A program made the position numbers and the translations under genes. Shown here in pieces: positions 1 to 59,540 of a stretch of 59,540 nt of DNA. Position 1 is the stretch's first letter. Each line of letters opens with the position of its first letter. The notes under the pieces were generated by a model. It worked only from the letters and a program-made list of their open reading frames with translations, made no database searches and was not told the DNA's origin. Origin of the DNA: Deltaproteobacteria bacterium RIFCSPHIGHO2_02_FULL_44_16 (lineage in GTDB: Bacteria > UBA10199 > 2-02-FULL-44-16); contig MGRM01000020.1 of NCBI GenBank assembly GCA_001798185.1, positions 1-59,540 of the forward strand, given 5' to 3'.

Positions 1-413
<413 letters not shown>

Positions 414-532
414 AACTTTAAATATGCAAAGCTACTGTTACTTGCCTTGCACTTTTTTTATATGACAAGATTGTCATTCCTAAAAAGGAATGACCCCGCT
501 CAACACAATTAAAAAATTGAGACGCTATTCAG

Positions 533-545
533 TTTTCAAAGAGCA
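533..545 (-). promoter_or_regulatory. boxA-like rRNA antitermination site in the 16S leader
   Basis: Read on the minus strand this is TGCTCTTTGAAAA, which closely matches the boxA element bound by NusB/S10 in rRNA leaders. It lies between the rrn promoter and the 16S 5' end, as expected for an antitermination signal. A short hairpin (GTCATTCC/GGAATGAC, about 472-492) lies between it and the gene. Confidence 0.65.
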
Positions 546-662
546 GGCAGAACAAAAACATTCCTCATGACGATCTCCCGCCATGAGAGATATAGATAAT
601 TCAGCAAAAAAACTTTTCAATAATTCACTCTTCGGAGGACTATCCCCGCAAGGGAGGTCGTT

Positions 663-690
663 TCTATAAAAAAAGCGATAAGACTGTCAA
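663..690 (-). promoter_or_regulatory. rRNA operon promoter
   Basis: On the minus strand a perfect -35 TTGACA (685-690) is followed after 16 bp by TATAGA (663-668). The 16-bp spacer and near-consensus boxes are typical of rRNA promoters. It points into the 16S leader about 250 nt upstream of the mature 5' end and lies downstream of tyrS, so rrn appears to have its own promoter. The 414-807 interval holds this promoter, the leader with boxA and a possible tyrS terminator; no gene is seen in it. Confidence 0.75.
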
Positions 691-761
691 CAGCATTCTT
701 CTCGAAATTTCACTTTTTTCTTTTATTCTTCGCACCTCAAACAACATTCCAAGTTATCTTG

Positions 762-802
762 AAAAATCAGTCCTTTAAAAACCAATTCTGAACTGATGTT
801 TT
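762..802 (-). terminator. possible terminator after tyrS
   Basis: Just downstream of the tyrS stop on the minus strand, ATCAGTTC and GGACTGAT can pair (one G-T) around a long loop of about 19 nt and are followed by TTTTTC. The long loop makes this a modest candidate for an intrinsic terminator separating tyrS from the rrn promoter. Confidence 0.35.
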
Positions 803-807
803 ATCCT

Positions 808-2007
808 TTAGGAAGAGACGTTCACACGCACAAATTGGCGTTTTCCGACTTGAACCACATGTTCTCCTGAAGGGAGCTTTAAATGAGCATCTTTTATCTT
901 TTCCTCGTTCACTCGAATGCCCCCTTGCGCAATAAGCCGTCGACATTCACTTCCACTTTTGACGACTCCCTCCTCCACCAACCATTTATAAAGCGGAGTT
1001 TCTTTCTGAATAGAAATTGCGAGCATTTCCTCTGGATTTTTCTTTTGGGAAAAAATGCGCTCAAATTCTTTATGTGCATCAGCAGCAGATTGTTGATGGT
1101 GAAAACGAGTTACCATTTCAGATGCGAGATTTATTTTTACTTGCTTGGGATGCAGTGTTCCCTCTTGAACCTCTTTTTTCATACGCTCAATCATACTGAA
1201 ATCTTTTTCTGAAAGAAGCTTATAATACTCCCACATCTGATCATCAGAAAGTGACATTACTTTTCCAAACATTTCACGCGGAGTGTCTGTGATGCCAATT
1301 GAATTTCCATAACTCTTACTCATTTTCTGAACACCATCAGTGCCTACGAGAAGCGGAACGGTGATCACAATCTGCGGTTCTTGACCTGCATCGCGCTGAA
1401 GCTCGCGTCCTAGAAGCAAATTAAAAATTTGATCTGTTCCTCCGAGTTCCACATCTGCTTTGAGTTCCACAGAATCTTGCGCTTGAAGAAGAGGATAAAG
1501 AAATTCATGAAGTGAAATTGAAGATTGTGCAGTATATCTTTTTTTAAAATCATCGCGCTCTAACATACGAGCAACCGTCGCATGCGCAGACAATCGAACA
1601 ACGTCAACAGCACTCATCTTTCCAAGCCATTCAGAATTAAAACAAACTTTCGTTTTTTTCTTTTCTAAAATTTTAAATGCTTGATCCGTATATGTCTTAC
1701 TGTTCTCTCGAATCTCTTTTTCAGTCAGATGTGGTCTTGCTTCATTTCTACCGGATGGATCTCCAATACGCGCGGTAAAATCTCCGACGACAAAAACCAC
1801 ACGATGACCGAAATCTTGAAATTGTTTTAGTTTCTGCATCACCACCGTATGACCGAGATGCAGGTCTGGTGATGTGGGATCAAATCCTGCTTTGATTGTC
1901 AGCGGCTTTCCTCGATTCAACTTTTTGAGAAGTTCTTCCTCATTGATGAAATCTACTGTTGCTCGTTTGATCAGCGCAATCTGCTCTTCAAAAGTTTTTT
2001 TCGACAT
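808..2007 (-). CDS. tyrS: Tyrosine--tRNA ligase
   Basis: Class I aminoacyl-tRNA synthetase that charges tRNA-Tyr in the cytoplasm. The 399-aa product carries the HIGH-type motif PDLHLGHT near residue 48 and the KMSKS signature (QKMSKSYGN) near residue 230. A C-terminal S4-like RNA-binding domain follows ([20 protein letters not shown]). Length and motif order suit the shorter bacterial TyrS subgroup in which the HIGH motif reads HLGH. The ATG at 2007 overlaps the end of the ymdB-like gene by 20 bp, so it is probably translationally coupled. It is the last gene of the minus-strand RNA-metabolism cluster before the rrn promoter. Confidence 0.96.
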
Positions 2008-2788
2008 ATTCGCGTATCCTTACAATGGAAAAAGTTTTTCCTGACCGTTCATCAATGTCGAGCAAAATTCCTTCGAGTCGCACATCACCTTCCGCAACTT
2101 CATATCGACTTTTTTTGCCTGTCAGAAATCTTTCAAGCGCAATATCTTTATCGAGACCAACAACTGAAGCATGTGGCCCCGTCATCCCGAGATCAGAAAT
2201 ATATGCCATTCCTTTGGGCATGATCTGTTCATCCGCCGTTTGAACGTGTGTATGCGTCCCCCACAACGCAGATACTCGACCATCAAGATACCACGCAAGC
2301 GCGCGTTTTTCACTTGTCGCTTCAGCATGAAAATCGACCACAATACAGGAAGTTTTTTCTTTGAGAGCAGGAAGAAGTTGATCTATGGCTTGAAAAGGAT
2401 CACCCACTTCAGCCCCCTTTCCTTCCATGAAAACTCTTCCTTGAAGTGAAATGACCGCAAGTTTTGGCCCCTTTCTGGTCGTGAAGAGAAACCAACCTTT
2501 TCCCGGAAGATTCGCTTTTACATTTTCCGGACGTAAAAGGGGGCCAGATTCGAGTGAAGGATAAATACTTTGATGCTCGAGCGTATGATTCCCAGCCGTT
2601 AACACATCGACATTATTTTTCAAAATCGCCTCTGCAATGTCAGGCGTAAGACCTCTCCCGTGCGCTGCATTCTCTGCATTGGCAACAACGACATCGACCT
2701 GATGCCGATCGATAAGCTGCGGCACCAGAGTTTGAATCGCTTTTCGACCAGGTTTTCCAAAAATATCACCAATTGCTAAAATTCTCAT
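1988..2788 (-). CDS. YmdB-type metallophosphoesterase (TIGR00282 family)
   Basis: A 266-aa calcineurin-like phosphoesterase. It starts [15 protein letters not shown], has the metal-binding [10 protein letters not shown] and TAGNHTLEH segments and ends with a [12 protein letters not shown] block, the order seen in the YmdB family (2',3'-cyclic nucleotide phosphodiesterases in Bacillus). The longer frame upstream would enter rny; the ATG at 2788 lies one base past the rny stop and gives the family N-terminus. rny-ymdB adjacency is a widely conserved pairing in RNA turnover. The natural substrate here is unknown. Confidence 0.9.
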
Positions 2789-2789
2789 G

Positions 2790-4355
2790 TTACTTGGCGT
2801 ACTCAGTTGACCGGATCTCACGAATGACCGTTACCTTGATTTGCCCTGGATAGGTCATCTCTTCTTCGATTTTTTTTGCAATATCTTTACACAACACAAG
2901 AGACTCAGCATCATTGAGCTGTTCATTTTGCACCATGACTCGAATTTCGCGTCCCGCTTGAATGGCGTACGCTTTTTCAACTCCTTTAAATGAAGTGGAA
3001 ATACGCTCAAGTTCTTCAATGCGTTTGACATACGCTTCAAGCACTTCTCGACGCGCACCCGGACGCGCACCTGAAAGTGCGTCAGCTGCATCAACTAATA
3101 AATCAAGCGCTGTCTCTTGCGGAATATCTTCATGATGCGCACCGACCGCGTGATAAATATCAGATGCCTCGCCATATTTTTTGCAATACTCCATTCCCAC
3201 AAGCGCGTGGCCACCTTCTGCTTCATGTGATACTGCTTTGCCGATATCATGCAAAAGGGCTGCGCGCTTTGCTGTTTGTTGATTCAGTCCAAGTTCAGCA
3301 GCCATCATGCCGCAGATATGAGCAACTTCAATGGAGTGCTGTAAAATATTTTGCGCATAACTAAAGCGATATTTTAAAGCCCCCAACAATTTCATTAATT
3401 CCAGATGCATATTCGTGATATTGAGATCGAGGCAAACTTTTTCTCCTGTTTCTTTCATCGAAGTTTCAACTTCTTTGGTCACCTTCGCAACCATCTCTTC
3501 AATACGCGTTGGGTGAATACGACCATCGGCAATGAGATTTACCAGAGTAAGTCGCGCAATTTCTCGACGCACAGGATTAAATCCGGAAATAATGACAGCC
3601 TCAGGAGTATCATCGATCATAATATCAACACCAGTCGCTGCTTCAAGGGCCCGGATATTACGCCCTTCACGACCAATGATTCTTCCTTTCATCTCATCGT
3701 TTGGGAGTTGGACAACGGAGACTGTTCGTTCCGCACTATATTCAGAAGCAAGACGTTCAATCGCAATTGAGATAATATGTTTCGCTTTTTTATCAGCATC
3801 CTCTTTTACCTGCTGTTCGATTTCCTGAATCCTCTTCGCAGCATCTCTCTTCACTTCCTCAAGCAACGCATCTTTTAATTCTCGTTTTGCATCTTCAGCT
3901 GAAAGACCACTGACACGTTCAAGAGATTTTTTGATTTCAGAAACAAGATCGGCATAACGTTTTTCAAGACCTTCGGCGTGACGTTGCCGATCCGTAAGAG
4001 ACTGTTCCTTAGATTTGAGTTCATCTCCCTTTTTTTCCAATGTCTCAAAACGTTTCTCCAGTGCATCTTCTTTTGTTTGAAGACGTTTTTCAGTTTGATG
4101 AAACTCTTCTTGTCGACGCTGCATCTCTCGCTCAAGAACTTCTTTGGCTTTCAGCTGCGCCTCTTTCGCTTCAAGCTCAGCCTCTTTTCGAATCGAGTCA
4201 GCTTTGGCACCGGCATCTTTTAAAATTTCTTCTACTCTCTGTTTGGCATCATGAAGTTTTGTTTTGCCAATCCGATTTCGGAAAAAGATTCCAAGACCAA
4301 CGCCAATACCCAACGATGCTATAAAAACGATTGCAACGATCCAAAGTTCAATCAT
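2790..4355 (-). CDS. rny: Ribonuclease Y
   Basis: Membrane-anchored endoribonuclease that initiates mRNA decay. The 521-aa product has an N-terminal transmembrane helix (ELWIVAIVFIASLGIGVGLG), a long charged coiled coil to about residue 190, a KH domain with GRIIGREGRNIRALE, and an HD domain with AALLHDIGKA as the metal-binding catalytic motif. ATG codons at 4361 and 4355 and a GTG at 4358 compete; the Shine-Dalgarno GGAGG sits only 1 nt from the first but 7 nt from the ATG at 4355, so that start is preferred. The gene follows the 6S RNA and is 1 bp from the ymdB-like gene. Confidence 0.96.
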   Translation of the reverse strand: MIELWIVAIVFIASLGIGVGLGIFFRNRIGKTKLHDAKQRVEEILKDAGAKADSIRKEAELEAKEAQLKAKEVLEREMQRRQEEFHQTEKRLQTKEDALEKRFETLEKKGDELKSKEQSLTDRQRHAEGLEKRYADLVSEIKKSLERVSGLSAEDAKRELKDALLEEVKRDAAKRIQEIEQQVKEDADKKAKHIISIAIERLASEYSAERTVSVVQLPNDEMKGRIIGREGRNIRALEAATGVDIMIDDTPEAVIISGFNPVRREIARLTLVNLIADGRIHPTRIEEMVAKVTKEVETSMKETGEKVCLDLNITNMHLELMKLLGALKYRFSYAQNILQHSIEVAHICGMMAAELGLNQQTAKRAALLHDIGKAVSHEAEGGHALVGMEYCKKYGEASDIYHAVGAHHEDIPQETALDLLVDAADALSGARPGARREVLEAYVKRIEELERISTSFKGVEKAYAIQAGREIRVMVQNEQLNDAESLVLCKDIAKKIEEEMTYPGQIKVTVIREIRSTEYAK

Positions 4356-4596
4356 CACCATGCCTCCTTGTGGACGTAAAAATAAATTTTCGGGGAATGT
4401 GGATCTGATAATGCGTTAAGCGGGCAAAACAAAAATCACCTTCTGAAATCTTAACACTGAGGTAGTGTTTGTTTCATGTGCCACTTACGCAATCTTAATT
4501 CTATACACTCAAAAAGAATCATGGAGAACTTAAGCTCTCATCATTTCATCATCCAGGTTCACCCGTACTACGAACGCATCATCTGATAAAAAAAAA

Positions 4597-4808
4597 CCCC
4601 CGTCAAGGCCGTGTGGCATCACCATTTTGAACCCTGAAAATCAGGTGGGAATCATATTGCTGCTTCAGGCTTCCCCCGCACCATAAACTCTAAGAGCACT
4701 CTCTTAGAGTCAACGGCACAGGGGCATGCTCACCACAACAAGAGACAATCCCCAAACGGTGCCTGTAGGTTCTAAATGAAAAAACACCAAACTCGTACCT
4801 CACAGGGG
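4597..4808 (-). ncRNA. ssrS: 6S RNA
   Basis: Between zapA and rny, with no ORF. The minus strand contains GGTGAGCATGCCC, matching the hallmark GGTGAGCATGCTCGG segment of proteobacterial 6S RNA, then a hairpin (CTCTAAGAGAGTGCTCTTAGAG) and GGGGGAAGCCTGAAGCAGC, resembling the conserved GAAGCC segment. The ends can pair: CCCCTGTGAGG at the 5' end with CCTTGACGGGGG at the 3' end, followed by nine T residues that would serve as terminator. Position directly after zapA matches E. coli. 6S RNA binds and inhibits the sigma-70 holoenzyme. At about 212 nt it is longer than the 184-nt E. coli RNA. Confidence 0.85.
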
Positions 4809-4819
4809 CTTTTTTTCAA

Positions 4820-5137
4820 TTAGAGCTGAAGATCAATGAGCTCAATCAAATCTTGAATCTTCTTTTCCATCTCTTTGATTTTTATCTCTTTTTCTTCTCT
4901 ATAACGGAGATATTCATCCGTAATATTCATGGCTCCCAAAATAGCAACATTCGTTGAAGCAACCGATTTCGTACTTTGAAGCACTTCATTAATTCGATCA
5001 TTTACAAAATTGGCAACACGCGAAACATAATCTTCAGTTGACGCACTCCGAACTTGAAGTTTCTGTCCCATAATCGAAACTTCAATCGGTTTGCGAATAG
5101 CAGGTCGCTTTAACTCGTCTCTTTTTAGTTCATCCAT
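4820..5137 (-). CDS. zapA: Cell division protein ZapA
   Basis: A 105-aa FtsZ-ring associated protein. The N-terminal region (RKPIEVSIMGQKLQVRS) matches the ZapA head domain, followed by a segment resembling its D-x-V-x-x-V-A core (TEDYVSRVANFVNDRINEV) and a C-terminal coiled coil (EEKEIKIKEMEKKIQDLIELIDLQL region). The frame is open upstream, but the ATG at 5137 gives the usual family length; translation from further up would overlap rnr. The 6S RNA follows within about 12 bp, a synteny shared with many Proteobacteria. Confidence 0.88.
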   Translation of the reverse strand: MDELKRDELKRPAIRKPIEVSIMGQKLQVRSASTEDYVSRVANFVNDRINEVLQSTKSVASTNVAILGAMNITDEYLRYREEKEIKIKEMEKKIQDLIELIDLQL

Positions 5138-5168
5138 AAAAGCATGATAGAAGTGGTAGTTTGCCAAG

Positions 5169-7091
5169 TCAAGTAGGAAGGAGAGAGAAAACAATTTCTC
5201 GCTTCACCACATCGACGGTTTGAATTTTAATTTTTATTCGATCCCCGATACGAAAACGGTTTTCCGGCCTTTTTCCATGAAGAACCATCCCCTTTTCATC
5301 AAAGACATAATGGTCTCCACGAAGTGATTGAAGAGGAACTAATCCCTCAACAAAGTACGCGATCAATTGAACAAAAAAACCGAACTTCGTGATATGAGAA
5401 ACAACTCCTTCAAATTCTTCTCCAACGCGCTCGCGCATAAAAAAGGAGGCGTAGAGCTTTGCTGACTCTCGTTCTGCCTCCATTGAAACTCGCTCACGCT
5501 GAGATGCCTGCACTGAAGTTTCATGAAGAATGATATCAGGTATGCGAGTCGGTTTTGGTTCTGAAAATTTGAGCCCTTTTTTTAAGAGTCGATGAATCAC
5601 TACATCGGGATATCGTCGAATCGGAGAAGTAAAATGACAATAGCATGAAGAGGCAAGCCCAAAGTGCCCACGATTTTCGTGACTGTAGACCGCCTTTGCC
5701 ATCGAACGAAGAAGTTGATGATTGACCATTCGCTCTTCTGGCTTTCCTCGCAATGCTTCGACAATTTTTGCGAGACTCATCGGCGAAACACTCTTCTCCA
5801 AAAAGAAACGGTATCCTAAATTATGAAGCAGAATGGAAAACTCCCGAAGTTTTCTGGGCTCGGGAGCTTCATGAATGCGATAAATACACCCCTGTCTCTT
5901 TTCGGTTAAAAATTCTGCAACAGCTTCATTCGCAGCGATCATAAATTCTTCGATCATCATATGACCAATATGCCGCTCAGCTTTGACAATTTCTTCAATG
6001 GCACCTTGAAGATCGAGAACAATTTCTGGTTCTGGCAAATCAAAATCAATGGATCCGCGCTTCAGCCGTTTCCGACGCAGTCGTTCAAAACATGCTTTCA
6101 TCGTTTCGAGGGGATCGATAAGGTCGCCGACTGCATCTCGTGCTGATTTTTTCTTCTCCAAAAAAATGCGCTTGATATCCGTATAGGTCATGCGACGGCG
6201 ACTACGAATCACACTCACACTAAATGCGCGATCGACGACTTCACCCTGTTCATTAATATCCATTCTTGCAGTCATCGTCAGACGATCTTCGTTCGCTCTC
6301 AGACTACACAAATCATTCGAAAGTTTTTCCGGAAGCATCGGAAGACACGTTCCAGGAAGATAGACCGAGGTGGCACGTTTATAGGCTTCGTGATCCAGAT
6401 CCGTCCCGGGGAGAACAAAATGGGAAACGTCAGCGATGGAAACCCAGAGTCGAATAATGTTGTCATTGATCCACTCCGCAGTCACCGCATCATCAAAGTC
6501 TTTGGCAGTCTCACCATCAATCGTCACAAAAGGGAGATGGCGTAAATCTTCTCTCCCTTCCAGATGACGCGGAAGCATTTTCTTCTCTTCTGCTTCATGC
6601 GTTACCTTCTGCGGAAACTCTCGAGGAAGTTGATGTCGCACAATCACGGCGAGAAGTTCGGTGGCAAGCCCACCGCGCTCACCCAAAACTTCGACAACTT
6701 CCCCTTCCATGGTCTGTTTCTCATCGGGATATCGCGTAATGCGAACAATGACATTTTCTCCGTGATGCGCACCATTTACTTTTTCGTGTGCAATAAGAAT
6801 TTGATGCTGAACACGTTCATCGCTTGAAATGGCTCGATACGATTTCCCAACTTTCTCAAGACGTGCAATAAGTTGATGAACTCGCCGCTCCACAACAGCA
6901 ACGATTTTCCCTTCTTGCTTTCCTTTATACGTTTGAAGTTCTACTTCGACGAGATCCGTATGAAGAGCACCGCCCACATACCTCGCAGGGATAAAAATAT
7001 CGTCTTGATCCTTATCGACATTCATCGGTTCGACAAAACCATAGCCATCACGATGAAGTCGGAGAATGCCTTGAAGCTGCGCTTTTTTCAT
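5169..7091 (-). CDS. rnr: Ribonuclease R
   Basis: A 640-aa RNase II/R-family 3'-5' exoribonuclease. After an N-terminal OB/cold-shock region (GILRLHRDGYGFVEP, DIFIPARYVGGAL) comes the RNB domain with the catalytic acidic cluster TIDGETAKDFDDAV, then SPIRRYPDVVIHRLL, and a C-terminal S1 domain (GVVSHITKFGFFVQL). The ATG at 7091 is preferred because GAGGAGG lies just before it; an upstream ATG at 7127 would extend into the thioesterase gene. The 4-bp overlap with that gene suggests coupling. Confidence 0.95.
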   Translation of the reverse strand: MKKAQLQGILRLHRDGYGFVEPMNVDKDQDDIFIPARYVGGALHTDLVEVELQTYKGKQEGKIVAVVERRVHQLIARLEKVGKSYRAISSDERVQHQILIAHEKVNGAHHGENVIVRITRYPDEKQTMEGEVVEVLGERGGLATELLAVIVRHQLPREFPQKVTHEAEEKKMLPRHLEGREDLRHLPFVTIDGETAKDFDDAVTAEWINDNIIRLWVSIADVSHFVLPGTDLDHEAYKRATSVYLPGTCLPMLPEKLSNDLCSLRANEDRLTMTARMDINEQGEVVDRAFSVSVIRSRRRMTYTDIKRIFLEKKKSARDAVGDLIDPLETMKACFERLRRKRLKRGSIDFDLPEPEIVLDLQGAIEEIVKAERHIGHMMIEEFMIAANEAVAEFLTEKRQGCIYRIHEAPEPRKLREFSILLHNLGYRFFLEKSVSPMSLAKIVEALRGKPEERMVNHQLLRSMAKAVYSHENRGHFGLASSCYCHFTSPIRRYPDVVIHRLLKKGLKFSEPKPTRIPDIILHETSVQASQRERVSMEAERESAKLYASFFMRERVGEEFEGVVSHITKFGFFVQLIAYFVEGLVPLQSLRGDHYVFDEKGMVLHGKRPENRFRIGDRIKIKIQTVDVVKREIVFSLLPT

Positions 7092-7597
7092 TTCCTCCTC
7101 ATTGCTTGAAAGCGTTTTTCTTTCCATTCAAGACGATGCATCCGTCGTTCTTTCCCTTCTCGAAATCGTCGTTTCTCTACTTCTGTTTCTGGAATAACTG
7201 GCGGAACTGGTGTGGGCTTTCCTTTTTCATCAAGCGCTACAAAAGTGAGATAAGCAGCTGCGGTATGTTTGATCACGCCGGTACGTGGATTTTCCGCCTC
7301 CACTCGAACACCGACTTCAAGAGAAGTGGTGTGCGTCACATTGACCGAAGCCTTCAAGGTCACAATATCGCCGAGATAAACAGGATGCAAAAAGTGGAGC
7401 TCATCCATCGAAGCCGTGACACAGATGCGACGCGTATGGCGACTCGCACAAACTGCAGCCGCAAGATCGATCCACGCCATAATGGATCCGCCAAAAATAG
7501 TGCCGAGAGAGTTCGTATCTGCAGGTTGGACAAAGTGGGTCGCCTCTACATGTGAGGTTTTCACTGACTTGCCTTGAAGGGGTTTCAATTTTTTCAC
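7088..7597 (-). CDS. Acyl-CoA thioesterase, hotdog fold (YciA/BFIT-like)
   Basis: A 169-aa single-hotdog protein that would hydrolyse acyl-CoA thioesters in the cytoplasm. Diagnostic segments are ADTNSLGTIFGGSIMAWIDLAAA near residues 27-47, with the active-site-region Asn/Asp and GG, and DELHFLHPVYLGDIVTLKA. The C-terminus is a strongly basic, Arg/Lys-rich helix (RRFREGKERRMHRLEWKEKRF) not needed for the fold. Start is a GTG at 7597. It heads the minus-strand cluster and is divergent from hppA. Substrate range cannot be read from sequence. Confidence 0.88.
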   Translation of the reverse strand: MKKLKPLQGKSVKTSHVEATHFVQPADTNSLGTIFGGSIMAWIDLAAAVCASRHTRRICVTASMDELHFLHPVYLGDIVTLKASVNVTHTTSLEVGVRVEAENPRTGVIKHTAAAYLTFVALDEKGKPTPVPPVIPETEVEKRRFREGKERRMHRLEWKEKRFQAMRRK

Positions 7598-7714
7598 GCG
7601 GATGAATGTGGCACATTTATTTTATGACAGCAAGCCTACTTCCAATCCTTGACGAATAAGATAATTTTGGTAGTAGACACACTTCACAATGACCTTGGGA
7701 TAAGGAGAGATATT

Positions 7715-10189
7715 ATGTTGAAAAGATTTTTCGTAGGGTGTGCTTCGCTCAGTTTATTCTTCCTCTCATCATCTGCCTTCGCCGGTGAAGCCAATATTCA
7801 AATTCCCGATTTAACGCTCGCCAACTTTGTGATTTTTGGCAAAAACGTGACGGGACTGTCGCTTATGTACTGGGGACTTGTCGTTTGTGTGATTGGAGTT
7901 ATTTTCGGATTCGTGAAATATATGAAAACGAAGGCGCTTCCTGTTCACTCTTCCATGGAAGAAGTTTCCAATACGATTTGGGAAACCTGTAAAACCTATC
8001 TCATACAACAGGGGAAATTTTTAGGACTCTTATGGCTCCTCGTTGCCGCGTGCATAGCGTATTACTTCTATAGCCTGCAACATTCATCTGTTTCCAGTAC
8101 GCTGGTGATTTTGGCATCTTCAATTCTCGGCATCGCCGGTTCTTACGGAGTCGCGTGGTTTGGTATTCGCATTAATACCCGAGCCAACTCCCGCACTGCG
8201 TTTGCGGCCCTTGCAAAAAATCCGATGGAAGTTTTTACAATTCCCTTGCAGTCGGGAATGAGCGTCGGACTTCTTCTGGTCAGCGTTGAACTTTTCTTTA
8301 TGATTTGCATTCTTACCCTTCTCCCTTCGGATTTGGCGGGGCCTTGTTTCATCGGGTTCGCCATTGGAGAATCGTTAGGAGCCAGCGTGCTTCGTATCTG
8401 CGGAGGTATTTTTACGAAAATTGCTGACATCGGTTCAGACCTCATGAAGATTGTGTTTCATCTTCCTGAAGATGATCCAAAAAATCCAGGAGTCATTGCG
8501 GATTGTACCGGAGACAATGCTGGAGATAGCGTTGGTCCAACAGCCGATGGGTTTGAAACATACGGCGTCACGGGCGTTGCCCTCATTGCTTTTCTTGCCT
8601 TAGTTTTGGTGTTGAAACCAGAAGTGTGCGGACACCTTATCATTTGGATTTTCGCAATGCGAATTTTGATGGTTCTCACCTCCCTTATTTCCTATTACGT
8701 GAATCAAAAAATAAGTAATGATGTGTACGGAGAGAAAAAAGATTTCAATCTCGAAGCTCCTCTCACCCATCTCGTTTGGATCACGTCAGGAGTTTCTATT
8801 GCGGTCACGTTTGGCGCAAGTTACCTTCTTTTAGCAAGCTATGGAAGTCTCTGGTGGGTTCTCTCCGCAATTATCAGCTGCGGAACTGCAGCAGGCGCTC
8901 TCATCCCAGAGTTTACAAAAGTTTTCACGAGCACTCATTCAGCACACGTAAAAGAGGTTGTGAATGCTTCACGTCAAGGAGGCGCTTCTCTCAATATTCT
9001 TTCAGGACTCGTTGCCGGAAATTTTTCTGCATTCTGGCAAGGTTTCTTGATTCTCATTCTCATGTTCATTGCCTCTATGTTTTCGCAAAATGAATCGCTG
9101 ATGTCGCTCATGCCGTCTGAGTATCCTTTTGCAGCGCCGATCTTTGCCTTTGGACTCGTGGCATTCGGTTTCTTAGGGATGGGACCAGTCACCATTGCGG
9201 TCGATAGTTTTGGACCAGTGACCGACAACGCTCAGTCGGTTTACGAACTCTCTCTCATTGAAAAACGCCCTCAGATTAAAGAAGAGATTCGGAAACAATT
9301 TGGATTTGAACCGAACTTCGCGCATGCAAAACATATCCTCGAAAAAGGAGATGGAGCTGGCAACACCTTCAAAGCAACGGCAAAGCCGATGCTCATTGGA
9401 ACTGCGGTGGTAGGAGCAACGACCATGGTCTTCGGGATTATTTTATTACTCGAACATATGTTTGGAAATGTTGTCGTTCGACTCAGTCTTGTTCAACCTG
9501 AAGTCATGTTAGGTCTTTTGATGGGTGGCGCTGTGGTCTATTGGTTTACAGGAGCCTCCATGCAAGCTGTCGTGACCGGAGCCTATCGCGCTGTTGTTTA
9601 TATCAAAGAGAATATCAAACTCGATGGACATCATTCCGCTTCCATTGAAGACAGCAAAAAAGTGGTCGAAATTTGTACCGTCTACGCGCAAAAAGGGATG
9701 ATCAATATCTTCATTGTTATTTTCTCAATGGCGCTTTCACTCGCCTTCTTTGATCCTTACTTTTTTATCGGTTATCTCGTTGGCCTGGCGTTCTTCGGAC
9801 TTTTTCAAGCCATCTTTATGGCGAACGCTGGTGGAGCCTGGGATAACGCCAAGAAAGTCGTGGAAGTCGATCTTCGTCAGAAAAATACACCGCTGCATGA
9901 AGCGTCTGTGGTGGGCGATACTGTGGGCGATCCCTTTAAGGATACTTCATCGGTCGCTTTAAATCCGGTGATTAAATTCACGACCTTGTTTGGACTGCTC
10001 GCAGTTGAAATTGCGGTCACCATGCCAGCATCAATTGTGAAAACTGCAATTGCCGTCGGTTTTCTCGCAATTGCCATCGCTTTCATTCTTCGTTCCTTCT
10101 ATGGGATGCGCATTCCACAAGAGGCATCCAACGTTGCATTGACGACAGAAGAAGAGAGTCTTTCACTGAAAGCTCGTAAAAGCGCATAA
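7715..10189 (+). CDS. hppA: Membrane-bound proton-translocating pyrophosphatase
   Basis: Integral-membrane pyrophosphatase (824 aa, about 16 helices) coupling PPi hydrolysis to ion export. Substrate-site motifs are clear: PEDDPKNPGVIAD followed by GDNAGDSVGPTADGFETYG, and a late GDTVGDPFKDTSS. The segment GNTFKATAKP has Lys where K+-dependent enzymes have Ala, so a K+-independent pump is inferred. The central motif (CTGDNAGDSVGP) differs from the common NVGDNVGDCAG form and resembles the divergent group in Chlorobium and Leptospira. The N-terminus looks like a cleavable signal peptide (SLSLFFLSSSAFAGEA). ATG 7715 is preceded by AAGGAGA. hpnH follows after 14 bp. Confidence 0.95.
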   Translation: MLKRFFVGCASLSLFFLSSSAFAGEANIQIPDLTLANFVIFGKNVTGLSLMYWGLVVCVIGVIFGFVKYMKTKALPVHSSMEEVSNTIWETCKTYLIQQGKFLGLLWLLVAACIAYYFYSLQHSSVSSTLVILASSILGIAGSYGVAWFGIRINTRANSRTAFAALAKNPMEVFTIPLQSGMSVGLLLVSVELFFMICILTLLPSDLAGPCFIGFAIGESLGASVLRICGGIFTKIADIGSDLMKIVFHLPEDDPKNPGVIADCTGDNAGDSVGPTADGFETYGVTGVALIAFLALVLVLKPEVCGHLIIWIFAMRILMVLTSLISYYVNQKISNDVYGEKKDFNLEAPLTHLVWITSGVSIAVTFGASYLLLASYGSLWWVLSAIISCGTAAGALIPEFTKVFTSTHSAHVKEVVNASRQGGASLNILSGLVAGNFSAFWQGFLILILMFIASMFSQNESLMSLMPSEYPFAAPIFAFGLVAFGFLGMGPVTIAVDSFGPVTDNAQSVYELSLIEKRPQIKEEIRKQFGFEPNFAHAKHILEKGDGAGNTFKATAKPMLIGTAVVGATTMVFGIILLLEHMFGNVVVRLSLVQPEVMLGLLMGGAVVYWFTGASMQAVVTGAYRAVVYIKENIKLDGHHSASIEDSKKVVEICTVYAQKGMINIFIVIFSMALSLAFFDPYFFIGYLVGLAFFGLFQAIFMANAGGAWDNAKKVVEVDLRQKNTPLHEASVVGDTVGDPFKDTSSVALNPVIKFTTLFGLLAVEIAVTMPASIVKTAIAVGFLAIAIAFILRSFYGMRIPQEASNVALTTEEESLSLKARKSA

Positions 10190-10203
10190 ATTTGGAGGAG
10201 TAT

Positions 10204-11211
10204 ATGGCAGTTCCTATTTCACAACAATGGACCGTCGCAACGTATGTGATTGCGCAAAAATTAAAACGTCGGAAGCGCTATCCTCTTGTGCTGATGCTCG
10301 AGCCTCTTTTTCGCTGTAATCTTGAATGCGCAGGCTGTGGCAAAATTCAATATCCAGAACATGTGCTGCAAAAAAGACTGACGCCTGAACAGTGTTTTCA
10401 AGCGGTCGAAGAATGCGGCGCTCCCATGGTCAGCATTCCTGGAGGAGAACCTCTTATTCATCCTGAAATAAAACAGATTGTCGAAGGGATGATTGAGCGA
10501 AAAAAATATATTTATCTCTGTACCAATGCGATTTTGCTGAAGAGAAAACTGAATCTTTTTACCCCAAGCAAATATCTCACTTTCAGCGTTCATCTTGATG
10601 GGCTTAAAGAAGAACACGATATGGCTGTTTGTCGTGACGGTGTTTTTGATCAAGCAGTTGAAGGGATCAAAGAAGCGGTCAAGCGAGGTTTTCGTGTCAC
10701 GACCAACACCACCCTTTTTGATGGGGCAAATCCAGAACGTGTGCGAGCTTTTTTTGACTTTTGCATGGATGAACTGAAAGTCGAAGGAATGATCATGAGC
10801 CCTGGATACAGCTATCACAAAGCTCCCGATCAGGAACATTTTTTAAAACGACAAGAATCCTTCAAACTTTTTCAAAAGATTTTGAAAGATCGAAAGAAGT
10901 CATGGAAATTTAATCAGACTCCCCTCTTTCTGAAATTTCTTCAGGGAGACATTGAATATCAATGCACCCCATGGGGGAATCCTTGCTACAGCATCTTTGG
11001 ATGGCAGAAGCCCTGTTATCTTTTGGGCGAAGGATATGCAAAAACTTTTCAAGAACTGATGGAAACCACAGATTGGGATAGCTATGGAACGGGCCGCAAC
11101 GAAAAATGCGCTGATTGCATGGTCTCTTGTGGCTACGAACCGACAGCAGTCGATGACACTTTCAACGGCATTCGCGGTATGGTGAAAACAATCAGGGCAA
11201 TGGCGTCATAG
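10204..11211 (+). CDS. hpnH: Adenosyl-hopene transferase HpnH (radical SAM)
   Basis: A 335-aa radical SAM enzyme that in the hopanoid pathway adds the 5'-deoxyadenosyl group to diploptene. The N-terminus AVPISQQWTVATYV and the radical-SAM cysteines in FRCNLECAGCGKIQYP are typical of HpnH. Also seen are the GGEPLIHPEI segment and a C-terminal Cys-rich block (KCADCMVSCGYEP) for an auxiliary site. ATG 10204 has GGAGGAG 4 nt upstream. It is probably co-transcribed with hppA. No squalene-hopene cyclase or other hpn gene is in the window, so hopanoid production rests on this marker alone. Confidence 0.92.
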   Translation: MAVPISQQWTVATYVIAQKLKRRKRYPLVLMLEPLFRCNLECAGCGKIQYPEHVLQKRLTPEQCFQAVEECGAPMVSIPGGEPLIHPEIKQIVEGMIERKKYIYLCTNAILLKRKLNLFTPSKYLTFSVHLDGLKEEHDMAVCRDGVFDQAVEGIKEAVKRGFRVTTNTTLFDGANPERVRAFFDFCMDELKVEGMIMSPGYSYHKAPDQEHFLKRQESFKLFQKILKDRKKSWKFNQTPLFLKFLQGDIEYQCTPWGNPCYSIFGWQKPCYLLGEGYAKTFQELMETTDWDSYGTGRNEKCADCMVSCGYEPTAVDDTFNGIRGMVKTIRAMAS

Positions 11212-11530
11212 ATATAAGTTCAGAACAATTTCTATATTCTCGCATCACTTCTCCAGCACTTTTGGCAGCCTTTCCCCTGATATCTCTTTGGGTAACATCT
11301 CCCTCTTCCAGATTTGCAATACAACGTTGAAGACAACGAAGCCAAATATGTTGAGGAAGCTCAACGGCTCCACAATTGAGACTTAAAAATACGATACATT
11401 GTATCTGACAAATTTTTTGTGCTTCTTCCTCGCATAGCGGTTCAATCGATTCAGATGGTTCCACATTCATTTTTTCAGCGAGCTCAAGGATTGCAACTTC
11501 TTGGGGTGAATAAACACGAATGAGCGACAC
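11192..11530 (-). CDS. Hypothetical protein
   Basis: A 112-aa product that I do not recognise. It is helical and mixed-charge (VYSPQEVAILELAEKMNVEP), with five Cys scattered through it and no signal peptide. The GTG start at 11530 has AAGGAA about 6 nt upstream. It overlaps the upstream same-strand ORF by 64 bp in another frame and overlaps the hpnH 3' end by 20 bp tail to tail. The large same-strand overlap is unusual: it may be a coupled pair or one gene split by a frameshift, because the frame continues in sense upstream of the GTG. Confidence 0.5.
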   Translation of the reverse strand: MSLIRVYSPQEVAILELAEKMNVEPSESIEPLCEEEAQKICQIQCIVFLSLNCGAVELPQHIWLRCLQRCIANLEEGDVTQRDIRGKAAKSAGEVMREYRNCSELISMTPLP

Positions 11531-11841
11531 GATAATTCCTTGAGCAGATGGAAATGAAAAAAGTGTGCTCGAATACCACTACTAAGAATAGCACCCAGAC
11601 GAAACGAAGATTGAGTTGCTACAGCTGCTGCCTCCACTTCAGCGGCAATAGTAGCTCGTGCAAGCAGACCATTGCGCACTCCCAGGGCACTTCCACTGAG
11701 CCATCTGGCCGCTAATGACATCTCAACTTGAGAGACACCCACCTCTGCCACAACAATGGCCTGAGCGGTATTTGCAGTCACTGTCGGAAAGAGTTGAGTG
11801 ACTCCCTTGACAACACCATTTACAAGCGGTTCTCCTGCCAT
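11467..11841 (-). CDS. Hypothetical Ala-rich protein
   Basis: A 124-aa ORF with a good Shine-Dalgarno (GGAGGG) before its ATG. Residues 1-90 are Ala/Val-rich and amphipathic (LVNGVVKGVTQLF, TIAAEVEAAAVATQSS), suggesting long helices, possibly surface- or membrane-associated. There is no clear signal peptide and no recognised domain. The last 21 codons overlap the following ORF in a different frame, and the C-terminus becomes basic and less regular there, consistent with a frameshift fusing the two ORFs in the ancestor. Confidence 0.5.
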   Translation of the reverse strand: MAGEPLVNGVVKGVTQLFPTVTANTAQAIVVAEVGVSQVEMSLAARWLSGSALGVRNGLLARATIAAEVEAAAVATQSSFRLGAILSSGIRAHFFHFHLLKELSCRSFVFIHPKKLQSLSSLKK

Positions 11842-11911
11842 AAGCCCTCCCTTTCCTGATGTTACTCTTATCGGGAGAGAGACTGAAAAGTTGCGCGGCT
11901 GAAAGTGAACG

Positions 11912-12049
11912 CTAAAGAAATGAGCTTAAAAGATTGAAGTTCATCGAATGAATCAATGCGATATTGGGCAGATGTTTTACGATGACCAAATAGGCGCCTT
12001 TGAGAACGCGATTAAACTCATCTGTCGTCATAGAAAAGGTAAATCCCAT
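11912..12049 (-). pseudogene. Short ORF, possible remnant of a methyltransferase-like gene
   Basis: A 45-codon minus-strand ORF starting at 12049. Its middle (DEFNRVLKGAYLVIVKHLP) resembles the post-motif region of class I SAM methyltransferases (usually E-x-x-RVLKPGG-x-L-V-I), with the PGG turn degraded and nothing of the methyltransferase fold before it. A truncated remnant is the likeliest reading; a free-standing small protein is possible. The rest of the 11842-12176 gap shows only the toxin-antitoxin upstream region. Confidence 0.25.
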
Positions 12050-12111
12050 GGTGAACTCTCTTCTTTCTTCCAATGCCCTAACGTATTTTCGGTTGTAAAA
12101 GAAAAAAGTTG

Positions 12112-12143
12112 TTGACTATCTTTTTCTAGACAAAACTATCTTT
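12112..12143 (+). promoter_or_regulatory. Putative promoter/operator of the RHH-RelE pair
   Basis: A TTGACT box at 12112-12117 overlaps the first of two direct copies of ACTATCTTT (12115 and 12135, 20 bp or about two helical turns apart), just upstream of the antitoxin start. Same-face spaced direct repeats fit cooperative RHH-protein autorepression. I see no convincing -10 box, so promoter placement is uncertain. Confidence 0.35.
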
Positions 12144-12176
12144 ATTATGGTAGCCTCCTATTGCATTGGAGGTTGT

Positions 12177-12401
12177 ATGAGTCAAAGCCAGTTAGCAACC
12201 AAGATTGATTCGGACATTAAAAAAGCCCTTGAGACAGTATGCAAAGAGCGAGGGTATAAAATGAATCGCTTCATTGAAGAAGCTATTCTTGACAAATTAG
12301 AAGAGCTTGAAGATATCGAGGACATCAAATCGCTGCGCCGCGAACCGACTCGTCCGTTAAAAGAAATTCTGAAGGATTTAAAGGCGCATGGAAAAATATA
12401 A
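12177..12401 (+). CDS. Ribbon-helix-helix antitoxin
   Basis: A 74-aa protein with a ribbon-helix-helix fold: a short N-terminal beta strand (SQLATKIDSDI), then helix-turn-helix KKALETVCKERGYKMNRFIEEAIL. The acidic and basic tail (EELEDIEDIK... EILKDLKAHGK) would wrap the toxin. ATG 12177 follows GGAGG; an upstream ATG at 12147 lacks one. It overlaps the RelE-like gene by 14 bp, the classical antitoxin-first arrangement, and probably represses its own operon. Confidence 0.85.
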   Translation: MSQSQLATKIDSDIKKALETVCKERGYKMNRFIEEAILDKLEELEDIEDIKSLRREPTRPLKEILKDLKAHGKI

Positions 12402-12648
12402 TATTGAGCTTACCTATAGTGCAGAAAAAGCACTCTTCCAACTCTCAAAAGAACCAATTCAAAAGATCATGGCTGCTATCCAATCCTTGACAGAAAACCC
12501 TTACCCTGTTGGTTGCCGAAAGCTTTCCGGAGAAGATGGTATCTATAGAATCAGAGTTGGGACCTACCGCATCATTTACTCCATTCATAAAAAAGAAATC
12601 CTCATCAAGATCCTCAAGGTTGGTCATCGTAAAGAAATTTATCGCTAA
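12388..12648 (+). CDS. RelE/ParE-family toxin
   Basis: An 86-aa RelE-superfamily protein, likely a ribosome-dependent mRNA interferase or a gyrase poison. The fold is recognisable from an N-terminal strand (YNIELTYSAEKAL), the PYPVGCRKLSGEDGIYRIRVGTYRIIYSI core with conserved Arg residues, and the C-terminal strand ILIKILKVGHRKEIYR. HR at the end matches the catalytic/basic C-terminus of RelE-type enzymes. It overlaps the antitoxin stop. The choice between RelE and ParE activity cannot be made from sequence. Confidence 0.88.
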   Translation: MEKYNIELTYSAEKALFQLSKEPIQKIMAAIQSLTENPYPVGCRKLSGEDGIYRIRVGTYRIIYSIHKKEILIKILKVGHRKEIYR

Positions 12649-12720
12649 TTTCCAATTTTCTCTTGTCAACAAAATGCGAAAATGCATAGGAATCGCAAAA
12701 CCCATAAAGGGGGAGGTGCT

Positions 12721-12888
12721 ATGCGGCGCGAGATTGAAGAATTTGAAGTCGAGAAACCAGAAACCTGTCCCAATTGCGGATGCAGAGTTGGCAACTCTCA
12801 AGCATGCGACAATTGTGGAGCCGTCCTTTCCAAAGACGAAGACTTTGGAGATTTTGATCTGGACGAAGACACGAATGACAACTACTAG
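12721..12888 (+). CDS. Zinc-ribbon microprotein
   Basis: A 55-aa ORF with a strong GGGAGG ribosome binding site. Two CxxC knuckles, CPNCGCRVG and CDNCGAVL, are spaced for one zinc ribbon; the C-terminus is highly acidic (DFGDFDLDEDTND). There is no further domain. It lies 72 bp after the toxin and 9 bp before tRNA-Leu. Function is unknown; zinc ribbons of this size often act as adaptor or nucleic-acid-binding modules. Confidence 0.65.
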   Translation: MRREIEEFEVEKPETCPNCGCRVGNSQACDNCGAVLSKDEDFGDFDLDEDTNDNY

Positions 12889-12897
12889 TGTTCACCT

Positions 12898-12980
12898 GCG
12901 AGGGTGGCGGAACTGGTAGACGCGCAAGATTCAGGATCTTGTGGTAAAGAGCCATGGGGGTTCGAGTCCCCCCTCTCGCA
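12898..12980 (+). tRNA. tRNA-Leu (CAG)
   Basis: An 83-nt class II tRNA. The acceptor stem GCGAGGG pairs with CTCTCGC (one G-U), followed by discriminator A. The D-loop has GGTAGACGC, the anticodon stem CAAGA/TCTTG encloses loop TTCAGGA with anticodon CAG, the variable arm is long, and the T-loop is GTTCGAGTCCC. No CCA is encoded. It reads CUG codons. Confidence 0.95.
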
Positions 12981-12990
12981 CAGTGCAAAC

Positions 12991-13104
12991 CCTCCTCAAA
13001 GTCCATATGCTTTGTTGATGTCGTTGACACTGCCTGCGTCGTACACCAAAGTACGACTCGGCAGGTCTCCTCCATCTGCCTCGCATCTGAATCTTTGATG
13101 AGCG
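12991..13104. repeat. Palindromic MITE-like element (type E, copy 1)
   Basis: The ends are imperfect inverted repeats: a left end containing TCAAAGTCCATATGC and a right end containing GCATCTGAATCTTTGA. Inside is a strong hairpin with arms GTCGTAC and GTACGAC flanked by CTGCC and GGCAG. The ends resemble those of the element at 28556-28680. It fills the gap between tRNA-Leu and the PBP gene, ending just before the PBP ribosome binding site. No coding capacity. Confidence 0.55.
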
Positions 13105-13122
13105 TTCGCTGAAAGGAATATT

Positions 13123-15819
13123 TTGCAATTCTTTGAAACGATAAAACATTTTTTTTCGGGAAGTTATCATCTTTTCCGCATTCTTTTTTCTGCTCTGACT
13201 GGCATCTTTATTTTCTGTTTTGTCGCTTTTATCGTCATCTATTATGGTTTCGCTCGAGACCTTCCTGATATCAAAACCATCGAAGATTATCGCCCCCCTG
13301 TCATCAGCGAAGTTTTTGCGCATGATCAAACAAAGATCGGAGAATTTTGGACCGAATGCAGATTCTTTGTTCCTTATGAAAAGATTCCACGCCGTATTCT
13401 TCTCGCTTTTCTCGATTCAGAGGATGATCGTTTCTTTGAACATAGCGGGATCGATATGCGTGCTATTCTGCGCGCGTTTATTGCAAACCTCAGAGCAAAA
13501 GGGATCACACAAGGAGGAAGCACCATTACACAACAGGTCACTCGTTCTCTTCTCCTTTCGCGCGAACGTTCCTATAAACGAAAAATAAAAGAAGCGATCT
13601 TGGCGGTTCGTCTTGAACGTTCACTCACTAAAGAACAAATTTTAACGCTTTATCTCAATCAAATTTATTTAGGAAATCGAGCGTATGGTGTCGCGGCTGC
13701 CGCTCGAAATTATTTTCACAAATCTCTCGACGAACTAACGCTTGCTGAAATCTCTCTTATCGCTGGTCTTCCAACTGCTCCCACAAGCTATTCGCCTGTC
13801 AACAATCCTGCTGCTGCGCGAAAACGACAACTTCATGTGCTGGGTCGCATGCTGGAAAATAATCATATTTCAGAAGAACAGATGCAGCAGGCAATGAACG
13901 AACCCATTGCTCTGTTTGTCGCAGGAGTAGACAAAACATTTACGCATCCAAGCGCCGCATATTTTGTGGAGCATGTGCGAAGAGTGGTGAAGGAACAATA
14001 TGGCGATGAAGCTCTCTATCATCGCGGACTCAAAATTTACACGACAGCTGATGTCTCATTTCAGGAAATAGCAACAAAAGCAGTCCGCCAAGGCGTACGA
14101 GATCTGGAAAAACGACAAGGTTATCGTGGACCACATGAGCACGTCGAAAAAGAACTGATCCCGGAACGCATTCAAAAAATTGAAACCGCACTCCGAAGAG
14201 AACAATTCGATCATATTATTCATTGGCCTCCGACAACCCTGCCGCGCGAAGAAAACGTTCTTCTCGAAGAAGAAAAACAATATGAAGCCGTGGTGACAGG
14301 TTTTGAAGGGAAAAATGTTCTGATACAAATTGGTCTCACCAAAGGAGTGATTCCTCATCGTGGTTATAAATGGGCACGCTCCTTTAATACAAAAACAGTA
14401 GGCTATGACGATGTCAATTATGTTTCGGAGCCGAGATATATTTTAAAAATCGGAGATGTTATTTTTGTCATGAAACAAGCTGATGGTTCCTTCTATCTTG
14501 TACAACCTTCAGAGACCCAAGGAGCTTTATTTGCGGTTGCGCCTGACACTGGTTTTGTTCGAGCGCTGGTAGGTGGAACTGATTTTGAAAAAAGTGAATT
14601 CAATCGCGCAACGCAATCTCTTCGTCAACCAGGATCAGCCTTCAAACCTTTTGTCTACGCAGCCGCTCTGGATAAAGGATATACGTTTGACACGATCATC
14701 GATGATGATCCCGTAGAATATCAGGTGGGCATCGACATGTTTTGGAGTCCGAAAAATTACGGCGATGAATACAATGGACCGATGTCGTTTCGTCAGGCGC
14801 TCATTCAATCTCGAAACATTCCCACGGTAAAACTCGCCTATGATATGGGAACTGACTACCTCACCGCCTATGTCCGAAAATTTGGAATAACGACACCCAT
14901 TGATCGTTATCTCTCGATGGCTCTTGGAGCAAATGGCGTCTATCTTTCAGAAATCGTTCCCGCCTATGCCACTTTTGCTTCGCACGGCGCTTATCGCCCT
15001 CCTGTGTATATTACTCGTATTGAAGATGCGAAAGGCGAGATTCTTTATGAGCATCAATCACATCTTCTGCAAACCTCGCTTCCGAGAACTCCGGCATCAG
15101 AATCTGAGACAGATGAGAATGTTTCCGATGAAAAAATTGCAGAAACGAAAGAACAGTACACAGAAAAAGTAAAAGCAGCGATCACGCAAGTACAAGATTC
15201 TGATCTCAACACTCTTCTTTTCTTTCAAGAACAGCAAACCATCGAAAAAGAGGACCTCGTGTTGACGAATCTCGAATTGAAAACACTTTATGGGAATGCG
15301 ATTCCACAAGGGCATGTGATTACTCCTCAAACTGCCGCTCTTATGATCGAACTCCTGAAAGGAGTCGTTCAATCGGGAACCGGTCAACGCGTCAGCAAAC
15401 TCGGGCGTCCTGTGGCCGGAAAAACAGGGACCACGAACGACGAAAGTGATGCTTGGTTTGTCGGATTTATTCCCGATCTTGCAGTGGGGACATGGGTCGG
15501 ATTTGATGCTCTCAAACCCATTGGAGAAAAAGAGACAGGAGGAAAAACAGCGGCTCCGATTTTCCTCTCTTTTATGGAAGCGGTCACCAAAGATACAGAA
15601 CCAAAAGATTTTACTCTTCCCGAAAATTTTCCTCATGGAAACATCTCAGCACTTCCCGGTGGAAGCGCCCTTTTTGGCTCGCGTCCTCGAATGCATCTCC
15701 CAGGCGAGCGCGGTGGTTCTGATCGAGCTGATGAATTCTTTGAAGAAGACCTTGAAGAGCAAAATGACGTTACTGGCGTGAATCCTCCACCTTCTTCTGA
15801 AGCGACAAATCCGTTATAA
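13123..15819 (+). CDS. mrcA: Penicillin-binding protein 1A (class A, bifunctional)
   Basis: An 898-aa inner-membrane peptidoglycan synthase. A membrane anchor (ALTGIFIFCFVAFIVIYYGF) precedes a GT51 glycosyltransferase domain with EDDRFFEHSGID and QGGSTITQQVTRSLLL. The transpeptidase domain has the Ser active site in PGSAFKPF (SxxK), the SRN motif in QSRNIPTVKL and KTG in AGKTGTTNDES. An OB-like region lies between the domains and a Pro/Glu-rich tail ends the protein. The start is TTG 13123 with AAAGGA upstream; the nearby repeat may influence expression. It is transcribed alone. The LpoB-like gene at 28681 could encode an activator. Confidence 0.95.
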   Translation: MQFFETIKHFFSGSYHLFRILFSALTGIFIFCFVAFIVIYYGFARDLPDIKTIEDYRPPVISEVFAHDQTKIGEFWTECRFFVPYEKIPRRILLAFLDSEDDRFFEHSGIDMRAILRAFIANLRAKGITQGGSTITQQVTRSLLLSRERSYKRKIKEAILAVRLERSLTKEQILTLYLNQIYLGNRAYGVAAAARNYFHKSLDELTLAEISLIAGLPTAPTSYSPVNNPAAARKRQLHVLGRMLENNHISEEQMQQAMNEPIALFVAGVDKTFTHPSAAYFVEHVRRVVKEQYGDEALYHRGLKIYTTADVSFQEIATKAVRQGVRDLEKRQGYRGPHEHVEKELIPERIQKIETALRREQFDHIIHWPPTTLPREENVLLEEEKQYEAVVTGFEGKNVLIQIGLTKGVIPHRGYKWARSFNTKTVGYDDVNYVSEPRYILKIGDVIFVMKQADGSFYLVQPSETQGALFAVAPDTGFVRALVGGTDFEKSEFNRATQSLRQPGSAFKPFVYAAALDKGYTFDTIIDDDPVEYQVGIDMFWSPKNYGDEYNGPMSFRQALIQSRNIPTVKLAYDMGTDYLTAYVRKFGITTPIDRYLSMALGANGVYLSEIVPAYATFASHGAYRPPVYITRIEDAKGEILYEHQSHLLQTSLPRTPASESETDENVSDEKIAETKEQYTEKVKAAITQVQDSDLNTLLFFQEQQTIEKEDLVLTNLELKTLYGNAIPQGHVITPQTAALMIELLKGVVQSGTGQRVSKLGRPVAGKTGTTNDESDAWFVGFIPDLAVGTWVGFDALKPIGEKETGGKTAAPIFLSFMEAVTKDTEPKDFTLPENFPHGNISALPGGSALFGSRPRMHLPGERGGSDRADEFFEEDLEEQNDVTGVNPPPSSEATNPL

Positions 15820-15891
15820 ATTCAAATCTTTCTCTCTTCATCTTTAAGAAATGCACGAAACTTTTTTTAAAATACAGCGATAGAGAGATGA

Positions 15892-17079
15892 ATGACATCT
15901 CCCGATTCAAAAATTTCGCGAAAATCTCCCGATGACGGTCCGTATCTCGGTCTCACTCTTCATTCGAGTATTTTTGAACCGCTCGAAATTTCACAAGTGA
16001 GTGTTGGCGATATCGCCGTTCCCCTTTTAAGTGAACCGAATTTTGCTCTCTCCTTAAGTCGATCTGGACTCAGTCTGACCAACTTCATCGGTAATAAGCT
16101 CGCGGTTCACGAATCAGGACTTGGCCGCTTTTTTTCGAACATTGTGCCTCAGACAACTGCGGCAGTTTTAAACGCCTACTTCATGCATGAATCGGGTCAC
16201 TTTCGTTTAATACAAAGTGACGCCACTCATTTTATTGAAGTTCCGGAAGATGTTCGATCATTTTGGAATGGAGTTAATGGTATCAATACGAATTCGTGGG
16301 CATCTGCGCAGGGACTACACTATCCCTATGAAGGAATCATGAACGATATAAGCTATATCATTCAAAAATTTGATCTTCCTTTTTATCACGCTATTTCTAC
16401 AAAATTAACAGGCGGCGATGGCGATATCGCCGGTTATCTCGATTTTCGCCATGAGCTGGGAAGCGTCCATGAAGAATCGTGGCTCGGCGGGCTTTCACTC
16501 TGGATGCTTGTTGATCTCTATCCACACTTTGCGCGCGTCATGAAATATGCTTGGTCAGGCGAAAAACCTGAGAATCCCTATCAACCTGGCGATTGGACTC
16601 TCAAAACAAATGGCTATCTTTCAGCAAGTGGCCCACTTTATGGATTAAAATTTATGCTTTTTCTGCAAGGGCATTCACAGCTTCCCACGTATCTCGCGAT
16701 CGAACCTTGGGTCTCTCCATCACATACGCATGTGAATCGAGATCAGAGCGAAGCGGTCTATCCTTTTGGTGTTAACATTGAAATGTATCGATTACCCCTT
16801 GGAGGAGGACTTGGTCCTTTCTCCATCGCTATGAGTTATGAACTGAATATTTCAGTACAACGACAAAATATCTGGTACCAACGTGAATACTTTGAAGATC
16901 AAATCGGTATTCTTCTCGGAGCAAGTGCAAGCTTTCATTTTCAAACAAAAAAATGGGAGCTTTTTGTCAGTGCGGGGTGCCGCGAAGATGGATTCTTATG
17001 GCAAGAATCGTTAGGCACTGGATGTTCAGGAACTGCCGGTTTCCTCGTCCACGTGGAGCCGAATCAAGACTCACAATGA
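15892..17079 (+). CDS. Uncharacterised protein with an HExGH motif
   Basis: A 395-aa product that I cannot assign. No signal peptide or lipobox is seen at the ATG. Around residue 100 the segment LNAYFMHESGHFRLI has the HExxH layout of gluzincin/metzincin zinc sites; further acidic and His residues follow (FRHELGSVHEESWLGG near residue 190, a candidate for further ligands). The C-terminal third alternates short hydrophobic strands with Gly and aromatic residues (GPFSIAMSYELNIS, IGILLGASASFHF), resembling an outer-membrane barrel or beta-rich domain. It overlaps the cyclophilin gene tail to tail by 9 bp. Peptidase activity is speculative. Confidence 0.7.
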   Translation: MTSPDSKISRKSPDDGPYLGLTLHSSIFEPLEISQVSVGDIAVPLLSEPNFALSLSRSGLSLTNFIGNKLAVHESGLGRFFSNIVPQTTAAVLNAYFMHESGHFRLIQSDATHFIEVPEDVRSFWNGVNGINTNSWASAQGLHYPYEGIMNDISYIIQKFDLPFYHAISTKLTGGDGDIAGYLDFRHELGSVHEESWLGGLSLWMLVDLYPHFARVMKYAWSGEKPENPYQPGDWTLKTNGYLSASGPLYGLKFMLFLQGHSQLPTYLAIEPWVSPSHTHVNRDQSEAVYPFGVNIEMYRLPLGGGLGPFSIAMSYELNISVQRQNIWYQREYFEDQIGILLGASASFHFQTKKWELFVSAGCREDGFLWQESLGTGCSGTAGFLVHVEPNQDSQ

Positions 17080-17676
17080 TGAAATGGTCACTGAGAGAAT
17101 CTTGTCCCCACGCTCAATTTTTTCGGTCACCTGAAGCCCCTCAGTACAATAACCAAAGACCGTATATTGCCCATCTAAAAAGGAGGCATCACCGAGCGCA
17201 ATGTAAAATTGGGAACCACTTGAGCGTTGCTCTGGATTGACTTCATTCGGAGTTCTCGCCCACGCAATCGCCCCCTTTTTATGCTTTAAATTAATTTCAG
17301 CCGGAATGGTATAACCAGGGCCGCCAGACCCGGTTGCTGTCGGATCGCCACCTTGAATGACAAAGTCAGGAACAACACGATGAAAGGCAAGTCCATTGTA
17401 AAAACCTCCATCGGCAAGAGATTTGAAATTTGTCACCGAAAGAGGCGCTACTTTTGCATCCAAGTTGCAAACAATTTTCCCTTTTGAAGTTTCAATCGTT
17501 GCCACATAATTTTTAGAAGGATCAACACTCGACACTTTTGGTTCTTGAAATGTTTTTGATGATGTTGTGGACACAACTTCCTCCTTGATTGGGGTTGAAA
17601 TATTTTCTTTTAATTTTTGCGATGAACAGTAAGTTAAAAAAAGTAACAGAAAACTAGACGCAACAAAACGATTCAT
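17071..17676 (-). CDS. Peptidyl-prolyl cis-trans isomerase, cyclophilin type (lipoprotein)
   Basis: A 201-aa cyclophilin that isomerises Xaa-Pro bonds, probably anchored in the envelope: the N-terminus is a lipoprotein signal (FVASSFLLLFLTYCSS) with Cys near residue 17. Cyclophilin signatures are GLAFHRVVPDFVIQGGDPTATGSG and the SSGSQFYIALGDASFLDGQY segment; the catalytic Arg is in FHRV. ATG 17676 has AAGGAGA 4 nt upstream, while the longer frame runs through a palindromic repeat and is rejected. Confidence 0.93.
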   Translation of the reverse strand: MNRFVASSFLLLFLTYCSSQKLKENISTPIKEEVVSTTSSKTFQEPKVSSVDPSKNYVATIETSKGKIVCNLDAKVAPLSVTNFKSLADGGFYNGLAFHRVVPDFVIQGGDPTATGSGGPGYTIPAEINLKHKKGAIAWARTPNEVNPEQRSSGSQFYIALGDASFLDGQYTVFGYCTEGLQVTEKIERGDKILSVTISSL

Positions 17677-17717
17677 ATTTTCTCCTTGATCTAAAAAAAT
17701 TAATTGAAGAAGCAAAA

Positions 17718-17861
17718 CAAAAGGTGCCTGACATCTTTTTGGCACGGTGTAAGTGCAAAAAAGTGTCTGGCACTGCTTTTGGTCTGCAACGATCGCCAAA
17801 AGAAGTGTCAGGCAGTTTCTTGCATAAACCCCATGCCAGAAATCTGCCAGACACCTTTTGG
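17718..17861. repeat. REP/MITE-like palindromic element (type D, copy 1)
   Basis: A 144-bp element bounded by imperfect inverted ends CAAAAGGTGCCTGACATC and its counterpart CTGCCAGACACCTTTTGG. Internally it repeats the GTGTCWGGCA core in alternating orientation, so it can fold into nested hairpins. A closely similar copy is at 24171-24318. Such GTGTC-GGCA palindromes are often mobilised by REP-associated tyrosine transposases; none is in the window. It lies just upstream of the cyclophilin gene. Confidence 0.8.
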
Positions 17862-17966
17862 CTCTCTTCAAACCGCAGTTGATCAAACCGCAGTTGATAT
17901 TGACGAATGGACGAAAGAAAGGCAAGTAAAGAACCCATTCAACCTTTCCTTAAAAAAGGAGAAAAA

Positions 17967-18488
17967 ATGAAAACAATTTTTTTCATAACGGCAAGTTTCT
18001 CTCTACTTTTCAGCACCTCAGCACATGCAGATTGGGTTTCAACTCTTGGTAAATACGATTGTCTGGAAATAGAAAAATTTCAAGTCAATCGTGAAGATTT
18101 TTCAAACAGAGAGCGTGAACGAGCATCTGCCATTCCTGAAGAAACCCTTGATCAACTTCAACATGCAATTGTGGGAGAAGCGACACGAGAAAAAATTGTA
18201 TCGCAAGTAAAAAAAGCTCCAGGGTGTAAGGGTGAGACCATTGTCTTTGGAGGTATTGTTACCGATTATAAACAGGGAAGCCGCGCTGCTCGAATTCTGG
18301 TTGGTCTTGGAGCAGGAAAACAAAAATTTCAGGTTGAATCGTATCTTAAAGATAAAAAAACAGACGAACCCCTCGCAAATAAACAAATTATCGATCGGAA
18401 AGTTGGTGGTTGGGCCGGAGGAGACGAAGCAAAAGGCCACCAGGATTTTGCAGAAAAAGTAACTACATTTATCAAAAAAGGGAAATAG
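17967..18488 (+). CDS. Exported DUF4410-like protein
   Basis: A 173-aa secreted protein with a clear Sec signal peptide (IFFITASFSLLFSTSAHA, cleavage after AHA). The mature part contains VFGGIVTDYKQGSRAARILVGLG, a segment typical of the DUF4410 group of envelope proteins, and a Gly-rich GGWAGGDE stretch. ATG 17967 follows AAAAGGAG. hemA begins 12 bp after its stop, so the two are probably co-transcribed. Its role is unknown; family members are small periplasmic or lipoprotein factors. Confidence 0.78.
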   Translation: MKTIFFITASFSLLFSTSAHADWVSTLGKYDCLEIEKFQVNREDFSNRERERASAIPEETLDQLQHAIVGEATREKIVSQVKKAPGCKGETIVFGGIVTDYKQGSRAARILVGLGAGKQKFQVESYLKDKKTDEPLANKQIIDRKVGGWAGGDEAKGHQDFAEKVTTFIKKGK

Positions 18489-18499
18489 GAGTTGAAAAC

Positions 18500-19756
18500 G
18501 TGAAATTTATTGTCACGGGAGTTAATAATCGCTCTTTGCATCTTGCAAAGCGAGAAAAGTTTTATCTCCTTCCAGAAAAAAGAAGTGAAATTCTCACTCG
18601 TCTTGCTCGCTTTGATTCAGTTTCTGAACTCGTCGTCCTTTCAACCTGCAATCGCACTGAACTGTATGCCGTTGTTTCTTCTTCTGATACGTTTCACGAT
18701 CTCCAAAAAGAACTTTCCCAGGCGCTTGATGTTGATACTCAGGTCATCTCTCAACATGGCTACTCTTTTGAAGGAGAAGAGGCGCTTCGTCATCTCATGC
18801 GTGTCTGCAGCAGTCTTGATTCCATGGTGCTTGGTGAAACGCAGGTGTATCGCCAGGTCAAAGAAGCATTTGAGTTTTCATTTCAAACCGAAAAAACAGG
18901 TCCCCTGTTGAACCAACTTTTTCATCATGCCTTCTCTACAGCAAAGCGAGTCAGAACTGAAACTGGAATTGGGGCTGGAAGCACCTCTATCAGTTCAACA
19001 GCAGTCGATTTTCTTGAGCTAAATGTATGCCTTCGCACACCACCACGTCTCTTAATTTTAGGGGCTGGCGAAGTTGCTGCTGATGCTGCAAAAAGTTTTG
19101 CGAAACGGAATCTCGGCACATTTGTCGTCGTCAACCGAGATGAAGCAAAAGCTCACACTTTAGCAGATGAACTTGGAGGAGAAGCAAAAGCCTTGGAACA
19201 TCTTGAAGACGAGCTTGCAAAAGCACATGCACTTCTCACCTGCTGCCACACTCATCATCCAATCATCACTCCTTCTCACATTCTGAATGCGCTCAACACA
19301 TCTGATCGCGGAACATTGACGATTATTGATCTTGGCGTTCCACGAAATGTCGATGAGGAGGTTCGAAATATTCCCGGAGTAAATCTTTATCATCTCGATG
19401 ACTTGACAGAAATTGCGGAAAAAAATCGAAAGACTCGAGAAAGTGAATCCTCACAAGCTGAATTCATTGTGAGAGAAGAGGCAAAGAAAGGATCAGAGCT
19501 CCTTGATTCTCAGATAGAACCGACCATTGCAGGACTTATTCAAAAGTACGAAGGATTACGACAAAAAGAACTTTCAAAAGTTTTTACACGGATGCCGCAT
19601 CTTTCAGAATCGGATCGAGAGCTGATTGATGCCTGCACGACATCGATTGTAACTAAAATTCTCCACGATCCCATCATCACTCTCAAAGAAAAAGACGATC
19701 TGCTTCTCTCCTTCCGCCAAATGTTTCGTTTGGATGTCAACAAATGCGACCTCTAG
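18500..19756 (+). CDS. hemA: Glutamyl-tRNA reductase
   Basis: Catalyses the NADPH-dependent reduction of glutamyl-tRNA to glutamate-1-semialdehyde, the first committed step of C5 tetrapyrrole synthesis. The 418-aa product has the catalytic-Cys block STCNRTELYAV, the substrate motif MVLGETQVYRQVK, a Rossmann GAGEVA segment and the C-terminal dimerisation helix. GTG 18500 is chosen because AGGAG lies about 8 nt upstream and the product then begins VKFIVTGVNNRS, as in the family; an upstream ATG would overlap the DUF4410 gene. No hemL or hemB is adjacent. Confidence 0.95.
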   Translation: MKFIVTGVNNRSLHLAKREKFYLLPEKRSEILTRLARFDSVSELVVLSTCNRTELYAVVSSSDTFHDLQKELSQALDVDTQVISQHGYSFEGEEALRHLMRVCSSLDSMVLGETQVYRQVKEAFEFSFQTEKTGPLLNQLFHHAFSTAKRVRTETGIGAGSTSISSTAVDFLELNVCLRTPPRLLILGAGEVAADAAKSFAKRNLGTFVVVNRDEAKAHTLADELGGEAKALEHLEDELAKAHALLTCCHTHHPIITPSHILNALNTSDRGTLTIIDLGVPRNVDEEVRNIPGVNLYHLDDLTEIAEKNRKTRESESSQAEFIVREEAKKGSELLDSQIEPTIAGLIQKYEGLRQKELSKVFTRMPHLSESDRELIDACTTSIVTKILHDPIITLKEKDDLLLSFRQMFRLDVNKCDL

Positions 19757-20601
19757 AACCTGTGTGTCATTGCGAGGACCCTGAGCAAAGTCGAAGGGGA
19801 CGAAGCAATCTCCTGCAAACAGTGTTGTCGGGAGATCGCCACGCCCTTCGGGCTCGCGATGACACTCTTTGTAAACGCTTTCTAAAAAGTTATCCTCTTT
19901 TTCTTTTATTATTCTTTCTTCCCCTAAAACTCTTTGCACTCCCTCCAATACCACAAGGATTTGTGAATGATTTTGCTTCGGTTTTAACGCATGACGATCG
20001 AACTGTGCTTGAAAAAATTCTCACTACGTTTGAACAACAGACAAAGATTGAAATTGCTGTTGTCACCCTCTCTTCTCTTGAAGAGAGACCCATTGAAGAT
20101 TATGCAGTGGAACTTTTCTCAACTTGGGGCATCGGCAAAAAAGGAAGCGACCGGGGTGTCCTTTTTGTCATCGTGCAGAAAGAGCGACAGCTCCGTTTTG
20201 AAATCGGCTATGGGCTTGAAGGAACCATCAATGATGCACTGGCAGGACGCATTTTGGATGAAGCCGTTCTTCCACGATTTCGAGAAGGAAACATCAGCGA
20301 AGGTATTGTTGCAGGAACCGTGACGCTTATTCAAACAATCGTTCAAAAAGAAAATATTCCGTTTGATATTTCGAATATATCGCAAGAGCTTACTCACCCT
20401 AGAAAAGAGGCGCAGCCTCTTCCCTGGTATTTGAAGGTACTTTTCTTTGTGGTTGCTGCTTATATTTTTATTCGTCATCCGTGGCTTTTCCTCTTTTTCT
20501 TCCGAGGTGGTCGTGGTGGCAGAGGTTTCGGCGGCGGCGGTGGTTTTGGAGGATTTGGAGGAGGGAGGTCAGGTGGTGGAGGGGCTTCGCGTAAGTGGTA
20601 G
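19744..20601 (+). CDS. TPM-domain protein (YgcG family)
   Basis: A membrane-associated TPM (Psb32/phosphatase-like) domain protein. After a hydrophobic segment (PLFLLLFFLPLKLFALPP, near residues 51-68) comes the TPM domain (GFVNDFASVL to about residue 190, including GIGKKGSDRGVLFVI), then a C-terminal transmembrane helix and a Gly-rich tail. As annotated, the first 40 or so residues are translated from a palindromic repeat (see 19765-19864), so the true start may be later at a non-ATG codon or the N-terminus may be a repeat-derived extension. The ATG overlaps the hemA end by 13 bp. TPM proteins are often paired with LemA, as here. Confidence 0.8.
   Translation: MRPLEPVCHCEDPEQSRRGRSNLLQTVLSGDRHALRARDDTLCKRFLKSYPLFLLLFFLPLKLFALPPIPQGFVNDFASVLTHDDRTVLEKILTTFEQQTKIEIAVVTLSSLEERPIEDYAVELFSTWGIGKKGSDRGVLFVIVQKERQLRFEIGYGLEGTINDALAGRILDEAVLPRFREGNISEGIVAGTVTLIQTIVQKENIPFDISNISQELTHPRKEAQPLPWYLKVLFFVVAAYIFIRHPWLFLFFFRGGRGGRGFGGGGGFGGFGGGRSGGGGASRKW
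19765..19864. repeat. Dispersed palindromic repeat (type B, copy 1)
   Basis: It starts TGTCATTGCGAGGACC and ends with the complementary CTCGCGATGACA; the middle holds GAGATCGCCACGCCCTTCGG. Related copies are at 27187-27331 and 31735-31822 (inverted). This copy lies in frame inside the 5' end of the TPM gene, encoding a CHCEDPEQSRRGRSNL-like peptide. Confidence 0.85.
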
Positions 20602-20637
20602 AGGACATCAAACTTGACACGGTGAGCAAAACAATTA

Positions 20638-20709
20638 TGTCATTCCCGCGAAAGCGGGAATCCAGAAAAAAGATTGAGATACTGGATCCCTGCCTTCGCA
20701 GGGATGACA
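20638..20709. repeat. Dispersed palindromic repeat (type A, copy 1)
   Basis: Starts TGTCATTCCCGCGAAAGC and ends CTTCGCAGGGATGACA, with terminal inverted repeats and a central CTGGAT. It lies between the TPM gene and lemA. Similar copies are at 32656-32723 and 51364-51435. Confidence 0.85.
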
Positions 20710-20724
20710 AAAAGGAGAATAATC

Positions 20725-21312
20725 ATGAAAAGAACATGGATTTTACTCGGTGCACTTGTGGTCGTTGTACTCATCAGTTTTGGAAGCATCAAAGGAAATT
20801 ACAATCAAATTGTGACACTGCATGAAAATGTAGAGACGTCGTGGGCACAAGTGGAAAATGTTTTGCAGCGACGAAATGATTTAATTCCAAATCTTGTCAA
20901 CACCGTGAAGGGTTATGCCGCTCAAGAAGAACGGGTCTTAACTGAAGTGACGGAAGCTCGAGCAAAAGCATCGGGAGCGCAGACTATTCCAGAAAAAGTC
21001 GATGCGAATAATCAGCTCTCTTCAGCACTGAGTCGTTTACTTGTGGTGGTTGAGAAATATCCTGATCTCAAATCGAATCAGAATTTTTTAGCGCTTCAAG
21101 ATGAACTTGCTGGAACTGAAAACCGGATTGCCGTAGAGCGCAAACGCTATAATGAAGCCGTACAAGGATACAATACGACTGTTCGTCGTTTCCCCACAAA
21201 TATCATCGCCGGGGCTTTTGGATATGAACGACAAAACCGCTATTTTGAAGCAACTGAAGGGGCAACAGAAGTACCCCAAGTGAATTTTGATACACGTGGC
21301 GGTGGACAATAA
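20725..21312 (+). CDS. lemA: LemA family protein
   Basis: A 195-aa LemA-type protein with an N-terminal transmembrane helix (WILLGALVVVVLISFG) and an extracytoplasmic four-helix bundle. The conserved segments VQRRNDLIPNLVNTVKGYA (as LQRRNDLIPNL) and ENRIAVERKRYNEAVQGYN are diagnostic. ATG 20725 has AAAGGAG upstream. It sits beside the TPM gene, a common pairing of unknown envelope function; a type A repeat separates them. Its stop overlaps the ETF-QO start (TAATG). Confidence 0.93.
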   Translation: MKRTWILLGALVVVVLISFGSIKGNYNQIVTLHENVETSWAQVENVLQRRNDLIPNLVNTVKGYAAQEERVLTEVTEARAKASGAQTIPEKVDANNQLSSALSRLLVVVEKYPDLKSNQNFLALQDELAGTENRIAVERKRYNEAVQGYNTTVRRFPTNIIAGAFGYERQNRYFEATEGATEVPQVNFDTRGGGQ

Positions 21313-23003
21313 TGAGTGTCGTTCCTTCAGATTTTCCACCTCCGGTCACAAAAAATGAATTTATTACCTCCCCTTCTGGATCAACTGAAACAACACTTGA
21401 AGCAGGAATACTCTTTGTGGGAGCAGGCCCCGCGAGTTTAGCTGGTGCCATTCGCCTGGCACAGCTTCTGAATGAAGCACCTGAAATAAAATCAAAGCTC
21501 GGTGATTTTCCGATCGTCATCGTGGAAAAAGGGAAATATGTGGGCGCTCATCTTCTTTCTGGTGCCATTATTAATCCTGTTGGCTTCCGAAAACTTTTTC
21601 CTCACATGAAAGATACAGATTTTCCTTTTTATGAATCGATCGAAAAAGAAGCCGTCTACTTTCTTACAGAACAAAGCTCTTTTCGACTTCCAACACCGCC
21701 GACGATGCGCAACCATGGATATTTTTCCGCAGCGCTTTCAAAAGTTGGAAAATGGCTTGGAAGCCAAGCGGAAAGTTTAGGTGTTACGATTCTTCCTGAA
21801 ACAGCTGCGTCGAAACTTCTTCTTCAAGATGATCGTATTGTCGGCATTCGAACTGGTGATAAAGGACGCGACCAACAAGGAACCCCAATGCCAAACTTTG
21901 AGTCTGGTGTGGATCTCAAAGCCAAAGTCGTCTGCCTCGGTGAAGGGACGCAAGGTCATCTGACACAACAAGCGATTGAACACTTTCATCTGCAAGGATC
22001 AAATCCTCAGATATATGCGCTTGGCGTCAAAGAAGTTTGGGAAGTACCGCAGCCACTCAATCGTGTGATTCACACCATGGGCTGGCCGCTCAAGCTTTCG
22101 AAAAAGTATCATGAGTTTGGCGGAAGTTTTGCGTATCCGTTTGGAAAAAATAAAGTTTCACTTGGACTCGTTGTTGGGCTGGATAATCGTGACGCAAGTC
22201 TCTCCACGCACGATCTTTTGCAGCAGATGAAACTTCATCCCCTTTTTCAAAAAATTCTCAAAGGAGGAAGAAGACTCGATCAAGGTTGGGGTGCAAAGAC
22301 AATTCCTGAAGGTGGATACTACTCCCTTCCTAAAAATCTCCACGCTCCTGGCGCACTCTTTCTTGGCGATGCTGCTGGTTTTGTGAATGTACCAGCTCTC
22401 AAAGGCATTCACTATGCGATGCACTCTGGCATTCTTGCTGCGGAAACAATTTTTGCAGCCCTGAAAGCCGGGGCTTCTCTGCAGGAAGAAAAAATATTGC
22501 ACACTTATGACAAGACCATGCACGAAAGTTTTATTCTGAAAGACCTCTATCGTGTTCGAAACATGCGACAAGCTTTTGGTTCTGGTTTTTTTATCGGCGC
22601 AAAACTCGCCGGGCTTATGACGATCACTGGCGGCCTGTTTCCTGGTTGGCGATTTGGAGTGAAGGCAGATAAAGATCAGCCCCTCTTTAAAAACCAGCGA
22701 ACCTACCCAAAACCAGACAACAAAATCACTTTTGATAAGCTCTCAAGCGTCCATGCCGCTGGCAATCGCAGTCGCGATAAACAACCCAATCACTTGCGCG
22801 TAGAAACAAAAGTATCACCGGAAGTTGGAGATGCACTCATCAACATGTGTCCTGCTCATGTCTATGAATGGAAAGAAATTGCAGGAGAGAAACAACTCTT
22901 CATCAATCCCACCAACTGCATCCACTGTGGCGCCATCTCCGCCAAAGGGGGCAGGCTTACTCCACCCGAGGGCGGCAGCGGACCGGAATATTCGGAGATG
23001 TAA
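21312..23003 (+). CDS. Electron transfer flavoprotein:ubiquinone oxidoreductase
   Basis: A 563-aa membrane-associated flavoprotein passing electrons from reduced ETF to quinone. It has an N-terminal FAD site (GAGPASLAGAIRLAQ), a second FAD segment (LFLGDAAGFVNVPALKG) and the C-terminal iron-sulphur region (MCPAHVYE, then NCIHCG, then PPEGGSGPEY). The family normally has CxxCxxC after the Asn. Here the third Cys position is Ile (NCIHCGAIS) and the following loop is short, so only three of four 4Fe-4S ligands are visible. It completes an oxidation chain with etfAB and the acyl-CoA dehydrogenase. The start overlaps the lemA stop. Confidence 0.93.
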   Translation: MSVVPSDFPPPVTKNEFITSPSGSTETTLEAGILFVGAGPASLAGAIRLAQLLNEAPEIKSKLGDFPIVIVEKGKYVGAHLLSGAIINPVGFRKLFPHMKDTDFPFYESIEKEAVYFLTEQSSFRLPTPPTMRNHGYFSAALSKVGKWLGSQAESLGVTILPETAASKLLLQDDRIVGIRTGDKGRDQQGTPMPNFESGVDLKAKVVCLGEGTQGHLTQQAIEHFHLQGSNPQIYALGVKEVWEVPQPLNRVIHTMGWPLKLSKKYHEFGGSFAYPFGKNKVSLGLVVGLDNRDASLSTHDLLQQMKLHPLFQKILKGGRRLDQGWGAKTIPEGGYYSLPKNLHAPGALFLGDAAGFVNVPALKGIHYAMHSGILAAETIFAALKAGASLQEEKILHTYDKTMHESFILKDLYRVRNMRQAFGSGFFIGAKLAGLMTITGGLFPGWRFGVKADKDQPLFKNQRTYPKPDNKITFDKLSSVHAAGNRSRDKQPNHLRVETKVSPEVGDALINMCPAHVYEWKEIAGEKQLFINPTNCIHCGAISAKGGRLTPPEGGSGPEYSEM

Positions 23004-23008
23004 CTTAA

Positions 23009-23509
23009 TCATGGCGCCGTCGGTCCGAAAATAAGACCCATCTCTCTGCGAAGATGAGCCACGGCATCAATTTCGCTCTGACGAGGAATATAGTTACTGC
23101 TCAGCTCTTCAAAACCAAAAAGTGCTCCAATAATTATTTTTGCTTTTTCAGGTTCAATCATATCTTCATTTTTTATTGTTCCATCACAACTGAGGTCAAT
23201 TTCTATAGAAAACGATTTGGGACAAGCAGTTGGGAAGTAAGTGAGCATACCATTCCGGTATGCTGACCCCATTGTTTGGTTTTGACGATAGCACCTTTTC
23301 GTTATGCTACCGTCAGATGAAATAAATTTCTGATAGTTCATTTCAGCACATTTATATCCATCCTGTATGGAAATCCCAATTTCACCATCTCCCTCTTTCT
23401 CCCCAGAAGTAAATTCTTTTCCAACCGAAGAAGCAGGAAGCAAATCTATTCCCGCGAATTTATTAAGAGCTCTTTTTATTTTATCGGTAACAACAATCGA
23501 AACGCTCAT
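23009..23509 (-). CDS. Hypothetical protein
   Basis: A 166-aa cytoplasmic-looking protein not recognised. It has four Cys (including CAEMNYQKF and CPKSFSIEIDLSC), a charged middle and an EPEKAKIIIGALFGFEEL helix. The ATG at 23509 has AAAGGAGA upstream, which supports real translation. It is 30 bp upstream of the deoxynucleoside kinase on the minus strand coordinate-wise, and ends 5 bp from the convergent ETF-QO stop. No function is proposed. Confidence 0.65.
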   Translation of the reverse strand: MSVSIVVTDKIKRALNKFAGIDLLPASSVGKEFTSGEKEGDGEIGISIQDGYKCAEMNYQKFISSDGSITKRCYRQNQTMGSAYRNGMLTYFPTACPKSFSIEIDLSCDGTIKNEDMIEPEKAKIIIGALFGFEELSSNYIPRQSEIDAVAHLRREMGLIFGPTAP

Positions 23510-23539
23510 CTTTTCTCCTTTGAAATGAAATTAGAATTA

Positions 23540-24148
23540 TTACAAATGTTTCTGAATCACTTGCAGCAAATCTTGCCGATGAATGAAGTCTTCGAGGTAG
23601 TCTATTTTTTCGGTTGAGAATCGAATCACGGGTGATTTGTCGTAGTGGTCGATCCATTTGGTGTAGAGCTGATGAAGACGTTTCAGATATTCATCAGGAA
23701 TCGATTTTTCTTCTACTCTTCCACGCTTCGCAATTCGTTTCTTGAGAGCTCGAACAGGACACTCAAGATAAATCAAGATTTTCGGCGGAGCAATCGTTTC
23801 AGCGATCGTTTCATACAAGGTGCGATAGGTTTGATAATCTTCTTTTGACATACTCCCCTGTCGATAGAGATTTTCTGTAAATACTTCAGCATCTTCAAAA
23901 ATCGTACGATCCAAAATGACGCTTTCAGGAGACGCCGCAATCTCACGATGCATTTTAAATTTCTGAATCAAAAAAAACATTTCAAAGTGAAATGCCCAGT
24001 GCTTCATGTCGTTGTAGAAAAGTGGAAAATAAGGATTTGCGTCGTTCTGTTCAAAAAATGGCTTAAGACCAAATTGGTTGCAAAGAAAATCGACCATACT
24101 CGATTTTCCTGATCCAATATTTCCTGCGATAGCGATGTATTTTGACAT
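23540..24148 (-). CDS. Deoxynucleoside kinase
   Basis: A 202-aa P-loop kinase that phosphorylates a deoxynucleoside (salvage pathway), of the dCK/dGK/dNK type. It has the P-loop AGNIGSGKSS at residues 7-16, the ILDRTIFEDAEVF segment corresponding to the DRS motif, and the LID-region Arg cluster AIAKRGRVEEKSI. Start ATG 24148 gives the canonical N-terminus SKYIAIAGNIG; the upstream frame runs into the type D repeat. The base specificity cannot be read from sequence. Confidence 0.9.
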   Translation of the reverse strand: MSKYIAIAGNIGSGKSSMVDFLCNQFGLKPFFEQNDANPYFPLFYNDMKHWAFHFEMFFLIQKFKMHREIAASPESVILDRTIFEDAEVFTENLYRQGSMSKEDYQTYRTLYETIAETIAPPKILIYLECPVRALKKRIAKRGRVEEKSIPDEYLKRLHQLYTKWIDHYDKSPVIRFSTEKIDYLEDFIHRQDLLQVIQKHL

Positions 24149-24170
24149 AAGTTCAATTGGCTCGACATGA

Positions 24171-24318
24171 CCAAAAGGTGCCTGACATCTTTTTGGCATG
24201 GTGTGAATGCAAAAAAGTGTCTGGCACTTCTTTTGGTCATGCTCGATATCGCCAAAAGAAGTGTCAGGCAGTTTCTGGCTCAACAACCATCGCCAGAAAT
24301 CTGCCAGACACCTTTTGG
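24171..24318. repeat. REP/MITE-like palindromic element (type D, copy 2)
   Basis: A second, near-identical copy of the 17718-17861 element (148 bp): the same outer ends CCAAAAGGTGCCTGACATC and CTGCCAGACACCTTTTGG and the same internal alternating cores. It occupies the gap between the acyl-CoA dehydrogenase stop and the deoxynucleoside kinase start, directly upstream of the latter, as copy 1 is upstream of the cyclophilin gene. Confidence 0.85.
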
Positions 24319-24331
24319 CTCATATTCTCTC

Positions 24332-26119
24332 TCAAATTTCATAACCATTTTTTGAAAGCATATGGAGAGCAATTTTTTCTCGAAGCTCTTCGGTATTGAC
24401 GAAAAGGGTCGGTGCAATGCGATCGAGCGCTTTTGCATATTTTTCGAATTCTTTTGTCTCTCCTGCCATATTCATCAGTGCCTGTCGCGCTCGATTGGAA
24501 AGTTGATGCATCTGTTCTGCAATCCCTACCTTGCACATTGCAATGGCAATCGAAGCTTTTTCATTTCCAGAAAGACGAACGATCTTGAGCGCACGAATCA
24601 CGCCTGACTCCAATGCATACGATTCCGAAATCAGATCAGCAATAAGAGCTAATACGCGTTGTTTGTTTTCAAGTTGATCCGCATACTGCTGCACAGCAAC
24701 TCCAGCAACATACACAGCGAGTCGTTTCATTTGCTCCACTGCTTCCACTTCGTGCGTCAGTTCTCCATAATCTTGAGCAGGAGGAAAACCTGATTTCAGT
24801 TGTCCTAAAATTTCCTGAAGCTTTTGCATAAAAGGAAGTTCTTGCGACATGGCACGTTTCAGAACTGTATTCGCAACAATCAAGCGATTGATTTCATTTG
24901 TTCCTTCAAAAATGCGATTGATACGAGAGTCGCGATAGAAACGTTCAACATCATATTCGGCAATATACCCATAGCCGCCAAATGCTTGCACTGCTTCATC
25001 TGCAACGATTTGAAGTGCTTCGGAGCCATAAATTTTTGCGATCGAAGCTTCGACTGCATATTCTTTTAAGAAGCTCTCTCGTTTCGTATCAAAATCAGCG
25101 GAACTCCGATCGAGTGTTCCAATTGATTTATCGATCATGTCCGCAAAGCGATAGACGAGAGATTCAAGCATGTAGGTCACAAGAGCGCTTGTCGCAATTT
25201 TATCTCGGATCAATGCAAACTCAGCAATCGGTTTTCCAAACTGCTGACGCTCTTTGACATACGGGATCATTTTTTCGATTAAACGTTTACAACTTCCAAG
25301 ACAAGCAGCGCCAAGCTTCCATCGGCCGAGATTCAAAACATTGAACGCGATACGATGACCTTTTCCAATTTCGCCGAGCACATTTTCAACAGGAATTTTT
25401 GCATCTTTCAGGACAAGGGGTGTTGTAGATGAACCATGAATTCCCATTTTCTTTTCTTCGGGTCCGGTGGAAACTCCTTCAAAGTTTCGCTCCACCAAAA
25501 ATGCGGTAAACTTTTCTCCATCAATTTTTGCAAAAAGTGTAAAGAGATCTGCAAATCCACCATTGGTAATAAAAACTTTTTCGCCATTGAGAATGTAATG
25601 TTTTCCATCTTTGGAAAGTGTTGCACTCGTACGATGGGCAAGCGCATCCGAACCAGCACCAGGTTCAGTCAGTGCATAGGCGCCAAGCCACTCTCCTGTT
25701 GCGAGTTTTGTCAGATATTTCTGTTTCTGCGCATCGGTGCCAAATGCGCGAAGAGGGAGCATTGCAATACCGGTATGGCACATGAAAGCGACAGTAAAGG
25801 AACCTTGATGTGTTAAATTTTCAGAGATAAAGGTGGTAGGAACTTTTCCGAGCTGCAATCCGCCATATTTTTCCGAAACTTCTGCCATCAGGAGACCAAG
25901 TTCTCCTGCTTTTTTGAGAAGTCCTGGAATGACCCCTTCCTTTTTTGCTTCAATCTCATCTGATTTTGGAAGCACTTCGTTGATAGAAAAATCAGATGCG
26001 AGTTTTGCTAAATTTCTTTCATCTTCATTTTGTTCCTCTGGAATAAAAATATCTCGAGTTCCGATCGGCTCGAGTAAAAAGCCTGCTCCTTTGACAACAC
26101 TCTGTTCATTTCCTGACAT
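24332..26119 (-). CDS. Acyl-CoA dehydrogenase (long form)
   Basis: A 595-aa flavoenzyme for the first step of fatty-acid beta-oxidation, with electrons leaving through ETF. ACAD signatures are YALTEPGAGSDALA, ITNGGFADLFTLFA, and the second signature QAFGGYGYIAEYDVERFYRDSRI (in VQAFGGYGY) followed by EGTNEINRLIVAN. The ~180-residue C-terminal extension beyond the core is the long, VLCAD/ACAD9-like architecture. Tandem ATGs occur; 26119 has the better spacing from AAGGAGG. ETF subunits are encoded at 30740-32611 and ETF-QO at 21312. The chain-length preference is unknown. Confidence 0.94.
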   Translation of the reverse strand: MSGNEQSVVKGAGFLLEPIGTRDIFIPEEQNEDERNLAKLASDFSINEVLPKSDEIEAKKEGVIPGLLKKAGELGLLMAEVSEKYGGLQLGKVPTTFISENLTHQGSFTVAFMCHTGIAMLPLRAFGTDAQKQKYLTKLATGEWLGAYALTEPGAGSDALAHRTSATLSKDGKHYILNGEKVFITNGGFADLFTLFAKIDGEKFTAFLVERNFEGVSTGPEEKKMGIHGSSTTPLVLKDAKIPVENVLGEIGKGHRIAFNVLNLGRWKLGAACLGSCKRLIEKMIPYVKERQQFGKPIAEFALIRDKIATSALVTYMLESLVYRFADMIDKSIGTLDRSSADFDTKRESFLKEYAVEASIAKIYGSEALQIVADEAVQAFGGYGYIAEYDVERFYRDSRINRIFEGTNEINRLIVANTVLKRAMSQELPFMQKLQEILGQLKSGFPPAQDYGELTHEVEAVEQMKRLAVYVAGVAVQQYADQLENKQRVLALIADLISESYALESGVIRALKIVRLSGNEKASIAIAMCKVGIAEQMHQLSNRARQALMNMAGETKEFEKYAKALDRIAPTLFVNTEELREKIALHMLSKNGYEI

Positions 26120-26149
26120 CATTCCTCCTTAAAATGAAAAGCTGTTCTG

Positions 26150-26300
26150 TTGAAAACGTCTCTCGGAGGCATTGTCTCACTACGGAAAAAATCCTCACAC
26201 GCCGGATTTTTCCCTGCGCTTCAGCCTGCTGTGCATTGAGGCTTCGTTTCCAGCGTCTGAAGACGCCGCTCGACAATCGCCTCCTGCGGCCGTTTTCAAT
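26150..26300. repeat. Palindromic MITE-like element (type F)
   Basis: A 151-bp sequence bounded by inverted ends: TTGAAAACG...GGAGGCATTGTC on the left and GACAATCGCCTCC...CGTTTTCAA on the right. It contains an internal hairpin (GGAAAAAATCC against GGATTTTTCC). It lies in the divergent gap between the acyl-CoA dehydrogenase and folE2. The only open frame through it is continuous with folE2 but has no family similarity, so it is treated as non-coding. Confidence 0.65.
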
Positions 26301-26394
26301 AACTAACTCCTCGATTGTACTGATTAACCACTTGAAATCAAAGTATTTTTTTGCTCTCTTGACTCTGACCACCAAAGCAACGAAGGTGCGGCCC

Positions 26395-27171
26395 ATGAAG
26401 GATGTTCAAAACCAACGCGATGACCGCCAGATCCCGATTGATAAGGTCGGAGTGAAAGGCATTCGCTATCCGATCAGCTTGCTCGACAAACACGAAAAAG
26501 AACAGCACACGATTGCATCTATTAATATGTATGTCGATCTCCCTCATCATTTTAAGGGGACCCACATGAGTCGATTCATTGAAATTCTTAATGAATATCG
26601 ACGCGAAATTCACATCGATCGTCTTCCCGAAATTCTTGCGCAAATGAGAAAAAGTTTTGATGCGAGCTCAGCACATATTGAAATTCGATTTCCTTATTTT
26701 ATTGCCAAATCTGCTCCGGTCACAAAAAGCATCGGAATGATTGACTACGAATGTTTTTTTACGGCATCGAGTACGTATCAAAATGACGATTCCATTCTTG
26801 GAGTGAATGTTCCGATCATGACGCTCTGTCCTTGCTCTAAAGAAATCAGTGAGTATGGCGCGCACAATCAGCGTGGCATTGTCTCTCTCGAAGTGCGGCA
26901 GAAAAAAATGATTTGGATTGAAGATTTGATTGAGATTGTTGAAAAAGCCGCAAGCTCGCCGATTTACTCGCTTCTCAAACGTCCTGATGAAAAATTTGTC
27001 ACCGAGCAATCTTACAACAACCCAAAATTTGTTGAAGACGTGGTGCGTGACATTGCCCTGACAATGAATGAACACGACAATGTCAGTTGGTATCGCATCT
27101 CCGCAGAAAACTTCGAAAGCATCCACAACCACAGTGCGTATGCGTTTGTGGAAAAAGATAAGAAAAGTTAA
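26395..27171 (+). CDS. folE2: GTP cyclohydrolase FolE2 (type IB)
   Basis: Converts GTP to dihydroneopterin triphosphate for folate or queuosine synthesis with zinc-independent or alternative-metal use. The 258-aa product has N-terminal DRQIPIDKVGVKGIRYPI and the signature block MTLCPCSKEISEYGAHNQRG, with the metal-binding Cys, and a conserved SAENFESIHNHSAYA C-terminus. ATG 26395 is preferred: the longer frame reads through a palindromic element. It is a single-gene unit; no zinc-regulator site was recognised. Confidence 0.95.
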   Translation: MKDVQNQRDDRQIPIDKVGVKGIRYPISLLDKHEKEQHTIASINMYVDLPHHFKGTHMSRFIEILNEYRREIHIDRLPEILAQMRKSFDASSAHIEIRFPYFIAKSAPVTKSIGMIDYECFFTASSTYQNDDSILGVNVPIMTLCPCSKEISEYGAHNQRGIVSLEVRQKKMIWIEDLIEIVEKAASSPIYSLLKRPDEKFVTEQSYNNPKFVEDVVRDIALTMNEHDNVSWYRISAENFESIHNHSAYAFVEKDKKS

Positions 27172-27186
27172 CGAGAAATTCTCACA

Positions 27187-27331
27187 TGTCATTGCGAGGA
27201 GCATAAGCGACGAAGCAATCCGACACAAGGTGTCGTCCCGAGCGGAAGCGAGGGATCTCCGGGAGATCCTTCGTCTTCGCCTCAGGATGACCTTCGGTCA
27301 GATCGCCACGCCCTTTGGGCTCGCGATGACA
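27187..27331. repeat. Dispersed palindromic repeat (type B, copy 2, composite)
   Basis: Starts TGTCATTGCGAGGAGCATAA and ends GGGCTCGCGATGACA, as copies 1 and 3, but with an inserted internal block (GTCGTCCCGAGCGGAAGCGAGG...GATGACC) that looks like a second palindromic repeat nested inside it. It fills the convergent gap between folE2 and the COG3014-like gene and could act as a bidirectional transcript end. Confidence 0.8.
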
Positions 27332-27336
27332 TCACT

Positions 27337-28548
27337 CTAGAAAAAACGTTCCACAAAAAATGTTTTTTCTCCTGATTTAATTTCAACACGGCGTTTTACA
27401 GTGTTTGAATCAGCGGAAACGATCTCAACATCATGTTCACCCGCAGGAAGTGCGATGACAGCGCCTTGAAAACTTCGCGGAAGCGTTGACCAACTGCGAA
27501 GATCTGCGCGATTTGTTGCTAAGAGTAAGATTCCTACCAGAATTCCCAAATCTTCGTCGACCTGAGTTCCAAGCGCAACTGCACTTCCTGTTTTCACCGC
27601 AAAACGAGCTGTAGCTCGTGCGATAACTTCAGGTATCTCATCCTTGAGCGCTTCTTTCACCGTCATCGCAAGGTCATGATAGAGATAAGCTTTGGTTTCG
27701 CGTTGATCAACGCGGATGACTATAGGAAGAGGATCAAAGAGTTCACTGGGATAGGTTGGAATCGGAAAAATTTGGAGACCATTCGTCCCTTCCGTCGATT
27801 CTTTCAGAGGAACCGAGCCACTGCCCAGAAGAACGACGAGTTCTCCCTCATTTTTCTTTAAGAGTCGGGGTATCGCTTCTTTATATTTTCGTTTCCATTC
27901 TTGACATTGCGACAGCGACCCAAGTTTTTGACAAAGCATGAGCAATCGCTCACGAATCAGTGGATCCTGGATCTCCTTTTTCTCCAGCCACTTCCAATCG
28001 ATGTAAGCATCATTGAGTTTCCCATTGACTTCCCAGACGAATGCTTCCGTTAATTTGAGGAATGGATCTTGAAGATACGTTTTTTTCACATTCTTAAAAT
28101 AATCGACATAACGATTTTCGATTTGACGCATTTCAATCAAAGCTTTTTGTGGTTCCTTGAGCGCTAAATAATTAAGAGTTTGATAAAGATCGACGAGCGG
28201 TTTTTCAAAGTCGCGCGCATGATAAGGAATAATATTGTCGTTCGCGATCACAGATGCTGTTTTTGAAACCACTTGTGTTGCCTGCGCTTCGACAAATTCC
28301 TCTGCCCGCATAAAAACGCGGTTACTCTCTTCATATCTGCCTGCTGCCTGAAGAAGTGTTGCCTCATCTAAAAGTGAGAGGAGTCGATCGCCTTTTGGAA
28401 CATTTTTCTTCTGTGCTATTCGCAGAGCCCTATCAAAATTTCCACGCTTCGCATGCCAACGCATCTGCTCTGCACGATGAAGATAGGTGCCACTACATGA
28501 TGTAAGGATGAAAATAACGAAACCTGAAAGCAAAAAACGCGGAATCAT
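27337..28548 (-). CDS. Lipoprotein, COG3014-like, next to LpoB-like gene
   Basis: A 403-aa lipoprotein with signal FLLSGFVIFILTSCSG (lipidated Cys near residue 18). Residues 25-230 are helical and TPR-like (RALRIAQKKNVPKGDRLLSLLDEATLLQAAGRYEESNRV as separate segments). The middle has VVLLGSGSVPLKES and the C-terminus is beta-rich with a GEHDVEIVSADSNT strand, as in PEGA-like domains. Genes of this group lie beside LpoB-like genes, as here. The surface or periplasmic role is unknown. Confidence 0.75.
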   Translation of the reverse strand: MIPRFLLSGFVIFILTSCSGTYLHRAEQMRWHAKRGNFDRALRIAQKKNVPKGDRLLSLLDEATLLQAAGRYEESNRVFMRAEEFVEAQATQVVSKTASVIANDNIIPYHARDFEKPLVDLYQTLNYLALKEPQKALIEMRQIENRYVDYFKNVKKTYLQDPFLKLTEAFVWEVNGKLNDAYIDWKWLEKKEIQDPLIRERLLMLCQKLGSLSQCQEWKRKYKEAIPRLLKKNEGELVVLLGSGSVPLKESTEGTNGLQIFPIPTYPSELFDPLPIVIRVDQRETKAYLYHDLAMTVKEALKDEIPEVIARATARFAVKTGSAVALGTQVDEDLGILVGILLLATNRADLRSWSTLPRSFQGAVIALPAGEHDVEIVSADSNTVKRRVEIKSGEKTFFVERFF

Positions 28549-28555
28549 GACTCTT

Positions 28556-28680
28556 GAAACCTCTCAAAAAGATTCAGATGCAAGGAAGCCTGAAGGAAGC
28601 CGACTGAGGCATACTTAAATATACGCCGCAAGGAGCGCTGACGAAGGCGACGAAGCAGATGAATTTTTTTCAGAGGTTTC
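28556..28680. repeat. Palindromic MITE-like element (type E, copy 2)
   Basis: A 125-bp element with terminal inverted repeats GAAACCTCTCAAAAAGATTC and, at the far end, the near-complement of the same sequence ending AGAGGTTTC. The interior carries GGAAGCCTGAAGGAAGCC and GCCGCAAGGAGCGCTGACG blocks. It lies inside a minus-strand gene row, its edge touching the stop codon of the LpoB-like gene. The GATTCAGATGC end motif is shared with 12991-13104. Confidence 0.75.
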
Positions 28681-29280
28681 TCATGTACCAGTAAAGCGTT
28701 TGCGGAAGCGCTTCTTAATTTCCAGATCATCAGTCCAGAGGATCGTGTTCTTTTCAAGATCGGTCAAAGAGAACGTCATTTTGTAATAGACAATCTCCTG
28801 CCTGCCGACCGGCTGTTTGATCGAAGAGAGGGTGCCTGAGAGAAAATAGTCAGCGCCGAGTTGACGTCCACGTTTCTTCGCTGTCTTGGGATCGACCCAC
28901 TCTGATTCTTGATAGACTATTTCTTCTTTGACCGCTGGTCTCATGTTTTCATTCACAAACGTAAATTTTCCCGACTTAAACAGAAGTGTGCGTGACTTAT
29001 CGGAGAGCGATTTCATATCGATATGCTCATCCGTATCGTTCCCAAAGAGACTCATCATGGTCACAAGTTTCCCCGAATGCTCTGTTACTTCGGGTGAAGT
29101 AGAAATCGATGAACTGATTTTTTCTGCAATCTGCTGCAGGTCTGATTCAACAAATTTATCAGATCGGAGAATGATCTCATTGGGATCAATATACTTTCCT
29201 TTTGCATAGCGCCGACCACAAGAGATTCCTGACAGCGCAAGGGTAAGAATAATCAACGATGTGGTGAAGAAACATTTCAT
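28681..29280 (-). CDS. LpoB-like outer-membrane lipoprotein (PBP activator family)
   Basis: A 199-aa probable lipoprotein similar to LpoB/YcfM, which activates class A PBPs from the outer membrane in enterobacteria. The signal (FFTTSLIILTLALSGISCG) has a weak lipobox before Cys21. Family features are KFVESDLQQIAEKI, the RTLLFKSGKFTFVNE strand, GRQLGADYFLSGTLSSI and the closing TFSLTDLEKNTILWTDDLEIKK. Starts at 29316 (GTG), 29283 and 29280 are possible; GGAGG spacing favours 29280. Its PBP partner could be the product of the gene at 13123. Whether it truly binds a PBP is unknown. Confidence 0.78.
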   Translation of the reverse strand: MKCFFTTSLIILTLALSGISCGRRYAKGKYIDPNEIILRSDKFVESDLQQIAEKISSSISTSPEVTEHSGKLVTMMSLFGNDTDEHIDMKSLSDKSRTLLFKSGKFTFVNENMRPAVKEEIVYQESEWVDPKTAKKRGRQLGADYFLSGTLSSIKQPVGRQEIVYYKMTFSLTDLEKNTILWTDDLEIKKRFRKRFTGT

Positions 29281-29355
29281 CATACCTCCAAGTTTTCTTT
29301 GAAATGTCTTCTTCACTCACCTAGGACCAAATGTCAAAATCAAAAAAGATGGGAG

Positions 29356-30630
29356 CTACGGAGAAAGCCGAAATGATGCAGAATCTTGAAGTGGCGTTCT
29401 GATACCGGAGAGGCGGGAATCAAAACGAAATGTCGTTTCAACGGTAAGACCAGAAGCATCTGGCAAAAGCGCATTGATGCCGAAAATTTTCTCTTGTTCT
29501 CCCGCTTCAAATTTAAAAGTGCAACGAATAGGATTCGCACTATCATTACATTCTGGCATTGGTGTCGTCATTCCAAATGATCTCACTTTATCGGGAATGG
29601 AAATCGTCAACGTCAGATTTTCCGTCTTCACTCCATTTGGATTTGAAACAATAATATCGAGATTCAGTGACGATCCCAATGCAGGAGTACCGTACATCAC
29701 ATGCGTCAGTTCAAAATTGCTCTCAGCGCTGACATGAAGTGGAATCATCTGCAGCGCATGTTCACCGTCACTACATTTTGCTCGAAACCGAAGCGTATGT
29801 GTGGCGTTTTGCGAAGCCACTTCCTGTTTCACCCGAAGACGAAGTAGTTCCACGCACAGCTTTGATCGGTCTTCTTTTTCACCTGGTTTCTTTTTCTCTT
29901 TAGCATCACGTGCCGTAGAAAAAGAGATGCGATTCATATCTGATTGATAGGTAATCCGCGATGACTCTTCTCCTTCAGCATCTTCTTCGGAAACCAACTC
30001 AAGTTGATCGGGGAGATAAAACGGGAGAAGCGTACAACTGCACGGATAACGAACATGCACGGTATGTTCTTGTCCCGGTTTCAGATCCACACGAGAAAGA
30101 TCTGGGAGTTGACGCAGTTCATCTTCGTACCCTGCTTTCATGGCAATTTCAAAATTCACATCCTTGCCTACAATAAATGCTTTGCAATTGGGTGGAAGTG
30201 ATTTTTTCTCTTCTGTGGTAGTGGAAGTTCCTGTGGTTGAACTTCCCGTTTGAGAAGAATCAGTTTCAGAACTGGTGGGAGATGTCATGCCAGTTGTCGA
30301 TCCACTTCCTGAAGCTGAACTCCCTGATGCCGTGATTTGCTTTGACGTAGAAGACGTCGAAACCACAACATCTTCATTAAGATGCACACAGTAATCACCT
30401 TCGCCACAAGCATTGATGACAAATTTTCCAGTTGAAAGCGTACGACCGGAAGCACAGCGCTTTCCATCTTTGGTGACGGTAATCTGAACGCTCCCTGCCC
30501 CTTTTTCATTAAAGTCGAGAAAGCCGTTGCTATTGTCGTCGACAAAAATCTGCCCCCGAATCTTTCCCTGACAGGCAGAAAAAGAGAGTGCGAGAACAAT
30601 GCCAAGAATAAAAAGAGGAAAACGCTTCAT
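29356..30630 (-). CDS. Lipoprotein with SdrD-B-like domain and Ser/Thr linker
   Basis: A 424-aa lipoprotein (signal LFILGIVLALSFSACQG, Cys20). Residues 22-90 form an SdrD-B-like, calcium-binding beta domain with IFVDDNSNGFLDFNEKG, where Asp/Asn side chains form the loop. Residues about 95-145 are a low-complexity Ser/Thr/Gly linker. The C-terminal half contains Cys-rich segments (YPCSCTLLP) and beta strands resembling DUF11/CARDB-type domains (LNLDIIVSNPNGVKTENLTL). It heads the lipoprotein gene row. A surface-exposed stalk protein is plausible but unproven. Confidence 0.75.
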   Translation of the reverse strand: MKRFPLFILGIVLALSFSACQGKIRGQIFVDDNSNGFLDFNEKGAGSVQITVTKDGKRCASGRTLSTGKFVINACGEGDYCVHLNEDVVVSTSSTSKQITASGSSASGSGSTTGMTSPTSSETDSSQTGSSTTGTSTTTEEKKSLPPNCKAFIVGKDVNFEIAMKAGYEDELRQLPDLSRVDLKPGQEHTVHVRYPCSCTLLPFYLPDQLELVSEEDAEGEESSRITYQSDMNRISFSTARDAKEKKKPGEKEDRSKLCVELLRLRVKQEVASQNATHTLRFRAKCSDGEHALQMIPLHVSAESNFELTHVMYGTPALGSSLNLDIIVSNPNGVKTENLTLTISIPDKVRSFGMTTPMPECNDSANPIRCTFKFEAGEQEKIFGINALLPDASGLTVETTFRFDSRLSGIRTPLQDSASFRLSP

Positions 30631-30739
30631 ATAATGTTTCAGAAAGCAAAGTTTATGCCATGAGTATAAAGGTTAAATAGCTTAAATAAAAGGATTTTTT
30701 AAGAGTTAAAAGAAGCTCTGCGGAGTGCAAAGTCATCAC

Positions 30740-31714
30740 TCACTCATGCAAAAGGCGCTTAAACTCCTCAGTTAAGGCAGGAAGGACTTCAAAGAGATCG
30801 CCGACAATTCCGTAATCAGCTTTGGAAAAAATGGGAGCTTCGGGATCTTTATTAATCGCAACAACGACCTTTGACGTTCTCATCCCGGCTAAATGTTGAA
30901 TCGCACCAGAAATGCCGCAAGCAATATAGAGTGAAGGATTGACTGTTTTTCCCGTCTGCCCCACTTGATGATCATGGGAAATATATCCTGCATCGACAGC
31001 AGCACGTGATGCTCCAACGGTTGCGTGAATGGAATCGGCAAGATCGCGAATGAGTTTAAAATTTTCTGTACTTGCGAGTGAACGACCACCGGAAACAATA
31101 CGGTCTGCCTCGGTCAAATCGACCATCCCTTTTTCTGCCACTTTCATCTCTTCAACTTTTGTCCGAGAAGATTCGACATTCCCTTGATATGAAACCACTT
31201 CTGCTTTCCCAGGCTTTGGTGCGGGAGTTGGATAGGTATTCGGACGAGAAGTCGCCATCTGGATCTCGCTTGAAAAAAGAACATCAGCCTGAACTTTTCC
31301 GGCAAAAAGAGCCCTGCGGGCCCTCAATTTTTCCTTTTCAAGAGAGAGGTCAACACAATCCGTGGCAAGGCCTGCACCAACACGAGCTGCCGTTCGTGCC
31401 AAAAGATCTTTCCCCAAGGAAGAGGCTGAAGCGAGAACCACCTGCGGCGTTTCCTGGGTAATGATATGAACAAGAGCTGTCGTCATGGCCTCTGATGTAT
31501 AAGATGCAAAAACATCTTGTTCTGCAGCAATGACTTTCGAAACACCGTATGACGCTAAAACATCGGCGGCAGATGAAGCTCCTTTTCCAAAAAGGAGGAG
31601 ACTCACATGTCCATTCAACTGTCCTGCGAGCTCTGCTCCTTTACCGCAAAGTTCAAGTGTATATTTTTTTGGCTTTCCCGCTTCGTGTTCGCCGACAATC
31701 AATATGTTAGCCAT
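30740..31714 (-). CDS. etfA: Electron transfer flavoprotein alpha subunit
   Basis: A 324-aa FAD-binding ETF alpha chain, partner of the beta subunit encoded upstream. The C-terminal FAD domain has GGRSLAS, GASRAAVDAGYISHDHQVGQTGKTVNPSLYIACGISGAIQHLAGM (in parts) and ends VVAINKDPEAPIFSKADYGIVGDLFEVLP. It carries electrons from acyl-CoA dehydrogenases to ETF-QO. AGGAGAT precedes ATG 31714. A type B palindromic repeat separates it from etfB. Confidence 0.96.
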   Translation of the reverse strand: MANILIVGEHEAGKPKKYTLELCGKGAELAGQLNGHVSLLLFGKGASSAADVLASYGVSKVIAAEQDVFASYTSEAMTTALVHIITQETPQVVLASASSLGKDLLARTAARVGAGLATDCVDLSLEKEKLRARRALFAGKVQADVLFSSEIQMATSRPNTYPTPAPKPGKAEVVSYQGNVESSRTKVEEMKVAEKGMVDLTEADRIVSGGRSLASTENFKLIRDLADSIHATVGASRAAVDAGYISHDHQVGQTGKTVNPSLYIACGISGAIQHLAGMRTSKVVVAINKDPEAPIFSKADYGIVGDLFEVLPALTEEFKRLLHE

Positions 31715-31734
31715 AGTAATCTCCTACTCTCTAA

Positions 31735-31822
31735 TGTCATCGCGAGCCCGAAGGGCGTGGCGATCTCCTGAAAACATTGTCTACAGGAGATTGCTTCGTC
31801 ACTTACGTTCCTCGCAATGACA
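31735..31822. repeat. Dispersed palindromic repeat (type B, copy 3)
   Basis: Starts TGTCATCGCGAGCCCGAAGG and ends TCCTCGCAATGACA, the inverse orientation of copy 1. It lies between the etfB stop and the etfA start, inside an operon, where its stem could act as an mRNA stabiliser or attenuator. Confidence 0.85.
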
Positions 31823-31840
31823 CAATTTTTTAAAGCAAAT

Positions 31841-32611
31841 CTAAATCACTTTTGCTTCTTCGCGCAGCAGACGAACCAGTTCTTTTGCCGCTTCCTGTGG
31901 TGTCCCTTGAATCATTTTGCCGGCACGACCTTCCGGTGGCATCTGATAATTCGTAATCGAGATACGCGCACCTTCTCCTGCTAAAAGATCTGCAGCTTTA
32001 TGTTCCGCAATTGGCTTTGATTTTGCTTTCATAATCCCTGGAAGCGATGCGTAGCGTGGTTCATTCAAACCTTTGTCACATCCAAAAACAGCGGGAAGCG
32101 AAACCGTCATAATCTCTTTCATTCCGCCAGAGACCGGGCGTTGCACACGAACACTCGCTTTATCGTCAGACAGATCAAAGGATTCAATCGGAGAAACATG
32201 GGGCCAGTTCAAAAATTCAGCAACACCGACGTGAACTTGAGCTGCGTCATCATCGATGGCCTGTTTCCCCGCAAAAATGAGATTGAAATTTTCTTGTTTG
32301 CAAACAGCTGAGAGAGCTTTTGCGGTTGTAAAAGGGTCGAGCGTTACTCCTTGTGTGTCGATACGAATGCCCCGATCAGCTCCCATCGCAAGCGCTTGTC
32401 GCATTGACTCCACGGCACGAGCAGAACCAGCGGTCATGATCACCACTTCACCAGCTCCTAATTGTTCTTTGAGTTTAATTGCAGCTTCAAGAGCAAACTC
32501 ATCATAAGGGTTCATGACCCATTTCATTTCAGATTCGTCGATATGATCTCCCACGATTTTAATGCGCGATTCTGTATCGGGCACCTGCTTGACGAACACA
32601 CCGATTTTCAT
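31841..32611 (-). CDS. etfB: Electron transfer flavoprotein beta subunit
   Basis: A 256-aa AMP-binding ETF beta subunit. It opens MKIGVFVKQVPDTESRI and has NPYDEFALEAAIKLKE, AGKQAIDDDAAQVHVGVAEFL and the recognition-loop region VQRPVSGGMKEIMTVSLPAVFG (quoted in parts). It forms a heterodimer with EtfA encoded next. ATG 32611 has AAGGAGAAGG upstream. The gap upstream holds a type A repeat. Confidence 0.96.
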   Translation of the reverse strand: MKIGVFVKQVPDTESRIKIVGDHIDESEMKWVMNPYDEFALEAAIKLKEQLGAGEVVIMTAGSARAVESMRQALAMGADRGIRIDTQGVTLDPFTTAKALSAVCKQENFNLIFAGKQAIDDDAAQVHVGVAEFLNWPHVSPIESFDLSDDKASVRVQRPVSGGMKEIMTVSLPAVFGCDKGLNEPRYASLPGIMKAKSKPIAEHKAADLLAGEGARISITNYQMPPEGRAGKMIQGTPQEAAKELVRLLREEAKVI

Positions 32612-32655
32612 GTCCTTCTCCTTAATATAGTAAATTAACTTTTTATGAGTATTGA

Positions 32656-32723
32656 TGTCATTCCTGCGAAAGCAGGAATCCAGTCTTTAAAAACTCTGGA
32701 TCCCCGCCTTCGCGGGGATGACA
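32656..32723. repeat. Dispersed palindromic repeat (type A, copy 2)
   Basis: Starts TGTCATTCCTGCGAAAGC and ends CGCGGGGATGACA with CTGGATCCCC before the end. It sits between the phosphodiesterase stop and the etfB start. Confidence 0.85.
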
Positions 32724-32778
32724 TACAAAAAGTTAAACGACTGACTACAGAAGCTGGGATAAATAGCTGACTTAAGAA

Positions 32779-34224
32779 TCAGATCAAGACTTTTTCTTCG
32801 CGCGCGATTTTAAACAAAGATTTCCCTTCAGCATAAGAAGGAACTGGATACCCAAGACTTTCCAATACAGAAGGGAAAACATCAACGGTGCGTGCAGGGC
32901 GAGCTTCAAGAGGTTGATTACAGATGAGCGGCACCATCATGTGTGAACGATGAAGTGACCCGTGAGATCCACGATGTTCGGGGTGTTCATATTTCAATCG
33001 CAAATCAAAGCCAGGAGTCGCACTCAACACAACATCTCCGGTTCGCGAAGCTTGAAAGAGATTCAAAATTTGAAAGAGCGCATCGGGATAATCGGTGTGA
33101 TGCGTAAGATGAAGACTTTGATCTTGAGTGAACAATGAAGGAAGCGCGGGATAACCGAAAGGATCAGAACCTTGAACTGTATACTCAATATTTTCCCCTT
33201 GCCATGAAAGAGCCGCATGACCACGCTTGGAGAGAACATTCACTCCACCTGCATCGTTTTTGATCATCAAAATATCAATCGCAGGTTCTGCGACGAGATC
33301 ATCCACGAACGATGGAGATATACGCTGTAAGAGAGAGGCTGTGACTGGTTTCGCCCATCCTTCCGGATGACGAAAATAGAGATGACTCATCCCATTTCCC
33401 GAAACCATATTCGCGCACAATTTTCCTCTTCGCTTGTGAATAAGTGGATAAAAGAAAGGCGCGCAGCCTCTTTTTTCAAGGAACGTGTTGAGACAAAAAT
33501 GCGTCTCTGTGGATGAAAGACCATGATCTGAGACAATCCAAAGCTGCGCTTCTTCTGAATCCATATATTGTTTCAAACGCTCATTCAGTTTGAATACCGC
33601 TCGATCAACACACCGATATTGTTCGATCGTTTTCTCATGATGAGGCCCAGCGAGATGTGAATACTCATCCACACCGGGGAGAACAGCAAAAATATAACGC
33701 GGTTCTAAGGGAAGAAGAGCTACAATCTTTTCAACTGCCGCACCATCCACAAAAGCCCAGCGATCTGTCAGATGAGCATAGTACCAATACCAGATACGCG
33801 ACATGCGGGTTCGATTACGCTTTCCCGCCCCTTTTACCAGAGGATTAAAAATCGAATATGATTTTGGAACGAGTTCAAAGAGGGTCTGAATATGAGGAGA
33901 CATATCTTGTCCCATCATAAAACTTTCGAATCCAACATAACTTCGATGTCCTGAAAGCAATGTCCCTTTCTCGAAAGCTTGTTTATCAAACCATCGAATG
34001 CCAGGAAAATTACATTGCCCTGGCGAGGCGCCCGTTAAAAAAGGGAGATACGCTGGACCTGTGGTGGAAGGAAATGTTGTGACCGCTTGCCGACAACTTC
34101 CCGGCTCTACAAGATAACGCTGAAGAGAGGGGAGCTCCCCTTTTTGAAGAAGATCAGTCATGACATCCGCGCGCGCACCATCAACAAGGAGAACAATGGA
34201 AGTCTTTGTCGTTGGTGTTGTCAT
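32779..34224 (-). CDS. Alkaline-phosphatase-superfamily phosphodiesterase
   Basis: A 481-aa type I phosphodiesterase/nucleotide pyrophosphatase-like protein. The metal site is clear: LLVDGARADVM near residue 12, the Thr nucleophile in TFPSTTGPAYLPFLTG, VLPGVDEYSHLAGPHH for Asp/His ligands, and IVSDHGLSSTETH. No signal peptide is seen, unusual for a family usually exported. It overlaps mlaC by 4 bp (ATGA), the end of the tolC-mlaC operon. Its substrate could be a phospholipid head group or nucleotide, but the sequence does not decide. Confidence 0.83.
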   Translation of the reverse strand: MTTPTTKTSIVLLVDGARADVMTDLLQKGELPSLQRYLVEPGSCRQAVTTFPSTTGPAYLPFLTGASPGQCNFPGIRWFDKQAFEKGTLLSGHRSYVGFESFMMGQDMSPHIQTLFELVPKSYSIFNPLVKGAGKRNRTRMSRIWYWYYAHLTDRWAFVDGAAVEKIVALLPLEPRYIFAVLPGVDEYSHLAGPHHEKTIEQYRCVDRAVFKLNERLKQYMDSEEAQLWIVSDHGLSSTETHFCLNTFLEKRGCAPFFYPLIHKRRGKLCANMVSGNGMSHLYFRHPEGWAKPVTASLLQRISPSFVDDLVAEPAIDILMIKNDAGGVNVLSKRGHAALSWQGENIEYTVQGSDPFGYPALPSLFTQDQSLHLTHHTDYPDALFQILNLFQASRTGDVVLSATPGFDLRLKYEHPEHRGSHGSLHRSHMMVPLICNQPLEARPARTVDVFPSVLESLGYPVPSYAEGKSLFKIAREEKVLI

Positions 34225-34910
34225 TTTTTCCCGCGTTTGATCTGAATCTCTTCCAATTTCTTTTTCATCCTTTTTCGAAGTTCTTCAACTCCATCTTTCG
34301 TGATGATGGAATGAAATTGATAGCGATAATTTTCAATCAAACTCGCTTGGTCCACAATAATGTCGTAAACTTTCCAGCCACCACCCATTTTGCGAAGACG
34401 ATAAGAAACCGCGACTTCAATATTTTCACCTGGAATGAGAATCATGGTTTTGACAAGAGCCTTTGTTTTTTTCTCATTGAGAAACTGTTCATTGCGATAG
34501 ACCACTCGATACTTTTCACTTTTTTTGGTCTTCGTTGCTTGTTGCTCATTCGAAAAGATGGCCTGAGCTTCAAGAATAGAAATCATCAAATCAATCATTT
34601 CTTTTCGTTCATCTGGCTTGAACTCGTCCCAATGTTTTGCAAACGCAAGTCGTGTCAGTTCTTCGATATCAAACGTGCCTGTAAGAATATGACGCTTTAA
34701 GCGACGATTCTGTTCTTTTTGTTCTTCCGTAAGATTCTGACCTGTATGAAATTGACCGAGCATGTGATCAAGATCTTGGATTGCTCGCGTGGGAGTTCCT
34801 ACAGGCGCAAGAATCAGCGCTGAAAAAAGAGGTTGAGCAACAAACACGACAAAAAGAAAAAGGAAAACGCTGAATCTATTCTGTATCATCTTCAAGTTCA
34901 AACTCCTCAT
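34221..34910 (-). CDS. mlaC: MlaC/Ttg2D-family phospholipid-binding protein
   Basis: A 229-aa periplasmic protein of the Mla lipid-trafficking family. A signal peptide (FSVFLFLFVVFVAQPLFSA) precedes the MlaC fold: FDIEELTRLAFAKHWDEFKPDERKEMIDLM, then IEVAVSYRLRKMGGGWKVYDIIVDQASLIENYRYQF (in parts), the hallmark segment GGGWKVYDIIVDQASL. Starts at 34925, 34910 and 34889 are possible; 34910 has GGAG upstream. The gene overlaps tolC and the phosphodiesterase gene. No mlaDEF is nearby; HpnM of hopanoid clusters is a MlaC relative, so that link is possible. Confidence 0.88.
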   Translation of the reverse strand: MRSLNLKMIQNRFSVFLFLFVVFVAQPLFSALILAPVGTPTRAIQDLDHMLGQFHTGQNLTEEQKEQNRRLKRHILTGTFDIEELTRLAFAKHWDEFKPDERKEMIDLMISILEAQAIFSNEQQATKTKKSEKYRVVYRNEQFLNEKKTKALVKTMILIPGENIEVAVSYRLRKMGGGWKVYDIIVDQASLIENYRYQFHSIITKDGVEELRKRMKKKLEEIQIKRGKK

Positions 34911-36303
34911 GTTCTCCATTGCCAAATATTTCGTAAACTTCCGCCTGCTTTGTAGGAGTTAAGTGTTCATACTGAGCTTGACTCGCCACTCGAGCAAGAT
35001 CAGCAAGGGCTACATTATAATCGAAGACCGCTTTAAAATATTCACCGCGACTTAAGAGTAAAAACTTTAAGGAATCGACATACTCATTTTTTTCGCCCAC
35101 CCCAATGTCCATGTTGCTTTTTGAAATGAACAACATTTGTTGTCCCAAAGATTGTGCTTTTCGCGCTTGCCGAACATTTTCATGAGCACGTTTCGCATTC
35201 TCATAAAATTTTTGACATTCAAGAGCGATGCCCTGTTTTGCTATTTCTCTTTCGTATGTTGCCTTCAAATATTCCGCTTTCGTTTTTTCAATTCTACTTT
35301 TCGCACCATGAAAATCGAGTTTTCCTTCGATTTGCAAACCAACACCCACGCGACGAAAATTAAAAGGATCGCTAAAATCATCTGTGGGCTGATTTCGCCG
35401 AACGGTTGAGGTTGTTGTCCCTATATCGAAAAAAGCTCCAATGCCTGCTTTTGGAAGAAGTTTTTTCTTCTCCAGCTCATATTTTTTCTTTTGCGCTTCT
35501 ACACCGACATCAATCAAATTACTTTCGGGACGACGAGCAATCGTTGCTTTGACATAAGCGTCTAAAGAATTTATTTCCACAAGTTCGGGCACTAAATGAG
35601 GGTCAACCAATCGAAACTTTTGTTCAGAAGCTAAACCTAACTGAATTTTCATTCCCGCTTCTGCAAGTTTTGCATTTTGCTCAATTTCGCCGAGGCGCTT
35701 TTGAAGATCGCCACGAAAGGCCTTCAACTTTAATATATTGATGGGAGCAATCTCCGGAATTTCTTTCTCTTCTTCTGAGCGAACTCTTCCATCAATTTCC
35801 TGAATAGAGTTTTCTAAAATTTTTCGAAGCTCATATGCAAGCTGTTGCCCATAATAAAGTTGCTTCACCTCAAAAATAAGCTTCTCGCGTTCTTTTTCCC
35901 GATTCCATTTTTCAGCAGCAATGCCCTTGTCAGCAAGTTCGCCTGCAGTTTTGAGCTGTCCAAACGTAAAGACAGGAAGCGCCAACGATAAACGCAGAGA
36001 ATTAAAAAAAGTGATATCTCCTTCAAAAAAAGAACTCAGCGCCTGATCAGCATCCTCAGGTGCTGGAGCCGCTCGATATTGATATTCAAGAACTGGCCAA
36101 AAAAGCGCATCTGCTTCGCGCCGCTGGGCATGAGCTGCCTCAAGCGCATACTGAGTCGCTTGAAATTTCTTATTTTGTTTCAGGGCAAGGGTAATACTTT
36201 CATGGAGATCCAAAACCAACTCATTTCCATAAGCAACTATGGATAAAAAAAAGGAGCAAACAATGGTCAAAGGAATGGCCAAGCGACACTTTAAAAAATA
36301 CAT
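34876..36303 (-). CDS. TolC-like outer-membrane efflux protein
   Basis: A 475-aa outer-membrane factor. A signal peptide (AIPLTIVCSFFLSIVAYGN) is followed by two repeats typical of TolC: LDLHESITLALKQNKKF opening the first, and long coiled-coil helices (EYLKATYEREIAKQGIALECQ and VRQARKAQSLGQQMLFI). The final YNVALADLARVAS segment matches the family. A pump or adaptor is not encoded alongside; mlaC follows, overlapping by 35 bp. It heads the tolC-mlaC-phosphodiesterase operon and diverges from the kinase/HTH operon. Confidence 0.88.
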   Translation of the reverse strand: MYFLKCRLAIPLTIVCSFFLSIVAYGNELVLDLHESITLALKQNKKFQATQYALEAAHAQRREADALFWPVLEYQYRAAPAPEDADQALSSFFEGDITFFNSLRLSLALPVFTFGQLKTAGELADKGIAAEKWNREKEREKLIFEVKQLYYGQQLAYELRKILENSIQEIDGRVRSEEEKEIPEIAPINILKLKAFRGDLQKRLGEIEQNAKLAEAGMKIQLGLASEQKFRLVDPHLVPELVEINSLDAYVKATIARRPESNLIDVGVEAQKKKYELEKKKLLPKAGIGAFFDIGTTTSTVRRNQPTDDFSDPFNFRRVGVGLQIEGKLDFHGAKSRIEKTKAEYLKATYEREIAKQGIALECQKFYENAKRAHENVRQARKAQSLGQQMLFISKSNMDIGVGEKNEYVDSLKFLLLSRGEYFKAVFDYNVALADLARVASQAQYEHLTPTKQAEVYEIFGNGEHEEFELEDDTE

Positions 36304-36365
36304 AGGTGTCGGGCTCTAGCAAGGAAAAAGGCGAAACGCAACTATGTGGCACTCAAAAATCACAC

Positions 36366-36399
36366 TTGATAAACTATTCTTTATAAATTATAGTTTATC
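36366..36399 (+). promoter_or_regulatory. Promoter with perfect inverted-repeat operator for the kinase/HTH operon
   Basis: TTGATA (36366-36371), a 17-bp spacer and TATAGT (36389-36394) form a near-consensus sigma-70 promoter. Overlaid on it is a perfect 10-bp inverted repeat: GATAAACTAT (36368-36377) and ATAGTTTATC (36390-36399), arm starts 22 bp apart. A start site about 7 nt after the -10 box would fall on the ATG at 36401, so the mRNA would be leaderless. The downstream HTH protein is the natural candidate to bind here and autorepress. Confidence 0.7.
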
Positions 36400-36400
36400 T

Positions 36401-37129
36401 ATGGATTTTTTTAAAAACCCCCAAAAGCTGAAACAACTGCTTGAAATGAGTGAAGAGCTACCACTTGCTGTTCAAAACTATCCTTCACGTGGGCAAACAT
36501 CGATCCAGAAACTTTACCAGACAAAATATGGAAAGCTTTTTTTGAAAAAAGTTTCAGATCGTAACCATCAAGAGTGTCGCATCAATGTGAAAAGTGGAAC
36601 TCTCGCTGAGAGAGAGTCCTGGGCCCATCAATTAGCCTCTGCTTTAGGCCTCAATACTCCCCGCATGATGTTATTGGACTCACTCACCACTGTTCAATAT
36701 TGGCTCGACATACCCGATGCTCACCATTTTATTACGGATCAAGGACCTCTTACCTTTGATTCACAAAATGTTTTTGAATGCGCTTGTTTTGACTGGTTAA
36801 CCGGCCAAATTGACCGTCACGATGCCAATTATCTTTATGATTTCGTGCATCAAAAAATCATCCTCATTGATTCGGCACATGCTTTTCTCGAATGGGATGG
36901 GAGCCTACCACATTATTTACAAATTTTTGAGGCTTCATCGCTCGGAGCAGTATCTGAAAAACAGTACGTTCCTTTTTTGGATAAAATTGGCACTGTGATC
37001 AGCAAATTACAGGAACTTGTTCCACTACGATCGATAGCAGAGCAAGATGCCTTGCATCGCCGTGCACATCGGCTTCTCAATATAAAATCCATTTTTGATG
37101 TTATAAAATTTTACAGGAAATCTCTATGA
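36401..37129 (+). CDS. Small HipA/PI3K-like kinase, putative toxin
   Basis: A 242-aa protein with the HipA/PI3-4-kinase-like layout. A short N-terminal loop NYPSRGQTSIQKLYQTKYGK resembles the HipA Gly-rich loop with a Ser-x-Gln-Lys motif; a candidate ATP Lys is in LFLKKV. The Glu helix is LAERESWAHQLASALGLNTP. The catalytic segment is LTGQIDRHDANYLYD and the metal Asp is in IILIDSAHAF. It is much shorter than HipA (about 440 aa) and near HipT-type toxins in size. ATG 36401 directly follows the operator, with no room for a Shine-Dalgarno. It overlaps the HTH gene by ATGA. Target unknown. Confidence 0.75.
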   Translation: MDFFKNPQKLKQLLEMSEELPLAVQNYPSRGQTSIQKLYQTKYGKLFLKKVSDRNHQECRINVKSGTLAERESWAHQLASALGLNTPRMMLLDSLTTVQYWLDIPDAHHFITDQGPLTFDSQNVFECACFDWLTGQIDRHDANYLYDFVHQKIILIDSAHAFLEWDGSLPHYLQIFEASSLGAVSEKQYVPFLDKIGTVISKLQELVPLRSIAEQDALHRRAHRLLNIKSIFDVIKFYRKSL

Positions 37130-37722
37130 CACCCTTTCAAAAAACACCGTTCAAAATATCTTTTCCGTCTGATAAAGAACGGCTCAATCTCTTTATGAAT
37201 ACTGTACAACTCTGCATCCAAACACCAATTGACGACTGGAAAATGCAAGACCCCAACACTCTTCTGCTTTTTTTTCGCACAGCTCCAAAAAGAGACAAAG
37301 GGTTAGATTTCGTCACCAAACTTGTTGACGGAACGTGGAATGAAAAAAGAAATATACTTACCTTCAATAATTTCAAGAACATTTCCTGGGCGCAACTGAT
37401 GAACTTTCTCATGCTCTCACGTCTTAACGAAGAAAACATGAAAGCACTCGCAAAAATGGATGCTCAATATCGACCTTTTGTTCGCAAATTATTTGGTGGG
37501 GAAGAAAGGAATACTGACGAACCATTGGAAACTCCAGAGCAAGTTTCCCGTTTTATTTTTTCCTGTGTTGAAAAACAGAATATGACGCTTCGAAAGCTTG
37601 CTGATAAATCAGATCTTTCCCAAGTCTCTCTCAGCAAATTTAAAACTGGAAACGATATTCGCCTGTCAAGTCTCCTTCGCATCTTAAAAGCATTAGGATT
37701 GAAAATAACGATTGAAAAATAA
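37126..37722 (+). CDS. XRE-type HTH protein with extra N-terminal domain, putative antitoxin
   Basis: A 198-aa protein. Residues about 1-115 form an unrecognised domain (LDFVTKLVDGTWNEKRNILTF, SWAQLMNFLMLSRLNEENM). Residues about 140-198 are a Cro/C1-type HTH: MTLRKLADKSDLSQVSLSKFKTG forms the two core helices and RLSSLLRILKALGLKITIEK is the HipB-like closing helix and strand. It is translationally coupled to the kinase gene and probably both neutralises it and represses the operon. The order (toxin first, antitoxin second) and the N-terminal domain differ from hipBA and from the three-gene hipBST. Confidence 0.78.
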   Translation: MTPFQKTPFKISFPSDKERLNLFMNTVQLCIQTPIDDWKMQDPNTLLLFFRTAPKRDKGLDFVTKLVDGTWNEKRNILTFNNFKNISWAQLMNFLMLSRLNEENMKALAKMDAQYRPFVRKLFGGEERNTDEPLETPEQVSRFIFSCVEKQNMTLRKLADKSDLSQVSLSKFKTGNDIRLSSLLRILKALGLKITIEK

Positions 37723-37729
37723 CCTTTTG

Positions 37730-39112
37730 TTAAGAGGCCTGAGCTGAGATTTCAGGATACCGAACGCTGACGGGTTTCAACGGAAGCGTAAAATAAAAGC
37801 GACTCCCTTTTCCAACCTTGCTCGCAAGCCACAAGCGACCACCGTGAAGTTCAATAATGCGACGTGAAATGGAAAGTCCCAAACCTAAACCTGCATATTC
37901 TCGCGTCATACTTCCATCCGCTTGGCGAAAATCTTCAAAAATTTCTTTTTGTTTTTCCCGCGCAATCCCAATGCCCGTATCAACAATCGCAATTTTTAAC
38001 ATCTCCCCTGTTTTCTCTGCTTCCACGGAGATACGGCCTCGCTTTGTAAATTTCGCGGCATTCTCAAGCAAATGTTTAAACACCTGACGAACACGTTCTT
38101 CATCGCCATATACGCCCGGCGTCATGGCATCCAAGGCAACACAGACGCGGGTCTCTTCGTTTAAACGGAGGGATTTCACAATGTCATCAATGAGACGCTT
38201 CACATCGATCCGTTTCACATGGATGGTGAGATGATTCGATTCAATCTTTGAAATATCCAAAAGAGCATTCACGGTTTCCAAAAGCTTTATCCCTGAACCT
38301 CGAATATTGACCACATGATCATGTTGTTCATGATTGAGATCACCATCAATTTCTTCGGAAAGCAATTCCGATAAACCAATGATAGAAGTGAGAGGCGTAC
38401 GAAGTTCATGTGATACATTTGCGAGAAGTTGTGCTTTGAGTTTTCCTGTTTCTTGAAGTCGATTATTTTGTCGTAAAAGCGTTTCATAGAGCATTGCATT
38501 TTGCAGCGCGATTGAAAATTGGGTTGCTAAAAGCTCCAACATCTCCCGCGCTTTTCGATCAAACTCTCTTTTGAAGCGTCGACTCACATTCAGAATTCCA
38601 AAAAAGCGGTCCTCAACAAAAAGCGGCACACAGGCTTCACTATAGAATTGAACACAATATTGAAGGCCCATACTTTTGACATCATTCCATTCGGGGTGCG
38701 TCAGCAACATTCGTTTCGTCACGGCAACCCGCTTTTTTGAAAGTTTCTGGAAAAAAAGTTCTCTTCCGGAAGCATCAAATCCGAGAGGTTTTGATCCAAT
38801 AGAGGCTTTAACCTGAAATTTTTCTTCTTGATCACAAATTAAAAGTGAAGCCCCTTCGCATCCAAGAACCTGAGTTGTCGTGGTGAGAAGAGCAGGGTAA
38901 AGATCCTGATAATTTTGGATGGTCGTGAAACGCTGGAGTTGTTGTCGAAGAAGAGAGGTCGAATCATCTTGCTGAAACCAGGCAATATATTTTTTCCATG
39001 TGCGCGGAAGATGCACGAGCAAAAAAACAAAAAGAATACCTCCGGTCGCAACTAAAATCCACGGAAGTGTCACGCTCCAAAAAGTAGTCAGAATTTCGCT
39101 CAGTCGAAGCAA
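37730..39112 (-). CDS. GAF-domain sensor histidine kinase
   Basis: A 460-aa membrane kinase. One N-terminal transmembrane helix (LVATGGILFVFLLVHL) precedes a GAF domain (residues about 60-205), then the HisKA H-box LANVSHELRTPLTSI (His near 242) and HATPase motifs: VFKHLLENAAKFTK (N box), VDTGIGIA (G1) and GLGLGLSISR (G2). No HAMP domain. The partner regulator is not adjacent; the stand-alone receiver at 43848 is the nearest receiver protein. It is transcribed from the promoter at 39144-39172 and ends 8 bp from the HTH gene stop. The signal is unknown. Confidence 0.93.
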   Translation of the reverse strand: MLRLSEILTTFWSVTLPWILVATGGILFVFLLVHLPRTWKKYIAWFQQDDSTSLLRQQLQRFTTIQNYQDLYPALLTTTTQVLGCEGASLLICDQEEKFQVKASIGSKPLGFDASGRELFFQKLSKKRVAVTKRMLLTHPEWNDVKSMGLQYCVQFYSEACVPLFVEDRFFGILNVSRRFKREFDRKAREMLELLATQFSIALQNAMLYETLLRQNNRLQETGKLKAQLLANVSHELRTPLTSIIGLSELLSEEIDGDLNHEQHDHVVNIRGSGIKLLETVNALLDISKIESNHLTIHVKRIDVKRLIDDIVKSLRLNEETRVCVALDAMTPGVYGDEERVRQVFKHLLENAAKFTKRGRISVEAEKTGEMLKIAIVDTGIGIAREKQKEIFEDFRQADGSMTREYAGLGLGLSISRRIIELHGGRLWLASKVGKGSRFYFTLPLKPVSVRYPEISAQAS

Positions 39113-39143
39113 TTCCCCTCCGCTTCACTCAAAAACTCTCCGC

Positions 39144-39172
39144 ATTATAATTGGAAAATAAAGCAGTTACAA
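39144..39172 (-). promoter_or_regulatory. Sigma-70-like promoter for the histidine kinase gene
   Basis: On the minus strand, TTGTAA (39167-39172), a 17-bp spacer and a perfect TATAAT (39144-39149) lie 32-60 bp upstream of the kinase ATG. The 183-bp divergent gap shows no convincing promoter for the S41 peptidase gene on the plus strand. Confidence 0.7.
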
Positions 39173-39294
39173 GCAATTCTTCGATCATTACGGTAAGTTT
39201 CTGCAAAAACTCCTCGATCTGACAACGCTCTTTGAAAAACATTTCCAAAAAATTCTTTGCGAGAAAGAAAAAGGGCATGTAGAATGGGCGCTTC

Positions 39295-41991
39295 ATGAAA
39301 CGTTTTTTCCCTCTTTTTTTTCTCATGTTGTTCCTTTTGGTTTCTTTCCCGAGCAAAGGAACAAGCGCTCTTTCGGAAGGAAAGCTTTTAGCTGAAACGC
39401 TCTCCTATGTGGACCGTCATTATGTCGATACCTATCGCATAAAACCGGAAAGCATGCTTCGAGGAGCTTTGGATCGCATTGTGGTCAGTGTTCCGGAAAT
39501 TCTGGTGACCTATCCAACAGAAAGTCTGGTTCTCACGGTGGGGACGGCGACCAAGCGATTTTCCTTGAAAGGCCTCACCACCCTCGAAGAGCTGCGAAAA
39601 ACATTACAGGCGCTTTTTCAATTCATTGATCATCATTATTCAGGAAACATCACAAAAGACGAGATTGAATATGCAGCCATTGATGGAGCCTTGGCATCTT
39701 TAGACCCTCACTCCACCTTTCTTCCTCCAAAAGTATTTAATGAATTTAAAGTAGGAACACGCGGCCAATTTGGCGGCATTGGCATTGTCATCGGACTTCG
39801 AGAGGGACAACTCACCGTCATCGCTCCTCTTGATGATACACCTGCATCAAAAGCAGGAGTGAAGTCAGGAGATCGAATCTTAGAAATCGATCATGCTTCG
39901 ACGATTAATATGTCGCTTACCGAAGCGGTCGAACTTCTTCGAGGAGAAGTCGGCTCAAGTGTCAGCATTACGCTTCAACGCGAAGGGAAGAATCCCTTCA
40001 AGTCAATGCTTACCCGCTCCTTAATTGATATCGATAGCGTTCAATCGACCAAACTTGCACAAAATGGAAAAACTATTGGTTATATCCGTGTGAAGAACTT
40101 CCAATCCAATACAGATAGAGATGTGATCAGCGCTTTAAAAGAACTTAAAAAAGAAGGGAAAATGGATGGCCTCATTCTGGATTTGCGGAACAATCCAGGC
40201 GGCCTCCTTGATCAGTCCATTGCTCTTGCAGACCACTTTCTCAAGGATGGAACCATTGTTTCCACACTCGCAGCTCACGGAAAAATGATTGATAGCGCAC
40301 AAGCCACCAAAAACCAGGAACCCCCCTATCCGATAGTGGCTCTCGTGAATGAAGGATCAGCTTCTGCTTCAGAAATTGTCGCCGGAGCGCTTCAAAAAAA
40401 TAATCGCGCTCTTGTTTTGGGGAGAAGAACGTTTGGGAAAGGATCTGTCCAAACCATTTTTGAACTCTCCAATAACGCCGCTCTCAAATTAACGGTGGCT
40501 CAATATCTTGCCGGAGGAACAGAAAAAATTCAGCTTATCGGTGTTGTTCCTGATATTGAGTTCATTGCAAAAACAATTGATAAAGAAAACATGGATCTCA
40601 TTCAAGACGAAGTTAAAACCGAATTTGATCTCGAATCTCATTTGGAACAAGAACCGACAGCAAAACGAAACGCAGCGATTCAACTGACCTTTTTTAAACC
40701 AAAGGAAAATGAAGAAGACGAACTTTTACGCACAAAACGAGAATACGCAAAAAAAGCTCAAATTGAAGATGATTTTGCAATCGAAGTCGCACAAAAAATT
40801 CTCACTCAAACAGAGACGGTCGATCGACCCCAAATGCTTCATAAGGCAAAACCAATTGTGGCAAAGATTCAAGAAGAACAAAATAATATGATAACGAAAG
40901 CATTCTCACCCTATGGTGTGGATTGGACGGTTGCGACAAAAACAGGCAAACCGACCATTCGTCTTCAATACTTTTTGAAAAAAGAAGGGAAAAAAGTTGA
41001 ATCGCTCTTAGCGGGCGACAAAGCTGAAATCGAACTTTCGGTTACGAACAATGGCACCACTCCCCTTTCAAAACTCATTGCCATCGGAAATTCGGAACAA
41101 GATTTTCTCGCAAATAAAGAATTCCCTCTGGGAAAACTCCTTCCCCAAGAGATGCGCTCCTGGAGCGTCCCGATTCAAGTGCCACCTGGACTTCCGACCC
41201 AACAAGCGCTCTTAAATGTCGAGTTCTCTGAACATTATGGCAATAAACCTGAGTCGTTTGATATCATCGTGCCGGTGAAAGAGAGAGATTCACCTCAGTT
41301 TGGAATTCGATATGCGTTTCAAAATGTGAAACCTGGAAATGCTCTCCCTAAAAATCGCCCTCTTGAGCTGATGCTCGAAGTCACCAACATCGGCAACGGC
41401 TCCACCGGAGAAGAGACGATTGCTATTTTAAGTAATAAAAGCGGGGAGAAATTTTTCCTCAAAAAAGGTCGCGAGAAACTTGGAGTAATGAAAGCAAAAG
41501 CGTCAAAGAAAGTCGTATTCGAATTTCTCCTTGATCCTACCTTTGAAAAAAAGAATGCAGAGATGGAACTGACTGTTTTTGATCCTCAACAAGCGGCTTC
41601 CATTTCAAAAAAAATTACGCTTGCCCTCAGTGATGCCTCGTTTGATCCGCCAGCTCAGGTACAATATCGCGCTCCGATGATTTCGGTGAGCAAACAAATT
41701 GAAAATACCACGGAAGAGACGTTCATGTTAAAGGGAAAATTGACCGATGATCATCATGTGCAGGATTGCTATATTTTTCTCGAAAATAAAAAGATCTCCT
41801 ACATTCCAAACACGAAACAGACAGCAGATCTCAATTTTTCTATTTCCATTCCTCTTGAAGTGGGAATGAATCACATCATTATTGCAGCGCGTGACGAACA
41901 AGATTTAACTGAACGCCGCGTTCTGGTCATTCGTCGAACAAAAACCCCATTGAAAAAACCTCAACAGAATCAAACAGGCTCTTTGCTATGA
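39295..41991 (+). CDS. C-terminal processing peptidase (S41, CtpA-like) with long C-terminal extension
   Basis: An 898-aa exported protease. The signal/anchor (FPLFFLMLFLLVSFPSKGTSA) precedes a PDZ domain (GGIGIVIGLREGQLTVI ... SGDRILEI) and the S41 catalytic core with the Ser in NEGSASASEIVAGALQ and the Lys in FGKGSVQTIFEL. Typical CtpA-like enzymes are 400-550 aa. Here about 450 more residues follow, with immunoglobulin-like strands (IELSVTNNGTTPLSKL, MLEVTNIGNGSTGEE) resembling CARDB-type domains that may bind substrate or tether the enzyme. ribF starts on the stop codon (ATGA). Confidence 0.93.
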   Translation: MKRFFPLFFLMLFLLVSFPSKGTSALSEGKLLAETLSYVDRHYVDTYRIKPESMLRGALDRIVVSVPEILVTYPTESLVLTVGTATKRFSLKGLTTLEELRKTLQALFQFIDHHYSGNITKDEIEYAAIDGALASLDPHSTFLPPKVFNEFKVGTRGQFGGIGIVIGLREGQLTVIAPLDDTPASKAGVKSGDRILEIDHASTINMSLTEAVELLRGEVGSSVSITLQREGKNPFKSMLTRSLIDIDSVQSTKLAQNGKTIGYIRVKNFQSNTDRDVISALKELKKEGKMDGLILDLRNNPGGLLDQSIALADHFLKDGTIVSTLAAHGKMIDSAQATKNQEPPYPIVALVNEGSASASEIVAGALQKNNRALVLGRRTFGKGSVQTIFELSNNAALKLTVAQYLAGGTEKIQLIGVVPDIEFIAKTIDKENMDLIQDEVKTEFDLESHLEQEPTAKRNAAIQLTFFKPKENEEDELLRTKREYAKKAQIEDDFAIEVAQKILTQTETVDRPQMLHKAKPIVAKIQEEQNNMITKAFSPYGVDWTVATKTGKPTIRLQYFLKKEGKKVESLLAGDKAEIELSVTNNGTTPLSKLIAIGNSEQDFLANKEFPLGKLLPQEMRSWSVPIQVPPGLPTQQALLNVEFSEHYGNKPESFDIIVPVKERDSPQFGIRYAFQNVKPGNALPKNRPLELMLEVTNIGNGSTGEETIAILSNKSGEKFFLKKGREKLGVMKAKASKKVVFEFLLDPTFEKKNAEMELTVFDPQQAASISKKITLALSDASFDPPAQVQYRAPMISVSKQIENTTEETFMLKGKLTDDHHVQDCYIFLENKKISYIPNTKQTADLNFSISIPLEVGMNHIIIAARDEQDLTERRVLVIRRTKTPLKKPQQNQTGSLL

Positions 41992-42944
41992 TCAGACGCA
42001 TCTTCGGTTCCGCGGCATTCCCTCAAGAAATACTGTCTCCGATTGTTGCTCTCGGAAATTTTGATGGCGTTCATCGTGCTCATGTAAAATTGCTCGAACA
42101 AGTCCATACATGGGCAAAACATTACCGTGGGACAACGGTCGTCTATACCTTTGATCCACATCCCGTAAAAATGCTCTCTCCTGAAAGTTGCCCTCCTCTT
42201 TTACAAACACAAGAACAGAAACTTTTAGCTCTTGAGAAACAGGGCATTGAAATTTGTGTTCTCGAACCTTTTACGACAGAATTTTCTCAAAAAACTCCGG
42301 AATATTTTCTCGAGGAAATTCTCCACCGAAGACTACGGGCGAAATGCATTGTGGTGGGATATGATTTTACGTTTGGCATGAGAAGAGCAGGCAACATCCC
42401 TCTTTTGGAAAAATTTTGTCGAGAACATCAGATCGACATCCATATTGTTCCTGCTCAATTTCAAAAAGAAACTCTCATGAGTTCAACGCATATTCGAAAA
42501 CTTTTACTTTCTGGAGATATTGCACGAGCCAATTCGTTACTCGGATATCCCTATCAACTTTGGGGGGAAGTGGTACGGGGAAGAGGACTTGGTGAATCGC
42601 TCGGAGCCCATACCGCAAATCTTGAACTTGAAAATGAACTCATTCCCGCTGATGGGGTCTATCTGACTCGAACCGAAATTCTCGAAGAAAGCTCAAAAAT
42701 TTTTCCAAGCATTACGAGTATTGGCAATAATCCGACTTTTCCCGGCTCAGAACGCACGGTCGAAACACATTTTCTCGATCAAGTGATTGAGGTGCAAGGA
42801 AAACGTTTATCCGTTCATTTTTTAGAATGGATGCGAGAACAAATTGCGTTTGAAACCCCAGATGCATTAAAACATCAAATTGCAGCAGATCTTCACGCTG
42901 CTCGAAAGCGACATGAAATCGATCAAAGAACACATTTTTCCTGA
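41988..42944 (+). CDS. ribF: Bifunctional riboflavin kinase/FMN adenylyltransferase
   Basis: A 318-aa enzyme making FMN and FAD. The N-terminal adenylyltransferase has GNFDGVHRAHVKLLEQ; the family nucleotide-binding motif is usually HxGH, and here it reads HRAH. Other landmarks are the VVGYDFTFGMRRAG segment and SSTHIRKLLLSGDIARANSLLGYPYQL. The C-terminal flavokinase domain has LGAHTANLELENELIPADGVYLT and SITSIGNNPTF. ATG 41988 overlaps the peptidase stop by 4 bp, so it is likely coupled to it. Confidence 0.94.
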   Translation: MIRRIFGSAAFPQEILSPIVALGNFDGVHRAHVKLLEQVHTWAKHYRGTTVVYTFDPHPVKMLSPESCPPLLQTQEQKLLALEKQGIEICVLEPFTTEFSQKTPEYFLEEILHRRLRAKCIVVGYDFTFGMRRAGNIPLLEKFCREHQIDIHIVPAQFQKETLMSSTHIRKLLLSGDIARANSLLGYPYQLWGEVVRGRGLGESLGAHTANLELENELIPADGVYLTRTEILEESSKIFPSITSIGNNPTFPGSERTVETHFLDQVIEVQGKRLSVHFLEWMREQIAFETPDALKHQIAADLHAARKRHEIDQRTHFS

Positions 42945-43707
42945 CGAACATCTCGTCGGTATTTTGGGCTCTCCACTTCCGAAAGCTTCTCTTGTCCGTC
43001 GTTTTTCCCAAGCGCTCAAAAAAGAAGACCCGCAGGCTGTTTGTCTCCCTCTTGAAGTCGATCGTCGATTTCTCAAAAATATTATTCCCTGCATGCGGCT
43101 TATGGATGTCACAGGGTTGGTCATTCAAGATTCATTGACGAAAGATATTTTCCCTTTTCTTTCATCGCGCGATCCTATTGCTACTCTTTCTGGACAAGTA
43201 GATCTGATCGCGCGCGATACCACCTGGAAAGGGTTTGCCATCTATGGAAGAGCGTTGCTCAACCTTTTACAGGAACAAAGCATAACTCTCAAAAGGAAAC
43301 GCGCTGTTCTGATTGGAAACGGAGATATCTGCCAACAAGTCGCAGCAGCTCTTTTGGTGGGCGGAATAAAAAATCTTTTCTTCTCCGAAGAAAAAAAGGG
43401 ACTTGCACCTCTTGCACTCAAACGAAAAACTTCTTTTTATAAACGCCTTCAAAAAACAACTTCTCGACAACTTTTAAACACCAGAAGTGAGATTTTAATT
43501 CTTGGAGACAACTGCACAACGCGAGACAAACGAATGCTTCGTCAGATTTTGTCGTCCCCTTCTTCTTTCGATCTCATTGTGGATGTAAGAGAACATCGTT
43601 CTCGTGTGTCACGAACGCGCACCACAACCTATATTCATCGTCAGATGCTCTCTCCTCTCTTTTTTCAACTCGCGGCAAAGCTTCTTGTTGGAAATACGTA
43701 CGGCTAG
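42913..43707 (+). CDS. Degenerate shikimate dehydrogenase-like (AroE-like) protein
   Basis: A 264-aa protein with an AroE outline. The N-terminus VGILGSPLPKASLVRRFSQAL corresponds to the family's GxPxxHSxSP block but lacks the His-Ser. TGLVIQDSLTKDIF aligns with the NVTxPxK block and retains a Lys at the catalytic position. The nucleotide-binding domain has VLIGNGDICQQVAAALL in place of GAGGAA. The NTD motif of the substrate site is absent. It overlaps the ribF end by 32 bp. It may be a non-catalytic or neofunctionalised paralogue; pseudogene status is unlikely because the frame is intact. Confidence 0.6.
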   Translation: MKSIKEHIFPDEHLVGILGSPLPKASLVRRFSQALKKEDPQAVCLPLEVDRRFLKNIIPCMRLMDVTGLVIQDSLTKDIFPFLSSRDPIATLSGQVDLIARDTTWKGFAIYGRALLNLLQEQSITLKRKRAVLIGNGDICQQVAAALLVGGIKNLFFSEEKKGLAPLALKRKTSFYKRLQKTTSRQLLNTRSEILILGDNCTTRDKRMLRQILSSPSSFDLIVDVREHRSRVSRTRTTTYIHRQMLSPLFFQLAAKLLVGNTYG

Positions 43708-43727
43708 TGGTGCACCACTAGTTTTTC
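43704..43727 (+). terminator. Rho-independent terminator overlapping the AroE-like stop codon
   Basis: A perfect 7-bp stem CTAGTGG-TGCA-CCACTAG (43704-43721), followed by TTTTTC, begins one base before the stop codon TAG (43705-43707). The stop codon is therefore part of the stem. Confidence 0.8.
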
Positions 43728-43847
43728 TCTGTAGGCAAAAAAGACCCCTCCCTTTTATAAGTGACCATAATAAAATTCATAAAAAACAATGTGTTAGAAC
43801 ACATTTCTTCTCCTTTTCCTTGGCATGTAACTTGTAATGAATGGGGT

Positions 43848-44306
43848 ATGGTACAGAATAAAAAGAGAATAGAAGTGCTTGTCGTCGAAGACGATCCCAC
43901 CATGCTTCATTTTTGGTCCCGTTTTCTCACGGGGATTGGAATTAGCAAAATAGAAATCCTCAACAACGCTTTAGAGGCCATCACCCATCTTCGTCAAAAA
44001 ACGTATCAACTTTTAATCACCGATGTTCATTTGAAAGCGCTCAATGGATTTGAACTGGCAAAAGTAGCATGCAAAACGCATCCTGATATCGAAATTTTAC
44101 TCAGCACTTCTCAAGTGACTGATCTGACCCGTTTTAATCTCACGGGCTGTCGACTTCATCTCCTGCATAAACCCTTTTCAAATCTTGAGGAGATTAAACG
44201 CATTATTCAATGCATGCTTGTGGGCGATAATGTTTTTACGGAAGCAGACGAAGATTCTTTTTCTGACAATGAAGATTATCCGATGGTAACGGAATGGAAG
44301 TTATAA
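43848..44306 (+). CDS. Stand-alone response-regulator receiver protein
   Basis: A 152-aa REC-only protein. VLVVEDDPTM has the acidic pair, LLITDVHLKALNGFEL has the phospho-acceptor Asp (in TD), STSQ replaces the conserved Thr with Ser and LLHKPFS has the conserved Lys. The short acidic tail (SFSDNEDY) has no DNA-binding domain, so it likely signals by protein contact. ATG 43848 is chosen because the longer frame contains no receiver sequence. It overlaps the pcrA stop tail to tail by 6 bp; the donor kinase is unknown, the nearest being at 37730. Confidence 0.85.
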   Translation: MVQNKKRIEVLVVEDDPTMLHFWSRFLTGIGISKIEILNNALEAITHLRQKTYQLLITDVHLKALNGFELAKVACKTHPDIEILLSTSQVTDLTRFNLTGCRLHLLHKPFSNLEEIKRIIQCMLVGDNVFTEADEDSFSDNEDYPMVTEWKL

Positions 44307-46451
44307 AAGGTGAAGCCCCGCATACTCTGCAATCAAGCGTTTTACCTCTCCATTTTGAAAATGAACCGTCACACGATGACCAATACTTGAAGGTTCACAC
44401 TGTTTAATGGTTCCAACACCAAAGGTCGGATGGGTCACACGTTGACCAGGCGCAAAACCAGATTCTTCCTCCGAAGGTCGCTGATCAAAATCATGGTCAA
44501 AAGAGGAGTTGCGCTCCTTAGAGACAACAGGGGAGGCTTTCGTTTCTTGTTGAACACACCCTTCGGGAATTTCCTTCAAGAATCGGGAAGCGATTCCATA
44601 GCGGAGCGCTCCAAAAAGTTGGCGTCTGCGCGCATAACTCATGACCAGTGTTTTCATAGCGCGTGTCATTCCGACATAGCAGAGGCGTCGCTCTTCTTCT
44701 AACGCATCCGGATCATCAAGAGAACGGCCGTGCGGAAAAAGTCCCTCTTCCATTCCCACCATAAACACATGAGGAAACTCAAGACCTTTGGCTAAATGAA
44801 GTGTCATCAGAGTTACCGCTCCGGTACTTTCATCGGTTTCATCAATAGCGCTGACCAGCGCCACTTCATCTAAAAAACGCTGAAGCTGATTCTCTTCAGA
44901 GCGTGAGCAAAACTCTTCAACCGCCGCGATAAATTCATTGATGTTCTCAAGTCTTCCTTCTGCTTCAAGGGTCGATTGATCCGTCAACATTTGAATATAT
45001 CCTGTCTGCTCCAGCACCGCTTTGACGAGGTCCAAGAGAGGAAGGGTCAAAGCACGTTGTTGAAATCCAGAAAGAAGGAGATAAAAAGTTTCGAGTTGTT
45101 TTGCAGCGGCGCCACGAAAAAGACCTGCTTGAACTCCTCTGGGAAGCGCATCAAAAAGAGAGCACTGGCGTGCTTTTACAATTTCTTCTAGTTTTTCTAT
45201 CGTTACCTTTCCGATTCCTCGAGCTGGAACATTGATAATACGTTTGAACGCAAGGTCGTCATGAGCTGAAGCGATTAAGCGGAGATAACTTAAAATATCT
45301 TTGATCTCCTGACGTTGATAAAATCGAATGCCACCATAGATGCGATACGGAATCGCATATTCCCGAAAAACATCTTCAAATGGTCGTGACTGAGCATTGG
45401 TTCGATAAAAAATCGCAATATCATTATAAGAAGATCCTGCCTGCTTATGCGCTACGATACGCCGAGAAATTTCTTTTGCTTCCTCTCGCTCAGAGGGGGC
45501 TGCAAAAAGCGTAATCGTCTGTCCTGCTTCATTTTCCGTCCAGAGTTGTTTTGGTTTTCTGCCTCGGTTGTGCGAAATGATGCCGTGAGCTCCTTGCAAA
45601 ATCGTTTTGGTCGATCGATAGTTCTGTTCCAACCGAATAACTTTTGCCTGAGGAAAATCTCGCTCAAAACTCAAAATGTTCGAGACATCTGCTCCGCGCC
45701 AAGCGTAAATAGATTGATCATCATCCCCCACAACGCAGAGATTCAAATGCTTGTGAGATAAAAGCTGAATAAAACGATATTGTGCACGATTCGTATCTTG
45801 ATATTCATCGACCAAAAGATATTTCCACATCTCTTGATAATGGAGCAAAATATGAGGATGTTTTTCAAATAACTCAACGGTGAGACGAATCAAATCTCCA
45901 AAATCCATTCCACTGATTTCGGTAAGTCGCTTCTGATAACGATCATAAATTTTAGAAACCTGTCGAAGATAAAAATTTCCTTCACTCTGCTGGCGAAAAT
46001 GTTCTGGAGAAAGACATTGATCTTTCACGCGGCTCATCCGATCCACGAGAGAGCGAGGCGGAAAACGTGACTCACTCAGGTTTTCCGCGGTTAAAGCTTC
46101 CTTCACCAAAGCAAGACTTTCTGATTCATCAATCACCTGAAAACGTGGATTGAATCCAAGGACTTCCGCATGGCGACGAAGAATATTCAAACAGGTCGCA
46201 TGAAAAGTGCCAGCCACGACTTCGCGCGCTTTGTGACCAATAATACCTTCCAATCGTTTTCGCATCTCTCCGGCGGCTTTATTGGTAAACGTAACGGTAA
46301 GAATTTCAGAAGGATGAATCCCCTCTTCGAGAATAAGACGCGCAATACGATGAACAATGACACGTGTTTTTCCGCTTCCAGCGCCGGCAAGAATAAGCAA
46401 AGGACCTGTGGTATGATGAACAGCTTCTAACTGAGGTGAATTTAAATTCAT
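44301..46451 (-). CDS. pcrA: UvrD/PcrA-family DNA helicase
   Basis: A 716-aa superfamily 1A 3'-5' helicase for repair and removal of bound proteins. Motifs in order: Q-motif NSPQLEAV, Walker A LAGAGSGKTRVI, FTNKAAGEM (Ia), DEYQDTNRAQY (II), GDDDQSIYAWRGAD (III), LEQNYRST (IV), TLHLAKGLEFPHVF (V) and VGMTRAMKTLVM (VI). The C-terminal tail GFAPGQRVTHPTFGVGTI resembles the PcrA RNA-polymerase-binding tail. It overlaps glmS by 4 bp (ATGA). Confidence 0.94.
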   Translation of the reverse strand: MNLNSPQLEAVHHTTGPLLILAGAGSGKTRVIVHRIARLILEEGIHPSEILTVTFTNKAAGEMRKRLEGIIGHKAREVVAGTFHATCLNILRRHAEVLGFNPRFQVIDESESLALVKEALTAENLSESRFPPRSLVDRMSRVKDQCLSPEHFRQQSEGNFYLRQVSKIYDRYQKRLTEISGMDFGDLIRLTVELFEKHPHILLHYQEMWKYLLVDEYQDTNRAQYRFIQLLSHKHLNLCVVGDDDQSIYAWRGADVSNILSFERDFPQAKVIRLEQNYRSTKTILQGAHGIISHNRGRKPKQLWTENEAGQTITLFAAPSEREEAKEISRRIVAHKQAGSSYNDIAIFYRTNAQSRPFEDVFREYAIPYRIYGGIRFYQRQEIKDILSYLRLIASAHDDLAFKRIINVPARGIGKVTIEKLEEIVKARQCSLFDALPRGVQAGLFRGAAAKQLETFYLLLSGFQQRALTLPLLDLVKAVLEQTGYIQMLTDQSTLEAEGRLENINEFIAAVEEFCSRSEENQLQRFLDEVALVSAIDETDESTGAVTLMTLHLAKGLEFPHVFMVGMEEGLFPHGRSLDDPDALEEERRLCYVGMTRAMKTLVMSYARRRQLFGALRYGIASRFLKEIPEGCVQQETKASPVVSKERNSSFDHDFDQRPSEEESGFAPGQRVTHPTFGVGTIKQCEPSSIGHRVTVHFQNGEVKRLIAEYAGLHLL

Positions 46452-48280
46452 TCGACCGTAACACTCTTCGCGAGATTTCGAGGTTGATCAATGTCTGTCC
46501 CTTTGTGATCCGCAACATAATAAGCAAACAGTTGCAACGGAAGCGCTGTCAAAAGAGGAGCAATACAAGGATTCACTTTCGGAATTGAAATCACATGCCG
46601 CACACTTTGAGCCATGATGGCGTCACCTTCAGTTGCAAGCGCAATGACATCTGCACCTCGGGCTTTCACCTCTTCGATATTCGAAAGCATTTTTTCATAC
46701 ACCTCATCCTGAAGAGCAACAGCAATCACCGGAACACCGTTATCGATCAGCGCAATCGGACCATGTTTCAGCTCGCCCGCCGCAAAACCTTCGGCATGTA
46801 AATAGGAAATTTCTTTGAGCTTCAAAGCTCCTTCAAGAGCTACCGGATATTGCATCCCTCTTCCGACAAAAATAGCCTGTTTTGAAGAAGAATAAATTTC
46901 AGCAATTTCTCGAATGTGAGGTGCTTTGCCTAAAAGTTCTTTCATCTGACGTGGCACCTGGAGAAGCTCATGGATAAATCCGATAAGAGTCGCATGATCA
47001 ATGCGATCACATCTCCGAGCAATATCGAGCGCTAAAAGAAGCAAGACCGTGAGCTGGGTGGTAAAGGCTTTGGTCGATGCGACTCCAATTTCTGGTCCAG
47101 CATGAGTGTAGAGCGTTGCATCTGCCATTCGCGTAATCGTGCTCCCCACCACATTACACAAAGGAAGCACTTTCGCTCCCGCCTCTTTCATCATCTGGGC
47201 AGCAGCGAGTGTATCCGCAGTCTCTCCCGATTGCGTAATGGGGATGACAAGCGTTTTTGCATTGATGACCGATTTTCGATAACGAAATTCACTCGCCAAA
47301 TCGACCATCACTCGAACACGTGCGAGCGATTCGATGAGATATTTTCCGACCATCCCTGCATGTAATGAAGTCCCACAGGCAATGATCAATATTTCATCAA
47401 ACGGAAACGGCTCTTTTCCACACAGCATATCCAGTTCATCAAGACGGACGATACCTTTTTCAACCAACACTCTTCCCGCCAACGTATCTTCAAAAACATG
47501 CGTCTGTTCATAAATTTCCTTGAGCATGAAATGTTTATACCCTCCACGCTCCGCCATTTGAGGACTCCAAGGAATATGCTGCTGTTTCCTTTTTACTTCG
47601 GCCCCTTCACCCTTAAAAAGTTTTACTCCTCCCGAGGAGACAATTCCGACATCGCCATCCTCCAGAAAAATCATTTTTTTCGTATAAGGGAGAATCGCCG
47701 GAATATCAGACGCCACAAAGGTTTCTCCCTCAGTACTTCCAACGACCAAAGGACTCCCTTCACGCGCAATATACATTCGATCTTTTTCCTTTTCATTGAT
47801 CAACGCCAACGCATAAGAACCGCGAATGGTTTTCAAGGTTTTATTCAACGCTTTAAACGTATCCTGCGTTTCCCGAAGATAGTGCTGAACCAAATGACAA
47901 ATCACTTCTGTATCTGTTTCAGATTCGAATTGATGGCCTTCTGCCATGAGAAATTGTTTCAGTTCATTATGATTTTCAATAATACCGTTATGCACCACAA
48001 CAATATCACCAAAACGATGCGGATGCGCATTAGTTTCGGTCGGACGACCATGCGTTGCCCAGCGCGTGTGCCCAATTCCAACCTCACCTTTTAACGGTTG
48101 TTCTTTGACGATGACTTCAAGTCCCGCGAGTTTTCCTTCGACCCTTCGAATGCCAACCCCGCTTCCGTTAATCACCGCGATGCCGGCGGAATCATAACCT
48201 CGATATTCAAGTCGTTTTAATCCTTCGATAATAATGTGAGAGGCTTGTTGATGACCGATATAACCGATAATTCCGCACAT
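46448..48280 (-). CDS. glmS: Glutamine--fructose-6-phosphate aminotransferase
   Basis: A 610-aa cytoplasmic enzyme making glucosamine-6-phosphate. The N-terminus MCGIIGYIG gives the nucleophilic Cys after Met removal; glutaminase motifs TRWATHGRPTETNAHPH and HNGIIENH follow. Two SIS isomerase domains have GTSLHAGMVGKYLIE and FVGRGMQYPVALEGALKLKE; the C-terminus DQPRNLAKSVTVE is the family ending. ATG 48280 is fixed by the Cys2 requirement and AAGGAG upstream. It follows glmU by 13 bp and overlaps pcrA. No glmS ribozyme fits the 13-bp gap. Confidence 0.97.
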   Translation of the reverse strand: MCGIIGYIGHQQASHIIIEGLKRLEYRGYDSAGIAVINGSGVGIRRVEGKLAGLEVIVKEQPLKGEVGIGHTRWATHGRPTETNAHPHRFGDIVVVHNGIIENHNELKQFLMAEGHQFESETDTEVICHLVQHYLRETQDTFKALNKTLKTIRGSYALALINEKEKDRMYIAREGSPLVVGSTEGETFVASDIPAILPYTKKMIFLEDGDVGIVSSGGVKLFKGEGAEVKRKQQHIPWSPQMAERGGYKHFMLKEIYEQTHVFEDTLAGRVLVEKGIVRLDELDMLCGKEPFPFDEILIIACGTSLHAGMVGKYLIESLARVRVMVDLASEFRYRKSVINAKTLVIPITQSGETADTLAAAQMMKEAGAKVLPLCNVVGSTITRMADATLYTHAGPEIGVASTKAFTTQLTVLLLLALDIARRCDRIDHATLIGFIHELLQVPRQMKELLGKAPHIREIAEIYSSSKQAIFVGRGMQYPVALEGALKLKEISYLHAEGFAAGELKHGPIALIDNGVPVIAVALQDEVYEKMLSNIEEVKARGADVIALATEGDAIMAQSVRHVISIPKVNPCIAPLLTALPLQLFAYYVADHKGTDIDQPRNLAKSVTVE

Positions 48281-48293
48281 TGCGCAAACTCCT

Positions 48294-49673
48294 TTATTTT
48301 TTTCTCTTCCACTTTGGCTTCCACCCTTTGATGACAACCTGTTGCGATCTCGCAAGGGAGAGCGAATGCGCTGGAACATTTTTGGTAATCGTTGAACCAG
48401 CTCCGACAACGGCATCACGCCCCACTTTCACGGGCGCTACAAACTGAACATCACTTCCAATAAAAGCTTTCTCTCCAATGATAGTCTGATGTTTCGAATG
48501 TCCATCATAATTACAGGTAATCGTGCCACATCCAATATTGGCTTCAGCGCCAATGATACTATCTCCCAAGTAAGAGAGATGGTTCGCCTTTGCTCCTCGT
48601 TTCAACGTCGTCTTTTTTACTTCCACAAAATTTCCGATTTTCACTTCTTTCCCGATATCTGATTCCGGTCGAATGCGAGCAAAAGGTCCAATAACAGCCC
48701 CTTCTGCAACACGACTCCCATCAAGAATGCTATATGCTTTCACCTGAACATCATCTGCAACCATCATATCGGTAAGAATCACACCGGGTTCAAGAATACA
48801 TCTTCTTCCCACTTTTGTTTTTCCACGGAGACAAACTCCTGGATGAAGAAGCGTATCCTCTCCAATCTGAACTCCATCATCTATATACACTGATGTCTCG
48901 TCGATCATCCCCACCCCTTCACGCATATAACTCTGATTGAGACGATGCCGCATCAAACGAGCAACATGCGCAAGATCGCTCCGTGAGTTCACGCCCAGAA
49001 ACTCACTCGAATCAGAAGCTTCATATCCGAGAAGAGATTCCCCTTCACTCACAGCATGTGAAACAATATCCGTCAAATAATATTCTCCCCCTCCTTTGGA
49101 GGGACGAATATGTTGCAATACTTTAAAGAGCCATTCTTTCTCCACACAATAAACACCGGTATTCACTTCTGTAATTTTTCGCTGATCCTCTGTCGCCTCT
49201 TTTGCTTCCACAATACCCACAACCTTCGCATCAAGATCTCTCACCACACGTCCATACGCTTCTGGCACTTCCATGCGCATCGTAATCACACCGAGCGTCA
49301 TTTTTTCTTTCACCACTCGAGAAACAAAATCGCGGACTGTTTCAAAACGAAGAAGAGGAACATCTCCACAAAGAATCAAAACATGTCCTTGAAAAGAGGA
49401 AAGGACGCTCCGTGTTGCGAGAACTGCATGCGCAGTACCAAGTGGTTTTTGCTGAATAATTCCGTGAGCTCCAAATTGTGCGAGCAATGGCTCAAAGAGT
49501 TTCTTTGCTGGAGGAATGAGAACGTAACAGGGCGCAGCCCTCATTTTCTTTGAAATTTCAAGAGGATAGGAAAGAATTGGTCGACCGGCAAGAGGATGAA
49601 GCACCTTCGGTAACGCAGATTTCATTCGGGTTCCGAGACCAGCTGCAAGAATAACAGAAGCAAGACGATGCAC
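48294..49673 (-). CDS. glmU: Bifunctional GlcNAc-1-P uridyltransferase / GlcN-1-P acetyltransferase
   Basis: A 459-aa enzyme making UDP-GlcNAc for peptidoglycan and lipid A. The N-terminal pyrophosphorylase has VILAAGLGTRMKSALPKVLHPLAG and LILCGDVPLL; the C-terminal left-handed beta helix has hexapeptide repeats and NYDGHSKHQTIIGEKAFIG, with the acetyltransferase active-site region. Together with the following glmS it forms a complete amino-sugar step. ATG 49673 follows AAAGGAGA; a promoter lies at 49694-49722. Confidence 0.97.
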   Translation of the reverse strand: MHRLASVILAAGLGTRMKSALPKVLHPLAGRPILSYPLEISKKMRAAPCYVLIPPAKKLFEPLLAQFGAHGIIQQKPLGTAHAVLATRSVLSSFQGHVLILCGDVPLLRFETVRDFVSRVVKEKMTLGVITMRMEVPEAYGRVVRDLDAKVVGIVEAKEATEDQRKITEVNTGVYCVEKEWLFKVLQHIRPSKGGGEYYLTDIVSHAVSEGESLLGYEASDSSEFLGVNSRSDLAHVARLMRHRLNQSYMREGVGMIDETSVYIDDGVQIGEDTLLHPGVCLRGKTKVGRRCILEPGVILTDMMVADDVQVKAYSILDGSRVAEGAVIGPFARIRPESDIGKEVKIGNFVEVKKTTLKRGAKANHLSYLGDSIIGAEANIGCGTITCNYDGHSKHQTIIGEKAFIGSDVQFVAPVKVGRDAVVGAGSTITKNVPAHSLSLARSQQVVIKGWKPKWKRKK

Positions 49674-49693
49674 AGCTCTCCTTTGAAAAAAGA

Positions 49694-49722
49694 AATATAA
49701 AGGGCGTTCTGGATAAAGACAA
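49694..49722 (-). promoter_or_regulatory. Promoter of the glmU-glmS-pcrA unit
   Basis: On the minus strand TTGTCT (49717-49722), a 17-bp spacer and TATATT (49694-49699) lie 21-49 bp upstream of the glmU ATG. Good match to sigma-70 boxes; the initiation point would lie near 49687. Confidence 0.65.
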
Positions 49723-49776
49723 GACGATTTTGACAGTCCCCATCCCGTATGTTAGGTGCTCGCAATATAAGACCAC

Positions 49777-50271
49777 ATGAAACGTTCAACGCTTTACAAT
49801 TTGCTTGCTGTTCTGTTGCTCTTCTCTGGTCTTTTTCTGCTTCAACGAATTGGCACCATCGAAGAAAGAGGGACTTCTCATCCTCAGGAGACAGTGAAAC
49901 AAAAGATGGATGCGCTTGAGCGATTTCAAGTCACCGAAAAAGATGAAGTGGGGAAAAAGGTGACCGAAGGGGCTGAATCAGCAGTAGAAGTTGCAGTGAT
50001 CGATCTGAAAAAAACAATTCCTCAAAAAATAAAATCGTCAAAGCGTGTTTCGCGATCACATTATGATTCGCAATTTCCGCGAGTAGTGAAAAAACGTAAA
50101 GGAAAAGTTTCAACACCAATCATTCCTGAAGTTGTCCCGGAACTCGATACCCATGACGCGCGTGAAGAATATCGTCGTCTCAATCAAGCTCTCTCCATGA
50201 AAATCATTAAAACGGGAGAAAGCGAAATTTACATTCCTTTCGATCAAACCCCTTCTATTGCGTATCGCTAA
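49777..50271 (+). CDS. Single-pass membrane protein of unknown function
   Basis: A 164-aa protein not recognised. An uncleaved-looking N-terminal helix (NLLAVLLLFSGLFLLQRIG) is followed by a Lys/Glu-rich, low-complexity extracytoplasmic part (KVTEGAESAVEV, KKTIPQKIKSSKRVSRSHY) and a small C-terminal conserved-looking patch (HDAREEYRRLNQALSM). It is divergent from glmU. It ends close to a palindromic repeat and faces the rluD stop. Confidence 0.65.
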   Translation: MKRSTLYNLLAVLLLFSGLFLLQRIGTIEERGTSHPQETVKQKMDALERFQVTEKDEVGKKVTEGAESAVEVAVIDLKKTIPQKIKSSKRVSRSHYDSQFPRVVKKRKGKVSTPIIPEVVPELDTHDAREEYRRLNQALSMKIIKTGESEIYIPFDQTPSIAYR

Positions 50272-50276
50272 ATGTA

Positions 50277-50344
50277 TGTCATCCTGAACAAAGTGAAGGA
50301 TCTCATGTGATCACTGGAGATTCTTCGCGATGCTCAGAATGACA
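50277..50344. repeat. Dispersed palindromic repeat (type C)
   Basis: Starts TGTCATCCTGAACAAAGTG and ends TGCTCAGAATGACA, with internal GGATCT and AGATTCTTCGCG blocks. It lies between the convergent hypothetical gene and rluD. Confidence 0.75.
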
Positions 50345-50354
50345 AACCTGTATA

Positions 50355-51335
50355 TCATGAAGCAATACTTCGCAATTGGTCCAAGAGATTTTTCAGATCA
50401 TCTGGTATGGGTGCAGTAAATTCTAAAAATTGTTCCGTACGCGGATGATGAATTCCAAGTCGGAAAGCATGGAGTGCTGGTCGCTCCAGTGAAGAGAGAA
50501 GTGATCGAAATTTCTTATCAGGAATACGAGCAGCCGCATGTTCACTTCCATACGTCGTATCCCCTACTAAAGGATGCCCTGCTTCTGCGCAGTGCACACG
50601 AATTTGATGTGTTCTTCCCGTATGAAGCGTCACTGATAAAAAGGTAAGAGAGCGACCATAGGTTTCGTTCTTTTCCCAATTCGTGAGTGCTTCTTTCGGT
50701 TTCGCGGTTCGAGACGAAATTTTTTTCCGATCTCGCGTTGATCTTCCCAAAGAAGCATTGAAAAAACCTTTTTCTTGACGAAAAAGTCCATACACTAAAG
50801 CAAGATAAACTTTTTTTACCTGACGCGAAGAAAACTGATGAGAAAGATGGAGATGTGCAGCATCATTTTTTGCCGCAATGATGACTCCACTCGTTCCCTT
50901 ATCCAAACGATGCACGATACCCGGCTTGAGCTCTCCTCCAATACCCGAAAGATCGTGACAGTGAGCAAGAAGTGCGTGGACAAGCGTGCCTGTTGAATTC
51001 CCCACAGCCGGATGCACCACCATCCCTGCAGGCTTATTCACCACGATCAGATCTTTGTCTTCATAAAGAATATCCAGATGAAGCGCCTCTGGCGTGAGAG
51101 AAAGAGGTTTTACAATTGAAAGAAGAACCTGAAAACGATCTCCCTTCTCGACAAGAGATGCGGGACGAAGCTGTGACTTCGGAGAAGAGAGAGAAGTGAC
51201 ACAGTCTTCTTCAATAAGTCGTTTCGCTTGCGACCGGGTCAAGGTCGATATGCGTTCCGAAAGGAATCTATCGAGACGTTTTCCGTCATCGGTAGGCTCA
51301 ACCATAAGAGTAAAAGACTTTGAAGTTTGATTCAT
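50355..51335 (-). CDS. rluD: Ribosomal large subunit pseudouridine synthase D
   Basis: A 326-aa RluA-family enzyme that modifies 23S rRNA (helix 69 in E. coli). An S4 domain (KRLDRFLSERI... SQAKRLIEEDCV) leads into the catalytic domain with IVHRLDKGTSGVIIAAKN (catalytic Asp in RLDKGTSG) and HTGRTHQIRVHCA. Length and domain order match RluD. It is the last gene of the minus-strand series, after a type A repeat and the HNH gene. Confidence 0.95.
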   Translation of the reverse strand: MNQTSKSFTLMVEPTDDGKRLDRFLSERISTLTRSQAKRLIEEDCVTSLSSPKSQLRPASLVEKGDRFQVLLSIVKPLSLTPEALHLDILYEDKDLIVVNKPAGMVVHPAVGNSTGTLVHALLAHCHDLSGIGGELKPGIVHRLDKGTSGVIIAAKNDAAHLHLSHQFSSRQVKKVYLALVYGLFRQEKGFFNASLGRSTRDRKKISSRTAKPKEALTNWEKNETYGRSLTFLSVTLHTGRTHQIRVHCAEAGHPLVGDTTYGSEHAAARIPDKKFRSLLSSLERPALHAFRLGIHHPRTEQFLEFTAPIPDDLKNLLDQLRSIAS

Positions 51336-51363
51336 ATAGTAAATGAGTTTTTCACGAATACGA

Positions 51364-51435
51364 TGTCATTCCTGCGAAAGCAGGAATCCAGGTGTTTATG
51401 AGCTTTTCTGGATCCCCGCTTTCGCGAGGATGACA
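51364..51435. repeat. Dispersed palindromic repeat (type A, copy 3)
   Basis: Starts TGTCATTCCTGCGAAAGC and ends GCGAGGATGACA. It lies between the HNH gene stop and the rluD start, inside a minus-strand gene row. Confidence 0.85.
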
Positions 51436-51462
51436 GCAGATCACTCATATTCTTGTGTGCTC

Positions 51463-52035
51463 TTAACCAGAATCAACAACGCTGACAAAGGGTTTCCACT
51501 GGTCATGGAGTTTAATACCGAATCTTGTATGAAAGAAAGGAAAAGCAAAAGGACGATACGGTTTCCGCATCAGAAGAATCCCTGCTTCTTCAGGACGCAA
51601 TCCTCCTTTACGACGATTACACGGATGACAACTGGTGACGATATTATCCCATGTGGTTTCCCCTCCTTGCGCACGTGGCACCACATGATCAAGGTTGAGA
51701 TGAGAACGAGGAAATTTTCGAGCGCAATACTGACACGTAAAATTGTCTCGTAAAAAAATATTTTGACGAGAAAAACGGATATTTCTTTTTGGAAAATGAT
51801 CATAGTGAAGTAAAACCACCACTCGCGGAATATGGATACTCCTTCCAACAAGTCCTATGACTTCATCTTGAATATGAGAGGATCGCCGACACCAGGAGTG
51901 AAAATCAAAGGTTTGATATTCGACGTCAACGGCGCGAGCAATATCTCGATACAACATGCAAAACGCTCGCTGCACACTTGTGACATCGACAGGAATAAAA
52001 CTCCGATTGAGAACAAGCACTAAGCCTTGAAGCAT
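51463..52035 (-). CDS. HNH endonuclease-like protein
   Basis: A 190-aa protein starting LQGLVLVLNRSFIPVDVTSV. The C-terminal half holds the HNH fold: NFTCQYCARKF with a CxxC, HLNLDHVVPRAQGGETTWDN with the active His, and TSCHPCNRRKGG with the second CxxC. This form is common in bacterial genomes as a chromosomal, apparently housekeeping gene and is not linked to restriction or phage genes here. It lies 12 bp after rimI. The substrate is unknown. Confidence 0.85.
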   Translation of the reverse strand: MLQGLVLVLNRSFIPVDVTSVQRAFCMLYRDIARAVDVEYQTFDFHSWCRRSSHIQDEVIGLVGRSIHIPRVVVLLHYDHFPKRNIRFSRQNIFLRDNFTCQYCARKFPRSHLNLDHVVPRAQGGETTWDNIVTSCHPCNRRKGGLRPEEAGILLMRKPYRPFAFPFFHTRFGIKLHDQWKPFVSVVDSG

Positions 52036-52047
52036 AAGTTGGCATAA

Positions 52048-52539
52048 TTATACAAAATTTAAACCTTCGTGGCTAGTGAGTTTTTTTCGCATCACTAACG
52101 CATCCTCTTGATTATCTTGATAATATTTTTTTCTTAAGCCCACGTTCACAAATCCAAACGAAAGATAGAGTTTTTGGGCGGGCGTATTTGAAACTCGCAC
52201 TTGCAGTGAAATTCCTTCCGTCCCGAATGTTTTTGCTTCTGTCATCAACTTTTCCATCAGACGTTTTCCAATCCCTTGTCGTTGATAACGTCCAGTCACC
52301 CCAATGGTATGAAGCTCTATCTCTTCTTCTGCTTTCTGAAACAACATATATCCCACCAGTTCGTTTTGGATGCGTGCGACCCAAATAAAAATGCTGTCGA
52401 GGCAGATGATATCTTCGTAGGAAGCTCTTGACCAAGGGCTTGCATGCACCTCTTCTTCGATGACAAGAAGAGCATCGAGATCCTCAGGCCGAAAAGGGCT
52501 GACGTGAATGAAATCCAGTTTTTGCAGCGTAGCAGCCAT
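52048..52539 (-). CDS. rimI: Ribosomal-protein-alanine N-acetyltransferase (RimI-like)
   Basis: A 163-aa GNAT acetyltransferase, probably acetylating the S18 N-terminus. Motif A is [20 protein letters not shown] (the Arg/Gln-x-x-Gly-x-Gly/Ala CoA loop) and the C-terminal [24 protein letters not shown] matches RimI. The start ATG at 52539 lies 55 bp inside the eno 3' end, so it is read in a different frame over that stretch and is likely coupled to eno. Confidence 0.85.
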
Positions 52540-53791
52540 GGTTTCCTAAATATTCTTCTATCCGAAGCAGTTGATTATACTTCGCTGTCCGGTCAGAACG
52601 ACATGGACTTCCTGTTTTAATCTGCCCAGCTCCTGTGGCAACAGCGATATCCGCAATACTCGAATCCTCTGTCTCCCCAGAACGATGCGAAATGATGACC
52701 TTATATCCTGCTTTTTGCGCAACACGAATACACTCAAAGGTTTCTGTCAGCGTTCCAATTTGATTCACTTTAATCAAAATAGCGTTGGCTGCTTTCTTTT
52801 CAATCCCTTGAAGAAGGCGTTTCGCATTGGTGACAAAAAGATCATCACCGACAATTTGAAGATGATCACCTAAGGTATGTGTCATCAGTTTCCACCCTTC
52901 CCAATCATCTTCTGCAAGACCATCTTCAATCGAAAGAATTGGATAACGTTTTACCAGAGTTTGATACCACTGCGTCAGTTCAGAAGCATTGAATTTTTTT
53001 CCCTCAGCTTCGAGAACATAGCAACCATCATGATAAAAAGAAGAAGAAGCCGCATCAAGAGCAAGTGCGACATCTTCACCCGCTCGGTAATTGGCTCTTT
53101 TGATCGCGAGCAAAATCACATCCAGCGCTTCTTCGTTGGAGCGAAGATTTGGAGCAAATCCTCCTTCATCACCGATAGCGGTTTGATATCCTTTTTCATG
53201 CAGGACTTTTTTTAAGCAATGAAAAACTTCTGTCCCCATTCGAAGCCCTTCGGAAAAGGTTGAGGCACCCACCGGCATCACCATCCATTCTTGAATATCA
53301 ATGTTATTATCTGCATGCGCACCGCCATTCAGAATATTCATCATCGGGACAGGCAAAAGATTTTTAGTTTTCGGTTGAAAGAGTTCGGTGAGATAAAGAA
53401 ATAATTTTTTCTGCGTGGCCTTCGCGGCACAACGCGCAACCGCAAGAGAAACACCGAGAAGCGCATTTGCTCCGAGCTTTGATTTCTTCGGTGTGCCGTC
53501 ACATTCGAGAAGAAGTCGATCAATATCTTCCTGCGCTGTGACTTCTTTCCCAAGACATGCTTGACGAAGCACAGTGTTCACATGTTCAACCGCTTTTCGG
53601 ACTCCTTTGCCGAGATATCGTTTAGGATCGCCATCACGCAGTTCAAGAGCTTCATGGATTCCAGTGGATGCCCCGGAAGGGACAGCAGCTCGCCCCATGA
53701 TGCGATCTTGTGTGAAAACATCAACTTCAATGGTTGGATTTCCTCTCGAATCAAGAATTTCCCGCGCATGAACATCGATAATAACTGGCAC
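52484..53791 (-). CDS. eno: Enolase
   Basis: A 435-aa glycolytic enzyme converting 2-phosphoglycerate to phosphoenolpyruvate. Motifs include [44 protein letters not shown], the metal/Lys region [11 protein letters not shown], and the catalytic Lys in [13 protein letters not shown] with [10 protein letters not shown]. The C-terminal [11 protein letters not shown] is typical, with a slightly longer tail. It begins 2 bp after the phoU stop, so it may be co-transcribed with the phosphate operon, which is unusual for eno. Confidence 0.97.
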
Positions 53792-53793
53792 GC

Positions 53794-54468
53794 TTAACCT
53801 CCTTGTGTTTGGCCGTGACGAATATCTTGTCCCTTGACCATAAAAATAACTTCTTCTGCAATATTGGTCGCATGATCGGCAATACGTTCATAATGACGAG
53901 CAATAAAAAGCAACTGCACACAGCGCGAAACATATTCCGAGCTTGACTTCATCATTTCGACAAGCTCACGATAAATTTTTCGATTTAAGTCGTCAATTTC
54001 ATCGTCCAACTGACAGACGTGATGTGCTTTTTCGGAATCTTGTTCCACAAATGCATCAAGCGCATCTTTGACCATGGCGCGTGTTTTTTCCCCCATCATG
54101 GGAAGATCGCGATAGGGTTTCAGCTGTGGTTCTTTATTCAGTTCGATCGAGACTTCACTCACATTGACAGCCAGATCAGCCATGCGTTCCAGATCTTTGC
54201 TGATGCGAAGGCCAATCGTAATAAAACGAAGATCAGAAGCTGCCGGTTGTCGAAGAGCGAGAAGCTGCAGACAGAGCTGATCCACGGCAATTTCCATTTG
54301 ATTCACAACGGGATCCATCTCAATGACTTTGCGCGCAACTTTTTCATCGCGATCCACAACTGATTTCATGGAAAAGGTAATCATCTCTTCCACAAGACTT
54401 CCCATTTTTAAAATATTATTTTTGAGATCTTGAAGCTCGCGATCAAAACTTTTATCGGTATGTTGCAT
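53794..54468 (-). CDS. phoU: Phosphate-signalling protein PhoU
   Basis: A 224-aa two-repeat helical protein that controls Pst transport and PhoR signalling. Each three-helix repeat carries the family E/D-rich motif; [24 protein letters not shown] and [21 protein letters not shown] are the typical metal-binding segments. The start overlaps the pstB stop (TAATG). It closes the pst operon in the normal order and precedes eno. Confidence 0.96.
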
Positions 54469-55223
54469 TAGCCAAACCTCCCTGTGATGTAATCTTCCGT
54501 CTGTTTCTCTTGAGGGGTCGTAAAGACCTCTTTGGTATTTCCATATTCAATCAAATTTCCCATATACAGAAACGCTGTTTTACTCGACACCCGCGCTGCT
54601 TGTTGCATGTTATGGGTCACAATCACAATCGTGTATTTCTCCCGAAGTTCATGAATCAACTCTTCAATACGAGCGGTTGAAATCGGATCAAGCGCAGAAC
54701 AGGGTTCATCCATAAGAAGCACTTCCGGACTCACCGCAAGTGCGCGCGCAATACAGAGTCGCTGCTGTTGTCCTCCTGAAAGACTTGTTCCAGAAAAGTG
54801 AAGTTTCTTTTCCACTTCATCCCATAACGAAACTCTTTTCAGACAATCGACGGCGATCCCTTCGATTTCACTTCGTTTCATACGCGTATTGAGACGAAGC
54901 CCCACCGTGACATTTTCCAAAATACTCATGGTCGGAAATGGATTCGGTTTTTGGAAAATCATCCCTATTTTGCGGCGAAGCTGCACGGGATCGTCTTTGG
55001 CAATGTCTCGATTTTCAAGCAAGATGCGCCCTTGCATCTTTGCCGAAGGAACAGTTTCAAACATCCGATTAAAACAACGGATAAACGTCGATTTTCCACA
55101 ACCCGAAGGACCAATAAGCGCCGTGACAGTTTTTTCTGCAATGGAAAGAGTAATATTTTTCAAAATATGATTTTCACCATACCAAGCATTCACCTTCTCA
55201 GCAGTGATTTTATTTTCTGTCAT
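54468..55223 (-). CDS. pstB: Phosphate ABC transporter ATP-binding protein
   Basis: A 251-aa ATPase: Walker [10 protein letters not shown], PstB-specific [14 protein letters not shown], signature [15 protein letters not shown], Walker [12 protein letters not shown] and the switch His in [13 protein letters not shown]. The ATG at 55223 overlaps the pstA stop by ATGA; a longer frame (to 55328) reads through pstA. It drives high-affinity phosphate import with PstA and PstC. Confidence 0.97.
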
Positions 55224-56068
55224 CGAGCTGATCCTCTTTTTTTCCGAAAAACAAAACGCGATCCTAAACTTAAAAGAAGAACACCTCCAATAAGCACCAA
55301 TGCTCCGGCCCACGCCTGACGATGCCATTCTTCAAAGGGACTAATGGCATAGGTATATATTTGAAGAGGTAAAGCTGCAATAGGTTCCATGATATCGAGA
55401 TTCCAAAATTGATTTCCGAGAGCCGTAAAAAGAAGCGGCGCTGTTTCACCCGCAACACGCGCAATAGCAAGGAGCACTCCTGTAATAATTCCTGCTTGAG
55501 CAGTTTTTAAAATAATCCGTAAAAGCGTTTTCCAATAAGGAACCCCAAGCGCCAGCGATGCTTCGCGAAGTGTGGTCGGCACCAGTCTGACCATCTCCTC
55601 CGTGGTGCGCATGACCATCGGGAGCATCATAATCCCAAGCGCCACGCCTCCTGCAAGTGCGGAAAAATTTTTCAATGGAACCACAATGATCGCATACGTA
55701 AAGACACCCATAATAATAGAAGGAGTTCCGTTGAGCATATCTGCAGCAAAGCGCACGATATCCCCAAACTTTTCATTTCCAAATTCAGAAAGATAAAGTC
55801 CGCCTAAAAGACCTATGGGAAGAGCAATGACACAAGCGATCAAGACCATGACCGACGTCCCCACAAGCGCATTGACCATTCCTCCACCCGTTTCTCCGAC
55901 AGGTTTTGGAAGTTGAGTAAAAAAATCGATATTCACGGCGCCAATCCCTTTACTCACTAAATGAACAAAAATAAGAACGAGAGGAATCAGCGCAACAATA
56001 ACCGCAATCAACGAAAAGACGCTCATGATGAAATTCATCCCTTTTCGTCGAATCGTCAAAGAGATCAT
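55220..56068 (-). CDS. pstA: Phosphate ABC transporter permease PstA
   Basis: A 282-aa inner-membrane permease with about six helices ([60 protein letters not shown] region). The EAA-type cytoplasmic loop is [18 protein letters not shown]. It overlaps pstC and pstB by 4 bp each, showing tight coupling in the transporter operon. Confidence 0.96.
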
Positions 56069-56979
56069 TCGTCTTTCCTCATTTTTCCCTGGCCAATGCT
56101 CGTCACCAGATGACGCGCTCCTGCATTAATCAAAAATGTCAGCACAAAAAGAACAAAACCGATGCCAAAAAGCGCCGCGAGATAAAGATCATCGGTCGCT
56201 TCCGTAAATTCATTGGCGATCACAGAAGCCATGGTTGCTGCCGGGGCAAACAGTGAAGCGGAAATAAGCGGTTGATTCCCAATCAACATCGTCACTGCCA
56301 TAGTTTCCCCAAGCGCTCGCCCGAGCCCCAGAAAAATCGCACCGACAATACCTGATCGTCCATAACGAAGCACGGCCACACGAATCATTTCCCATTGTGT
56401 AGCTCCGAGTGCGAGCGCTGCTTCTCGCTGATGATCGGGGACCGCATTGAGCACATCACGCGAAAGAGAAGAAATAATCGGAATCAGCATAATGGAGAGA
56501 ATCACGCCAGCCGCGAACATCCCGATACCAAACGGAGGACCCTGAAAAAAAGGGAGAAAGCCGAGATACTCAATAAAAAATGGCTGCACACTTTCGCGAA
56601 GCCACGGAACAAGATAAAAAACACCCCAGAGTCCATAAATAACGGAAGGGATGGCTGCAAGAAGTTCCGTTGCATACGCAAGTGGAGTTCGAAGAAAAAA
56701 AGGAGAGAACTCCGTGAGAAAAAGAGCAATGCCGAGACTGACCGGAACCGCAAGCAAAAGTGCGAGTAACGAGGAAACGACTGTTCCATACATAAAAGGG
56801 AGAACTCCGAACTCGCCTGCCACAGGATCCCAAACAGTAGAACTTACAAAATGAATTCCAAAGGTGCGAAGCGCGGGAAATCCCTTCACAAACAACATCG
56901 CTCCCGTAAAGGCAACGAGAGCGACGAGAATAAAACCACAACACTTGGTGACACATGCAAAAGAGCGATCCCCATTCAT
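56065..56979 (-). CDS. pstC: Phosphate ABC transporter permease PstC
   Basis: A 304-aa permease with a CxxxCCG-type N-terminus (CVTKCCGFILVALVAF) and helices around VVSSLLALLLAVPVSLGIALF and IGMFAAGVILSIMLIPIISS. The EAA-type loop REAALALGATQWEMIRVAVL contacts PstB. It starts 6 bp after the pstS stop with no intergenic hairpin, and overlaps pstA by 4 bp. Confidence 0.96.
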   Translation of the reverse strand: MNGDRSFACVTKCCGFILVALVAFTGAMLFVKGFPALRTFGIHFVSSTVWDPVAGEFGVLPFMYGTVVSSLLALLLAVPVSLGIALFLTEFSPFFLRTPLAYATELLAAIPSVIYGLWGVFYLVPWLRESVQPFFIEYLGFLPFFQGPPFGIGMFAAGVILSIMLIPIISSLSRDVLNAVPDHQREAALALGATQWEMIRVAVLRYGRSGIVGAIFLGLGRALGETMAVTMLIGNQPLISASLFAPAATMASVIANEFTEATDDLYLAALFGIGFVLFVLTFLINAGARHLVTSIGQGKMRKDE

Positions 56980-56985
56980 ACGAAA

Positions 56986-58020
56986 TTACTTTCCAACTTG
57001 AATATGCGAAATCGTTTCATCAAGCTTTAAAGCCACACTCGACGGAAGTGGTGAGTAGTGAAGTTCTGAAGCAAATTTTTGTCCATCATGCGTTGCCCAC
57101 TTTAAAAACTCAACCATTGCTTTTCCTTTTTGTGTATCATGTTGTTTTTCATAGATCAAAAGATACGTAAAAGCGCTCAGAGGATAGGCTTTCGTCCCTT
57201 CACTATTCGTGAGCGAAACACGATAATCCTGGGGAAGCGTTACATTCGTCGCTGCTGCGGACACAGATACCGTCGTCGGTTCAACAAAATTTCCTGCTTT
57301 ATTTTTTATGGAGGCTACCGCGACATTATTTTTTATCGCATACGCAAGTTCCATGTAACCGATAGCTCCTGGAGTTTGTTTTACAAGACCTGTAACGCCT
57401 TCATTTCCTTTTGCTCCAATACCAACCGGCCAACTCACAGATTTTCCCGTTCCAACATTGTCCGACCAATCTGGACTCACTTTCGAAAGATATTCTGTAA
57501 AAATAAAGGTTGTTCCACTTCCATCTGAGCGACGAACAGGAAGAATATCTTTGTTCGGAAGATGAACTTCTTTATTCAACTCTTGAATTTTTGGATCATT
57601 CCATTTGGTAATTTTTCCCATAAACATCTCGGCGACCACAGAACCGGTCAGCTTCAAACCCTTACTGACACCGGGAACATGATAAGCAACAGCAACCGCG
57701 CCAATGACAGTGGGAATATGAAGAATTTTCGAGCCTTCTGCTTTCTGCAAATCTGCATCTTCCATCGGAGCATCAGAAGCGCCGAAATCAACGGTTTTTT
57801 CCAAAATTTGACGAATGCCGCCACCGCTTCCGATCGATTGATAATTGAATTTTACGCCTGGATACATCTGTTCATAATGATGAAACCATTTGGAGTAGAG
57901 CGGATAGGGAAACGTTGCTCCCGCACCATTCATAAGAAGTCCTTCTCCAGCAAATGCGTTTATGGAAATAAATCCAACCAAAAATCCGATCAACATCACC
58001 ATACGTGCAAAACATTTCAT
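56986..58020 (-). CDS. pstS: Phosphate-binding protein PstS
   Basis: A 344-aa periplasmic phosphate-binding protein. A signal peptide (MVMLIGFLVGFISINAFAGE) is followed by LLMNGAGATFPYPLYSKW, SIGSGGGIRQI, FGASDAPM and VRRSDGSGTTFIFTEYL, the residues that bind the phosphate anion. Tandem ATGs lie at 58023 and 58020; GGAGG spacing favours 58020. It is the first transporter gene after phoR in the operon. A PhoB box upstream was looked for and not convincingly found. Confidence 0.96.
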   Translation of the reverse strand: MKCFARMVMLIGFLVGFISINAFAGEGLLMNGAGATFPYPLYSKWFHHYEQMYPGVKFNYQSIGSGGGIRQILEKTVDFGASDAPMEDADLQKAEGSKILHIPTVIGAVAVAYHVPGVSKGLKLTGSVVAEMFMGKITKWNDPKIQELNKEVHLPNKDILPVRRSDGSGTTFIFTEYLSKVSPDWSDNVGTGKSVSWPVGIGAKGNEGVTGLVKQTPGAIGYMELAYAIKNNVAVASIKNKAGNFVEPTTVSVSAAATNVTLPQDYRVSLTNSEGTKAYPLSAFTYLLIYEKQHDTQKGKAMVEFLKWATHDGQKFASELHYSPLPSSVALKLDETISHIQVGK

Positions 58021-58103
58021 CATGCCTCCTTTTTGAAGTGTTCTGTTTCTGACATCCGTATGTGACATTTTGATGGCAATTGTGGAAATGTTCCGAGTAG
58101 GTT

Positions 58104-59459
58104 TCAGGACAAAGGAAATGTCAGGGAAAATCGCGTCCCTTTTCCCAGCTCGCTTTCCACAGCAACTTCTCCTCCATGAATGTGCATGAGATGTTTCACG
58201 ATCGCGAGCCCTAGACCAGTTCCACCGACATCGCGTGAACGACCTTTATCCACGCGATAGAAACGCTCAAAAATATGAGGAAGACTTTCGGAAGCAATCC
58301 CACTTCCTGTGTCTTCGATCATCACGATACAGTTCTTCGGGTGCTGGAAAGCGCTCACCATAATCCGTCCTTCGGCAGGAGTATGTTTCAAAGCATTCTC
58401 AAAAAGATTATTCAAAATCCGACGAAGGGCTGCGCGATCTGCAGAAAGAATCAGAGAAGAAGAAATTTTATTCTCAAACGTTATCATTTGTGCACGCAAC
58501 GTATCCACATACAACTCATGAAGCTCTTCACAGAATTCATACAATTTTATCGGTTCTTTCAGAAGTGGCTGACGACCTGATTCAATACGTGCAAGATTTA
58601 AAAGATCATCAATCAATTTTTGTAGTGCTAATCCATTATGGTAAATTTTCTGAAGGAAACGAGTCGAGCTTACATCACTCGGTTGATCACTTAAAAGAGT
58701 TTCTGCATATCCGCATATACTCGTCAGCGGTGTTTTCAGTTCATGAGAAACATTTGCGACAAACTCTCGACGAATATTTTCAAGTCGTCTAAAACTGGTC
58801 ACGTCTTCAAAAACAGAGACAGCTCCTGAGACTCCATAATTTTTTTCAAAAAGAGGAGCTGTCTGAATGATAATGGTCCGTTTTTCATTCCCACGCAGAA
58901 GTTCAATTTCCTTTTCTTCTGAACGAGCTTCGTGAAGGACACGAACAATGGAATCGTGAAGATCGCGATGCCGCAAACATTCGAGCACATTTTTACGTAA
59001 CGAGGTGACATCGAGACCGAGCATCGTGCAAACCGCAGGGTTCATCAGTTCAATGCGAGCTTCATCATTAGTGACTAAAACTCCTTCAACCATTCCATCC
59101 AAAATGGTCTGTAACCGCTCTTTTTGTCGACGTAATTCGTCAAAATGCTCTTGGAGCTTCTCTCCCATATCGTTGATAGTTAAAGCGAGGGTTGCCAACT
59201 CATTCCGACGCTTGGGAAGAATTTTTCGCGAGAAATCACCGTCGGCAATACGATCTGCGACGTCGATAATGTCATGGAGCGAGCGAGAAAAAGAGCGGGA
59301 AATAAAAAAACCAATGCTGCTCGCTATCAGAAGAGCAAAAGCTGCGACCAGAATAATGAGATGCGTCATACGCTCGTCTGCAAAACGGAGGGCTAGAAGA
59401 CCCATAGCTGCAATAAGGGCGAAGACAGCGAACAGTTTCCATAAAAACGTGGACTTCAT
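58104..59459 (-). CDS. phoR: Phosphate-regulon sensor histidine kinase PhoR-like
   Basis: A 451-aa membrane kinase. Two N-terminal helices (LFAVFALIAAMGLLALRF and LIILVAAFALLIASSIGFFI) flank a very short periplasmic loop; a HAMP (RSLHDIIDVADRIADGDFS), a PAS domain (residues about 115-215), the H-box VANVSHELKTPLTS, and HATPase motifs LFENALKHTP, EDTGSGIA and GTGLGLAIVK follow. Position before pstSCAB-phoU supports a PhoR role. The receiver partner PhoB is not in the window and should lie elsewhere or beyond the right edge. Confidence 0.92.
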   Translation of the reverse strand: MKSTFLWKLFAVFALIAAMGLLALRFADERMTHLIILVAAFALLIASSIGFFISRSFSRSLHDIIDVADRIADGDFSRKILPKRRNELATLALTINDMGEKLQEHFDELRRQKERLQTILDGMVEGVLVTNDEARIELMNPAVCTMLGLDVTSLRKNVLECLRHRDLHDSIVRVLHEARSEEKEIELLRGNEKRTIIIQTAPLFEKNYGVSGAVSVFEDVTSFRRLENIRREFVANVSHELKTPLTSICGYAETLLSDQPSDVSSTRFLQKIYHNGLALQKLIDDLLNLARIESGRQPLLKEPIKLYEFCEELHELYVDTLRAQMITFENKISSSLILSADRAALRRILNNLFENALKHTPAEGRIMVSAFQHPKNCIVMIEDTGSGIASESLPHIFERFYRVDKGRSRDVGGTGLGLAIVKHLMHIHGGEVAVESELGKGTRFSLTFPLS

Positions 59460-59472
59460 AGTGCATTACTCC

Positions 59473-59540
59473 ATTAAGTGCCGTGCACTTAATTGCGATG
59501 AAAGTGCATTATAAGGCATCTTTTTTCACATTAAGTGCAC
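59473..59540 (-). promoter_or_regulatory. phoR promoter region with repeated ATTAAGTGC operator-like sites
   Basis: A perfect TATAAT (59508-59513, minus strand) marks the -10. There is no good -35; instead the position is occupied by ATTAAGTGCAC (from 59530 to the window edge). Downstream of the -10, 59473-59493 is a perfect palindrome ATTAAGTGC-CGT-GCACTTAAT. Further AGTGCATTA copies lie at 59460 and 59504. A dimeric regulator is likely to bind these; its identity is unknown, and the sites do not match a PhoB box. Confidence 0.55.

Follow-up and report, generated by a model that had tools for sequence, protein, structure and literature searches.

Ten organisations are recognized in the published classification of Hip kinases (Gerdes et al., 2021; PMC8262856). 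Gene orders in which the kinase comes first are known among them (hipEB, some hipAB clades, hipIN, hipJS and hipMP), as is an antitoxin, HipR, that combines an HTH with another domain, and tRNA synthetases provide a precedent for the targets, GltX being that of HipA and TrpS that of HipT (PMC8262856). At the locus described here, a putative kinase of less than 250 aa is followed by a protein in which an N-terminal domain is fused to an HTH, a layout that is absent from the ten Hip organisations (PMC8262856); nor was a description of the module found in other open-access literature, judged by titles and abstracts. A sequence-only reading of the window (the whole 59,540-nt stretch of DNA analysed) had proposed a two-gene kinase/HTH module unlike known hip modules, and both this layout and the toxin–antitoxin (TA)-like evolution set out below bear the proposal out.

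The module is carried on contig C20 of a 1.98-Mb genome. Its two ORFs, which had been read as joined by ATGA, do overlap through that sequence and encode proteins of 242 and 198 aa. The features of the locus are as follows.

36366..36398, forward strand: promoter and operator, TTGATA - 17 nt - TATAGT overlapping two palindromes; proposed site for the partner HTH
36401..37129, forward strand: kinase gene, proposed toxin; 242 aa, putative minimal HipA-superfamily kinase
36485..36508, forward strand: S29-R-G-Q-T-x-x-Q36, putative nucleotide-binding loop; S29, R30, G31, Q32 and Q36 invariant in 13 copies
36812..36829, forward strand: putative catalytic loop DRHDAN (D138-N143); D138, R139, H140, A142 and N143 invariant in 13 copies
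36869..36871, forward strand: D157 of ILIDS, putative metal-binding Asp; invariant, with a role suggested by kinase alignments
37115..37118, forward strand: AGGA, partner ribosome-binding site within the 3' end of the kinase gene
37126..37722, forward strand: partner gene, proposed antitoxin and autorepressor; 198 aa
37174..37494, forward strand: partner N-terminal domain of no known family, proposed kinase-binding part
37570..37710, forward strand: HipB-type Cro/C1 HTH of the partner, from profile and fold matches

Translation from an ATG further upstream, at 36344, would extend the kinase to 261 aa; this start was rejected because the operator and promoter fall between 36344 and 36401 and most other copies also start directly 3' of the same operator.

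A survey of genomes for the same two-gene order had been suggested as a check on the sequence-only reading. A four-row kinase profile detected a full-length kinase gene in 13 of 46 genomes of the phylum and a fragment in one other, each genome having a single copy, a patchy distribution in which 14 of the 46 carry the module. All 13 intact copies have the partner (179–199 aa) directly 3' of the kinase, the kinase always being first, and chance co-occurrence of the two genes was therefore rejected. The partner start ranges from 23 nt inside the kinase gene to 2 nt past its end, ATGA being the commonest arrangement. Searches with a partner profile placed full-length partners at exactly 14 loci, namely the 13 pairs and the locus of the kinase fragment; no full-length partner was found away from a kinase or kinase remnant, and no intact kinase among the 13 in these genomes lacks a partner. 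There is no third gene common to the 13 loci. No additional match came from the genomes of 385 relatives, which span 346 genera and include, besides the 46 genomes of the phylum, others that presumably lie outside it, and kinase and partner searches of phage, plasmid and viral-contig collections yielded nothing but one weak, HTH-only plasmid match. In pairwise comparison the kinases are on average 54% identical and the partners 35%; within the partner the N-terminal domain (~31%) is less conserved than the HTH part (~42%). The stronger conservation of the kinase is also compatible with a housekeeping-like substrate. In one genome (G045:C48; L025, 1658-4669) a canonical hipB-hipA operon immediately precedes the module in the same orientation, so that hipBA and the present candidate form two different kinase TA modules in tandem.

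The copies have in common not only their gene order but also a 33-bp upstream motif, TTGATAAA-s-TATAs-TTTAT-n-AA-s-TATAs-TTTAT, which consists of two 16-bp palindromes, ATAAAsTATAsTTTAT, lying over a −35 box (TTGATA), a 17-nt spacer and a −10 box (TATnnT). In the window these imperfect palindromes occupy 36369-36384 and 36383-36398 and are spaced 14 bp apart. The motif is found 5' of the kinase in each of the 12 intact copies for which upstream DNA is available (the contig of the 13th stops 4 nt upstream) and also in the decayed copy of G020. When the 46 genomes were scanned for the operator with up to three mismatches, 11 intact copies, the decayed copies of G020 and G033 and a single stray place were matched, compared with two matches in a reversed control. 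Presence of the operator at the module loci is not independent evidence, because the pattern was derived from the same loci; its near-absence elsewhere is the independent part. A promoter scan of the window selects the same −35 and −10 hexamers, although in AT-rich DNA such a scan, taken alone, does not exceed chance level. The operator palindromes are duplicated in one copy (L024, G015:C85, upstream of 4639), where the array is about twice the usual length.

The ATG of the window kinase follows the −10 box by 6 nt, and in most copies the distance is about 6–9 nt. Transcription would thus be expected to start at the ATG or very close to it, which makes a leaderless kinase mRNA probable, and only one copy has a ribosome-binding site before the kinase. 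Most partners, on the other hand, are preceded by a purine-rich ribosome-binding site inside the 3' end of the kinase gene. At 37108-37129 of the window, the bases encoding the kinase's invariant C-terminal Tyr-Arg also form the partner ribosome-binding site; conservation of this Tyr-Arg may therefore partly reflect the gene overlap.

The genomic setting of the copies differs from one to the next. Apart from generic histidine kinases and, in two genomes, a transporter-like ORF, the flanks of the copies have no gene in common. The neighbours of the window module are a histidine-kinase gene on one side and a gene of the TolC family on the other; in seven relatives these two genes adjoin each other with no module in between, and the gaps examined there contain no ORF of at least 50 aa. 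In G001, a genome of the same family as that of the window, the module is located elsewhere. Distances between kinases correlate with those between partners (Mantel r=0.50, P=0.0004) and not with those between RpoB sequences (Mantel r=0.10, P=0.21), and the pair therefore appears to move as a unit. The kinases of G000 and G044, two genomes from different families, are 67% identical; between G043 and G044 the identity is 82% in RpoB and only 47% in the kinase. By these comparisons the module is horizontally mobile and lineage-restricted, occupying unrelated chromosomal sites within one group of uncultured bacteria.

Three decayed copies were also found, and the kinase is lost in all of them. 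That of G020 keeps about the first 55 kinase codons, with the last ~20 codons, including the ATGA, out of frame beside an intact partner; in G033 the operator remains, together with a small piece of the partner start, and in G003 a partner fragment with no kinase. Such asymmetry would be the pattern expected of a toxin and its antitoxin, albeit from three copies only, in two of which the partner is damaged as well. Short elements adjoin two of the decayed copies, in the operator region of L116 (G033:C106) and 3' of the partner in L031 (G020:C46). They carry CACCTCTAAAAACC...GTCATTGCGAG/GTCATCCTGA, have inverted ends in G033 (MITE-like) and may have caused the decay; the motif was not found in the window. 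Elsewhere in the window, two copies of an interspersed repeat of ~150 bp with internal inverted repeats (17718-17864 and 24172-24321) are 86–100% identical across matching blocks; one lies 5' of a peptidyl-prolyl isomerase gene and the other near a nucleoside-kinase-like gene, and two ORF calls begin within them.

The first protein had been described as a kinase of HipA/PI3K-like layout, and what stands of this is a weak but recurring sequence similarity together with an invariant set of catalytic residues. Family searches matched HipA_C in 12 of the 13 members, Fam20C in 11, TIGR03843 in 10, PI3_PI4_kinase in five and HipA_2 in four, with every match below the curated cut-off and no library family reached; the window kinase, for instance, scored 16.1 bits against HipA_C (gathering score 30.5) and 15 bits against TIGR03843 (cut-off 172). 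HipA_2 (PF20613) was considered as the kinase family and rejected, as none of the 46 genomes contains a match above the cut-off and the module kinases are not among the matches. HipA_C proteins occur in 24 of the 46 genomes, and the family search matched none in the genome of the window. Profile alignment by hhalign related the kinase to three of four groups of HipA-like proteins from the same phylum (P 4e-5 to 2e-3, best probability 70%; 0.25–0.37 for a reversed-profile control) and not to the fourth (E 0.34), the alignments being colinear across the AERE helix and the DRHDAN loop. The catalytic loop aligns with DRH/DAH..N of HipA homologues, and with DRH of Fam20 kinases. Fam20A, Fam20C and Fam20B were among the PDB chains matched by the kinase (E 0.01–0.15), and a PDB search with the single kinase sequence gave chance matches only. 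S29-R-G-Q32, Q36, K49, E72, D138, N143 and D157 are invariant in the 13 kinases. The segments LTGQIDRHDANYLYD (residues 133–147) and IILIDSAHAF (153–162), pointed out earlier, are both present and largely invariant in the homologues. The Ser-x-Gln-Lys loop reported with them exists in the window copy as S34-I-Q-K37, but 11 of the 13 copies have Ala at position 34, and the conserved element is instead S29-R-G-Q32 with Q36. Structure prediction covered three rows (window, L003 and L004); because the AlphaFold model reached a pLDDT of only 42, the case for a kinase fold rests on sequence, and on this footing the kinase is only remotely related to HipA.

The partner is easier to place. Its C-terminal Cro/C1 HTH was recognized correctly by the sequence-only reading (HTH_3, E=3.4e-7, above the cut-off, residues 149–195), and the assignment of this domain to the HipB type is well supported by sequence profile and predicted fold: the eight best PDB profile matches are all HipB, headed by E. 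coli HipB (E=1.5e-5), and HipB also provides the best fold matches for the partner model (pLDDT 72). The NCBIfam HipB model matches nine of the 14 partners (best 1.2e-7), although the window copy scores 19 against a cut-off of 79 bits. The N-terminal domain, predicted to run helix-strand-strand-helix-strand-strand and three helices, deserved the description unrecognised, matching nothing in the family libraries and corresponding to no assignable fold. The MqsA_antitoxin profile matched one of the 14 partners, weakly (0.01). A PADLOC match to JetA (0.0021) was judged to be chance since it involved one member only. The suggestion that HipS and HipB are fused in this protein is supported for the HTH but not for the N-terminal domain, which shows no sequence-profile similarity to HipA N-subdomain-1, the homologue of HipS (hhalign E 0.16), though it may resemble it in structure; 'HipS fused to HipB' is therefore at most a functional analogy. 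The profile searches that had been proposed thus gave HipB for the HTH, HipA_C below its cut-off for the kinase, and no HipS.

We consider it probable that this is a type II-like TA module, in which a minimal HipA-superfamily kinase toxin is paired with an MqsA-like two-domain antitoxin and autorepressor. Under this hypothesis the first gene would encode a 242-aa Ser/Thr kinase toxin of the HipA superfamily without HipA N-subdomain-1, whose substrate would be some essential protein of the host. In the partner, the N-terminal domain would bind and inhibit the kinase, and the C-terminal HipB-type HTH would bind the twin palindrome over the promoter and repress the operon; leaderless translation of the kinase, together with translational coupling of a partner that has its own ribosome-binding site, may favour antitoxin over toxin. 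Comparison of the copies indicates an obligatory pairing, a common operator, movement as a unit and loss of the kinase in decayed copies, while kinase activity, toxicity, neutralisation and DNA binding are what we infer. A mobile and patchy distribution, and a putative toxin kept nowhere among these genomes without its partner, are traits of type II TA systems. Pairing and a conserved palindromic operator are observed as well, and through this operator the partner would autoregulate a co-transcribed pair. We are evenly divided over a bolder version, namely that the kinase represents a new toxin family, of smaller size than the catalogued Hip kinases and intermediate in sequence between HipA, Fam20 and the PI3/PI4 kinases, and that it is inhibited by a new domain which binds the kinase and is fused to a HipB HTH. 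Were this true, neutralisation and repression would reside in one downstream protein, as opposed to HipB plus HipS.

The same features lend themselves to other interpretations. A role in phage defence by abortive infection, with the N-terminal domain of the partner sensing a phage product and freeing the kinase, would be compatible with a TA module, and such a role has been proposed for hipRF and hipRG with their Stl-like repressors (Gerdes et al., PMC8262856). The patchy, mobile, single-copy occurrence in each genome would suit it, as would an N-terminal domain far more variable than the kinase and the adjacency of a hipBA operon in G045, but PADLOC families went unmatched save for the isolated JetA hit, no defence genes were noticed next to the window copy, flanking genes are not shared, and the module is absent from the phage, plasmid and viral collections; we hold a defence role to be possible yet rather unlikely. 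Less likely again is a non-toxic regulatory pair, in which phosphorylation of the HTH partner, or of some metabolic protein, by the kinase would control binding of the partner to the promoter. An operator overlapping the promoter, an HTH of repressor type and a strongly conserved kinase would all be expected of such a pair; mobility, empty sites and loss of the kinase beside an intact partner, however, better fit a selfish or toxic module, and a single stray operator outside the module loci in 46 genomes makes no wider regulon evident.

It might also be argued, from profile matches that all fall below cut-off and from the poor AlphaFold model, that the first protein is not a kinase at all but a degenerate or different enzyme with a few residues in common. 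We regard this as very improbable, since four families of protein-kinase-like fold are the main recurring weak matches, colinear over the catalytic loop and metal Asp, and all expected catalytic residues are invariant in the 13 copies.

For the preferred reading, a mobile kinase TA module, the interest lies in a gene organisation and an apparently inhibitory domain that are missing from the published classification of Hip kinases; that classification was seeded with HipA, HipT and YjjJ and is not expected to reach so divergent a kinase. A length of 242 aa is about the minimum for the kinase fold, and within the superfamily the DRH loop is reminiscent of the Fam20/PI3K side; the structure and target of this kinase would therefore bear on the origin of HipA-type toxins. 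The 13 intact pairs, from one phylum and with a common operator, offer a ready test set.

How, then, does the module compare with its nearest relatives? Weak similarity to TIGR03843 (SCO1664) and to the Fam20C/PI3-PI4 kinase-like families, extending to 10–11 of the 13 kinases, is accompanied in the case of Fam20 by a DRH catalytic loop and D..F metal motif; to our knowledge, none of these families are TA toxins. With HipBA and hipEB the module shares a HipA-superfamily kinase, a HipB-type HTH partner and a palindromic operator, hipEB and some hipAB operons also being kinase-first. However, its kinase has 242 residues compared with about 440, lacks N-subdomain-1 and falls below the HipA_C cut-off, and HipB consists of one HTH domain (roughly 70–110 residues), whereas the module partner has 179–199 and an extra N-terminal domain. 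HipBST resembles it in having a short core kinase without N-subdomain-1 and a HipB-type HTH in the operon, but the module consists of two genes and not hipB-hipS-hipT, the kinase comes first and is shorter than HipT (291–346 aa), and no HipS-like sequence was found. Because the layout is unlisted and the kinase fails HipA_C, we have filed the module under neither HipBA nor HipBST, although it probably works like them.

Clade XI (hipRG, hipRF, hipIN, hipJS and hipMP) likewise comprises two-gene operons with short kinases (HipG, HipI, HipJ and HipM, 279–321 aa), and in hipIN, hipJS and hipMP the antitoxin is downstream. The module kinase is even shorter and much more divergent, and the downstream partners in that clade are HipS, HipS-HIRAN or resolvase-like proteins, all without an HTH. 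HipR does join an HTH to a second domain, but it is Stl-like, and the names hipRG and hipRF put HipR first. A parallel in plan is MqsRA, where the toxin gene also comes first and the antitoxin has an N-terminal toxin-binding domain and a C-terminal HTH that binds a palindrome in the promoter (PMC2791442, PMC4894380). The toxin MqsR, however, is RelE-like and not a kinase, and MqsA is a protein of 131 aa with a zinc-binding N-terminal domain; domain order and gene order are nevertheless the same, with a putative Hip-type kinase in the place of the toxin (PMC2791442).
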